Positions 1 through 45,944 of a stretch of DNA of 45,944 nt are shown one piece after another. The notes under the pieces are model-generated. The model was not told the DNA's origin. It was given only the letters and a program-made list of their open reading frames with translations, and made no database searches. The number at the start of each line of letters is the position of its first letter. Positions within the stretch are counted from its first letter, which is position 1. Made by a program: the position numbers and the translations under genes. This DNA comes from a bacterium. GTDB lineage: Bacteria; Actinomycetota; Acidimicrobiia; Acidimicrobiales; Bin134. The DNA lies in assembly GCA_026709025.1 (NCBI GenBank), contig JAPOTT010000014.1, forward strand, positions 17,705-63,648. The letters are read 5' to 3'.

Positions 1-3000
1 AGAAACACTCACACCCGCAGTGTCATCATCAACCACCATCAACGATGCCGGGTTAACAGTCCCACCTAGTAGCGTTCCAGTCACACTCACCGTCTCAGCG
101 CCCTCGTCTGTGCTGTCGTCTGTAGGAGTAAACGTGAAATCCGCATGGCCGCTGTCAGCGCCTGGGGGGATCAATATCTGTAGATCAGCCACTACCTCGT
201 AATCAGTGCCCTTAGTCGCAGAATCAGTGCCATTGCCCACTGCCACAGACACATTCACATGGTCGCTGAAACGCGTGACACCATCTACGGTGGCAGTCAC
301 ACGCACCGTCTTCGCACCACCACCCTCAGCCAAACTGCCCTGCACCCCATCCGTGCCAGTATCAGCATCCACACTCAACGTAATCGCCGAAGGCGCGGCA
401 TCATCATCAGTCACCGTCACATCCACATCAGCAATAGTCGCTCCCTGATAATTAGAATCATCCGAAACCGAAGTATGCGTGACAGCAGACGTGCGCCGGT
501 TATTCGGATTATCAATATTGTCGTTAACACCAATCACGGTCACCGTCTGAGCCACATTCCACGCCGTAGCCCCACTAGGAGTAAACGTCAACGTCTCAGA
601 CGCAGAACCCTCAGTGCCCGGATCGCTACCATCCACAACAACCGCACTCGCAGTACCCGACGTCACGGTAATCGTCACATCATGAGTGGGTGGCGAGGTT
701 AGAACCACCATATAGGTATCGGTACCGCTGTTCTCGGCGACGGTGGTATTAGGCGGTGTTCCCGACTCGGTGATCAGCACCCCTGCGGTGTCGTTATCAG
801 TAATGGTCACGGTGACGGAAGAAGGTTTACCAGCGGTATAACCAGCGGGCAACGTACCCAACTCCAGCACCAGCCACTCAGCACTCTCTGGTTGGGTGTC
901 ATCTACAGCAGTAAGGGTTACCGAATCAGACGTTGCGCCCTCAGCAACAGTGATGCTGCTAGCCGATAAATTAAAGTCGGTGGCTGACGCTGTTGGGTTC
1001 CCTGATGTGCGCATCTGCACAGGGATCGTGATACCGCCGGTGGGTGCCGCTGATCCTAAAGTGGCGGTGACCGTAAGCGTGCCGCCCTCAGTAACCGCGC
1101 CGCTGTTGTTCACCTCCAAAGTAACCACCTTAGAGGGATCAATGCCAACGGTGAACACTGGCGAAAGGGCATACAATGACAACTCCGTAGCTCGCGAAGC
1201 GTTGCCACCACTTAGTGGATTTTGCCCACCCCTAGAATCATTGAGCTTACCGGTGCCTACGTTGCCTCTAACCCCCAGCTGGTTGTTAGAACGTGCCGTT
1301 CCACTGTTGTTGGTACCAGTCCAATAGCCAGCTGCGTCCGGTGAGATGGCCGTGCCATCCTCGTTTCTCGGATTGGCCTCATCATCCCACGTACTATCCC
1401 AAAAATCACCATAGTCATCCGCCACCTTGTTGCCAGCTAGCCAAAAGATCTCCTCACCAGTGCCATCGTCGGTAAGATCAGCATCGTTGTGTGCATCAGC
1501 ATCAACAGTTGCGGTGCTCCCCACTACCCGGAAGAACCCCGCATAAGGCACCACGCTCGCGTGACCCATAGCCGCATGTGCCCTTACGAACGCATCGTAG
1601 TCAGCAATATCGGCAGAAAGAGCATTGCGCTTACCTGAAGTAACGAACAGCAGCCTAAAGCTCTCACCACCAGCTGCCGTCGAAGGCTTCAATGGCCAAT
1701 CAAAAGGCACCACAATGTCACCAACCTCATCGTCGGTAATGCCAAACGAGAACGGTCCACCCGCTGGTGTTGCAATAGACACGTTCACACCCGAAGGCGC
1801 ACGAGAGCTGGTGCCATACGCAACAGTCACATAACGTTGGGTGCGTACCTCATTATTTACTGGCGTAAAACGCAGTGTTGCGGAGGATGCCCCCGATGCT
1901 AATCGCAGCGCTGGGTTCTGCGCGCTGTGCGGTGCTGCAGTCAAAACAGACACCCCCGTTTGAGCAGAAGGTGCTAATGCCCATGTAAAATCATCGGTTA
2001 CCGTTACACCGGTCACGCTCAACGGCACCGTCACCGTCTCATTGCCGGTCAACGCACGTCCTAAAGTGACCGTGAAATCCTTGCTCCCACTATCCTCAGC
2101 CACGTCACCTGTAGGCGCGCTCAAAGCTAACCTCACATTCTCATTTACGCCGTCGTTATCATTGACGGTGACTGTTGCAATGTTTGGTGTACCTACCGTG
2201 TACTTCATATTGACAGGACTAATGAGGTCTGCCAACACCTCAACTGTCACGCCACCATCGGCTTCCTCTGTTTGGTCGTTGTGTGTGGGAACCCTGTAGG
2301 TGGCAGAGGTTTGGCCTCTACGCAACCAACCTGCGCCGTCCTTAACACCAGCATCATCGTTACGAACGAACGCTCCCCTTAGCACCCGAACACTAAACCG
2401 AATATCTTGAATTGCAGGCTTAGTGGCTGTCATCGTAAACACAGCGTTGCTGCCTTCGGTAACAGCAGGGCCTGCCGTGATGCTCAACAATGGCGGATCG
2501 GCATCATCCATGATTGCAACCGAAGCCGAATCCGACGAACCGATAAGATACCCCGAACCTGGTGTCAACATTACGGTAACCGAACCATCTAGCTCGCCCA
2601 ACCTATCGTTGATGGTCGGCACGCTAATGGTTGCTGTGGTTCCACTGAACCTGAGGGTATTGCTACCTGTAGCCACAAAATCACCATCTTGTGTCACTGT
2701 GTAGTGAACCGTGATTGAGGCTGGTGGCGCATTATCGGCGGTCACCGTAAAGACAGCTGACGTCCCCTCAGTAACCGTGCTGCTGCCACTCACGGCCACG
2801 TTTAGCGTGGGCACTACCTCAAACACCGGTGACAAACCGTAAAAAGGGCGCTCTCGCGCACTGTCTAGAACACGTTCATCTATTGGGCCTGTATCCCAAG
2901 CGTCTGCAGCGGCCGTCTCTGCACCACCCGCGCCCACAACCACGTTCCCTGTAGAACCCAAATAAAGACCTCCAGAGTCTGTTCTGGTTCGACATTCGTT

Positions 3001-5571
3001 GCTAATGCCAGTAAACGGCGCAGCAATAAACGACTCCGTACCGCCTGTTTCTAGTTTAATTTTTCCCGTATGAAAATCGTCCTCTGTCCAGCCTCCATTT
3101 TTCTGTTCTTGGCAAAACACCGAGTGACTAGGAGCAATTTGAGTGCCATTAAGCCAGAAAATCGGCGGGCCCATAACATCCAAACCAAGCCGCTGGCGAG
3201 CGTGCGCGTTTTCCGTAGAACCCAATACTTTGAAGTTCCCGATGTAAGGCTTGACAGCCTCATGACCACGCTCAATCAGCGCTGTCTGAATAAATCGGTC
3301 ATAATCGGTAATGTTTGTAGATGTGGCATCACGACTGTTAGAGGTTTTGAACAACAACCGGAATTGATCACCAGAAGTCTTGCTGCTAGGTCTTAAAGCC
3401 CAGTTATACGGCACCTGCACTACCCCGATATCATCATTATTCACAACAAAGCGAACCACACCGCCCCAAAACAGATCCCCAGTAATACCACTCGCGCTCG
3501 GTACACGCTGATCGGTTCCAAAGTCAACTGATACTAACGGCGAACGTCTGTCTACGTTGGGTACAGCAACATAGCTCAAGGTTGCAGTTTGAGCACCTGC
3601 ACCAAACACTAGGCGAGGCTGTGTGTAACTGTCGGCTCCGCTGATACTCAAGCTCACAGCAGCCTGCGAAGATGGATCCAACATCAACATGAAATCTGCT
3701 GCTCCAACACCCGAAACCAACAACGGAACCTCAACCATCTCACCTGTTGTTAGCACACGGCTCAACTCCACAGTGATCGTCTTGGTGCCACCGTTCTCTG
3801 CAACATTGCCTGATTGTGCAGAAACCGACACGCACAGTTCAGCAGACCCACCGCTCACCGTAACATCAGTAGCTGTTGCTTCGCTCTTGGAATCCGCGCC
3901 AACTATGTTTCTGGCAATCACCGAAATGTCGTAATCTCCTGCGGGCAAACCACTAAAGGTGGCCGTCAGGCTAGTTAAATCCGTAACAGTCTTTTGTTGT
4001 TGCTGAATGCACGACTCTTCAGCCACGTTGTTTAACGTCACAACATACTCATGCACGTCTTTATGGCCTTGATTCTCTGGAGCTTCCCAAGTCACCGTAA
4101 CCTGATTGGCAACGCTGGCATCTGTAGTAAGGTTCTTCGGCGCAGTAGGCGGCTGGTTATGCTGCCAAGGGTTCGGGATTTCCGCTAACATGGCAGCTAC
4201 CTTTGTGCCAATCTGAGTTTTTTTCTCCTCATCAGTGAGCTCTGATGAGGCACGCAGAAGTTCCAGGCTCATTGCAAACTGAACGATCTCAACCGGGTTG
4301 TAATACTCACGACCAGCAAAGCCGTTGAAGGCTTGCAACACCATGTAACCATCACCAACACCTGAGCCACGGCCATCCCCATTCACTCCAAAAGTAAGGT
4401 CTAACACCCACTCCCACACATCGTTAAGTTCCGAACGTTGCCAGACACCATCCGCGCCTCGAAACCTATCATAGAAATATTCAGGCACATTGCCTGATAA
4501 GATCTCTGGAAACATTGTGAAATACGACTTATGAGTGGTTGAAGGGCTTATGCCACAGCCTCTCCAATATCCTCCGTCACTAATATGATCAACAAAAGTT
4601 TCTGCAAAGTAACTCGCGGCAAGATCAGCCATTAACTCGAAAATTGGCCCACAGCGTTGAAAGCCATCTTGTGTATTTACTAATTCCTGTAAATACAGGT
4701 ATCCAATAGCATCAGACAGGAAAACACCTTCACCCGCTGGGATGTTTCTAGGTTCAGCTCCAGCAGGACCCACCCAATAGTGATGGTGTATTTCGTGGGC
4801 ATAAGTACCACCACCCTCTGTGGGAATTATAGCCACGCCAAAATGCAAGCTTATAGGCCCAGATATTCCGAAACCATCACCCCCCGTCCAACTCCATCGA
4901 ACAGCGGTACCAGCGCCAGCATTACCTAAGAAAACTGCACGATATTCAGAACTGTCTTGTGCAAATGGCACATTATCCCATCCCTTCCTAAACCAAGGCA
5001 TCGTGGCTTCTGCTAGCTCAACAACCTGCTCAATATGATGGTGAAGCTGCTGGTTCTTTGTCAAAGGCGTAGCCGACACCACGGTAGACGCATCACTCAA
5101 ACTGTCAGTGCCGTAACGCGTAAAAACTCGCACGTCATAAGTCGTTCCGTTTGTGAGGCCGTCTGTCGGACTCCCAATCTGATAGTTGGTGGTAGAAGCA
5201 CCAACCACATCATGGTGCGACGCCGCAGACCAATCCGAAGCACTCGCCTCACGCCACTGCACCCGATAACCGATAGGAGACCCCGTAGTTACCTCATCCC
5301 AAGAAACTTTGAGGATCTTCCCACCCTCTAGCAAATCCTTTCTCCCGTTTTCATCTGGCTCGGTCTCACCGATCTCTTCAATGTACATAAACCCACCCAG
5401 CTCCACCTGCACATTGGAGGGCGCTGGTGGCGGGTCTTGTGCCATAGCAGCAGATGAAAACAAGGTTTGTGTCAATGCCAAGCCCAGCACAAACATTACA
5501 AAGCCACAGCCCCAACAAAAGGCCCGGCGCACCCTGTTGGTGTCAGAGCCAACCTTTTCATGCTGCAACAC
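1..5571 (-). CDS. Giant secreted zinc-metalloprotease-like protein with FN3 and Calx-beta-like repeats (3' end outside window)
   Basis: One open frame of 1,857 codons runs off the left edge. I chose GTG at 5571, which has AAGGGG about 9 bases upstream. GTG 5532 and ATG 5496 are in-frame alternatives; from 5532 the product opens with a textbook signal peptide (MRRAFCWGCG, hydrophobic core, cut after SSAAMA). Then come an FN3-like domain (about residues 50-165) and a domain with HEIHH at residues 259-263 and a candidate third ligand Glu near 311 in ELMADLAASYF, the pattern of a gluzincin-type zinc protease. A second FN3-like domain follows. The rest is a string of Calx-beta-like repeats, many ending in DDD or NDND calcium-type turns, interrupted by two copies of a ~200-residue module (3430-2812 and 1735-1148). 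It is probably a surface or secreted adhesin-protease. The substrate is unknown, and the protease call rests on the motif alone. Confidence 0.85.
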   Translation of the reverse strand, partial: MLQHEKVGSDTNRVRRAFCWGCGFVMFVLGLALTQTLFSSAAMAQDPPPAPSNVQVELGGFMYIEEIGETEPDENGRKDLLEGGKILKVSWDEVTTGSPIGYRVQWREASASDWSAASHHDVVGASTTNYQIGSPTDGLTNGTTYDVRVFTRYGTDSLSDASTVVSATPLTKNQQLHHHIEQVVELAEATMPWFRKGWDNVPFAQDSSEYRAVFLGNAGAGTAVRWSWTGGDGFGISGPISLHFGVAIIPTEGGGTYAHEIHHHYWVGPAGAEPRNIPAGEGVFLSDAIGYLYLQELVNTQDGFQRCGPIFELMADLAASYFAETFVDHISDGGYWRGCGISPSTTHKSYFTMFPEILSGNVPEYFYDRFRGADGVWQRSELNDVWEWVLDLTFGVNGDGRGSGVGDGYMVLQAFNGFAGREYYNPVEIVQFAMSLELLRASSELTDEEKKTQIGTKVAAMLAEIPNPWQHNQPPTAPKNLTTDASVANQVTVTWEAPENQGHKDVHEYVVTLNNVAEESCIQQQQKTVTDLTSLTATFSGLPAGDYDISVIARNIVGADSKSEATATDVTVSGGSAELCVSVSAQSGNVAENGGTKTITVELSRVLTTGEMVEVPLLVSGVGAADFMLMLDPSSQAAVSLSISGADSYTQPRLVFGAGAQTATLSYVAVPNVDRRSPLVSVDFGTDQRVPSASGITGDLFWGGVVRFVVNNDDIGVVQVPYNWALRPSSKTSGDQFRLLFKTSNSRDATSTNITDYDRFIQTALIERGHEAVKPYIGNFKVLGSTENAHARQRLGLDVMGPPIFWLNGTQIAPSHSVFCQEQKNGGWTEDDFHTGKIKLETGGTESFIAAPFTGISNECRTRTDSGGLYLGSTGNVVVGAGGAETAAADAWDTGPIDERVLDSARERPFYGLSPVFEVVPTLNVAVSGSSTVTEGTSAVFTVTADNAPPASITVHYTVTQDGDFVATGSNTLRFSGTTATISVPTINDRLGELDGSVTVMLTPGSGYLIGSSDSASVAIMDDADPPLLSITAGPAVTEGSNAVFTMTATKPAIQDIRFSVRVLRGAFVRNDDAGVKDGAGWLRRGQTSATYRVPTHNDQTEEADGGVTVEVLADLISPVNMKYTVGTPNIATVTVNDNDGVNENVRLALSAPTGDVAEDSGSKDFTVTLGRALTGNETVTVPLSVTGVTVTDDFTWALAPSAQTGVSVLTAAPHSAQNPALRLASGASSATLRFTPVNNEVRTQRYVTVAYGTSSRAPSGVNVSIATPAGGPFSFGITDDEVGDIVVPFDWPLKPSTAAGGESFRLLFVTSGKRNALSADIADYDAFVRAHAAMGHASVVPYAGFFRVVGSTATVDADAHNDADLTDDGTGEEIFWLAGNKVADDYGDFWDSTWDDEANPRNEDGTAISPDAAGYWTGTNNSGTARSNNQLGVRGNVGTGKLNDSRGGQNPLSGGNASRATELSLYALSPVFTVGIDPSKVVTLEVNNSGAVTEGGTLTVTATLGSAAPTGGITIPVQMRTSGNPTASATDFNLSASSITVAEGATSDSVTLTAVDDTQPESAEWLVLELGTLPAGYTAGKPSSVTVTITDNDTAGVLITESGTPPNTTVAENSGTDTYMVVLTSPPTHDVTITVTSGTASAVVVDGSDPGTEGSASETLTFTPSGATAWNVAQTVTVIGVNDNIDNPNNRRTSAVTHTSVSDDSNYQGATIADVDVTVTDDDAAPSAITLSVDADTGTDGVQGSLAEGGGAKTVRVTATVDGVTRFSDHVNVSVAVGNGTDSATKGTDYEVVADLQILIPPGADSGHADFTFTPTDDSTDEGAETVSVTGTLLGGTVNPASLMVVDDDTAGVSVS

Positions 5572-5608
5572 CGAAGTACTACCCCTTGTAGCTAAATAAC
5601 GAGCATAC

Positions 5609-5624
5609 GGGGGGGGGGGGGGGG
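5609..5624. repeat. G16/C16 homopolymer tract upstream of the giant secreted gene
   Basis: Sixteen G on the plus strand, so C16 on the coding strand of the giant secreted gene, 38 bases before its chosen GTG start. The giant gene's frame stays open upstream through the tract back to a TGA near 5740. An ATG at 5672 would enter the gene's frame if the tract were C14 or C17, but with C16 it meets a TAG soon after the tract. This is the layout of a slippage-controlled (phase-variable) start. The tract could instead change promoter spacing. Its length may be misread by sequencing. Confidence 0.85.
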
Positions 5625-5822
5625 AGCAGTGAGATTTCGCGCCAAATGATTGCACGCACTCACACGAGACATGAAAGCGCCCACTAGTTTTCGAGCTAAG
5701 ATCCCCACCACTGCGATTTTCTACCACATCATGCAAGCACCTGCCACCACAAATGCTAGAAATCTCAACTCCACGAAAATGGCGGTGTGGAATACAACAG
5801 ATGGATTAGGTAGCGTTGCAGG

Positions 5823-6311
5823 ATGCCTACTTTTGATGTTTCCTCGGAGTTGGATATGCAGGAGGTTCGCAATGCCGTAGACCAAGCTGCCCGTGAGATT
5901 ACAAGCCGCTACGACTTCAAGGGAACAGACACCGAAATCACCCTGGGTGAAGGAGCCATCACCCTACAATCGTCTAGCGAAGACAGGCTAGCTGCGGGCC
6001 GACAAGTGCTAGAAGAAAAGCTGGTAAGGCGCAAGGTATCTCTCAAAGGGGTAACTTATAGCCCAGTAGCCGATGCAGCTGGCGGGACGGTGCGCCAAGA
6101 AGCAGCTCTGGCTGCAGGCATCTCAGCCGACAAAGCCCGGGAGCTAAACAAGTTCATCAAGAACCTCGGCATAAAGGGTGTCTCCTCACAAACCCAAGGT
6201 GGCCAGCTGCGGGTAAGCGGCAAAAAACGAGACACACTCCAAGAGGTGATCGCATCCCTAAAAGAAGCCGACTTCGCTATCCCCCTACAATTCGGCAACT
6301 TCCGAGACTAA
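5823..6311 (+). CDS. yajQ: YajQ family cyclic-di-GMP-binding protein
   Basis: A 162-residue protein, the usual length for YajQ/UPF0234. It opens with the family's MPTFDVSSELD and carries ITSRYDFKGTD near residues 27-37 and the C-terminal FAIPLQFGNFRD. Family members are small cytoplasmic proteins with two RRM-like folds. Some bind cyclic-di-GMP and act as effectors with transcription factors, but the role differs between species. The gene stands alone on the plus strand, divergent from the giant secreted gene with about 250 bases between them. Its stop codon overlaps that of the convergent AlbA-type gene (CTAA at 6308-6311). Given the surface protein next door a link is tempting, but that is inference. 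Confidence 0.93.
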   Translation: MPTFDVSSELDMQEVRNAVDQAAREITSRYDFKGTDTEITLGEGAITLQSSSEDRLAAGRQVLEEKLVRRKVSLKGVTYSPVADAAGGTVRQEAALAAGISADKARELNKFIKNLGIKGVSSQTQGGQLRVSGKKRDTLQEVIASLKEADFAIPLQFGNFRD

Positions 6312-8080
6312 CCACCGCTGTGTGAATCACCTGCGGGCTGCTCCCGTAGGCGATAGTGAAAACCACGACCGCGACCAACACTAGAACTTGGAACCAGATA
6401 GCCCTCTGCGGCTAGTTCCTTCAGCCGATTCGTGGCCGTGGCCTGAGAAACACCTGTTATCTCGCAATACTCGCCTGACGAAATGCGCCCACGTTCACGC
6501 GTCCATGCTAAGACCCACTCATTAGATTCGTGACTGGTTTGGAGCCCAAGAGCATCTTTGGCTTGCGGGCTAAGCTGCCATGCACTAGGAGTACCACGAG
6601 GCACGGTGATAGGCACTAACAATGGCGCTGCCTGTCTACTCAAGCGATACTTTGCAACTCGGTTTATGGCTGCTTCAGCCTCCACCTGCGAGCGTTGCAA
6701 CATCTGAGCACAAGATTTGCTTGTGAGAAAAGGCGTACGCAGTTGCGCGCCTCGCCAAAGGAGCAACGCAGCATCCACATCATCACGAGCACTCGATGGC
6801 TCCAACTCATAAAACAACTTATACCAATTTTCATTCACTTGGTGCCCGTAGAGGTCTACCCGCACAGCTGGATCTGGCAGATTAGTGATCACAGGTGGAC
6901 GACAACCGATGCGGACCATCTCAGCAAACATCATGTCCATCCCGATACCCTCTTGTTCCACTAAACCCATCAATCGCAATGCGTTCATCAACGTTCTGTA
7001 ACGAGGTACAGACGGGTGGGTAATGATGTTGGCCTCGGTGATGCCACCAATGAGTCCGCCGGGGGAAGTAACTCGGAAGTGGTTGTCTATGTGCTCTACC
7101 ACAGTGGGATGTTGCAAACTCCAGTCTCGATGGCAGACTGCGTTTAATAATGCTTCTCGCAACGACCGCTCTGGGATGGCCCGAATCCTATGTACTTGGA
7201 GTCGATCGGTGATCTCAGTAAAGGGATTGTTGCGGTTCGCCTCTGCTTCAACATCTAGCACCTCTTCAAGCAGCGATCGACCGCCCTCTAGAATTCGCGT
7301 AACGGATGGCCCACCGGGGACCCTTCGATATGTGTAGTCAATAGTCGGCGCAATACGCTCGGCTAATAGCATCTCGCCTGCCATATTCAGATGGCCACTG
7401 GTGCTTGCAATGAGTCCTAGTCGATTAAGCAGGTCTCTTAGGTTCAAGCGAGCCTTTTCCTTATCGATGGTTGCTAGCTGACCCCTTAATGCTTGTTCTG
7501 CACTAGCAGCAACTTCACTGACCAATGTTTGTGATGGCTGATAGGAAGAATCGGCTGCCAAATTGGAAAACAGACCACCCATAAGTTCAGTGATTGTCAC
7601 TGGCACGCATCTCGCATCTACGCGGTGCTTATATTGCTTTTTGTATGCGACTGGTTGAACTGCTTGAGGCACATCCACAACCAGCAGCAAGTGGCTATGC
7701 ATTTCTACGGTCTGCACGTCGACAGTCAACTGGCGTTCAGTCAGATCGTAGATTCTACTTCTCAGCCACTGGGGATCAGTATCAGCTCCGATGACATGCC
7801 CAGACTTGTCATCAACGCCGACAACTAGGGTTCCACCCCCCGGAGAATTAGCCATGCAGGCTGCCTCCTCAGCAAGTTGGTGCGCTGCTTGTTCGTTCTG
7901 CCGGTTTCCAGGAAGAATTGCGCCCTTAGAGTCCCGACGCCCCGCTTCTTCCTTAATATCAACAGCCGCTGACTCTAACTCATTTGCTGCAATCATGCCT
8001 TTGCTTAACTCTCGGAGGACGTGTTCAAGTGCGTCTCGGCGTCGCGGTGGGGACAAGAAGGTAAAAGTTGAGTCGCTCAT
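6308..8080 (-). CDS. AlbA/Schlafen-type ATP-binding transcriptional regulator (COG2865-like)
   Basis: A 590-residue protein. The N-terminal part (about 30-160) matches the Schlafen AlbA_2 DNA-binding type: VDIKEEAGRR, then AACMANSPGGGTLVVGVDD. The middle (about 290-400) resembles the ATP-binding fold found in this family: SLREALLNAVCHRDW, a SPGGL loop and GLVEQEGIGMDMM. The C-terminus (about 525-580) is a winged helix (SSGEYCEITGVSQATATNRL) followed by a GRGRG turn. Proteins of this architecture are usually annotated as RecG-like helicases or regulators; no helicase motifs are visible here. ATG 8080 has GGAGA 5 bases upstream. The promoter region carries tandem palindromes from 8093, so autoregulation is likely. 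Ligand and targets are unknown. Confidence 0.85.
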   Translation of the reverse strand: MSDSTFTFLSPPRRRDALEHVLRELSKGMIAANELESAAVDIKEEAGRRDSKGAILPGNRQNEQAAHQLAEEAACMANSPGGGTLVVGVDDKSGHVIGADTDPQWLRSRIYDLTERQLTVDVQTVEMHSHLLLVVDVPQAVQPVAYKKQYKHRVDARCVPVTITELMGGLFSNLAADSSYQPSQTLVSEVAASAEQALRGQLATIDKEKARLNLRDLLNRLGLIASTSGHLNMAGEMLLAERIAPTIDYTYRRVPGGPSVTRILEGGRSLLEEVLDVEAEANRNNPFTEITDRLQVHRIRAIPERSLREALLNAVCHRDWSLQHPTVVEHIDNHFRVTSPGGLIGGITEANIITHPSVPRYRTLMNALRLMGLVEQEGIGMDMMFAEMVRIGCRPPVITNLPDPAVRVDLYGHQVNENWYKLFYELEPSSARDDVDAALLLWRGAQLRTPFLTSKSCAQMLQRSQVEAEAAINRVAKYRLSRQAAPLLVPITVPRGTPSAWQLSPQAKDALGLQTSHESNEWVLAWTRERGRISSGEYCEITGVSQATATNRLKELAAEGYLVPSSSVGRGRGFHYRLREQPAGDSHSGG

Positions 8081-8092
8081 GCGTTCTCCATG

Positions 8093-8220
8093 TTAGGATT
8101 TTACGAACCATAAAATCCTAACAAAAGCCCCCCAACACCACACACTAGGATTTTACGAACCATAAAATCCTAACAAAAGCCCCCCAACACCACACACTAG
8201 GATTTTACGAGGGATTTTAT
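8093..8220. promoter_or_regulatory. 52-bp tandem repeats carrying palindromic operators
   Basis: TAGGATTTTA begins at 8094, 8146 and 8198, an exact 52-bp period. In the first two units it is followed by CGAACCA and its exact reverse complement: arms 8093-8103/8111-8121 (11 bp) and 8146-8155/8163-8172 (10 bp). The 25-base linker between palindromes (ACAAAAGCCCCCC...CACAC) is repeated too. The third unit is broken: its second half reads GGGATTTTATGG, a direct rather than inverted copy. The array sits between htpX and the AlbA-type gene, 13 bases before that gene's start, so it is probably an operator array for the regulator. Hairpins in the leader RNA are an alternative. Confidence 0.85.
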
Positions 8221-8249
8221 GGCCTGCGGGCTGCAACCCACAAGGGTGC

Positions 8250-9110
8250 TTAGTACGCCTGAGGCACCCAGTCGCCTGCACGGAGACGGCGAACTCGCTC
8301 TTCTGCGGGTGGATGTGTGCTGAACATGGCACGGAAATGCGCTCTTCCCGTAAGAGGGTTCACGATGTAGTGAGAAGCCTGCTCTACAGGCACATTTACG
8401 GGGATACGCTGAGAAGCGCTGTTGAGCTTCTCCAATGCCCTTGCCAGAGGCTCACCATCTCCAATTAACTGTGCAGCTGTAGCATCAGCTTGGTACTCCC
8501 GTGTACGGCTGATGGCCATCTGAATCAAGCTAGCAGCAATGGGCGCCAAGATGGAGGCCACCAAAACACCCACGATATCGGCCATACCCCGATCCCTATC
8601 GCGCCCTCCAAACAAGATCATTCCCCACAGGGCCATCCGCGAGGCAAAGGTAATGGCCATCGCCACGGCAGCAGCCACCGACCCGATGAGAATGTCCCTG
8701 TTGCGAATGTGAGCGAGTTCGTGAGCTAGCACGCCGCGGATCTCATCCCAGTTGAGGTGATTGATCAACCCCTCGGTAATAGCTACCGCAGCGTGATTGG
8801 GGTTGCGCCCTGTGGCAAACGCGTTGGGCTGCGGATTTGGGCTCACATAGAGCTTGGGCATGGGCATGTTGGCTTTGGCTGTAAGCTCCTGCATGATGGC
8901 GTGATACTTGGGGAGTTGTTCGGGGGTTACCTCAACAGCCCGGGCCGACGAGATAGCCAAGCGGTCGCTAAACCAATACGAGCCACCAACTATTACCACA
9001 GCAATCACAGAACCAATAATGAGCCCGCTGCTACCTCCTAGCAGTCCACCAACAACCACAAACAGCGCAGCCATCAGCACCAGCAGTAGAAATGTTTTTA
9101 ACGTGTTCAT
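8250..9110 (-). CDS. htpX: Membrane zinc metalloprotease HtpX
   Basis: HtpX is an inner-membrane zinc protease that degrades damaged membrane proteins. The 286-residue product starts [10 protein letters not shown], the usual HtpX start, followed by two hydrophobic segments (about 5-23 and 28-44). HELAH is at 130-134 and the third zinc ligand is Glu205 in [10 protein letters not shown], with further membrane segments between them (about 140-165 and 180-200). I preferred ATG 9110, preceded by GGGAG 11 bases upstream; a TTG at 9128 would add six residues. The gene is upstream of the AlbA-type regulator on the same strand, separated by the 52-bp repeat array, so they are probably separate units. 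Confidence 0.95.
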
Positions 9111-9199
9111 ACCCAGAATCACTCCCAAACTGATAGTGGGAAAATCGCTAATGCTTTCCCCTTCATCAGGCTATCGCGCAATGCTACCAACTGTATCGC

Positions 9200-9694
9200 T
9201 CACCGGTCGTAGTAGCCAGAGTGGATGTACACACAAGGCACACCGGCCTCTGTGTAAATAGCCACATTGCGCGGGTCATCCTCCAACGCATACAACAACT
9301 CAAACCCGTGGCCTCGCAGGTTAGCCACCTCTGCTGATTTGAAAGCACTTGGGGTGCCTGTATCAGCTGGAGGGCTCATAATCAACAAATCCCAGCGCAC
9401 CTGATGCTTCAAAAGCCACCCGAGAGTGCTATCTCGAACGCGGATAGGGCGAGCCGTTAGCAACACTACGGCTAGGTTGGGCGCAATCGAGGCCAACAAA
9501 GCCATTGCTGGCACCAACGGCGGATCATCCCCACACCGGTTAAAGAACTCATCCCACAGATTAGATCGTAGCAGGTGTTGGCGATGTCGGGCATCGGAGA
9601 TCACCCCATCCATGTCCACAATCACAGCGGGGCCAGCGCTTATGGGCCCGTGCTGCCATGTCCAATTAGATGGGATGGTGGCTAGCTGGCTCAA
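9200..9694 (-). CDS. HAD-superfamily phosphatase, polynucleotide-kinase-phosphatase-like
   Basis: A 164-residue single-domain HAD hydrolase. Motif I is VDMDG with Asp27 and Asp29, motif II is LLTARP with Thr80, motif III Lys119 in FKSAEVANL, and motif IV ALEDD (138-140). The sequence after motif I (ISDARHRQHLL) resembles the 3'-phosphatase domain of T4-type polynucleotide kinase and related acid phosphatases. No kinase domain is fused. The TTG start overlaps the acs stop (TTGA at 9691-9694), implying translational coupling with acs; a functional link is not obvious. The substrate cannot be told from sequence. Confidence 0.85.
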   Translation of the reverse strand: MSQLATIPSNWTWQHGPISAGPAVIVDMDGVISDARHRQHLLRSNLWDEFFNRCGDDPPLVPAMALLASIAPNLAVVLLTARPIRVRDSTLGWLLKHQVRWDLLIMSPPADTGTPSAFKSAEVANLRGHGFELLYALEDDPRNVAIYTEAGVPCVYIHSGYYDR

Positions 9695-11649
9695 TCTTCT
9701 TGGGGGGATTGGGCGGCTCGTGTGCGAATTTCATCCACCACCGACTGATCGGCCAGCGTGGTGGTATCGCCGAGGCTGCGGCCTTCGGCAACATCTCGCA
9801 ACAGGCGGCGCATGATCTTCCCGGAGCGGGTCTTGGGTAAGTCGGGCACCAACACCACCGTTTTGGGCCGGGCAATGGGCCCCAACTTGGTGGCTACATG
9901 CTGGCGTATTTGCTCGCCCAACGCGGCGCTAGCATCATGACCGCCTCGCAAGATCACATAGCCGATGATGGCTTGGCCCGTTGTGCTATCAGCCGCACCA
10001 ACAACCGCAGCCTCAGCTACCGCAGCATGGTCTACCAGAGCCGACTCCACCTCGGTAGTAGAAATCCGATGGCCAGAGATGTTCATCACATCGTCCACCC
10101 TGCCTAGCAACCACAGGTAGCCATCGGCATCTAACTTAGCCCCATCGCCGGCGAAGTACCGACCCTCAAACCGGCTCCAATAGGTTTGCTGATAGCGCTC
10201 AGGGTCGCCCCAGATGCCCCTGAGCATGGATGGCCACGGACGGGTAATGGTGAGATAGCCACCACCTTGAGCCACCGGCAGGCCATTATCGTCTACCAAC
10301 TCGGCAAACACCCCAGGGATGGGATGGGTTGCCGACCCAGGCTTGGTATGGGTAACCCCAGGCAACGGCGAGATCATGTGACCACCGGTTTCGGTCTGCC
10401 ACCAAGTGTCCACGATGGGGCAGGTGCCACCACCGATGTTGGTGTGGTACCACATCCATGCCTCTGGGTTGATGGGCTCGCCCACCGTGCCCAGCACCCG
10501 CAAGCTAGACAGATCGTGCTTAGCGGGCTCTTGGGCACCCCACTTCATGAAGGTGCGAATGGCGGTAGGAGCGGTGTAAAGCTGGGTGACACCATAACGC
10601 TCCACGATGTCCCAGAGGCGGTTGCGCCCAGGGGTGTCAGGCGTGCCCTCATAGATAACCGAGGTAGCACCGTTGGCTAGCGGGCCGTACACGATGTAGC
10701 TATGGCCGGTAACCCAGCCAATGTCGGCAGCACACCAATAGATGTCGGTTTCAGCCTTGAGATCGAACACATACTTGTGGGTGAAGGCCACTTGAGTGAG
10801 ATAACCACCGGTGGTGTGCATGATGCCTTTGGGCTTGGCTGTGGTGCCAGATGTGTACAACAAGTACAAGAGCGCTTCGGAGTCCATCGGTTCTGGCGGG
10901 CAGCTAGCATCAGCACCTGCCATCAGCTCGTGCCACCACAAATCACGACCCTCGGTCATGTCGATAGCGGTGTTGCAGCGGTTTACCACCACCACGTGCT
11001 CCACGCTGGCAGCTCCTTGGCTTAGCGCCGCATCTACATTGGGCTTGAGCATTGAAGCAGCACCCCGCCGGTAGCCAGCATCAGCGGTGATTATGAGCCG
11101 AGCCTCAGCATCTTCACAGCGGTCTACGATGGAATCGGGAGAAAAGCCGCCAAAGATAACCGAGTGAGCCACCCCGATACGGGTACACGCCAACATCGCC
11201 ACCGGCAACTCTGGGATCATTGGCATATAAATGGCTACACGGTCGCCTGCGGTGAGGCCCAAGCCCTTCAGCACATTCGCAAACCTGCACACCTGATCCA
11301 ACAGCTCTGCATAAGTGATGGTAAGGGTATCGCCTGGTTCACCTTCCCAATAAAAGGCCACCTTGTTGCCCCGCCCCGCTGCCACATGACGATCCAAGCA
11401 GTTGTACGACACGTTCAAACTGCCGCCCACAAACCAGCGCGCAAAGGGCAGTTCCCATTCCAGCGTGGTATGAAAATCGGTGTCCCAACTTAACAGCTCA
11501 CGAGCTTGGCGAGCCCAAAAGGTTTCGTAGTCGGCCTCGGCTTCTTCGTACAGCGAACGGTCATTGGCCAGCGCAGCAGCAGCGAAATCAGCAGCAGGAG
11601 CGAAAATACGCTCTTCTTGGTAATAGTCCTCAATGGTGGCATCAGCCAT
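9691..11649 (-). CDS. acs: Acetyl-CoA synthetase (AMP-forming)
   Basis: Activates acetate to acetyl-AMP and then acetyl-CoA, for acetate uptake. The 652-residue length is normal for Acs. The phosphate-binding loop YTSGTTAKPKG is at 265-275, the adenylate-binding DTWWQTETGG follows, and the C-terminal subdomain has SGHRISTTEVES and TRSGK, whose Lys611 is the residue acetylated in known Acs enzymes. ATG 11649 has AGGAAGG about 8 bases upstream and was preferred to a GTG at 11667. The downstream HAD gene overlaps by 4 bases. Confidence 0.97.
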   Translation of the reverse strand: MADATIEDYYQEERIFAPAADFAAAALANDRSLYEEAEADYETFWARQARELLSWDTDFHTTLEWELPFARWFVGGSLNVSYNCLDRHVAAGRGNKVAFYWEGEPGDTLTITYAELLDQVCRFANVLKGLGLTAGDRVAIYMPMIPELPVAMLACTRIGVAHSVIFGGFSPDSIVDRCEDAEARLIITADAGYRRGAASMLKPNVDAALSQGAASVEHVVVVNRCNTAIDMTEGRDLWWHELMAGADASCPPEPMDSEALLYLLYTSGTTAKPKGIMHTTGGYLTQVAFTHKYVFDLKAETDIYWCAADIGWVTGHSYIVYGPLANGATSVIYEGTPDTPGRNRLWDIVERYGVTQLYTAPTAIRTFMKWGAQEPAKHDLSSLRVLGTVGEPINPEAWMWYHTNIGGGTCPIVDTWWQTETGGHMISPLPGVTHTKPGSATHPIPGVFAELVDDNGLPVAQGGGYLTITRPWPSMLRGIWGDPERYQQTYWSRFEGRYFAGDGAKLDADGYLWLLGRVDDVMNISGHRISTTEVESALVDHAAVAEAAVVGAADSTTGQAIIGYVILRGGHDASAALGEQIRQHVATKLGPIARPKTVVLVPDLPKTRSGKIMRRLLRDVAEGRSLGDTTTLADQSVVDEIRTRAAQSPQED

Positions 11650-11791
11650 GCTTGGTTCCTTCCTCAAAAACGCTGAAACGATAACCTCATGAGATTACAT
11701 CACCCAACTAGCAAAGGCTTGGGCAGAGATTACGGTGTTAGAGTTATTCAAGTAAACCAAAGCCAAGCCACCACCACGAAAGCTAGAGGTT

Positions 11792-12205
11792 ATGGACATC
11801 AGGGTTGCAACGCTGTGCGATTTCGCCCAAGTACGCGAAGGGCTGCTGTTCGTGAGTTCGGCGGGCATAACCCGGGTATATCGGGAATCGTTTCCCGCAC
11901 CCATCGGGGTGATGCTGGCGCTGGTGCTTGAGATGTCGCCAGTAGAAGCTGGCATCTCCAACAAAATCAAGGTACGAGTAGAAGATGCCGACGGACTCAA
12001 GCTAGTTGAGATTCTAGGTGAGATGCAGGTGAAGCTTGGCTCAGGCCACGATCCGGGTGAGATGGTACACGTACCTTTTGTGGCCGACTTCCGCAACATG
12101 AAACTCCCCAACCCGGGTCGCTATCAGGTAGCTATTTGCCCCGAGGTAGAGGAGGCCAACCCGGTAGCACTGGGCTTTCGCGCCGCAGTCCGCAACCCAG
12201 CCTGA
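11792..12205 (+). CDS. Conserved hypothetical protein, DUF6941-like
   Basis: A 137-residue soluble protein opening MDIRVATLCDFAQVREGLLFVSSAGITR. It looks like the DUF6941 family of actinobacterial proteins: a short beta-rich domain with an early ATLCDFA-type strand and a late NPGRYQVAICPEVEE segment. No catalytic motif, signal peptide or membrane segment is visible and the function is unknown. It is divergent from acs. Its 3' end overlaps the convergent MidA gene by 82 bases (12124-12205), an unusually long tail-to-tail overlap in which both frames look genuine. Confidence 0.7.
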   Translation: MDIRVATLCDFAQVREGLLFVSSAGITRVYRESFPAPIGVMLALVLEMSPVEAGISNKIKVRVEDADGLKLVEILGEMQVKLGSGHDPGEMVHVPFVADFRNMKLPNPGRYQVAICPEVEEANPVALGFRAAVRNPA

Positions 12206-13116
12206 TCTTCTTCATCCCGGTCCCATTCAGCCACGGTGAAACTGCCTAACCCGGTGGGATCTAGCAAGGCTTGGGCTTCGATTTTCCGACTGCGCCCAAC
12301 TAGAGCTTCTAAGTTGCCTTGAGCAGCACCGGCCCGCCACGCGGCGGTGCCTTCGGCTACCCGCTCTCCGATGCCGTGTGCTTTGAGCCAGTTAGCTTGA
12401 CTGCGTACTCTGCTAGGAACGCTAATGGCTGCAAGCTGATCTAAGGCCACTTCGCAAGTGATATCTTGGGTACCGGGAGCGCTCCACGGATCATCACCTC
12501 GCTCATGGCCCCTGTAAGTACGGAGCCACTCACCCCATGGTCTGCGCGCCATCTCCTCAGTGGTACACATGTAATCAATCACCACAACCATGCCCCGATC
12601 TAAAACACACAAGGCTTGAGCGAGCCAAGCGCAAGCCTGATCTTGGCGGGGAATCAGCCTTGTCTGCGGATTAGGGCGTTCATCTCCCACCTCTTTGCCA
12701 TCCAAATCAAATAGGCGCAACGGCAGATTATCCAACAATTCGTTAGCAATAATCACCCCTACAAATGGGCTTTCAGGCATACCTGCTTGTGAAACACCCA
12801 CAGTGTGAGCGGCCCTCTGAGCAGCACTGCGTTCCACGTTAATCCAACGCAAAGCCCGGCTACATACAGGCTCTGCCTTTGCCACAGTGCGAGCCAAAGT
12901 GCCAGGCCCAGCCCCAGCATCCACCACAACAAACGGATTGGGATACCCCAACTCTTCCCAACGGCTGTCCAACATCTTGGCAACCACCGCACCAAACAAC
13001 GGCCCCACCTCAGGACTAGTAATAAAATGCCCACCACGCCGCCCAACACCAGCCACCTCATAAAACCCACACTCAGGGGCATACAACGCCCGCTCCATAA
13101 ACCCATCAAAACCCAT
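12124..13116 (-). CDS. MidA/NDUFAF7-type SAM-dependent methyltransferase
   Basis: A 330-residue protein of the COG1565 family. The N-terminal FMERALYAPECGFY and GGHFITSPEVGPLFG are the family signature, and VVVDAGAGPGTLA is SAM-binding motif I. The mitochondrial homologue NDUFAF7 dimethylates an arginine of NDUFS2 (NuoD) during complex I assembly, so its place about 1.8 kb downstream of a nuo operon on the same strand is suggestive. Bacterial members are poorly studied. ATG 13116 has GAGGGGAG about 10 bases upstream and was chosen over TTG 13146. The C-terminal ~27 residues lie in the overlap with the DUF6941-like gene and look poorly conserved. Confidence 0.88.
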   Translation of the reverse strand: MGFDGFMERALYAPECGFYEVAGVGRRGGHFITSPEVGPLFGAVVAKMLDSRWEELGYPNPFVVVDAGAGPGTLARTVAKAEPVCSRALRWINVERSAAQRAAHTVGVSQAGMPESPFVGVIIANELLDNLPLRLFDLDGKEVGDERPNPQTRLIPRQDQACAWLAQALCVLDRGMVVVIDYMCTTEEMARRPWGEWLRTYRGHERGDDPWSAPGTQDITCEVALDQLAAISVPSRVRSQANWLKAHGIGERVAEGTAAWRAGAAQGNLEALVGRSRKIEAQALLDPTGLGSFTVAEWDRDEEDQAGLRTAARKPSATGLASSTSGQIAT

Positions 13117-13217
13117 CAACCCAACACTCCCCTCAAGGGTCTGCAAAAAATGTTTGGAACCACAATATTAGTGAAAAACTGCTAGGATTATCTTCATATT
13201 TTTGATAGGAGAGTGTC

Positions 13218-13478
13218 ATGCGTACTTCAGATTGGACAGTTCCTGCGACTCAATTCCGCGACAAGTGTCCCAAACTTCTTGATATGGTCATGACTACCGG
13301 CAACACATTAGTTGTCACCAAACATGGTCGACCAGTAGCTGCCGTGGTTCCTTTTGCTGAACAAGCCGAAGACAACATAATCGGCTGGGCTAATGAAATG
13401 GTGCTTGATCACGATCTCACGCAACCAGCTATCCCTCCCGAACGCTGGAACGCTATCTCCGCCCCCACTAAACCCTGA
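13218..13478 (+). CDS. Phd/YefM-family antitoxin
   Basis: An 86-residue antitoxin: WTVPATQFRDKCPKLLDMV followed by LVVTKHGRPVAAVVPF is the Phd/YefM DNA-binding fold. The acidic C-terminal part (from EQAEDNIIGW) would wrap the toxin. An AGGAG sits 7 bases before ATG 13218. The PIN toxin follows after 25 bases. Such antitoxins repress their own promoter, which should lie in the 71 bases before the start. Confidence 0.92.
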   Translation: MRTSDWTVPATQFRDKCPKLLDMVMTTGNTLVVTKHGRPVAAVVPFAEQAEDNIIGWANEMVLDHDLTQPAIPPERWNAISAPTKP

Positions 13479-13503
13479 CCTCAGCCTATAAAGAGCGATA
13501 ACC

Positions 13504-13926
13504 ATGAATGTCCTCTTGGATACTGACGCGCTGCTATGGATGTCGCAAGGTAGCGTTCGGCTAGGTGAGGAAACCAAAGCTACAATTGAACAGACAATGC
13601 GAAACGGCAGAGTTAGGTTTTCGCCTATATCCATGCTAGAAGCCACTCGACTGCACTGGGATCAGAGAATCGATCTTCGCAGAACTCCCGAGGTGTGGTA
13701 CCGCGAACTCCTCGACCGAGGCATTCGCGAGGTGCCGGTAACTACGGATATCACAATTGTGGCTGCTTCTTTAGAATCACAAGAAGGTTTTCATGCCGAC
13801 CCCGCAGATCAAATGATCACCGCAACTGCGATGCTAACACGCCTTACACTAGTTACCTCAGACCGAAAGATCCTCGGATGGGCATCCACACGCACCGACA
13901 TTAACTGTCTTGATGCACGCAAATAG
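13504..13926 (+). CDS. PIN-domain toxin (VapC-like ribonuclease)
   Basis: A 140-residue PIN-domain protein with the acidic metal-binding set in place: Asp6/Asp8 in LLDTDALLW, Glu46 in SMLEATRL, Asp99/Asp102 in HADPADQMITATA, and Asp120 in TSDRKILG. PIN toxins cut RNA (often tRNA or rRNA) until bound by their antitoxin, here the Phd-type gene just upstream. The GPFHADPADQ-type centre places it with toxins that pair with Phd antitoxins. A strong hairpin at 14028-14060 follows. Confidence 0.93.
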   Translation: MNVLLDTDALLWMSQGSVRLGEETKATIEQTMRNGRVRFSPISMLEATRLHWDQRIDLRRTPEVWYRELLDRGIREVPVTTDITIVAASLESQEGFHADPADQMITATAMLTRLTLVTSDRKILGWASTRTDINCLDARK

Positions 13927-14027
13927 GCACTTATTTTTGTTGCATCTATAGCTTTGATTCCATTTCAAATCTGAGTTTGGACAAGCATGGTGCTACGCGG
14001 GGCACTATTCTAAATCGCAGCGACGCG

Positions 14028-14060
14028 GCAGTGCCCCAAGCCTGATGCTTGGGGCACTGC
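14028..14060. terminator. Strong bidirectional hairpin between convergent genes
   Basis: A perfect 14-bp inverted repeat (14028-14041 and 14047-14060, GCAGTGCCCCAAGC and its complement) with a 5-base loop CTGAT. On the plus strand GGTTGTTGTTATTTA follows, giving a T-rich tail that would stop the toxin transcript. On the minus strand it lies 20 bases beyond the FAS1 gene stop. Confidence 0.85.
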
Positions 14061-14079
14061 GGTTGTTGTTATTTATGGG

Positions 14080-14745
14080 TTATTGGACGCGCAGTCTTCG
14101 GCTGAGGCTAAGCAGCATCGCACCAGCAAGCACCACTGCAACAGCAGCGATGATCAACAACGAGGTGTTAACGCCAGTGTCGGCCAGCATCTCATCGCCC
14201 ATTTCATCAGCCATGTCGTCTTCGGGCGGCAAGAGCACCTTGTCAATCACGTGAATCACACCGTTGGATGCTTGAATGTCGGCAGTAACTACCGTTGCAT
14301 CATTCACCATCACGGTGTCGCCATCAATGCTGATCTGCACCTCAGCGCCTTGAACTGTTGCCACGCCTTGTCCGTCTAGGCCCAGAACCGTTTCAGCAGG
14401 TGCCTCAATAGGCAACACATGGTAAGTCAAGATTGAGGTGAGTAGATCGAGATTAGCCACCAAATCTGCTGCTGTCAGGTTCAGATCCTCTAGCGCGGCA
14501 GCAACTGCCTCTTCAGTGGGCACGAACACAGTAAACGGGCCTTCGCCGTTGAGAGTGTCAACCAAATCGGCAACCCCCAACGCAGTCACTATGGTGGGGA
14601 AATCGCCCGAAGCAACTGCCACTTCAACGATAGTTCCAGGGCCGTCGGCTTCAGCGGAGTCGTCTTGGGCCGATGCAGCACCCGCTCCCACCCAAGCCAC
14701 CAAAGCCAACGCCACAGCGATTAGCACAAACTTTCTTTTGATCAT
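14080..14745 (-). CDS. FAS1 (fasciclin) surface protein with sortase-type C-terminus
   Basis: A 221-residue secreted protein. The signal peptide starts MIKRKF and is likely cut after ASA at residue 26. One FAS1 domain spans about 37-175, with the family's GPFTVFVPTEEA and LTYHVLP motifs and the closing NGVIHVIDKVLLP. After an acidic linker comes LADTG at 187-191, a membrane segment (about 194-214) and a basic SRRLR tail: an LAxTG sorting signal of the type used by actinobacterial class E sortases. FAS1 domains mediate adhesion. AAGGAG lies 7 bases before the ATG. No sortase gene is in the window. Confidence 0.93.
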   Translation of the reverse strand: MIKRKFVLIAVALALVAWVGAGAASAQDDSAEADGPGTIVEVAVASGDFPTIVTALGVADLVDTLNGEGPFTVFVPTEEAVAAALEDLNLTAADLVANLDLLTSILTYHVLPIEAPAETVLGLDGQGVATVQGAEVQISIDGDTVMVNDATVVTADIQASNGVIHVIDKVLLPPEDDMADEMGDEMLADTGVNTSLLIIAAVAVVLAGAMLLSLSRRLRVQ

Positions 14746-14877
14746 CTTGATGCTCCTTGGGCCACGCCTAAAAGCGCCTAGCCCCTACACTAATGTTGTT
14801 CTAGTAGTTTACCCCGGCGAACTCCCATATAGACGCACTCTGGGTCACAAAATGCAAAGCTCAAAGCTCATTGGAGG

Positions 14878-16380
14878 CTAATAAGAAAGAGCGATGAGAG
14901 CGCCGTCTGTGAAGTGCGTGATCGCAGGAGGATAAATCCCAAACAACAAGGTAGCTGCTGCGGTGAGGCCGAGGGCAGCCAATAGGGATGGGGGGATTCG
15001 TAGCGCGCTCATATCGGCTTGGGCGGGTGCGGCTTCGAACCACATCATGCGAGCTACCTTGGCGTAGTAGAACAGCGCAATCACAGAGTTAACCGCAGCG
15101 ATTGCCGCCAGGGAGTAGCCCCAAGCAGTGTCTGCCTCCACTACTGCCCGAAATACCGCAAACTTGGCAAACCAGCCGCCTAGGGGAGGTATGCCAGCCA
15201 GCGAAAACATGAACAAAGACATCACCACGCAAAGCCCTGGAGCATACCCAAACAAGCCCGAATAAGAGCTGATCTCCCCCGATGCAGTGCGGCGAGCCAC
15301 CGTGATTATCACTGCAAAAGCACCCAAGTTCATGGCAGCGTAAATCAGCACATAGGTAACAACAGCCGATACCGCTTCATCACCAATAGCGCCGATCACC
15401 GCTAGCGGAGCCAACATGAAACCGGCTTGTGACACCCCAGAATAGGCCATCAAACGCACGATGTTCTTCTGGCGAAGAGCCATCAGGTTTCCTGCTGTCA
15501 TGGAACCCACCGCCAGTATCCAAAACAGCGGCTCATACACATCGTCACGACTGCCAAAACCTGCGTACACCAACTGCAACAGCGCCACGAACCCCGCAGC
15601 TTTAGAGGCCACTGCCAAGAACGCGGTAACAGGCGTTGGCGCACCTTCGTAGGTGTCGGGTGCCCAAGTGTGAAACGGGAACCCCGAAACCTTGAATGCG
15701 AACCCCACAATCACAAAGATGATGCCCAAAATGGCCACCGGCTCGGCATCGCCTCCCGACAAAGCAACGGAGATCTCGCTGAGGCGGGTATCGCCAGCTA
15801 ACCCAAACAACAAAGACATGCCATACAACATGATGGCCGAGGCAAACACGCCCATGAGGTAGTACTTGAGCCCGGCTTCGTTGCTCTTGAGGTCGCCCTT
15901 ACGCCATGCAGCGAGCAAGTAAGCCGGAATAGACAGCAACTCAAGGGCCACAAAGATGGTTATTAGGTCTCGGGCTGAGGCCATCAGCACCATGCCCAAC
16001 ACAGCCGACAACAACAAGCCGTAGTACTCGTTCTCCCAATAGTCGCCCTCGGCGATGTAGTTGGTAGACAGCAACACCACGATGTATGCCACCACGATGA
16101 ACATGGCCTTGAGCACTAGAGCGAAGTTGTCCACCACGAAAGCACCGCCAAACATTTCCCGGGTGGTGCCTTGCGCTGCCAGAGTCACGATGGGGATGAG
16201 GGTGATAAGCAGCCCTATGCCCGCCATTGCCGAGGTGTAGGCACGGCCACGCTCCAAAAAGATGATGTCCAACAAGGTGACCACCGCGCCAACGCCCAGC
16301 AAGGTGAGTTCTGGGGCAACCGCATGCCAATCAATATCGGGCCTAACAAAGCCTACCAACGAGGGCGCAAACGAAAACAT
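14878..16380 (-). CDS. nuoN: NADH-quinone oxidoreductase subunit N
   Basis: A 500-residue integral membrane protein, one of three antiporter-like proton-pumping subunits of complex I. The conserved core has FHTWAPDTYEGAPTPVTAFL and SKAAGF with the key lysine and glutamate positions of the Mrp-type fold, and many hydrophobic segments. It is the last gene of the operon, 27 bases after nuoM. A gap of 132 bases with no clear terminator separates it from the FAS1 gene. Confidence 0.96.
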   Translation of the reverse strand: MFSFAPSLVGFVRPDIDWHAVAPELTLLGVGAVVTLLDIIFLERGRAYTSAMAGIGLLITLIPIVTLAAQGTTREMFGGAFVVDNFALVLKAMFIVVAYIVVLLSTNYIAEGDYWENEYYGLLLSAVLGMVLMASARDLITIFVALELLSIPAYLLAAWRKGDLKSNEAGLKYYLMGVFASAIMLYGMSLLFGLAGDTRLSEISVALSGGDAEPVAILGIIFVIVGFAFKVSGFPFHTWAPDTYEGAPTPVTAFLAVASKAAGFVALLQLVYAGFGSRDDVYEPLFWILAVGSMTAGNLMALRQKNIVRLMAYSGVSQAGFMLAPLAVIGAIGDEAVSAVVTYVLIYAAMNLGAFAVIITVARRTASGEISSYSGLFGYAPGLCVVMSLFMFSLAGIPPLGGWFAKFAVFRAVVEADTAWGYSLAAIAAVNSVIALFYYAKVARMMWFEAAPAQADMSALRIPPSLLAALGLTAAATLLFGIYPPAITHFTDGALIALSY

Positions 16381-16407
16381 GGAACGTCTCTACCTAGCTA
16401 CCTATAG

Positions 16408-18003
16408 CTACTGACCTGCCGCAGCATCAAAACAAGCCTCGCTTGTGGCCGATTCCAAACATTCACTCAAAGAGTTGACCACTGCAGGGTCTGTAGCCCC
16501 AAACAACAGCTGCGGGTACACGCCCAACAAGAGGATCAAGATCAGCAACGGTACCCAAGCCAGATACTCCGAAAATGTGGCATCTTTAACGTTGGGGTCG
16601 TTAGCAAACTCATCTTTAGGGTTGCCAAAAGCGGTTTTTTGGAACATCCACAACAGGTAACCAGCAGCTAACACCGTGCCTACCGCAGCAACCACCATGT
16701 AGCTTCTAAAGGTTTCCTCGGCCAGCACCTCTGCGGGGTTGTAGGAGGCCAAGATGGCAGGGAACTCGCCCCAAAAACCAGCCAACCCAGGCAAGCCCAG
16801 CGAAGCCATCACGCAGAACCCTAAGATCCAGCCCATGCGAGGTGCTTGCACCAACAACCCACCTAAGCGGGTCATGTCTAAGGTGTGATAACGCTCCTTT
16901 ACCGAACCTGCTAAGAAGAACAACATCCCCGTGATGAGCCCGTGAGCCACCATGCCAAACACAGCGGCATTGATGCCAAAATCGGTAAGGGTAGCGATAC
17001 CCAACATCACAAAGCCCATGTGAGCCACCGAAGAGAAGGCCACCAGCCGCTTCAAATCTCGCTGAGCCAAGCAACCTAACGCACCGTAGATGATGCCGAT
17101 AACCGCCAACAGGCCAATAAAGGGTGCCCACTCTGCGGCAGCCTCTGGCAAGATTGGAATAGCAATACGCACAAACCCGTAGGTGCCTAGCTTTAGCAAC
17201 ACTGCGGCCAAGATCACCGACCCCACTGTGGGGGCTTCGGTATGGGCATCGGGCAGCCAGGTATGGAATGGGAACATGGGCACCTTTATGCCAAAACCCA
17301 AGAACATCCCACCAAACACCCACACCTGCGAAGACTTAGCGATGCCAGCAGCAGCATCAGGCAAAAGCCGCATGTCAAAAGTACGGGTTAGCTCACCAGC
17401 CACCATTGTTGGGTCGGCCAAGAAGTACAGCGCCAAGAAGCTCACCAGCATCAACGCCGAACCAAACAAGGTAAACAAGAAGAACTTGATGGCCGCGTAG
17501 CGACGATTCTCACCGCCCCAAACCCCAATCATGAAGTACATGGGCAAAAGCACCACTTCAAAGAACACGAAGAACAAGATGAGGTCTTGTGCGGCAAAGG
17601 TGCCGATCATTCCCGTTTCCAAGATCAAAATGAGCATCAAGAAGGCTTTGGGATTACGCGGCTCGGGGAAATGATTCCACGAGTAGATAACGCACAATGG
17701 CACGATCAACATCGTGAGCAACATCAGGGGCAGCGAGATGCCATCTACTCCCATGATGTAACGAGAATCAATAACGTCAATCCAGCTCTTATCAACCACG
17801 AAGTTGAGGGCACCATAATCGTCGTTATCGATGAACTGGATCAGCAACAGCACGCCAAACACTGCTACTGCCACGCTGGTAGCCAACGCAATTAGCTTAT
17901 GAAGCTGTTCGTTTTCTTTGGGTATGAGCAGCATTACCGCAGCGCCAATAATCGGTAAGAACGTTGCGAGGCTCAAGCCCCAGTCGTTTAGAAATTCAGC
18001 CAT
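16408..18003 (-). CDS. nuoM: NADH-quinone oxidoreductase subunit M
   Basis: A 531-residue antiporter-like membrane subunit. MFPFHTWLPDAHTEAPT and LKLGTYGFVR are the NuoM signatures. An AGGGAG lies 9 bases before ATG 18003, and the nuoL stop is 15 bases upstream. The C-terminal tail after the last membrane segment contains two Cys (SECLESATSEACFDAA), not typical of the family and of unknown meaning. Confidence 0.96.
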   Translation of the reverse strand: MAEFLNDWGLSLATFLPIIGAAVMLLIPKENEQLHKLIALATSVAVAVFGVLLLIQFIDNDDYGALNFVVDKSWIDVIDSRYIMGVDGISLPLMLLTMLIVPLCVIYSWNHFPEPRNPKAFLMLILILETGMIGTFAAQDLILFFVFFEVVLLPMYFMIGVWGGENRRYAAIKFFLFTLFGSALMLVSFLALYFLADPTMVAGELTRTFDMRLLPDAAAGIAKSSQVWVFGGMFLGFGIKVPMFPFHTWLPDAHTEAPTVGSVILAAVLLKLGTYGFVRIAIPILPEAAAEWAPFIGLLAVIGIIYGALGCLAQRDLKRLVAFSSVAHMGFVMLGIATLTDFGINAAVFGMVAHGLITGMLFFLAGSVKERYHTLDMTRLGGLLVQAPRMGWILGFCVMASLGLPGLAGFWGEFPAILASYNPAEVLAEETFRSYMVVAAVGTVLAAGYLLWMFQKTAFGNPKDEFANDPNVKDATFSEYLAWVPLLILILLLGVYPQLLFGATDPAVVNSLSECLESATSEACFDAAAGQ

Positions 18004-18018
18004 ATATTTGTGTGCTCC

Positions 18019-20226
18019 CTAAATGACGATGATGAAGATTCCAGCCAGAATGGTGGCAGCTATAAACATGATGGCCGCGTACTGCTGAACCTTGCCGGTT
18101 TGCATGCGACGCAGCTCTTCGCCCGAGGCATCGGATATCTTGCCGGTGGCATTAACCACACCGTCTACCACTAGCTGATCCACCTTGTGGTACACCACAT
18201 TCCCAGCTTGCACCGAGCGGGTACCCACCTCGTTCACAACACGGTCGATCACATGCTGGTTAACCCAGTTGGTACCCTTTGCTAAGGGCCCCTTCACGAA
18301 GCCCACAATCACCCTGGTATAGAGCCAATCTAAGTAGTACTTGTTCACCAATACCGAATGGCCTGCACGGGCCAGAACCCAACGCCGTGTAGGGCCGTTA
18401 GGCAACTCTGTAGCCATCGGACTAACCGCCCGTACTCTTACGAAATAGTAATAAGCCGCTGCTGCAATACCAGCTAAAGCCACAATTACCGAAACGATGG
18501 CCAAGCTCCATGACGGCGTAGCGTGCTTGATGGAAGGGAAGTAGCTCACACCTACAGGCTCTACCCATTGGAAGAACTTCTCCCGCCAGCTTTCTGGCAC
18601 TAGTTGAAAACCCGGGGGGAAGTTAATAAAGCCTGCTACCACTGCCAAGCTGCCCAAAATCCAAAGCGGCGCGGTAATTCGTGGTCCCGATTCGTGTGGC
18701 GTGCCATGGCCTCGGTACTCCCCAAAAAAGGTAAGGTACACAACCCGGGTCATGTATGCACCGGTTAAGGCCGCAGTAACTAAGCCCATTACTAACATAA
18801 TGGTATAAGACCCGTTGGCATCTGTACCGCCAAAAAATCCCCAGCCGCCGGTGCCCACCAATATCTCGTCTTTAGACCAAAAGCCAGAGAAAATCGGCAA
18901 CCCTGCCAGCGCCAGCGTGCCAAGCATGAAGGTGCGATAGGTATGCGGCATGTGTGCGCGTAACCCACCCATATCTTTTTTCATGTCAAAGGAGTGCACA
19001 GCGTGGCTTACCGAACCCGACCCTAAGAACAAACATGCCTTGAAAAAAGCATGGGTAAACAGGTGGAACAAGGCTGCAGTCCAAGCACCCACACCTAAGG
19101 CCAACACCATGTACCCAAGCTGTGAGATGGTTGAATATGCCAGCACCTTTTTGATGTCGTTTTGTACAAAGGCTAAAGAAGCCCCAACCAAAGTGGTTAC
19201 CCCACCAATAAGCGCCAACAAGTTCAAGCTAGACCCACCAATGGAGTATCCCTCAAAAAACACCCCATACAAACGGGCAATCATGAAGATGCCAGCCACC
19301 ACCATGGTGGCTGCGTGAATAAGCGCGGACACCGGCGTGGGCCCTGCCATAGCATCGGGCAACCAAGTATGCAAAAAGAACTGCCCCGACTTAGACATAA
19401 CAGCAGCAGTTAGACACAAAGCAGCAGCCAGCGTAACCGTGTGGGTCATGGTGCCGTTCAGCGCAGCTTCGTTTACGCCGATTACGTCAAAGGTTCCCGC
19501 AGCAAAGAACAAGATAGAAACACCGATGATGAGACCCATGTCGCCCACTCTGTTGGTGAAAAAGGCCTTAAGAGCAGCATTGGAATTGGGCTTTTCTTCC
19601 CACCAGTGGCCAATTAGCGCAAAAGAACAAACGCCTACCAATTCCCAACCCACCAGCATTTGCAAGGTGGTAGATGCCGTTACGAAAAACAACATGGAGG
19701 CCGTAAACAGGCTCAAGAACGCAAAAAAGTGGGTGTAGCGGCGATCTCCGGCCACGTAATCGGTGGAGTAAACATGCACCAGCAGCGAAACCAGAGTTAC
19801 CACAAAGATCATCATCACAGCTAGGCCGTCTATCAAGATGCCCGCACCAATAGACTCAGCCCCGTTTGTAAGCCAAGTGATAGACCGACTAACCGCGCTC
19901 ACCCCGCCACTAGATTCTCCCTCTGCCGCCAAAGACAAAGCACCTGCACCCAAGGCATACTCCCCCTCGGCACCTTTGCTTCCGCCTCCTTCTACTTCGC
20001 TGATCCATTGAATGGCTGTAGCCACGCCAAACACAAACGAAGCGCCCACGGCAAAGATGCCGATCTCCGAGCCTCCTTTGGGAAACCGCTTGCCAAAGAG
20101 CAAAATCAACAGGAACGACACCGCCGGAAACAACCAGATCAGCCAAGCGTTCTCCAAGAACCAACCCGAAGCTGCTGTGGCTTCCCCAACAGCTTCCGCA
20201 CCGAACACAGCACTCAAAGCGCCCAC
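18019..20226 (-). CDS. nuoL: NADH-quinone oxidoreductase subunit L
   Basis: A 735-residue membrane subunit, the distal pump that carries the long lateral helix of complex I. GHWWEEKPNSNAALKAFFTN, FLHTWLPDAMAGPTPVSALI and the HAATMVVAG motif identify it. There is an extra Gly/Ser/Glu-rich loop (about residues 75-110: EVEGGGSKGAEGEYALG) in the N-terminal part, longer than usual. GTG 20226 has GAGGGG just upstream, and the nuoK stop is 1 base before the gene. Confidence 0.96.
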   Translation of the reverse strand: MGALSAVFGAEAVGEATAASGWFLENAWLIWLFPAVSFLLILLFGKRFPKGGSEIGIFAVGASFVFGVATAIQWISEVEGGGSKGAEGEYALGAGALSLAAEGESSGGVSAVSRSITWLTNGAESIGAGILIDGLAVMMIFVVTLVSLLVHVYSTDYVAGDRRYTHFFAFLSLFTASMLFFVTASTTLQMLVGWELVGVCSFALIGHWWEEKPNSNAALKAFFTNRVGDMGLIIGVSILFFAAGTFDVIGVNEAALNGTMTHTVTLAAALCLTAAVMSKSGQFFLHTWLPDAMAGPTPVSALIHAATMVVAGIFMIARLYGVFFEGYSIGGSSLNLLALIGGVTTLVGASLAFVQNDIKKVLAYSTISQLGYMVLALGVGAWTAALFHLFTHAFFKACLFLGSGSVSHAVHSFDMKKDMGGLRAHMPHTYRTFMLGTLALAGLPIFSGFWSKDEILVGTGGWGFFGGTDANGSYTIMLVMGLVTAALTGAYMTRVVYLTFFGEYRGHGTPHESGPRITAPLWILGSLAVVAGFINFPPGFQLVPESWREKFFQWVEPVGVSYFPSIKHATPSWSLAIVSVIVALAGIAAAAYYYFVRVRAVSPMATELPNGPTRRWVLARAGHSVLVNKYYLDWLYTRVIVGFVKGPLAKGTNWVNQHVIDRVVNEVGTRSVQAGNVVYHKVDQLVVDGVVNATGKISDASGEELRRMQTGKVQQYAAIMFIAATILAGIFIIVI

Positions 20227-20227
20227 A

Positions 20228-20527
20228 TCAACCCCTCATCAGATCTACTTGATCCAAGTTGATGGATCGCCGGTTGCGATATAACAACAATACGATGGCC
20301 AAGCCGATGCCCACCTCGGCTGCTGCCACGGTTATCACGAACAGCGCAAAGATCTGCCCCACTACCGTGGCATGGAAAGCGCCGAAGGCAACCAGGTTTA
20401 TGTTTACCGCATTCAAGATGAGCTCAATAGACATAAGCACCAGCACCCCGTTACGCCGCGCCAACACGCCGTATACGCCAATGCAAAAAAGCACCGCAGC
20501 TAACAAAAGCATGGTGTTGAGATACAT
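20228..20527 (-). CDS. nuoK: NADH-quinone oxidoreductase subunit K
   Basis: A 99-residue, three-helix membrane subunit of normal length. GVLARRNGVLVLMSIELILNAVN holds the conserved glutamates used in proton transfer, here in the second helix, with AAAEVGIGLAIVLLLYR after it. Its ATG overlaps the nuoJ stop (ATGA at 20527), so the two are translationally coupled. Confidence 0.96.
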   Translation of the reverse strand: MYLNTMLLLAAVLFCIGVYGVLARRNGVLVLMSIELILNAVNINLVAFGAFHATVVGQIFALFVITVAAAEVGIGLAIVLLLYRNRRSINLDQVDLMRG

Positions 20528-21030
20528 CAGCCACCCTCCTCGCGGCGGGCAACCACTATGGCCCCGATTAACGCCGCCAAAAGCAAAACCGACACAGCTT
20601 CAAAGGGCACGATGAACTGCGAGAAAAGCTCATCTGAAACCTGAGCAGTGGTTTGGGGCGAGAGGTCGTCTGGCAGTTTTTCTGTGCCAAAGCGATCTAC
20701 CAATGCCACCACCATCACCGCCAACAACAAAGCAGCAGTTAGCAGTGCGGGGAACTTGCGTTTGTAGTCGGTGTCTTCGTTGTCGCCAAAATCCGAACGG
20801 GTAAGCATGATCCCAAACAAAAACAGCACTATCACCGCGCCGATGTAAATGAGCACCTGCGTGATGCCTGTGAACTCAGCTCCAACCAACAAAAACAGCG
20901 CTGCCACGCCTGCTAACACGATCACCAAGTACAGCGCCGCGTGCATGATGTCGCGGGTGGTTACCACACGGCTTGCCGCAGCCACCATCACCGCAGCGAT
21001 GATCCCAAACGCCACATGCTCAGCAATCAC
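20527..21030 (-). CDS. nuoJ: NADH-quinone oxidoreductase subunit J
   Basis: A 167-residue membrane subunit with five hydrophobic segments. ALYLVIVLAGVAALFLLVGAEF followed by QVLIYIGAVIVLFLFGIML is the NuoJ core containing the pi-bulge helix. I chose GTG 21030 because a perfect AGGAGGT lies 9 bases upstream; an upstream TTG at 21060 would place that ribosome site inside the coding region. nuoI ends 46 bases before. Confidence 0.94.
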   Translation of the reverse strand: MIAEHVAFGIIAAVMVAAASRVVTTRDIMHAALYLVIVLAGVAALFLLVGAEFTGITQVLIYIGAVIVLFLFGIMLTRSDFGDNEDTDYKRKFPALLTAALLLAVMVVALVDRFGTEKLPDDLSPQTTAQVSDELFSQFIVPFEAVSVLLLAALIGAIVVARREEGG

Positions 21031-21076
21031 CGCAGCGATACCTCCTGCGCTTGTGCGCAAACAAACACCATCACAA

Positions 21077-21610
21077 TCACCGGGGAACCTTCAACACCTT
21101 TTGTTGCGACCCAGCCTCATAGGGCTCAAACTCAGGCACGGTATCCATCCATTCGCTAAGCCGCTGCTTGTCATGCAACAGATCGGCGATGCGAGGTTCG
21201 GAGTACTCATAGTCGGGGCTCCAAAACAGTGCCTCAAACGGGCACACCTCTACGCAGATGCCACAGTACATGCACAAGCTGTAGTCGATGTCAAAACGGT
21301 CTAGGGCGTTTTTTTGACGAGGCTTGCCTCCCTCTCGGCGAGGCGGAGCTAAGTATTTGTGCCCTTCGATGTAAATGCACCAGTCGGGGCATTCCCGAGC
21401 GCACAGCATGCAAGCCGTACAGTTCTCCTCATGCAGCGCAATAACACCACGGGCCCGATCGGCGGGCACTTCTTTAACATGGGGATACTGCACTGTGTGG
21501 GCATGCTTGGAAGGAGCAGGCACCCCCGGCGGGCCGTCGCCAAATAGCGTACGGAACATGGTGCGTGCTGTTACCTTCAACCCCGTTAGCAAGCCTGGTA
21601 CCAATGCCAT
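21077..21610 (-). CDS. nuoI: NADH-quinone oxidoreductase subunit I (two 4Fe-4S ferredoxin)
   Basis: A 177-residue peripheral-arm subunit carrying two 4Fe-4S clusters. The ligands are Cys64/67/70/74 ([12 protein letters not shown]) and Cys113/116/119/123 ([12 protein letters not shown]). It passes electrons to the N2 cluster in NuoB. The C-terminus is extended beyond the second cluster, as in actinobacteria. ATG 21610 has GGAG 6 bases upstream and was preferred to TTG 21616. A 59-base gap separates it from nuoH. Confidence 0.96.
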
Positions 21611-21669
21611 ATCCAACTCCTACTTGAGGTTCCTACAGGTATTATGCACAACCACGCTTGTTGCCATCA

Positions 21670-22755
21670 CTAAAACACAACCTTGAAAATACCGGTTACA
21701 ACTATGTTGGCCAGCGCCAACGGAATCAAGAACTTCCAAGCTAGACGCTGGAGTTGATCCTCTCTCAGCCTGGGATAGGTAAACCGGAACCAGAAGATCA
21801 ACGTGGCAACAGCCAATACCTTCACCAGCAAAATAACAGGGCCAGCGATGTTGAAACCCCAGTGAGTGATGTCGCCCCACGGCAATGCCCAACCACCTAA
21901 AAACATCACCGCAGCTAGTGCTGCAAATGCAAAGGCGGTGCCGAACTCGCCCATGAAGAAGAACAAGAACCGAAAGCCGGTGTACTCCACCTGATAGCCA
22001 CCAACAATCTCCGACTCGGCTACCGGCATGTCAAAAGGTGGCTGGGTTAGCTCGGCCTGCACAGCCACCAAGAAAATAAAAAAGCCCACAAACTGCGTAA
22101 GGATGAAGGGGTTGCCGATGCCATCCCAACCAAATATCTCCCCTTGGGCTTGGGCGGTAACTATCTTTTGCAAATCCAGCGTGCCTGCTTGAATAACCAC
22201 GCCCATCACAGCCAACACCAACGGCAGCTCATAAGCAATAAGCTGCCCCGCAGCACGCAAACCGCCCACAAGCGCGTACTTGTTAGACGAAGCCCAGCCA
22301 GCCATCAAGATGCCCACTACCGAAAGCGAAGAAACCGCCAACGCGTAGAAGATGCCCACATCAAGCTGAGCCACCACCGCATTAGGCCCTGCGGGTATCA
22401 CCACGTAGATCAAAAAGGTGGAGATAAGCACCACCAACGGCGCAAGAGCAAATACCGTACGATCTGCCTTTTCGGGGAAGATGTCTTCTTTTTGGAGAAA
22501 CTTAATGCCGTCAGCTAGCAGCTGCAAGGTGCCATAAGGGCCAGCCTCCATGGGGCCTAAGCGGCTTTGCATAAAGCTCATCATCTTCAACAAGAACACG
22601 TAACCCAACACCAGCGCTGCGGTGGGGATGATCAGCGCTACCAACCCCAGTTTGATGGCCGAAGACACCCAGTAAGGTACCTCTAAGGCAAACATGGCCG
22701 AAGGCAGCGGCTGAGCCAGCAGCGGAGCAAACGGTTGGGCAAACGCGGCGCTCAT
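21670..22755 (-). CDS. nuoH: NADH-quinone oxidoreductase subunit H
   Basis: A 361-residue membrane subunit forming the quinone-entry channel with NuoB and NuoD. MMSFMQSRLGPMEAGPYG and LTQPPFDMPVAESEIVGGY, plus FWFRFTYPRLREDQL, are NuoH hallmarks. Here it follows nuoD directly, overlapping by ATGA at 22752-22755. In a 14-gene operon nuoE, nuoF and nuoG would lie between the two; they are absent. Confidence 0.96.
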   Translation of the reverse strand: MSAAFAQPFAPLLAQPLPSAMFALEVPYWVSSAIKLGLVALIIPTAALVLGYVFLLKMMSFMQSRLGPMEAGPYGTLQLLADGIKFLQKEDIFPEKADRTVFALAPLVVLISTFLIYVVIPAGPNAVVAQLDVGIFYALAVSSLSVVGILMAGWASSNKYALVGGLRAAGQLIAYELPLVLAVMGVVIQAGTLDLQKIVTAQAQGEIFGWDGIGNPFILTQFVGFFIFLVAVQAELTQPPFDMPVAESEIVGGYQVEYTGFRFLFFFMGEFGTAFAFAALAAVMFLGGWALPWGDITHWGFNIAGPVILLVKVLAVATLIFWFRFTYPRLREDQLQRLAWKFLIPLALANIVVTGIFKVVF

Positions 22756-23945
22756 CGGTCGATATCGCCCAAAATGAAGTACAAGCTGGCCAGTATGGTC
22801 ACGATGTCAGGCACGAACACACCTTTTAGGAGCCAAGGCGAGATGGACATGTTAGAGAAGCTAGCTGAGCGTATCTTCACCCGAAACGGCACTAAGTCGC
22901 CCTTGGAGACGATGTAGTAACCCATCTCACCTAAAGGATTCTCGGTTGCTGAGTAAGCCTCGCCAGCAGGCACCTTAATAATTCGGGGTACCTTAGCCAT
23001 TATCGACCCGGCAGGTAGCCCGTCTAGAAGCTGATCCACGATCTTGGTGGCCTCACGGGTTTCTTGCAAGCGCACCCAATAGCGAGCGAAAGAGTCACCA
23101 TCGGGGTGAGTCCAAACCTTCCAATCCGCCTGATCGTAAGCCAATGCTTCAGAACCATCGCGTCGCAAATCCCAGTCCACACCGCTAGCACGGATGTTGG
23201 CTCCAGACAAGCCATAGGCCAGCCCCACATCGGCTGGGATGATGCCAATTCCCCGACATCGGGCTTGGAAGATCTCATTGCCCAACACCAACTCGTCAAA
23301 CTCATCACAAAAATCCCGCATTCGGCCCATCACGGCTTTGGTGTTCTCAATCCAACCTTTAGGCAGGTCGTCTTTGAGGCCGCCAATTCGGTTAAAGTTG
23401 GGGTGAAAACGCCCTCCAGTTACGGCTTCTATCTGGTTCAGCACGAACTCACGATCTCTAAAGGCCATAAACACAGGCGTAAGCGCTCCTAGCTGCACCG
23501 CCATGTCTCCCAAAAACAAGCTGATGTTAGCAATGCGACTCAACTCAAATAGCACCGTGCGAATCCACACAGCACGGGGGGGTGCTTCAACCTCCATTAG
23601 CTTTTCGGCCGCCAAAATAAACGGCACCTCGTTGGCAAAGCTGCCTAGCCAGTCGATGCGGTTGATCAGCGTGGTTACCTGCGGGTAGGTGCGAACCTCG
23701 GTGAGCTTTTCATAACCCCGATGCATATAGCCCATGATGGGCTCGGCCTCCACCACCTGCTCCCCGTCTAGGCGGGCCACTAGCCGTAGCGTGCCATGGG
23801 TGGCGGGATGCTGCGGGCCGATGTTGAGGGTCATCCCATCGGTTTCAATTTCCAGATTCAGGCGGGCATCGGCGGCTTGGGTAGCCACATAAGCGCTCTG
23901 GCGGCGCTTGTCCACATCTAGCGCAGGTGCTTGAGCCTGATTCAT
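22752..23945 (-). CDS. nuoD: NADH-quinone oxidoreductase subunit D
   Basis: A 397-residue subunit of the quinone-reducing Q module. NIGPQHPATHG at 42-51 is the quinone-head-group loop with its histidines, and the C-terminus DIVTILASLYFILGDIDR is canonical. There is a ~37-residue N-terminal extension before the core. In mitochondria the homologue is methylated by NDUFAF7; a MidA-type gene lies at 12124-13116. The ATG overlaps the nuoC stop by 4 bases. Confidence 0.96.
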   Translation of the reverse strand: MNQAQAPALDVDKRRQSAYVATQAADARLNLEIETDGMTLNIGPQHPATHGTLRLVARLDGEQVVEAEPIMGYMHRGYEKLTEVRTYPQVTTLINRIDWLGSFANEVPFILAAEKLMEVEAPPRAVWIRTVLFELSRIANISLFLGDMAVQLGALTPVFMAFRDREFVLNQIEAVTGGRFHPNFNRIGGLKDDLPKGWIENTKAVMGRMRDFCDEFDELVLGNEIFQARCRGIGIIPADVGLAYGLSGANIRASGVDWDLRRDGSEALAYDQADWKVWTHPDGDSFARYWVRLQETREATKIVDQLLDGLPAGSIMAKVPRIIKVPAGEAYSATENPLGEMGYYIVSKGDLVPFRVKIRSASFSNMSISPWLLKGVFVPDIVTILASLYFILGDIDR

Positions 23946-24655
23946 GAGCCGTCCTCGCCCGGCATCAGCTCCACATCTACTATCCCTGGCCAGGGCTTGA
24001 CACGCCGTGCCAATAACGGGAAATCCTTACGCATCGGGTTACCCTCAAACTCGCCCGGAAGATATATGTGGCGCAGGTCGGGATGATTGTTGAAGACAAT
24101 ACCAAACATCTCCCAAGCCTCGCGCTCATGCCAGTTAGCACCGGCAAACACCCCAATCAAGGTGTCGATGCTCATGTCGCTATCGGGCAAGTCGGCCTTG
24201 ATGTTGATGCCGGTGTGTGTAGCAGTGGAATGCAAACGCAACAGCATCTGAAAACGAGTGTGGCCGCCACCATAGCCCTGCTCCACAGATTCAACGGGGC
24301 GCTGTGGGGGGTTATCGGTTTGGGCATCCATATCCCTGCCATAAGGCGAGGGCAACCAGTCAATGGCCGACAGCCAATCAAAAAAATCGCAGCCAAGCCG
24401 GTCACGCGCAAAAATAGCAGCATCCACCCACGCTTGGCGGGTAACCCTCACCCACAAATCGCTAGAACAAACAATATGATGCTCACAGTAGCCGTCACCC
24501 AATGCCTCGGCCATCTGTGCAGCCCAACCCTCACGCAACTCATCGGTTTGAGGCTGCTGGGCCTCTTCTCCCTCGGCATCGTCAGCACTGATACCCGCTT
24601 GTGGGGTTTCGCCGCTAACCAAAGGAGCGGTTTCAGTGGACGACAATTGGCTCAC
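23942..24655 (-). CDS. nuoC: NADH-quinone oxidoreductase subunit C
   Basis: A 237-residue 30-kDa subunit. [20 protein letters not shown] and [12 protein letters not shown] are the signature. I chose GTG 24655 (context GGAGAGGTG), which overlaps the nuoB 3' end by 23 bases; an upstream in-frame ATG at 24760 would overlap nuoB by 128 bases and give an unlikely Cys-rich start. The first ~50 residues are a Glu/Gln/Ser-rich, probably disordered extension. Confidence 0.93.
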
Positions 24656-25133
24656 CTCTCCACCGCTTAGCCGAGTCTTCGTTGCCGATGCGCTCCTGCA
24701 ATAAAACGATTCCCTCCAATAGGGCTTCAGGCCGTGGTGGGCAACCGGGCACATACACATCTACGGGGATGATCTGATCCACACCCTTTGTCACCGAATA
24801 AGAATCCCAATAAGGGCCACCGCAGTTGGCACACGAACCCATAGAGATTACGTACTTCGGGTCGGGCATCTGCTCATACAGCCGCAAGATAGACGGCACC
24901 ATCTTATCTGTGACGGTGCCGGAGATCACCACCAAATCTGCCTGACGTGGGCTAGCCGGAAACGGGATCACCCCTAAGCGCATCACATCGTAACGGGGCG
25001 ACCCAATGGCTGCGCCCATCTCAATGGCACAACAGGCCAAGCCCCACTGATACATCCACAAAGAATACTTGCGGCCCAAGTTGAGTAACTTGGTTAGAGG
25101 CTTGGGTGCCTTGCCGCTTGCCACCAATCCCAT
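24633..25133 (-). CDS. nuoB: NADH-quinone oxidoreductase subunit B
   Basis: A 166-residue subunit holding the terminal N2 4Fe-4S cluster that reduces the quinone. The ligands are visible: adjacent Cys34-Cys35 in [10 protein letters not shown], Cys101 in MGSCANCGG, and Cys131 in [10 protein letters not shown]. Length and motifs are standard. It starts 9 bases after nuoA ends. Confidence 0.97.
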
Positions 25134-25142
25134 CTAGCTACC

Positions 25143-25508
25143 TCAAATCCACCGCAACACGCCCTTGCGCCAAGCGTATAGCAGCCCTAGTGCCAAGATG
25201 AAGATGAAGATGGCCATCTCCACTAGGCCAAACGTGCCGTATGCCTCTAGCCGTGTGGCCCACGGGAAGATAAACACGGCTTCCACATCAAACATCACAA
25301 ACAACAAAGCAAACACGTAGTAGCGAATGTTGCTTTGCGACCAACCCGAACCTACCGGGTCTACACCGCTTTCGTAGGTGAGGTACTTTTGAGGTTGTGA
25401 GCGGGTAGGCCGAATGAGGCTGCCAGCGCCAAGCATCCCAAATACCAGCGCCCCAGCCAACCCAATAAATAACACGACAAGCAAGTAGTCGCGGAGAAAC
25501 TCCGACAC
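25143..25508 (-). CDS. nuoA: NADH-quinone oxidoreductase subunit A
   Basis: A 121-residue membrane subunit, first gene of the operon. Three hydrophobic helices and the loop with KYLTYESGVDPVGSGW, followed by YYVFALLFVMFDVEAVFIFPW, identify it. GTG 25508 is the only plausible start and has a weak ribosome site. The 43-base gap to degV holds a TATAAAT that could be a -10 element, but I see no matching -35. Confidence 0.95.
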   Translation of the reverse strand: MSEFLRDYLLVVLFIGLAGALVFGMLGAGSLIRPTRSQPQKYLTYESGVDPVGSGWSQSNIRYYVFALLFVMFDVEAVFIFPWATRLEAYGTFGLVEMAIFIFILALGLLYAWRKGVLRWI

Positions 25509-25551
25509 AGCCCGAAGGTTACCGATGCAGATTTATAGGGGCCAATGCAAG

Positions 25552-26391
25552 CTACCGTTTAGCCACATAACCTACTGCAATAACTCCGGGCCCGGCGTGC
25601 GTTCCCACCACCGGCCCGATGAGGTTCACGCTTACGGGATGCTGAGCAGGTTCATCGCCAAGGGCGCTCACAAAATCTGCAATATCGTCTGCTTTTGCAT
25701 GGGCCACGGCCAGATGTTCTAGCTCACCAGCAGATTTCACCTGATTTAGCAACCAACGGCGAGCCTTAGACCGGGTGCGCTGCTTGCCAGCTTCTTGCAC
25801 CGTGCCTGAGGTTAAATCCACACAAGGCTTTATAGACAACGCACTTCCCAACATGGCCTGAGCAGCACCAATGCGTCCACCCCGCTTGAGGTTTTCCAAA
25901 GTATCCAACACGCCATAGATAAAGATGCGCTCTTTAAGTTCGCTGAGCTGAGCTTGAATCTCATCGGCGCTGTGGCCTGCTTCGGCTGCAGCAGCCGCCG
26001 CCAACACCACCAAGCCCAAACCAGCAGATACCTTGCCGGAATCCACCACCCTTACATCTACTTCGCCTTCTAGTGCCCTTGCTGCAGCTTGGGCCGACTC
26101 TCCAGTTGCCGACAAAGCAAACGACAGGTTCACGCAAACCACAGCATCGGCACCCTCAGAGCTTAGCTTCCGAAAAACCTCCTCAAAGGCCCCCGGTGCT
26201 GGTGCCGCTGTGGATGGAAGCTCTGGCGCATCTGCCATCTTGCGATAAAAATCCTCGGCGCTGAGATCTTGCCCATCGATGTACTCCTCGGCGCCAAAGA
26301 TGATGGACAAAGGAACCACCACAATCCCATGGCGCTGAATAACCTCATCGCTAAGATCGCAGGAACTGTCGGTAACTATTCGAACTGTCAT
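25552..26391 (-). CDS. DegV family fatty-acid-binding protein
   Basis: A 279-residue DegV-family protein. The N-terminal VRIVTDSSCDLSDEV, the SLSFAL-type loop (here NLSFALSATGESAQ) and LENLKRGGRIGAAQAML are family signatures. DegV proteins bind a long-chain fatty acid; in Firmicutes, FakB members present it to the FakA kinase. No fakA is in the window. It lies 43 bases upstream of nuoA on the same strand and could share its transcript. Confidence 0.93.
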   Translation of the reverse strand: MTVRIVTDSSCDLSDEVIQRHGIVVVPLSIIFGAEEYIDGQDLSAEDFYRKMADAPELPSTAAPAPGAFEEVFRKLSSEGADAVVCVNLSFALSATGESAQAAARALEGEVDVRVVDSGKVSAGLGLVVLAAAAAAEAGHSADEIQAQLSELKERIFIYGVLDTLENLKRGGRIGAAQAMLGSALSIKPCVDLTSGTVQEAGKQRTRSKARRWLLNQVKSAGELEHLAVAHAKADDIADFVSALGDEPAQHPVSVNLIGPVVGTHAGPGVIAVGYVAKR

Positions 26392-26415
26392 GCTTCAAGA
26401 CTACTACTGAGATGT

Positions 26416-26453
26416 GACACTACTAGCGCGGCGAGACACTACTAGCGCGGCGT
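26416..26453. repeat. 19-bp tandem duplication at the end of the DUF6049 gene
   Basis: GACACTACTAGCGCGGCG plus one base occurs twice in tandem, at 26416-26434 and 26435-26453. Because 19 is not a multiple of three, the second copy is read in another frame and supplies the TAG stop of the DUF6049 gene. Confidence 0.9.
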
Positions 26454-28510
26454 GCCCGCCAATGCCTTGCCCACCACAGTGCCAATATCGCTAAAGATGC
26501 AGCAGCTATAGCAACACCTGCGCCTGAGAGCGATGTGGCTCTCACCGTAAGCTGCGTCTCACCTAAGGTCAACAACCCCTCTGGAGATTGCACGCTCACC
26601 TCCAAGATGGCATCACCAGAGGTTTTGGCCCTCACAGGGGCCTCTAGCCGGTTGATACCCGGGGACAAACGCCAAAGCAGGGAATCGCCTTGGGGAAACT
26701 CCAGTTTGTCGCTGTTTAGCGCCAGCGTGATCACAACATCATGATCTAAGTGGTTGCGAATGAGCATTGGGATGTTCTCGGTACGGCTAGTAAGCGTGAT
26801 GCGTTGGCGACTTGGAGGTTCAATGGCGGCCACGGTGTTACGCACGGTTTGAGCCACTACCGCTAAGTAAGCATCCCGTTCGGTTTCGGTAAGCCCATAA
26901 GTACCCGATAGCAACAAGGCGCGCTCCAACGCATCGATCAACTCCCGCTCGGGCGTGCCCACCGTGGTAATCGGATCCACCATGTTTTGATAAGAACGGG
27001 CAATCTGCTGTCCGCCTTTGAGCGCAGCGTTATAGTCCTCGCCAAAGCCACTCTCGCCCACAGACACCACCCGCCTCAGGGTTGTGGCTGGAATCTGTTC
27101 GGCGATGCTCTGAGGACTAACCGGTGTGAGAATAGGGCTAGCAACAATCTCGTCCAACAAAGTGCGGGTGCTACTAGCTGTTAGGCGCGAGGTAAGCGGA
27201 GGGGCTAGCACTATGGCGCGCACCTGCTGAGGATCCTCAAACCATCGAGCCGCTAAAGCTGCTAAAGCGAGATACGGGTTAGGCATCTGCCTCGCAGTGG
27301 CTTCAAGGTTGGAAACATCTGGGTTGGGGTTTGCAACCAAGCTGGCAGTAACCGTGCTATCGATAGCTAGCGCCCTCATCGGGCTGTTACCCGCCGCTAG
27401 CAGGAACGAGGTTTGGGCCGATGTGGAAGTTGGCTGTTCGCTCAGCTCCAACAAGGTGTCAGGCACCAACACCAACTCCACCCGCTCTCTTTGAAGACGC
27501 TGAAGATACTCTGCGCTAGCCGAGTTGGTGAGCACCATGGTGGTATGGTCGGGTGCTGTATCTAGCTCTGTGGTTAGAACCCTAGCCCCTGCTTCCATCT
27601 GCCAGCCGATCTCCAAGCTGAGGCCCTCTCCAATCCACGCGTCGCTGTCAATGGGAACATAAGTGTTGGCTGCAACCTGCCGGTTAGCTACAGATTGCAG
27701 CAGTTGGGCCAACAGGGTTGCGTGTTGAGGCTCAGAGCTAAGCGCCAACGCATCTATGAGATGCGGTTGTAAGGTAATGGTAACTGGATTTGTGTTGGCC
27801 CCATGCGAACTAAGCACATCGGCTAGGGCCTGTAATCGTTGGAAACCTTGTGTCAACTCCAATTCACCTTGAGGATTTATCTCAGGCTGTCCGTCTACCG
27901 ACAGCACCGTGCTAACCAAAAGTGGAGTGTTTGTGTTCTGAGCACGCGGTAAACGCACCACAAACGTGTGCAGGCTGGCTGCTTGTGTGCCGTCAACAGA
28001 GCGCAAGATCAAGCTCAGCGGGTACACCCCTTCCTCTGGCAAGATAAGCACTGGCTCGTTGCTGCTTTGGGTATCGGTGGGCAGACTGGCTGTGGTTTGT
28101 GCCCGCAACGTAAACGCTCCATCTGCATTGGGTGCAGGCAGGGCCAACCCCCTTATGCGTTGCCATACTGGAGCGTTTGCTGGATTGGTTACCCTGTCTT
28201 GAAATGCAGTGCGAGAGCGCACCGGCACGCCCAAAACAAGCTCCAAACTAGACATGAGGGCCTGACTGGATACATCAGGCATGCCTTGCAACCTAAAAGT
28301 AACCTCTAGCTCATCTACTTCATCTAGCCAAATGCTCTGCTGGCGTAATAGCAACACCGGGCTGTAAGTACTATCTTGGCCTGCGGTTGGTTGAGCTGTA
28401 TCTGGTTGAGCTGCGCTTGGTTGGACCTCTAGCCATCCTACAAGGCCAACCAACAGCACCCCTGCCGCCGCCAGCACCCTAAAAACGAGCCGAACTCGTG
28501 TCTCAGCCAT
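26423..28510 (-). CDS. Secreted, membrane-anchored DUF6049-family protein
   Basis: About 695 residues. A basic N-terminus (MAETRVRLVFR) and hydrophobic stretch are followed by AQP-rich repeats; a C-terminal membrane helix (AGVAIAAASLAILALWW) ends in RHWRARRASS. Size, topology and position next to a divergent pcnA match DUF6049 proteins such as Rv3909, which sit in the pcnA-mutT-Rv3909-mviN neighbourhood of mycobacteria. The role is unknown; cell-envelope work is assumed. Unlike in mycobacteria no mviN follows; degV does. ATG 28510 was chosen for its signal-like start; GTG 28558 would add 16 residues. Confidence 0.75.
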   Translation of the reverse strand: MAETRVRLVFRVLAAAGVLLVGLVGWLEVQPSAAQPDTAQPTAGQDSTYSPVLLLRQQSIWLDEVDELEVTFRLQGMPDVSSQALMSSLELVLGVPVRSRTAFQDRVTNPANAPVWQRIRGLALPAPNADGAFTLRAQTTASLPTDTQSSNEPVLILPEEGVYPLSLILRSVDGTQAASLHTFVVRLPRAQNTNTPLLVSTVLSVDGQPEINPQGELELTQGFQRLQALADVLSSHGANTNPVTITLQPHLIDALALSSEPQHATLLAQLLQSVANRQVAANTYVPIDSDAWIGEGLSLEIGWQMEAGARVLTTELDTAPDHTTMVLTNSASAEYLQRLQRERVELVLVPDTLLELSEQPTSTSAQTSFLLAAGNSPMRALAIDSTVTASLVANPNPDVSNLEATARQMPNPYLALAALAARWFEDPQQVRAIVLAPPLTSRLTASSTRTLLDEIVASPILTPVSPQSIAEQIPATTLRRVVSVGESGFGEDYNAALKGGQQIARSYQNMVDPITTVGTPERELIDALERALLLSGTYGLTETERDAYLAVVAQTVRNTVAAIEPPSRQRITLTSRTENIPMLIRNHLDHDVVITLALNSDKLEFPQGDSLLWRLSPGINRLEAPVRAKTSGDAILEVSVQSPEGLLTLGETQLTVRATSLSGAGVAIAAASLAILALWWARHWRARRASSVSPR

Positions 28511-28610
28511 CACAACTGAGCCTACCTGCGCGCTGAGTTGGCCCCCGTTATGGCTCACGAAGCTCTACGGTTCTGATCTGGCTAAATTGTCCTAAACTCT
28601 GCGGTCTTAT

Positions 28611-29972
28611 GTGGAACAGCCAAGTACCGTGAGGGGGGTGAGCAAAGAACTCGCCCACCTCAGCAACCTGTCTGAACGACTCAAACCGGTTGTCCAAGAA
28701 ACCCAAGAACTAACCAAACGGTTTGCTGATGCGGGCTACCGGCTCTTTCTGGTTGGGGGCATCGTGCGCGATGCCTTGCTGGGCCTGCGCGTGGATGAGG
28801 CTTGCGATCTAGACCTCACCACAGATGCTCAGCCAACTGCAACAAAGCAGATTTTGGAGGGTTGGGCAGATGCCTTGTGGACACAAGGGGAGCGCTTTGG
28901 AACCATAGGTGCTCACCGCCACAACCGCCGGGTAGAGATCACCACACATCGCACCGAGCACTATCAGCCTGGTTCACGCAAACCCGATGTGGTGTTTGCC
29001 GAAGCCATTGAGGCTGATCTGTCCCGGCGGGATTTCACCATCAACGCCATGGCTGTGGAACTCCCACAAGGCGATTTGGTGGATCCCTTTGGCGGGGCCG
29101 CCGACCTAGCTGCCCGTCGCCTACGTACACCCCTAGAGCCCGCCAACACCTTCAGCGACGATCCCTTGCGGATGCTAAGAGCAGCTCGGTTTTTGGCCCA
29201 GTTTCAGCTGCACTGTACACAAGATGTGGTTGAAGCCATTCAACAAACGGCTGAACGTCTCAGCATCGTGGCTCATGAGCGCATCCGCGCAGAGTTGGAT
29301 CGGCTCTTAGCTTTAGCAGACCCAGTGCCAGGCTTTGGGTTGCTGTTTTCTACTGGCCTAGCTGAGCGGGTAGTGGGCCCGATTGACGATCCGCAACGCG
29401 CGCTGCGGGGCCTTAACCATGCAGGTAGCAGCCCCATGGTTCGCCTGACGGTTTTGATGTCTGGCGTGGGCAGCCCAGATGAGGTGCGCGCCGCGCTTGT
29501 AGAGCGCCATTTCACCAAAGATGTGAAGCAAACAGTGCCAACCCTGTTAAAGCTGGCACAAGCCGCCCTTAACAACCCGCCGCAAAACTTGAGTGAACTA
29601 CGCCGCTGGATTGTTGGCGCACACAGCCATCACCAAGAAGCCTTAGAGGTGGCCGCAGCACTCGATACGGCTACAGCACTCAATGAGTCAGCAGCCTTAG
29701 GCGATGCTAAGCCTTCTGCCATAGATAAGCTTGCGCTCGATGTGGCAGCCCTGCTCCAAGCCGAACCCGACCTATTAGGGCCACCGGTGTTAGATGGTAA
29801 ACAAATCATGGCTCACCTAAACCTGCCGCCCGGCCCTCAAGTAGGCAAAGCAGTGGCCGAACTCCATCGCTATCGCCTAGAAACTGGCCCCCTAACCCCA
29901 GCCGAGGCCCACAAACACCTCAACCAATGGCACACCCGCCCTCTAGCCCCGCAACCCCCTCACAAGACATAA
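28611..29972 (+). CDS. pcnA: CCA tRNA nucleotidyltransferase / poly(A) polymerase family
   Basis: A 453-residue class II nucleotidyltransferase that adds or repairs the CCA end of tRNAs. GYRLFLVGGIVRDALLG, the catalytic Asp66 and Asp68 in CDLDLTTDA, RRDFTINAMAVEL and DDPLRMLRAARF are all present. The C-terminal half lacks the HD-phosphohydrolase motif seen in many actinobacterial members. The start is GTG at 28611; GTG 28638 is an alternative. The last 46 bases overlap the start of a truncated ATPase gene. Confidence 0.93.
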   Translation: MEQPSTVRGVSKELAHLSNLSERLKPVVQETQELTKRFADAGYRLFLVGGIVRDALLGLRVDEACDLDLTTDAQPTATKQILEGWADALWTQGERFGTIGAHRHNRRVEITTHRTEHYQPGSRKPDVVFAEAIEADLSRRDFTINAMAVELPQGDLVDPFGGAADLAARRLRTPLEPANTFSDDPLRMLRAARFLAQFQLHCTQDVVEAIQQTAERLSIVAHERIRAELDRLLALADPVPGFGLLFSTGLAERVVGPIDDPQRALRGLNHAGSSPMVRLTVLMSGVGSPDEVRAALVERHFTKDVKQTVPTLLKLAQAALNNPPQNLSELRRWIVGAHSHHQEALEVAAALDTATALNESAALGDAKPSAIDKLALDVAALLQAEPDLLGPPVLDGKQIMAHLNLPPGPQVGKAVAELHRYRLETGPLTPAEAHKHLNQWHTRPLAPQPPHKT

Positions 29973-30130
29973 GATTGCAACCTGTGCTAACCAAGCTAAC
30001 CGTCCGTAACTTCAAAGGTCGCGCCGAAGCCGAGATCGAGCTTGGCAACCCCGTTGTGTTTGTTGGGCCCAACGACTCAGGCAGGTGTGTAATCTCTGCT
30101 GATGCTTGCATTGCAATCACATACTCCTGA
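29927..30130 (+). pseudogene. Truncated N-terminus of an AAA/OLD- or SMC-like ATPase
   Basis: A 67-residue frame. Residues about 20-53 (LTKLTVRNFKGRAEAEIEL then VVFVGPNDSGR) are the typical beginning of AAA_15/OLD-family or SMC-like ATPases up to the Walker A loop. The homology stops at GPNDSG, where Lys-Thr/Ser should follow; Arg and 14 unrelated residues close the frame. The FitAB toxin-antitoxin pair starts 32 bases later. It looks like the stump of an ATPase gene displaced by that module. Confidence 0.75.
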
Positions 30131-30133
30131 TAG
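30106..30133 (+). promoter_or_regulatory. Candidate promoter of the FitAB module
   Basis: TTGCAT (30106-30111) and TGATAG (30128-30133) are separated by 16 bases. They lie inside the 3' end of the ATPase stump, 29 bases before the antitoxin ATG. By analogy with FitAB and VapBC systems the antitoxin-toxin complex would bind here. Confidence 0.45.
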
Positions 30134-30161
30134 AGTTGTAGTAAGTCAGTGAGGATAAGAG

Positions 30162-30404
30162 ATGGCGAGCATCACAATTCGTAACCTAGACGATGAAGTC
30201 AAGGTCAAGATTCGTATCCGAGCAGCTAGGCATGGTTTGTCGATGGAAGAGGAGGTGAGGCGTATCTTGCGCGACGCAATTGACCATGAGATTGGTCCTG
30301 TTGATCTGAGTGCTGTGATACGCGAGCGTTTCACCCATCTTGGCGGGGTGGAATTGGAATTGCCTGCAAGGGAAGCCATAGCAGAACCACCTCGTTTTGA
30401 ATGA
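30162..30404 (+). CDS. FitA-type ribbon-helix-helix antitoxin
   Basis: An 80-residue protein. MASITIRNLDDEVKVKIRIRAA then SMEEEVRRILRDAI is the FitA/Arc-type ribbon-helix-helix DNA-binding fold; the tail binds the toxin. GAGGAT lies about 6 bases before ATG 30162. The stop overlaps the toxin start by 8 bases, so the pair is coupled. Confidence 0.92.
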   Translation: MASITIRNLDDEVKVKIRIRAARHGLSMEEEVRRILRDAIDHEIGPVDLSAVIRERFTHLGGVELELPAREAIAEPPRFE

Positions 30405-30837
30405 GGCTGCCAAGGTGATTGTTCTTGATACCAACGTTGTGTCAGAATTAATGCGCCCTCAGCCGAATTCGACGGTTGCAACGTGGATTTCTAACCGCTC
30501 GGCAGCCACTTTATTTCTCTCCTCAGTAACTGAGGCCGAGTTACTTTATGGAGTTGCTATCATGCCTGCTGGACAGCGTAAAGACGCTCTCAAGACAGGG
30601 ATTAAGCAGATGCTGCGCGAAGACTTTGCTGGCCGTGTGCTGCCATTTGATAGTGACGCGGCACGTGCCTATGCAAGTATTGCTGCTTCTTGCAGAACAC
30701 TAGGACGATCCATATCTCAGTCCGATTCTCAAATTGCAGCGATTGCTCGTTCGCGTGGCATGGCTGTGGCAACTCGCAATATACGGCATTTTGAACAGAT
30801 GGCTGTTGAACTTATAGATCCTTGGGTGACGGGCTGA
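30397..30837 (+). CDS. FitB-type PIN-domain toxin
   Basis: A 146-residue PIN protein of the FitB subgroup. VIVLDTNVVSELMRP has Asp11 and Glu17, SSVTEAELLYG has Glu46/Glu48, and SQSDSQIAAIARSRG has Asp110. The usual RNxxDF acid near the end is His in this sequence (TRNIRHF), which could weaken metal binding. The start is TTG 30397, with GTG 30415 as an alternative that leaves the conserved VIVLDTN intact. Confidence 0.9.
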   Translation: MNEAAKVIVLDTNVVSELMRPQPNSTVATWISNRSAATLFLSSVTEAELLYGVAIMPAGQRKDALKTGIKQMLREDFAGRVLPFDSDAARAYASIAASCRTLGRSISQSDSQIAAIARSRGMAVATRNIRHFEQMAVELIDPWVTG

Positions 30838-30963
30838 ACTGTCTGCTCACCACCTACGCATATCAGATGCCATCACCACCCAACACCAAAAATCCCACCC
30901 ACCCCTATAAAGAGAGAACCCCCCCCTCCCACCTCTAAACCAAAAGGAACAGGGGCGAGGCTG

Positions 30964-32043
30964 CTAGCTCACCTCGCCTCGGGCGTAGGCTTCTACCATC
31001 TCTCTGGCTACTTCGTCGCGGTACTGAACTGGGGGGCTTTTCATAAAGTAGCCCGATGGGCCTAACAGCGGGCCGCCGATGCCGTGATCTAGGCCCAGCT
31101 TGGCGCAGCGTAGGGCATCAATTATCACTCCCGCGGAGTTGGGTGAGTCCACCACCTCTAGTTTGAGATCGATGTTGAGCGGCACATCCCCAAAACCCCG
31201 CCCTTCAAGGCGGATGTGAGCCCATTTACGATCGCTAAGCCAGGGCACATGGTCGCTAGGGCCGATGTGAACGTTGTCGGAAGCAATGCCGTTGTCTATC
31301 TGGCTTGTGACCGACTGGGTTTTGGAAATCTTCTTTGACATCAGCCGAGACCGCTCCAACATGTTCATAAAGTCCATGTTGCCACCAAAATTAAGCTGGT
31401 AGGTGCGGTCTAGTTCCACACCGCGATCCTCATACAATCGTGCCAGAGTGCGATGCACAATGGTGGCACCCACTTGGCTCTTGATATCGTCACCCACCAC
31501 AGGAATACCGGCATCGCTGAAGCGCTGCGCCCACTGCGGGTCTGAAGCAATGAACACCGGAATAGCGTTCACAAAAGCCACACCAGCCTCCAAACAGCAC
31601 TCGGCGTAGTAGCGCTGGGCCTGTTCAGACCCAACCGGCAGATAAGACACCAGCACATCTGCCTTAGCTTCCCGTAGCGCCTCGGCCACATCCACCGGCT
31701 CTACGGGCGACTCCTCACATTGGGAGCGGTAGTACTCTCCAAACCCATCTAGGGTGGGGCCTCTTTGAACCCGCACACCCAAATCCGGCACTTCGCAGAA
31801 CTGCACTGTGTTATTGGGCTCAGCCCAAATGGCCTTGCCCAAATCTAGCCCCACCTTGGAGGCATCCACGTCAAATGCTGCCACTGGCTCCACGTCATTG
31901 ATGTGATAGCCACCAAGCACTACGTGCATCAACCCCGGTACATGGTCGTCTGGCTCAGCCTCGGCATAGTAACTCAGCCCCTGAATCAACGAGTTGGCGC
32001 AATTCCCCACACCGGCAATAGCCAAACGAATTGATTTGCTCAT
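30964..32043 (-). CDS. ino1: Inositol-3-phosphate synthase
   Basis: Converts glucose-6-phosphate to L-myo-inositol-1-phosphate with NAD, the first step to phosphatidylinositol, and in many actinobacteria to mycothiol. The 359-residue length and the sequence ([15 protein letters not shown] Rossmann start, [35 protein letters not shown]) match the short mycobacterial type. ATG 32043 has AAGGAGG about 8 bases upstream; a longer frame starts at 32154 inside padR. padR ends 43 bases before, so they form an operon as in mycobacteria. Confidence 0.96.
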
Positions 32044-32086
32044 GGTTGCTGCCCTCCTTGGACAAAATGAAATGAAATTGAATAGA

Positions 32087-32758
32087 TCATCGGTTTTCAC
32101 CCCGCGGCTGAAAACCTTGCGAGCGCTCAGGGTCTTGTGGACGCTCAGCGGCAATCAGTCGATCCAGCCAGGCCAGATCCGACTCAAGACGTTCTTGATC
32201 TCGCTCAAACAACGAACGCACATACGGGTCTGAAGATTGCTCTGGGTTACGCCTAGCCATGGCTTGCAGGTTCACCAGATGAGCCCGACGTACCTCAAAT
32301 AGCCACAAGCGCCTCTCTTGGGGCAAAAAACGACAAAAGGCAAGCTGCAAGCGGAACCGGCGTTCGTTGTTGGCATCATCTTGGAGCAACTCCAACAACT
32401 GCTCTTCTCCAGCCTCGGTTATTTGATACACCTTGCGGGTACGGCCTGCCTTTGCACGACTGTTGCGGCGACGGGCTTTGCGCCCCGTGTCGGGTGCAGC
32501 CTCTACAACCTCTGCAACAACGCCGCTACCATCAGCACCATCACCCAAACCAACCAACTCCGCAGCAGGGGTTTCTTTAACTTCAGGAACTTCAGGCTGC
32601 GAGGTTACCCAACCCCGCCGCTCTAAGCGGGCCAAAGCGGGATACAAGGCCCCAAACGAAGTGGCATACCCACCTACTAGGGCCTTGAGGCGCTTATTTA
32701 GCTCATAACCGTGAAGGTCGCCCTCTTTGAGCAACCCAAGCACTGCGAGATCCAACAT
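32087..32758 (-). CDS. PadR-family transcriptional regulator
   Basis: A 223-residue PadR regulator. The N-terminal winged helix ([15 protein letters not shown], then [17 protein letters not shown]) is standard. The wing is interrupted by an insertion of about 50 residues (77-96 and following, Gly/Glu/Ala-rich, then basic [14 protein letters not shown]) before [14 protein letters not shown]; most PadR proteins lack it. The C-terminal helices form the dimer. It lies directly upstream of ino1 and likely controls padR-ino1. A good promoter abuts its start and the mRNA may be leaderless. Confidence 0.92.
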
Positions 32759-32766
32759 TAACCCGC

Positions 32767-32794
32767 ATTATATCTAAACGCTATATCTGTGCAA
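32767..32794 (-). promoter_or_regulatory. padR-ino1 promoter with direct repeats
   Basis: On the minus strand TTGCAC (32794-32789) and a perfect TATAAT (32772-32767) are 16 bases apart. Transcription should begin within a few bases of the padR ATG at 32758, so the mRNA is probably leaderless. TATATCT occurs twice on the plus strand, at 32769-32775 and 32782-32788, overlapping the -10 box and spacer: a plausible operator. Confidence 0.75.
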
Positions 32795-32803
32795 CTAATC
32801 GAA

Positions 32804-33028
32804 CAGAAACTATTTCACCAAAAGCCCACTAGCTACCACATCAGGCTATTCGGCATCACCTTCAGGGCTAGCTCCCAATGGTTGGCTAACCTTGCCCTGC
32901 TCAGGCGCACGATGTTCAGAGGCGCTAACGGCCTCTTGACTGGAATTGGCAGCACCGCCAGCATCGTTGCGGATCCACACCGTGCGCTGTGGGAAGGGAA
33001 TCTCGATGCCCTCAGCATCAAAGGCATA
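32804..33028. repeat. 225-bp direct repeat, copy 1 (mscS 3' end)
   Basis: These 225 bases recur at 33397-33621 (offset 593) with no difference that I found. It begins CAGAAACTATTTC and ends AAAGGCATA. The copy lies 10 bases from the -35 box of padR, so padR's upstream DNA derives from the mscS tail. Confidence 0.92.
32846..33028 (-). pseudogene. Duplicated 3'-end fragment of mscS
   Basis: The last 61 codons of mscS (YAFDAEGIEIPFPQ to the stop) are present in copy 1 of the repeat without the rest of the gene; an in-frame TGA directly precedes them. It is not expected to be expressed. With the promoter above it accounts for the roughly 300 bases between padR and the small gene. Confidence 0.85.
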
Positions 33029-33060
33029 TCAACCAAGATAATTCACACACTGAATCGCTC

Positions 33061-33384
33061 CTACTGCTGGCTATCTACATTTAGCCCTTTCCAATTTGGA
33101 AACCATCGTTTAGTGAATGCCTCTGCACTCAACTCATTCAAATCTGAGAAAATTGTAGCTGAAATATCTGCCACAGAATCGTCTATCTCTATTACAATAA
33201 TATTTGATGCAATATGACGAATCAATATCTTTTGTCGACTAATAGGTGTTGTTCCTCCACCTAGGGTCACAATAGCGACAATCCAAGCTAAAAGCACTGT
33301 ACCTATTTTTTGGATTGGTCCAACACTAATTTCCTCGATCGCGAAAATATCTTTAGCCGCTTCACTAGAATTAAAATTATACAC
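33061..33384 (-). CDS. Hypothetical small protein with one membrane segment, AT-rich
   Basis: A 107-residue frame starting at GTG 33384 with AAGGA 7 bases upstream, a convincing ribosome site. One hydrophobic segment (IGTVLLAWIVAIVTLGG, about 27-43) is followed by a Ile/Asp-rich region and a WFPNWKG motif near the end. I do not recognise it. The coding region is clearly richer in A and T than its neighbours, which suggests transfer. It fills the 368 bases between the two copies of the 225-bp repeat and its ribosome site touches copy 2, so it may be transcribed with mscS. Confidence 0.55.
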   Translation of the reverse strand: MYNFNSSEAAKDIFAIEEISVGPIQKIGTVLLAWIVAIVTLGGGTTPISRQKILIRHIASNIIVIEIDDSVADISATIFSDLNELSAEAFTKRWFPNWKGLNVDSQQ

Positions 33385-33396
33385 TTAATATTCCTT

Positions 33397-33621
33397 CAGA
33401 AACTATTTCACCAAAAGCCCACTAGCTACCACATCAGGCTATTCGGCATCACCTTCAGGGCTAGCTCCCAATGGTTGGCTAACCTTGCCCTGCTCAGGCG
33501 CACGATGTTCAGAGGCGCTAACGGCCTCTTGACTGGAATTGGCAGCACCGCCAGCATCGTTGCGGATCCACACCGTGCGCTGTGGGAAGGGAATCTCGAT
33601 GCCCTCAGCATCAAAGGCATA
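33397..33621. repeat. 225-bp direct repeat, copy 2 (inside the 3' end of mscS)
   Basis: The copy that belongs to the intact mscS gene, matching 32804-33028. The two copies flank 368 unique bases that carry the small hypothetical gene. Recombination between them would release a 593-bp circle and leave mscS intact. Confidence 0.92.
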
Positions 33622-34632
33622 CTTAATGCGCGCCCGCAAGATACGCCCCACCGCCCACTGCTCGCTGGGGTCAGTTTTTACCACAAGCCGGATCACCACA
33701 GCATCATTGCCAAGTTCTTGCACACCCCATACCGCAGGTTCCTCCAAAATGGTGGCATCAGATCGGTTCTCTCGCCACAACTCATCTGCCACCCGCTTCA
33801 TAATCTCACTGGCGTAATCGATATCGGTGTCATAGCTAACGCCGATATCCAAGATAGCCCTAGACCAAATCTGCGAGTGGTTAGCAGTGCGATGGATTTC
33901 GCCGTTGGGCACCGTCCACACCACCCCGTTCACATCCCTCAGCGTGGTGGTACGGAGGCTCACCTTCTCGATGACACCAGAGGTGTCGCCAACATCCACA
34001 ACATCGCCCACGCCAAACTGATCTTCAATCAAAATGAAGATACCCGCCAAAAAATCTCGCACTAAAGATTGCGCCCCAAAGCCAACTGCCAAACCCGCAA
34101 TACCTGCCCCAGCAATAAGCGGGGCCAAATCGATGCTTAGCTCGCTCAAGCACAACAAAAAAGCAACCGCCAAAATAGCGGCCGTAGCTAGGCTTTTGAG
34201 CACCGCAGCAATGGTGGCAATCCGCTGCGAACTGCGTACTTGGCGTTCCTGAATACGGAGAATGGCCTTAGATGCCACCGAACTTATATCTAGCTTGCCC
34301 GCAGATTCCATCTGCTCTTCAGTGTCTGCCTCGCTTTGGCGCACCAAGCGATCCACCGCCCGCTCAATGAGCTTGTGGATTATCTTCTTGGCAATCCACG
34401 CCACCAGCAGAATCAGCACAATCCGCAGGGGCCGCTCCACCACCCACCCGATTATCTCCGCTAAGCGCTCGTTCTCGGTGCTGTCAAAAACAAGCTCACA
34501 AAAAAACCCAGGGTCGGGGCCACAAGCATCGTTTACGGTTGCTGCAGGAACAATCAAAGCCATTGCCCAAGCGTACAACCAAACCCACCAGTCCAGTCGG
34601 CCCAAAACCCAAACCAACCCCACACATCCCAC
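33439..34632 (-). CDS. mscS: MscS-family mechanosensitive channel
   Basis: A 397-residue channel that opens under membrane tension to release solutes. Hydrophobic segments lie near the N-terminus, at PLRIVLILLVAWIAKKI and ATAAILAVAFLLCLSEL, and the pore helix GLAVGFGAQSLVRDFLAG leads into the beta domain (FGVGDVVDVGDTSGVIEKV, TVPNGEI). The start GTG 34632 has GGAGGG 6 bases upstream; a longer frame to 34797 would overlap the divergent antitoxin gene. The last 61 codons are duplicated downstream. The tail after PFPQRTVWI is Ser/Glu/Ala-rich and probably disordered. Confidence 0.92.
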   Translation of the reverse strand: MGCVGLVWVLGRLDWWVWLYAWAMALIVPAATVNDACGPDPGFFCELVFDSTENERLAEIIGWVVERPLRIVLILLVAWIAKKIIHKLIERAVDRLVRQSEADTEEQMESAGKLDISSVASKAILRIQERQVRSSQRIATIAAVLKSLATAAILAVAFLLCLSELSIDLAPLIAGAGIAGLAVGFGAQSLVRDFLAGIFILIEDQFGVGDVVDVGDTSGVIEKVSLRTTTLRDVNGVVWTVPNGEIHRTANHSQIWSRAILDIGVSYDTDIDYASEIMKRVADELWRENRSDATILEEPAVWGVQELGNDAVVIRLVVKTDPSEQWAVGRILRARIKYAFDAEGIEIPFPQRTVWIRNDAGGAANSSQEAVSASEHRAPEQGKVSQPLGASPEGDAE

Positions 34633-34728
34633 AACACCCCCTCCAAGATTAGTCGGGAAGCTCAACCCCCCACCTGCTACTTCTGCATCCCCTTCGAGTT
34701 GAACGCAATATGCCGTACAATATGTTTC

Positions 34729-34956
34729 ATGATTCAAACCACCGTCTACCTGCCTGACAACCTCAAACAGCGCCTCGAAAAGATAGCAAAGGCACATAAC
34801 CGCACCGAAGCATCTATTATCCGCGAAGCCGTTGAAAAGGCCTTAGATAACCACGATGTGTCACCCACGGTTCCTCTGTTTACTCAAGGGTGGGGCGACC
34901 CGACCCTGGCCGAACGAATTGAAGAATTATTAGCAGAGACAGGCTTCGGCCGGTGA
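34729..34956 (+). CDS. CopG-like ribbon-helix-helix antitoxin
   Basis: A 75-residue protein: MIQTTVYLPDNLKQRLEKIA then TEASIIREAVEKAL is a CopG/VapB-type ribbon-helix-helix. The tail FTQGWGDPTLAERIEELL would bind the toxin. ATG 34729 starts at the conserved strand; an in-frame ATG at 34699 is less likely. The stop overlaps the toxin GTG (GTGA at 34953). Confidence 0.92.
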   Translation: MIQTTVYLPDNLKQRLEKIAKAHNRTEASIIREAVEKALDNHDVSPTVPLFTQGWGDPTLAERIEELLAETGFGR

Positions 34957-35366
34957 TCGTAGACACTAGCGTGCTGCTTGCGGCCTTTGTCCCCAACCAG
35001 CGAATGCACTCAAAGTGCGCTAATCTGATTCGTAATACAAACCGACTCGTGATATCCCCCTTTGTGCTAGCCGAGTTGGACTACCTAACTGCACAGATAG
35101 CTGGCGTTCAAGCTGAGCTTGTTCTACTCAACGAGCTGTGTTCGGGTGCTTACGAACTAGCAGAGTTCAAAATCAACGACCTGACTCAAGCAACAGAGAT
35201 CGTAGACCGCTATTCAGATCTACCTATCGGCCTCACCGATGCCTCTTTAATTGTACTTGCTAGCCGTTACAGCACAAATGTGATTGCCACCCTAGACGAA
35301 CGACACTTTCGTGTTGCCAGATCGCTAGAGGGTCAACCCTTTCGGGTGCTGCCCGCTGACGGGTAA
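34953..35366 (+). CDS. PIN-domain toxin (VapC)
   Basis: A 137-residue PIN protein with Asp4 (MIVDTSVLLAAF), Glu41 (FVLAELDYL), Asp96 (LTDASLIVLA) and Asp115 (IATLDERHF), the VapC acidic set. It is coupled to the ribbon-helix-helix antitoxin by a 4-base overlap. LPIGLTDASL places it in the VapC family that acts on structured RNA. Confidence 0.94.
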   Translation: MIVDTSVLLAAFVPNQRMHSKCANLIRNTNRLVISPFVLAELDYLTAQIAGVQAELVLLNELCSGAYELAEFKINDLTQATEIVDRYSDLPIGLTDASLIVLASRYSTNVIATLDERHFRVARSLEGQPFRVLPADG

Positions 35367-35421
35367 GTAACGCCCGCTGATGACCCAAAACCCGCTGATA
35401 GCTCAGTCACAACAGATAAAT

Positions 35422-35448
35422 AAAGTTGAGTGGAATATTATCAACTTT
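35422..35448. promoter_or_regulatory. HAIR-like inverted repeat upstream of clpB
   Basis: AAAGTTGA (35422-35429) and TCAACTTT (35441-35448) form a perfect 8-bp inverted repeat with an 11-base spacer. Inside it, GTTGAGT-N7-TATCAAC resembles the HspR operator HAIR (CTTGAGT-N7-ACTCAAG), matching 6 of 7 and 4 of 7 positions. HspR represses clpB and dnaK in actinobacteria; no hspR is in the window. The element is 51 bases before the clpB start. Confidence 0.6.
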
Positions 35449-35499
35449 TAGGGGTTGTGTATCGATAGACAAACAACAACCCAGATGAGGTAACCCCCG

Positions 35500-38001
35500 A
35501 TGCTAAATCCCAACCGCTGGACACAAAAAACCAAAGAAGCCTTCAACAAGGCCACTGCTTTGGCCCAAGCCAACAGCAATCCCGAAGTAACCGCAGATCA
35601 CCTACTTTTGGCCTTAATCGGCCAAACCGAAGGGGTTATGCTGCCGGTGCTGCAACGCACTGGAGTTGCCCTGCCCAACCTGCGCAGCCAACTAGAAGCA
35701 ACCCTAGCCAACCTGCCGTCGGCTTATGGTGGCGAGGTTCGCACCGACCCAGACCTGCTCAAGGTTATGGAAACAGCCGACACCGCCCGTGTGGAGTTGG
35801 GCGACGAGTACATTTCCACAGAACACCTACTCTTGGCTATGGCCGACCGTGTAGGCGTGGGGCGCAATCAGCTCCTAGAAGCATTGAGCGAGGTGCGGGG
35901 TTCCCACAGGGTTACATCGGCCACCCCTGAGGATTCCTACCAAGCCCTAGAAAAGTACGGCAGAGACCTCACAGTTCTGGCCCGCGAGGGCAAGCTGGAT
36001 CCCGTCATTGGTCGTGACACAGAGATCCGCCGCACCATTCAAGTGCTAAGCCGTCGCACCAAAAACAACCCCGTGCTCATCGGCGAACCCGGCGTAGGCA
36101 AAACCGCCATCGCCGAGGGGCTAGCCCTGCGCATCGCCGATGGAGACGTGCCCGAGGGCCTGAAAAACAAGCGCCTAGTAGCCTTAGACATGGCAGCGAT
36201 GGTGGCTGGGGCCAAATACCGTGGCGAGTTTGAGGAGCGACTCAAGGCCGTGCTGAAGGAAATAACCGACTCCAACGGCCAAGTAATCACCTTCATAGAC
36301 GAACTGCACACCATCGTGGGCGCGGGTGCAGCCGAAGGAGCCATGGATGCTGGCAACATGATCAAGCCCATGTTGGCCCGAGGCGAGCTGCACATGATCG
36401 GCGCAACCACGCTAGATGAGTTCCGCGCCCACATCGAAAAAGATGCCGCCCTAGAGCGCCGCTTTCAGCAGGTGTTTGTGGGCGAACCATCTGTGGAAGA
36501 TGCCATCGCCATCTTGCGGGGGCTCAAGGAACGCTACGAAGTGCATCACGGGGTGCGTATTCAAGATGCAGCGCTGGTGTCGGCTGCTATGCTGTCGGAT
36601 CGCTACGTAACGGGGCGCTTTTTGCCCGACAAGGCCATCGATCTGATAGATGAAGCTGCTTCCATGCTCCGCATCGAAATCGACTCCATGCCCACCGAGA
36701 TAGATGTTGTAGACCGCCGCATCCGCCAACTTGAGATAGAACAGGTTGCGTTAGCCAAAGAATCCGATGCAGCTTCGGCTGAACGCTTGGACTCCCTAGA
36801 GGAGGAGTTGGCAAACCTGCATGAGGAACTGGCTGCCATGCAAGCCCATTGGCATGCCGAAAAGGAGGCCATCGCCCAGATACGCACCCTCAAAGAAGAA
36901 CACGACACGCTCAGCACTGCCCTAGACAGAGAAGCCGACCTAGAACTAGCCGCAGAGATTCGCTTTGGCAAACTACCCGCACTAGACCGCCAAATTGTCG
37001 AAGCCGACAAGCACCTAGTGGAGCTCCAAGCCCATCGCCAGATGCTCAAAGAAGAGGTAGACCCAGACGATGTGGCCTCTGTGGTGTCTCGCTGGACTGG
37101 GGTGCCTATTACACGCTTGCTAGAAGGCGAAACCCAAAAGCTGCTACGCCTAGAGTCGGTGCTTGGCCAACGCGTGGTGGGCCAACAAGAGCCCGTACAC
37201 CTAGTGGCCTCGGCCATCCGCCGCAGCCGCGCAGGTTTGGCAGACCCAAACCGGCCCATCGGCACCTTCTTGTTTATCGGGCCCACCGGCGTGGGCAAAA
37301 CAGAACTGGCCCGTGCATTAGCCAACTTCTTGTTTGACGATGAGCGTGCCATGGTGCGAATTGACATGTCGGAGTACATGGAAAAGCACACCGTGTCGCG
37401 CCTAATCGGTGCGCCTCCCGGCTATGTGGGCTTTGGCGAAGGCGGACAGCTTACCGAGGCGGTGCGACGCAGACCCTACGCTGTGGTGCTGCTAGATGAG
37501 ATAGAAAAGGCACATCCCGAAGTGTTCAACGTGCTGTTGCAGCTCATGGACGACGGTCGCCTCACCGATGGACAAGGACGCACCGTGGATTTTACCAATA
37601 CCGTTGTGATTATGACCTCCAACTTAGCTGTAAAGCCTAAGGACTACTTTCGCCCTGAGTTTGTGAACCGCATAGACGACATTGTTACCTTCGGCGAGCT
37701 TCAGCCCGAACATCTAAACCAAATCGTAGATCTGCAGATACAACACTTAACAGGTCGCCTTGCGCAGCGTCGTATACACCTTGAAGTAGCCACCGAAGCG
37801 CGCCACAAGCTAGCCACCGACGGCTACGACCCCAGCTTCGGCGCTCGTCCGCTCAAGCGTTTAGTACAAAAAGAGTTGGCCGACCGTCTAGCTACAGCTC
37901 TGCTAGACGGCACCATCACCGATGGCGACAACGTGGCGGCACAGCTAAACGATGCCAATGAGATTGTTCTACAGCAACATCTGGAGCCAAAAGACGCATA
38001 G
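35500..38001 (+). CDS. clpB: ClpB-type AAA+ disaggregase
   Basis: A disaggregase that works with DnaK. The 833 residues hold the Clp N-domain (about 1-140), first ATPase with GEPGVGKT at 195-202, the coiled-coil middle domain (about 400-520), and second ATPase with GPTGVGKT at 594-601 and [15 protein letters not shown]. In the second ATPase TSNL is joined to FRPEF by only seven residues (AVKPKDY, near 709-716), about 21 fewer than in E. coli ClpB, so a helix is missing there. The usual C-terminal GARPLKR sensor follows. GAGGT lies about 9 bases before the ATG. Confidence 0.95.
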
Positions 38002-38090
38002 TTGCTGCACCCCACAGAAACGTTGCCCCATAAAGGCAAAGCAGCGCTAGCGCATAGGCCAAAACACTAGCCGTAGCGTAGGCTTAAGCG

Positions 38091-38756
38091 GTGCAGATTT
38101 GCTTTGTTCGCCATGCGCAACCCGTCCCAGAGATTAATGTTGACCGTGTTGCCAACCCAGGTCTGAGCGAATTAGGGGTTTGGCAGGCTGAACGTCTGAC
38201 AGATTGGCTAGCAACAGAACCGATAGACCACATCATCTCTAGCCCTAAGCGCCGCGCAGCGCAAACCATCCAACCCCTAGCAGATCGCTTGGGCTTAGAA
38301 GTGGCCTTCGAGTCGGGTTTCAGCGAGATAGATCGTAACTCCAAGATCTACCTGCCCCCCGAAATCCTCTTTAGCAAAAACGGCGAATACGCCCAACAAG
38401 CCCAAGCGTATGTCGAAGGCATACAGTCGGGTGATTATGCCAACATTGGCTGGGATAACCCAGACGACTTCCAAGAGCGCGTTTTAGGCACATTTAAGCA
38501 GCTATGCGAAACACAACCCGGCCAACACATAGTGGTAGCTTGCCATGGTGGGGTGATCAGCAGGATTTTGTCGGAATTGGTTACCGCAAAAGAACGCCTC
38601 ATGCTTCGGGTGTTCTATACCGGTATTTGCCGGGTGTGGGCAGATGACGATAAGCGTTTCTTGATGACCTTCAACGAAATAGGCCACTGCTGCGCTAGTC
38701 GTGATGAGGTTACCGGGCCTATGCGCGATGGCCAAGTGATGGAACTGTCCTACTGA
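38091..38756 (+). CDS. Histidine phosphatase (phosphoglycerate mutase-like)
   Basis: A 221-residue branch of the histidine phosphatase superfamily. The N-terminal CFVRHAQ holds the phospho-accepting His (RHA instead of the commoner RHG), SSPKRRAAQT and a second ACHGGVI motif complete the pocket. Substrate could be a sugar phosphate, a nucleotide-linked phosphate or a protein and cannot be told here. The start is GTG 38091. It stands alone between clpB and bfd. Confidence 0.87.
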   Translation: MQICFVRHAQPVPEINVDRVANPGLSELGVWQAERLTDWLATEPIDHIISSPKRRAAQTIQPLADRLGLEVAFESGFSEIDRNSKIYLPPEILFSKNGEYAQQAQAYVEGIQSGDYANIGWDNPDDFQERVLGTFKQLCETQPGQHIVVACHGGVISRILSELVTAKERLMLRVFYTGICRVWADDDKRFLMTFNEIGHCCASRDEVTGPMRDGQVMELSY

Positions 38757-38798
38757 TTTCAGGGCTAGGGTTTGTCAAATGCCAGCACATACCGTATC

Positions 38799-38814
38799 GT
38801 TAGGCATACTTAAC
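38799..38814. promoter_or_regulatory. Candidate DtxR/IdeR iron box upstream of bfd-bfr
   Basis: GTTAGG-CATA-CTTAAC is an imperfect inverted repeat (5 of 6 pairs). In the DtxR/IdeR consensus frame the outer TTAGG and TAACC match. It lies 79 bases before bfd, and IdeR activates bacterioferritin genes in mycobacteria. The match is partial. Confidence 0.35.
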
Positions 38815-38892
38815 CAACCTGCCACCTGAACCCTTCAAAAACCTGAACCCCCAAAACACCTTGTTCTACGGGGTTCTTGGATTTGAGGGTTT

Positions 38893-39135
38893 GTGTCCCG
38901 CCAAGAAGAGTTAGCAGCCATGATGGTTTGTCACTGCAAGGCCATAAACTCAGAGTTCATCCTAAGACAGTTCAACCAGTGCTCGGTGACTGTGGATGAT
39001 CTAGCCAAAAGCGCTGGAGTAGGTATGGACTGCGGGGCATGCCTAGATCTAATTGAAGACATGCTAGAGCAAAGCCCAATGCATTTCGGCTCCACAGAAC
39101 AAGAGGTTCCAGTATTTCTAGGGGCCGCAAGCTAG
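38893..39135 (+). CDS. bfd: Bacterioferritin-associated ferredoxin
   Basis: An 80-residue [2Fe-2S] protein of the BFD family that reduces the ferric core of bacterioferritin so iron can leave. The ligands are Cys13 and Cys15 (VCHCKAIN) and Cys47 and Cys50 (DCGAC). A C-terminal tail of about 20 residues follows the domain. GTG 38893 is assumed; ATG 38920 or 38923 would also keep all the ligands. bfr starts 33 bases later. Confidence 0.93.
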   Translation: MSRQEELAAMMVCHCKAINSEFILRQFNQCSVTVDDLAKSAGVGMDCGACLDLIEDMLEQSPMHFGSTEQEVPVFLGAAS

Positions 39136-39168
39136 TTTTGTTGCAGAGTTCAAGCTAGCATCAAGCTT

Positions 39169-39639
39169 ATGCAAGGTTCTCCTGAAATCATCAAAGCTCT
39201 CAACGAGATGCTCACGGCCGAGTTGACCGCAATCAATCAGTACTTCACCCACTACAAGCTCTGTGAGAACTGGGGGTGGCAGGGCTTAGCAGCTAAGTAC
39301 CGTGAGGAATCCATCGACGAGATGAAAGATGCCGAGCGCCTGATAGATCGCATCTTGTTGTTAGAAGGTATGCCCAACTTGCAGCGAATAGGCAAGGTGA
39401 TGGTTGGAGAGACCGTGCCAGAGCAGCTGGACTTAGATCTAGACCTAGAGGTGGCTGCTGTGGATCGCTACCGCAAAGGCGTGCAGCTTGCCATAGAACT
39501 AGGTGATGCTGGCACCAGAGACCTTCTAGAAGAACTGCTTTTGGGCGAAGAGATGCACCTAGATTGGATTGAAACCCAACAGCGGATGATCGCCGACATC
39601 GGCGTTGAGCGCTACCTGCAATCTCAAATCGCCGAATAA
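39169..39639 (+). CDS. bfr: Bacterioferritin with an altered ferroxidase ligand
   Basis: A 156-residue bacterioferritin, which forms a 24-subunit, haem-bearing iron-storage shell. Ferroxidase ligands Glu18, Glu51, Glu94, Glu127 and His130 and the haem ligand Met52 are in place. Position 54, His in nearly all bacterioferritins (DEMKHAE), is Asp here (DEMKDAE), which may change the di-iron centre. The gene follows bfd as a storage-and-release pair. Confidence 0.94.
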
Positions 39640-39698
39640 TCGAGTAGCCGCCAAAGCAAGCACACCGCAAGCAGGCCGCGGCTCACAGCGGAGATGAA

Positions 39699-40967
39699 TT
39701 GGGCCACACACCGTCTGACCGAGGATATGAAACCACTCCTCTAGAGGCATTTTCATGCTCAAAAGAACCTGACCGGGTTTTCTGGAAGCCTCCTGAAGGA
39801 GAAGCGCTAGCAGGTTTAGGCAGCAGTGAGGCCATCCAAGTTGATGGCCCTGAGCGGTTTGAGGCTGCAGCTGTGGCTTCAGAGCAACTGCTAGCACCCG
39901 GGCAGTTCGCATTTGCTGGCTTCGCCTTTGCCGACAGTCAGCCACCAAACAACATAGCCCCAGAATCTCCAGACAATCCCAGCAGAAGCTACTGCTTGTG
40001 GGATGATTACCCCAGCGGCCTGCTGTTGCTACCCAAACAGGTGGTCCGGGGAAACGCAGCTATGTCGCACACCAGCCAAGCACCCAGTAACTCCAGCAAC
40101 CTCACGGACACTGACAACTCCGCAGGCAACTCCGCAGGCTCCAACAGCATCGCTAGCTTGAATGTACAAGACACCACCAGAGATGCTTTCCAGAATGTTG
40201 TCAAACTAGCCGCTAACGATATTGAGGCCAACAAACTGTCTAAAGTGGTGGTAGCGCGCCAAGTGGATGCCACCGGCACCATCAACGCGTCCGAGGTGCT
40301 TGACAGGCTGTGTGCGCGTTTTGATTCCTGTGCAGTGTTCGGTTTCGGGCGAGGCCCGTTGTGTTTTTTGGGTGCTAGCCCCGAACTGTTGCTCAACCTA
40401 GAAGACAACCGCGTAACCACCTGTGCGGTAGCTGGAACGGCTCCCCGAGGCGCAACCCCCCAAGAAGATCAAGAAAATGCCCAACGCCTAGCGTCTAACG
40501 CCAAAGAACAAGACGAACACCGCTACGTGGTGGAGTATCTGCGAACCTGCCTAGCTCTGGCCGATGTGGATTTAGATCCAGTAAGCCCCACCACAGTGAA
40601 AACCTTGCCTGGGGTACATCATCTAAGTACCCAGATAACCGGTCGGATTGCTCCACAACCCGGGCTGGCACTACGCCTTGTCGGAGCTTTGCATCCAACT
40701 CCCGCAGTAGGAGGCACGCCTACAACCATGGCTCAGCAATGGATAAGCCAACACGAACAACTAAACCGCGGCTGGTATGCCGGACCTGTTGGTTGGATCG
40801 ATCATCGGGGATGCGGTTCATTCTATGTGGCTTTGCGCTCAGCGCTGGCTAGCCCAACTAAGCTACGCCTGTTTGCTGGCGCAGGCATTGTGGCTGGCTC
40901 AAACCCTGAGCGAGAACTAGCCGAAACCGACCTCAAGTTAGCCGCCATCTTGGATGTGGTTACATGA
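39699..40967 (+). CDS. menF: Isochorismate synthase
   Basis: Converts chorismate to isochorismate, the first step to menaquinone. The 422 residues include the chorismate-binding core: KVVVARQVDA, FLGASPELLL, CAVAGTAPRG, LHPTPAVGGTPT and AGAGIVAGSNPERE. A low-complexity Ser/Asn-rich stretch (about 120-155, with a 12-bp tandem duplication at 40116-40139) sits between the N-terminal part and the core. The start is TTG 39699 with GGAG 5 bases upstream; no better in-frame start is seen. The stop overlaps menD by 4 bases (ATGA). Confidence 0.93.
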   Translation: MGHTPSDRGYETTPLEAFSCSKEPDRVFWKPPEGEALAGLGSSEAIQVDGPERFEAAAVASEQLLAPGQFAFAGFAFADSQPPNNIAPESPDNPSRSYCLWDDYPSGLLLLPKQVVRGNAAMSHTSQAPSNSSNLTDTDNSAGNSAGSNSIASLNVQDTTRDAFQNVVKLAANDIEANKLSKVVVARQVDATGTINASEVLDRLCARFDSCAVFGFGRGPLCFLGASPELLLNLEDNRVTTCAVAGTAPRGATPQEDQENAQRLASNAKEQDEHRYVVEYLRTCLALADVDLDPVSPTTVKTLPGVHHLSTQITGRIAPQPGLALRLVGALHPTPAVGGTPTTMAQQWISQHEQLNRGWYAGPVGWIDHRGCGSFYVALRSALASPTKLRLFAGAGIVAGSNPERELAETDLKLAAILDVVT

Positions 40968-42679
40968 CCTACAACAACCTGGCCTACAGCGCAGCTAGCA
41001 GGTTTTGGGCCGAAGTAGCAGCCTGCGGGGTAACAGACGTGGTGGTGTCTCCGGGGTCACGCTCCACCCCGTTAGCCGTAACTGCCCGAAACAACCCGGC
41101 ACTGAGAGTAACCGTACAACTAGACGAACGAGTAGGCAGCTTCTGTGCTTTGGGCATGGCCAAAGCATCACAGCGATGCGTGGGGCTGGTCTGCACTTCT
41201 GGCACCGCTGCGGCTAACTACCTGCCAGCAGTAGTAGAAGCTCATCACAGCGGCGTACCGCTTTTGGTTTGCACCGCCGACCGGCCACCTGAGCTACGAG
41301 ATGTGGGTGCGGGCCAAACCATCCACCAAACCAAACTCTACGGCAACCACGTGCGCTGGTATGCCGAGGTGCCATGCAATTTAGACCACCCCGACTACTT
41401 CGCACGGCTCGGTGTGCGAGCCGTCACTATGGCCGCAGCCGGGCCAACCACCGGGCCGGTACATCTGAACTGGCCGTTTCGCAAACCTCTAGAACCACAA
41501 GGCCAGCTAAACACCCACACACCTAAGGTGGGCAAGCCCACAGAACAGGTGCGCCCCTTAGTAGAACACGAGGTTGCCGCTTTAGCAGGTCTAGCCCAAC
41601 TACCGGGGCTAATCGTGGCTGGCGCGCTGAACCTAAATGAGGCTGAAGCACAAGCAATCGTTGCCTTTGCTGAAACAGCAGGCTGGCCTGTGCTAGCCGA
41701 TGCCGGTTCTCAACTCAAAGGACGAAGCCCGTTGGTTCTCAACGGAGCAGAGACAGTACTTGATCGGCTTAATCAGCTTGATCGGCTTAATCGCCCATCC
41801 CTAAAACCCGAACTAGAACCCGAGGTGCTGCTGCGCTTGGGAGGCCCACCTAGCAACCAAGCCGTTAGCCAATGGGTAGCTCGCTGTAGTGGTGCCCACC
41901 ATCTGCTAGTGGATCCCAGCCGCCGCTTTGAGGAGCCATCATTTGGCTGGACAACAACACTGGCCTCCGATCCTGTAGCGCTGCTTGAGGCCGCTACTCC
42001 CCAGTTTGTTTCGGCAGATCCCAAAGTTCCCAACTGGAGTTCAGCGTGGATTCAAGTCGCAACCCAGGCGTGGCAACACACCGAATCCGTGTTGTCTGCT
42101 GGCAGCTTGCTAGAGCCGCTGCTAGCAGCCTCTGTATTGCGTTCATTACCGGCCGAAGTTGCCCTGTACGTTTCAAACAGCATGCCCGTGCGCGACATCA
42201 CCTCGTTTTGGCCACCAGATGCCCCGCCTCGGCGGGTATTGGTTAACCGTGGGGCCAACGGCATAGATGGTGTGGTTTCCTCTGCGCTAGGTGCTGCGCT
42301 TGCCATCGACCAACCGGTTGCTGCGCTTGTGGGCGATGTTGCTGTTCTACACGATGTGGGTGGGTTGCTGGCCGCTTGTTCAGCAGGCATAGACCTAACG
42401 GTGGTGGTTCCTAACAACAACGGCGGGGGCATATTTTCGCTGTTGCCTGTGGCATCTGGGGATGTCGATGTGCATTTCACCGAGCTGTTTCACGCACCTC
42501 ACCACGTTAATCTCCAACAACTGGCCATAGGGTTGGGAGCTAACTATCAGCTTGCACGGAACCTAGATGATTTATCTAAAGCTATTGCTCAACCCTGTGG
42601 TGTTTTGGTTGTAGAGGTACCCATCGATCATGCTGCTGGCTTGGCGCAGCGCAAACAACTCGCTTGGCAAGCAGATTAA
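40964..42679 (+). CDS. menD: MenD: SEPHCHC synthase
   Basis: A thiamine-diphosphate enzyme that joins 2-oxoglutarate to isochorismate. The 571 residues show VSPGSRSTPLA and LDERVGSFCALGMAKAS at the N-terminus, and the ThDP/Mg motif GDVAVLHDVGGLL...NNNGGGIFSLLP at about 460-500. Near residue 270 a hexapeptide LDRLNQ/LDRLNR is doubled by an 18-bp tandem repeat (41759-41794). It is translationally coupled to menF. Confidence 0.96.
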   Translation: MTYNNLAYSAASRFWAEVAACGVTDVVVSPGSRSTPLAVTARNNPALRVTVQLDERVGSFCALGMAKASQRCVGLVCTSGTAAANYLPAVVEAHHSGVPLLVCTADRPPELRDVGAGQTIHQTKLYGNHVRWYAEVPCNLDHPDYFARLGVRAVTMAAAGPTTGPVHLNWPFRKPLEPQGQLNTHTPKVGKPTEQVRPLVEHEVAALAGLAQLPGLIVAGALNLNEAEAQAIVAFAETAGWPVLADAGSQLKGRSPLVLNGAETVLDRLNQLDRLNRPSLKPELEPEVLLRLGGPPSNQAVSQWVARCSGAHHLLVDPSRRFEEPSFGWTTTLASDPVALLEAATPQFVSADPKVPNWSSAWIQVATQAWQHTESVLSAGSLLEPLLAASVLRSLPAEVALYVSNSMPVRDITSFWPPDAPPRRVLVNRGANGIDGVVSSALGAALAIDQPVAALVGDVAVLHDVGGLLAACSAGIDLTVVVPNNNGGGIFSLLPVASGDVDVHFTELFHAPHHVNLQQLAIGLGANYQLARNLDDLSKAIAQPCGVLVVEVPIDHAAGLAQRKQLAWQAD

Positions 42680-42691
42680 GCAGCAACAAGT

Positions 42692-43762
42692 GTGGCAGTA
42701 GATGCAATGCATGTTGAGTTGTTTGAGGTGTCGCTAAAGCTACGCAGACCTATTACAACAAGCAAAGGTACGCTCATCCAAAGAGATGGCATCTTGGTGA
42801 AAATATCTCAGGGCTCACACATCGGCTGGGGAGAGGCTATGTGCTTTCCTGGCTGGCCCGGTGCTGATCTTGCAGTCTCACGAAACGCTCTGGAGACATG
42901 GGCAGCTCATCCCGATCCTGCCAAACTACCCCATGAGCGGTTTGCCCACGCTGCTATAGAACTAGCCCTTTTAGATATAGAGGCACAACAAACCGGCAAA
43001 ACCCAAGCCGCGGTGCTAGCTGGCAATAGGCCCACAGCCCAAAATGGCCCCACAGCCCAAACAGTGCCAGTACACGCGCTGGTGGCTAGCCCCACCGAAG
43101 CGACCGCTGCGGTAAAAGCTGGCTACAGCACCGTAAAGCTGAAGGTGGGTATGGATGATCTAGCCACAACCATAGAGCGGGTTGGTGCAGTGCGCTCTGC
43201 TATCGGAGATAGGGTTGGCCTGCGCCTAGATGCCAACGGGGCATGGCTGCCTAGCAGCGTTTCTGCCGCTCAGCTAGTCCACCTGCTAGGCAAGCTTGCG
43301 CCTTACAACATTGAGTACATCGAAGAACCCACCACCGGCCTAGAGAACTTGGCTGAGTTAGGCTGCCACTCCCCAATTCCAGTGGCCGCCGATGAAAGCC
43401 TGAGCGAACTCAACCACCTAAGCCCAACTGCCTCCGCTCTCGCTACCGCCGCATTATCACCAAGCGTCGGCGTTGTGGTGATAAAGCCTATGGCCATAGG
43501 CGGCCCCAAAACTGCCTACGCCCTCGCCAGCCAGTGGATAGCCCAAGGGCGAAAAATGGTGGTTACCAACTATCTGGATTCAGCCGTAGGCCAGCACGCC
43601 GCTCTCAGCGTTGCCGCAGCACTACCAGGCCCCACACAAGTGTGCGGTGCTATCACCCCAGAGCTGTTTGAGCAAGACCTAGCCCGGCTGCCAGCAGTTG
43701 CTTATGGGCACTGCTCTGTGCCAACAACATCGCCCACCCCCCAACTCCCCGCAGGCTCTTAA
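42692..43762 (+). CDS. menC: o-Succinylbenzoate synthase
   Basis: An enolase-superfamily enzyme, 356 residues. STVKLKVG carries the catalytic lysines, LRLDANGAW and EYIEEPT and VAADESLSEL hold the metal ligands (Asp, Glu, Asp), and VVIKPMAIGG has the second lysine. An 18-bp near-perfect tandem duplication (43028-43063) produces PTAQNGPTAQT near residue 115. It begins 12 bases after menD. menB and menE, the next steps, are not in the window. Confidence 0.94.
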   Translation: MAVDAMHVELFEVSLKLRRPITTSKGTLIQRDGILVKISQGSHIGWGEAMCFPGWPGADLAVSRNALETWAAHPDPAKLPHERFAHAAIELALLDIEAQQTGKTQAAVLAGNRPTAQNGPTAQTVPVHALVASPTEATAAVKAGYSTVKLKVGMDDLATTIERVGAVRSAIGDRVGLRLDANGAWLPSSVSAAQLVHLLGKLAPYNIEYIEEPTTGLENLAELGCHSPIPVAADESLSELNHLSPTASALATAALSPSVGVVVIKPMAIGGPKTAYALASQWIAQGRKMVVTNYLDSAVGQHAALSVAAALPGPTQVCGAITPELFEQDLARLPAVAYGHCSVPTTSPTPQLPAGS

Positions 43763-43809
43763 CCTCTATAAGCATTACAACCACCCCATCAAGCATGGAG
43801 GAATGCAAC

Positions 43810-44700
43810 ATGGAAGAGCACTGTACGCCAACCTTCACCGAGGCCGTTGAGCGGGTTATTGCCCTGCACTCTGGCGGCTGGAAACCAGCAGGCGGAACCG
43901 CCAAAGCTTGGCGCAACCAGCTTGCCATGCATGCTGCTCCGCTAGCCGACAAGAGGATAGATAAAATCACCTCCGGTGATGTGCTCGCCGTGTTAGAACC
44001 AATCTGGCTAACCATCCCACAGATGGCCAAAAAACAGCGCCACCGCATTAGCGCTGTGATGAAATGGGCTATCGCGCACGGCTACCGGCAAGACAATCCA
44101 GCAGGCGACCCTATCGCTGCGGCCCTACCAAAACAAAGAAGCGGCAAGCACCACCGTGCCCTCCCCGCCGAAGAGGTGCCTGACGTACTGGCATCGGTGC
44201 GCTCATCATCAGCTTGGCCAGGCACCAAACTGGCGTTCGAGTTGCTGGCTTATACGGCCTGCCGATCGGGTGAGGTACGGCTAGCTACGTGGCCCGAAAT
44301 TAACCCCGAAAAACGGATTTGGACTATCCCTGCCGAACGCACAAAAACCTCAGCTGAGCACAGAGTACCACTCACCGATGCATCGCTAAGGGTGCTAGCT
44401 GCCGCAAAAGAGTTCTCTGCGAAAAGCGGTCTGATCTTCCCTTCAGCTACCGGGCGAGCTCAAAATACTTCTAACCTGTCAAAACTGCTGCTGGATTTAA
44501 ACGCCGGTATGGTACCCCACGGATTGCGTAGCTCGTTTCGGAGTTGGGCAGCTAGTTCCACCAACTATCCATGGGAAATAGCCGAGATGGCACTGGGCCA
44601 TAACGTTGGCAGCAGAGCGGAGCGTGCCTACCTAAGAACAGATTTGCTTGAAAAGCGCGCCAAACTAATGCAAGATTGGGCCGACTTTCTAAACCACTAA
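43810..44700 (+). CDS. Tyrosine recombinase / phage-type integrase
   Basis: A 296-residue P4-type integrase. The catalytic set is complete: Arg152 (CRSGEVR), Lys179 (ERTKTSAEHRVPL), His237 and Arg240 (HGLRSSF), His264 (ALGHN) and Tyr274 (RAYLRTD). The SAM-like core-binding domain is present (about 7-100), but the usual DUF4102 arm-binding N-terminal domain is missing. GGAGG lies 8 bases before ATG 43810. No phage, plasmid or excisionase genes and no tRNA are adjacent, so it may be a solitary remnant, though it looks active. Confidence 0.9.
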   Translation: MEEHCTPTFTEAVERVIALHSGGWKPAGGTAKAWRNQLAMHAAPLADKRIDKITSGDVLAVLEPIWLTIPQMAKKQRHRISAVMKWAIAHGYRQDNPAGDPIAAALPKQRSGKHHRALPAEEVPDVLASVRSSSAWPGTKLAFELLAYTACRSGEVRLATWPEINPEKRIWTIPAERTKTSAEHRVPLTDASLRVLAAAKEFSAKSGLIFPSATGRAQNTSNLSKLLLDLNAGMVPHGLRSSFRSWAASSTNYPWEIAEMALGHNVGSRAERAYLRTDLLEKRAKLMQDWADFLNH

Positions 44701-44705
44701 ACACA

Positions 44706-44734
44706 CCGCTACACAGCATGCTTCATGCAAGCGG
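44706..44734. terminator. Nested hairpin between convergent genes
   Basis: CCGCT (44706) pairs with AGCGG (44730) and, inside, GCATG (44716) pairs with CATGC (44724) around a CTT loop. It lies just after the integrase stop and overlaps the stop of the convergent nucleotidyltransferase gene. There is no long T-tract, so its strength as a terminator is doubtful. Confidence 0.35.
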
Positions 44735-45694
44735 AGGGTGTTTGCCGATTTCGCTTGTTGCAAGTTCCGTTTCTGTCTGTTTGATGACACGGTTAAGATA
44801 TGCGGCTGCGCCTTCGCCGGTGCCTTCAAAGTGGTTGGCTAGAGCGGCTGAGGTCTTGGTGGCCATCTGAGCTAGTTCGATGGCTGTCTCTTCAATTTCG
44901 TGAAGTGTTAGTGCTGGCCGAGCATCTGAGTAATCCCCAGCAGTGTGCCATAGTGTGATGCCGCTGGGTTTAGTCCGATTTAAAGGCGAAGTGGCTGGGC
45001 CGGTGACATCGCTGTATTCCTCGGGGATAACCTCGGCTAGGGCTCCAATGGAGTGAATGCGCTCGGATTTCACACCGGCTAAGCACACTACGGTTTTGTA
45101 AGCGCACTCAATAGTTAGTTGAGAATCTGCACACATTCGGGCCATACGCTCATAGCGGGCATGAGCCCAATCATCGGTGTTATTTTCATCTGCGGCTCTG
45201 CGCTCTAGTGGAGTTTCATAAAGCCCGTTGAAAACTTGCCCTAAAGCATTAGCAGTGTCCATGAGTCTTTTAAGGGCTTCGTTGTAGTTGTCTGCGGGCA
45301 TTCCTATCTCCTTGTCCCAATCGATGGTGCGGGTAGCTGGCCGGTCACACAACACGATTGCATTACCGGCGATAGCCGCTTCAAACGAAGAGGTCACCAT
45401 AGTGGTGCGGCGTTGCCATTCAGCGCGGTCTGTCACCCACACATCAACCGACGCTCGCGTAACCCGGTGAGCACTGTGCGTAAGACGACCCTTCAGGCTG
45501 TACCGACACGAGTAGTCACCAAGATCATCAAACACCGCCACCATGTCGATGTCGCTGCACTCATCAGCAGTACCCCGAGCAACCGAACCAAACACCAACA
45601 CCATGCCAGCACCATTTTCAGCTAGCACCTCAGACACTTGGCGAGCATCCTCCAACGTAGGAGCCACAACAGTAGATGCCGAAACCAAAGCCAT
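44723..45694 (-). CDS. Nucleotidyltransferase fused to a HEPN-like domain
   Basis: A 323-residue protein. The N-terminal domain is a minimal (MNT/kanamycin-type) nucleotidyltransferase: GS at 36-37 in VFGSVARGTADECSDID, Asp48 and Asp50, and Asp84 in ASVDVWV. The C-terminal half (about 135-310) is helical, and ADSQLTIECAYKTVVCLAGV then HSIGALAEVI resembles HEPN domains, although the RX4-6H ribonuclease motif is not seen. Separate MNT and HEPN proteins form toxin-antitoxin pairs in which MNT AMPylates the HEPN toxin; here both are on one chain. An antibiotic nucleotidyltransferase is an alternative. Confidence 0.75.
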   Translation of the reverse strand: MALVSASTVVAPTLEDARQVSEVLAENGAGMVLVFGSVARGTADECSDIDMVAVFDDLGDYSCRYSLKGRLTHSAHRVTRASVDVWVTDRAEWQRRTTMVTSSFEAAIAGNAIVLCDRPATRTIDWDKEIGMPADNYNEALKRLMDTANALGQVFNGLYETPLERRAADENNTDDWAHARYERMARMCADSQLTIECAYKTVVCLAGVKSERIHSIGALAEVIPEEYSDVTGPATSPLNRTKPSGITLWHTAGDYSDARPALTLHEIEETAIELAQMATKTSAALANHFEGTGEGAAAYLNRVIKQTETELATSEIGKHPPLA

Positions 45695-45828
45695 TACCTC
45701 ATCCTAACCAACCATACCCCCACAGAAAAGAGCGAAATACCCTCTTACCTTCACCTGCAGGCATTCAACAATCGAAAGCACCCTAATAACTTGCCGAGAT
45801 CCATTCCTAAACACTGATCTAGTACACA

Positions 45829-45855
45829 GTAGCACTCCGGCGAAGAGAGTGCTAA
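45829..45855. promoter_or_regulatory. CIRCE-like HrcA operator
   Basis: GTAGCACTC (45829-45837), a 9-base spacer, and GAGTGCTAA (45847-45855). This fits the CIRCE consensus TTAGCACTC-N9-GAGTGCTAA at 17 of 18 arm positions, with the exact spacer length. CIRCE binds the heat-shock repressor HrcA and normally precedes groE or hrcA-dnaK. Here the next start codon is 17 bases downstream and opens a signal-peptide sequence. Confidence 0.85.
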
Positions 45856-45871
45856 CGCTCGTCGGAAAGTC

Positions 45872-45944
45872 ATGACCATGTTGGCAGTGCTGGCTTTGCT
45901 AGCAAGTGTCCTGATGTGGGCCACCCCCCAAGCAGCGGCGCAGA
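45872..45944 (+). CDS. N-terminus of a secreted protein (truncated by window edge)
   Basis: The 24 codons visible read MTMLAVLALLASVLMWATP then QAAAQ, a hydrophobic signal-like sequence with an AAAQ cut site. ATG 45872 and ATG 45878 are both possible; the second has GGAAAG 8 bases upstream. There is no basic n-region, which is unusual for a signal peptide. The rest of the gene is outside the window and its product is unknown. The CIRCE-like operator just upstream implies heat-shock control. Confidence 0.5.
   Translation, partial: MTMLAVLALLASVLMWATPQAAAQ

Follow-up and report, generated by a model that had tools for sequence, protein, structure and literature searches.

Does the 16-base C tract in front of a giant secreted-protein gene in the window (the whole 45,944-nucleotide stretch of DNA that was analysed) act as a slipped-strand switch, and, if it does, at which step would it control the gene? 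Phase variation through homopolymers has long been known as a general phenomenon (PMC2831843), and the first-pass annotation of this DNA had proposed a phase-variable switch while describing it as unusual for an actinobacterium. The latter remark was too strong, as variable G/C tracts are known in the actinobacteria Cutibacterium acnes (PMC4746626), Gardnerella (PMC11287997), and Mycobacterium tuberculosis (PMC11898584).

A tract and several possible starts

The C16 tract announced in the first-pass annotation is present in front of the giant gene (Table 1) and is the sole homopolymer of more than 8 bases within the 45.9-kb window. It is real, and its length is far beyond chance: by a simple expectation, about 1.6e-4 runs of C16 or G16 would occur in the window, and the observed count of sites with nine C's was reached by none of the dinucleotide shuffles. 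At 5609-5624, the locus thus combines a repeat tract beyond chance with a position in or just before a coding region, as slipped-strand genes do. The nearest N or sequence end is at least 200 bases away and the sequence is coherent on both sides; the sequencing error that the first-pass annotation had named as a possible refutation is improbable for this embedded tract.

The frame of the giant gene is open through the tract and back to 5736, again in agreement with the earlier reading, and start codons upstream of the tract occur in more than one frame (ATG 5672, GTG 5655). We could also reproduce that the ATG at 5672 runs into a TAG (5594-5592) at C16 and enters the frame of the gene at C14 or C17. 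A small correction concerns the distance from the tract to the downstream start (GTG 5571-5569), which measures 37 rather than 38 bases. The length of the tract shifts the frame read from ATG 5672; a start at GTG 5571 would be unaffected.

Table 1. Features of the tract locus and its neighbours, in window coordinates.
Feature	Position	Strand	Basis
C16 tract (G16 on the + strand), proposed slippage site	5609..5624	-	sequence read, homopolymer count
ATG, 48 nt before the tract; relative to the giant ORF out of frame at C16, in frame at C14/C17	5670..5672	-	frame reading
GTG, 31 nt before the tract; in the frame of the giant ORF at C16; no clear ribosome-binding site	5653..5655	-	frame reading
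TAG terminating the ATG-5672 frame at C16	5592..5594	-	read directly from sequence
AAGGGG, possible ribosome-binding site if translation starts downstream of the tract	5582..5587	-	read directly from sequence
GTG-TTG, possible starts downstream of the tract	5566..5571	-	frame reading
Giant secreted-protein open frame, extending past the window; with fn3 and Calx-beta domains and a single HEIHH motif near 4797	1..5736	-	ORF, profile search
Signal peptide region if the start is 5571; hydrophobic core, then AMA/QD	5440..5571	-	cleavage site judged by eye
yajQ-like gene, divergent, conserved neighbour	5823..6311	+	ORF, sequence comparison

The giant secreted protein and its neighbourhood

The giant ORF reaches its stop codon about 3,740 codons after the tract, beyond the window and across an assembly gap of N's. 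Its N-terminus resembles a signal peptide, an fn3 match (2.7e-14) lies above the Pfam cut-off, a Calx-beta match (22.1 bits) lies below the Pfam cut-off of 27, and the sequence matches in the PDB are titin-like fn3 domains. The product is thus predicted to be a secreted protein with fn3 or Calx-beta domains, a feature of the eukaryote-like adhesion proteins of sponge symbionts. The additional label of a metalloprotease, given in the first-pass annotation, finds no support beyond one HEIHH motif; no Pfam metalloprotease family matched the protein, and a single-sequence fold model of the HEIHH region (pLDDT 40) was unusable.

The yajQ-like gene next to the giant gene shares 86-91% identity with copies from sponge-associated Acidimicrobiia, two of which are named Candidatus Poriferisocius, and sequence comparison places the source organism in the Ca. 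Poriferisocius group (Acidimicrobiia, sponge symbionts). Among 20 related genomes, we found no full-length relative of the giant gene and only short fn3 matches, so that the tract length at the window locus could not be compared; the regions upstream of yajQ in relatives gave no alignment with the tract region. Elsewhere in the window, a perfect 52-bp tandem repeat is present in 2.2 copies (8094-8210).

Poly-C tracts in the genome, the genus, and the order

The genome containing the window (2.2 Mb) has 44 C/G tracts of at least 10 bases. Tracts of at least 12 bases number 33, compared with about 0.75 expected from base composition, and at least one such tract is found in 20 of the 22 genus genomes. 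In the sample of the order, they occur in 56 of 148 genomes, mostly one or two in each with a few rich exceptions; the tract-rich genomes outside the genus are G090, G110, G112, G142, and G074. We rejected the use of all tracts as evidence because many adjoin N runs or contig ends. Clusters of very long poly-C and poly-G runs, the longest being G38 and C50, adjoin N gaps or contig ends (L032, L034, L040, L042, L045, L047) and are probably assembly or read artefacts. Once all tracts near N or contig ends had been discarded, 14 embedded ones remained for the own genome and 70 across the genus loci that were read.

Of the two single-contig genomes (G006 and G029), one contains a single tract (C25) of at least 12 bases and the other contains two (C16, C16); the loci from single-contig genomes are L206 (C25), L233 (C16), and L234 (C16). 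In L233, an ATG is followed by 13 further bases, the C16 tract, and then a signal peptide. As the same architecture is present in single-contig genomes, the tracts are not confined to fragmented drafts, and the architecture exists beyond such drafts in lower number. The Poriferisocius group includes the single chromosomes OX638344.1 (3,809,525 bases) and OX638350.1 (3,592,749 bases), which, given their contiguity, were presumably built from long reads.

Positions and target genes of the embedded tracts

The embedded genus tracts are concentrated at the 5' ends of long ORFs, where 56% of the 70 are located, against 26% of positions drawn at random from these loci (p ~1e-7, a value that is too small by an unknown amount because related loci were counted separately), and 15 of the 70 are far from any long ORF. 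They recur at homologous sites in different genomes.

Restriction and defence genes are among the targets. In the own genome, tracts were found in type I HsdM genes (L033, out of frame; L051, in frame) and in a type III Mod gene (L059, G11, in frame), and the Hma-type defence has poly-C tracts in both its methylase (HmaB, L038, out of frame) and its ATPase (HmaC, L046, in frame). The HmaB halves on either side of the tract align with successive segments of a single profile (6-380, then 396-958), which places the tract inside one gene and excludes a chimeric join. Type IIG enzymes of genus mates also contain tracts (L165, L168, L210, L211, L229).

A further group of targets consists of secreted proteins, with a second secreted Calx-beta protein in the own genome (L049), whose tract immediately precedes the hydrophobic core, and secreted fn3 or Calx-beta proteins in genus mates (L158, L171, L201). 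In many species, the tract of secreted proteins precedes the signal peptide, and in the fn3/Calx-beta proteins it is located between the start codon and the signal peptide. Two loci (L167, L232) have no start codon between the tract and the hydrophobic core, so their translation must begin upstream of the tract. The nearest upstream ATG was in frame in 10 of 33 cases, a figure that we rejected as proof of switching since incidental ATGs would give the same value. In genome G003, the secreted-protein loci L193 (tract at 3542) and L203 (tract at 2504) share 250 bp of upstream sequence (94.8% identical) that holds the start codon and the tract, after which different secreted proteins follow, as if 5' cassettes had been exchanged at the tract.

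In a tyrosine-recombinase family, the tract stands right after the ATG (L160, L180, L183, L186, L190, L196, L202, L214, L242). Its length in this family ranges from C12 to C21 in several members of the genus.

Length differences at a shared locus and the repair background

Three genomes assigned to different species share one recombinase locus (L180, L214, L242), whose copies show 0-1 mismatch in the 1,400 bp upstream of the tract and no mismatch in the 489 bp downstream, and are thus identical over 1.9 kb except for one mismatch. The tract lengths are C16, C18, and C12, and the ATG is in frame at C16 only. As far as the assembled sequences can be taken at face value, tracts that differ by up to six bases while the DNA around them is identical are the outcome expected from slippage; short-read library stutter or assembly error could contribute to the difference, and the contigs may represent a shared mobile piece or be mis-binned. 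In the own genome, the end of L043 and the start of L037 overlap by exactly 55 bases ending in C12, with the contigs broken inside one tract, which fits an assembly graph branching inside the tract and is suggestive only.

MutS is absent in all 21 of 21 genomes, including order mates with few tracts. The own genome contains NucS, which in mycobacteria leaves indels of 1-2 bases unrepaired (PMC11551767). The absence of MutS together with NucS-only repair permits tract instability, but this background fails to explain why the genus has more tracts than order mates that equally lack MutS.

How the tract may act on the giant gene

We consider it probable that the C16 tract works as a slipped-strand contingency locus at the N-terminus of the giant protein and that it is a member of a set found across the genus. 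Replication slippage would alter the number of C's in the tract, and without MutS, and with only NucS, which in mycobacteria leaves small indels unrepaired, the altered number would be kept. The tract would most likely lie within the coding sequence, flanked by an upstream start (ATG 5672, possibly GTG 5655) and the signal peptide, and its length modulo 3 would set whether the giant fn3/Calx-beta surface protein is translated, with the frame from ATG 5672 off at C16 and on at C14 or C17. The variation of the window tract, the choice of start, and a host-facing action of the protein at the surface are what we infer here. Phase variation is well supported for the tract class by the positional enrichment, the target genes, the length difference at the same recombinase locus, and the absence of MutS. 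To this extent, the switch proposed in the first-pass annotation holds; the same support does not extend to the window gene, which has no full-length relative and for which phase variation is a likely inference. A frame switch from an upstream start appears favoured for this gene because that arrangement is forced in the genus members L167 and L232. Some observations count against a contingency locus with a frame switch, namely the AAGGGG before GTG 5571, which fits a start downstream of the tract, the fact that draft assemblies can misjudge homopolymer length, and the single-contig genomes with only 1-2 tracts of at least 12 bases. Moreover, GTG 5655 is in frame at C16, which leaves the on/off state of the giant gene at this length uncertain.

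The main rival to the frame switch, which we regard as rather unlikely, is a phase-variable tract in the promoter or 5' untranslated region of a gene starting at GTG 5571 (or TTG 5568), where its length would alter promoter spacing or mRNA folding and tune expression rather than the frame; sequence alone cannot separate the two. Such a start would have the AAGGGG 10 nt before GTG 5571 and would give an ordinary signal peptide, and Gardnerella commonly has tracts upstream of its genes (PMC11287997). TATGCT, which follows the tract immediately, is a possible -10 element, for which C16 plus G would form a 17-base spacer (by eye), but no -35-like hexamer is found at the right distance, for which reason a promoter with the tract as its exact spacer was rejected, and a promoter scan of 5400-6000 gave no match. 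Furthermore, the tract must be in the coding region in several family-like cases (L167, L232, and the recombinases), which argues against this rival.

A real tract without a regulatory role, i.e., slippage-prone sequence drifting in a lineage that lacks indel repair, is improbable. The absence of MutS in all 21 genomes, also in order mates with few tracts, and the embedded tracts far from any long ORF would agree with drift, but these order mates mostly hold 0-2 tracts, and drift alone would not predict the enrichment at 5' ends and at restriction and secreted-protein genes. Similarly improbable is an artefact of assembly or base calling (mis-assembled homopolymers or two-colour poly-G reads), to which the many own-genome tracts adjoining N runs or contig ends, including G38 and C50, and the far fewer tracts in single-contig genomes would point, but from which the window tract is set apart by its distance from any N or end and its coherent surroundings, and the embedded tracts by their location inside continuous genes, at homologous sites across genomes, and also in single-contig genomes.

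Significance for sponge symbionts

Open questions in the field include the tolerance of sponges towards some bacteria and the survival of dense symbiont communities under phage attack. Both fn3/Calx-beta proteins and restriction-modification systems belong to the gene classes reported to be enriched in sponge symbionts (PMC8163846, PMC9531527). If such genes switch randomly in a widespread symbiont, one sponge would contain a mixture of surface and defence types hidden by consensus genomes, and many apparently broken genes in these genomes would be off-phase rather than pseudogenes. Such a mixture within one sponge can be tested with existing long-read sponge data. A broader and more tentative possibility is a genus-wide bet-hedging system, in which poly-C tracts would turn eukaryote-like surface proteins, several restriction and defence systems, and tyrosine recombinases on and off independently of one another, and would also serve as joints for the exchange of start-codon cassettes (L193/L203), yielding a mosaic of surface and defence types in each sponge.

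Comparison with known systems

The mechanism is known, also in other actinobacteria, and the scale and breadth of targets observed here appear to be unreported. In the open-access literature, we found no report of homopolymer phase variation in sponge symbionts or Poriferisocius, and the literature searched yielded no earlier report of tracts in HmaB or HmaC.

Phase-variable DNA methyltransferases and type IIG enzymes (PMC6265453, PMC7394358, PMC4889913) likewise have tracts inside HsdM, type III Mod, and type IIG genes. In contrast to these systems, the tracts described here are also present in HmaB and HmaC, and the switching of methylation is predicted from sequence. C. acnes (PMC4746626) and Gardnerella (PMC11287997) are also actinobacteria with dozens of variable G/C tracts, within genes and upstream of them, but are human commensals, unlike the sponge symbionts studied here. 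The C. acnes examples considered here have 6-13 nt and are shorter than most tracts of the present genus (PMC4746626). In Gardnerella, tract variation was measured among colonies (PMC11287997), whereas tract lengths were compared here between assembled genomes.

Close parallels are also found in the poly-G/C contingency loci of Campylobacter, Neisseria, and Helicobacter (PMC8355987, PMC5084427, PMC2823697), where surface and restriction-modification genes likewise have long G/C homopolymers at or close to their 5' ends and an on/off state set by the frame, a property predicted for the present loci. They differ in that the tracts described here belong to uncultured sponge-symbiont actinobacteria, in which giant fn3/Calx-beta proteins, Hma defence genes, and tyrosine recombinases are added to the targets.
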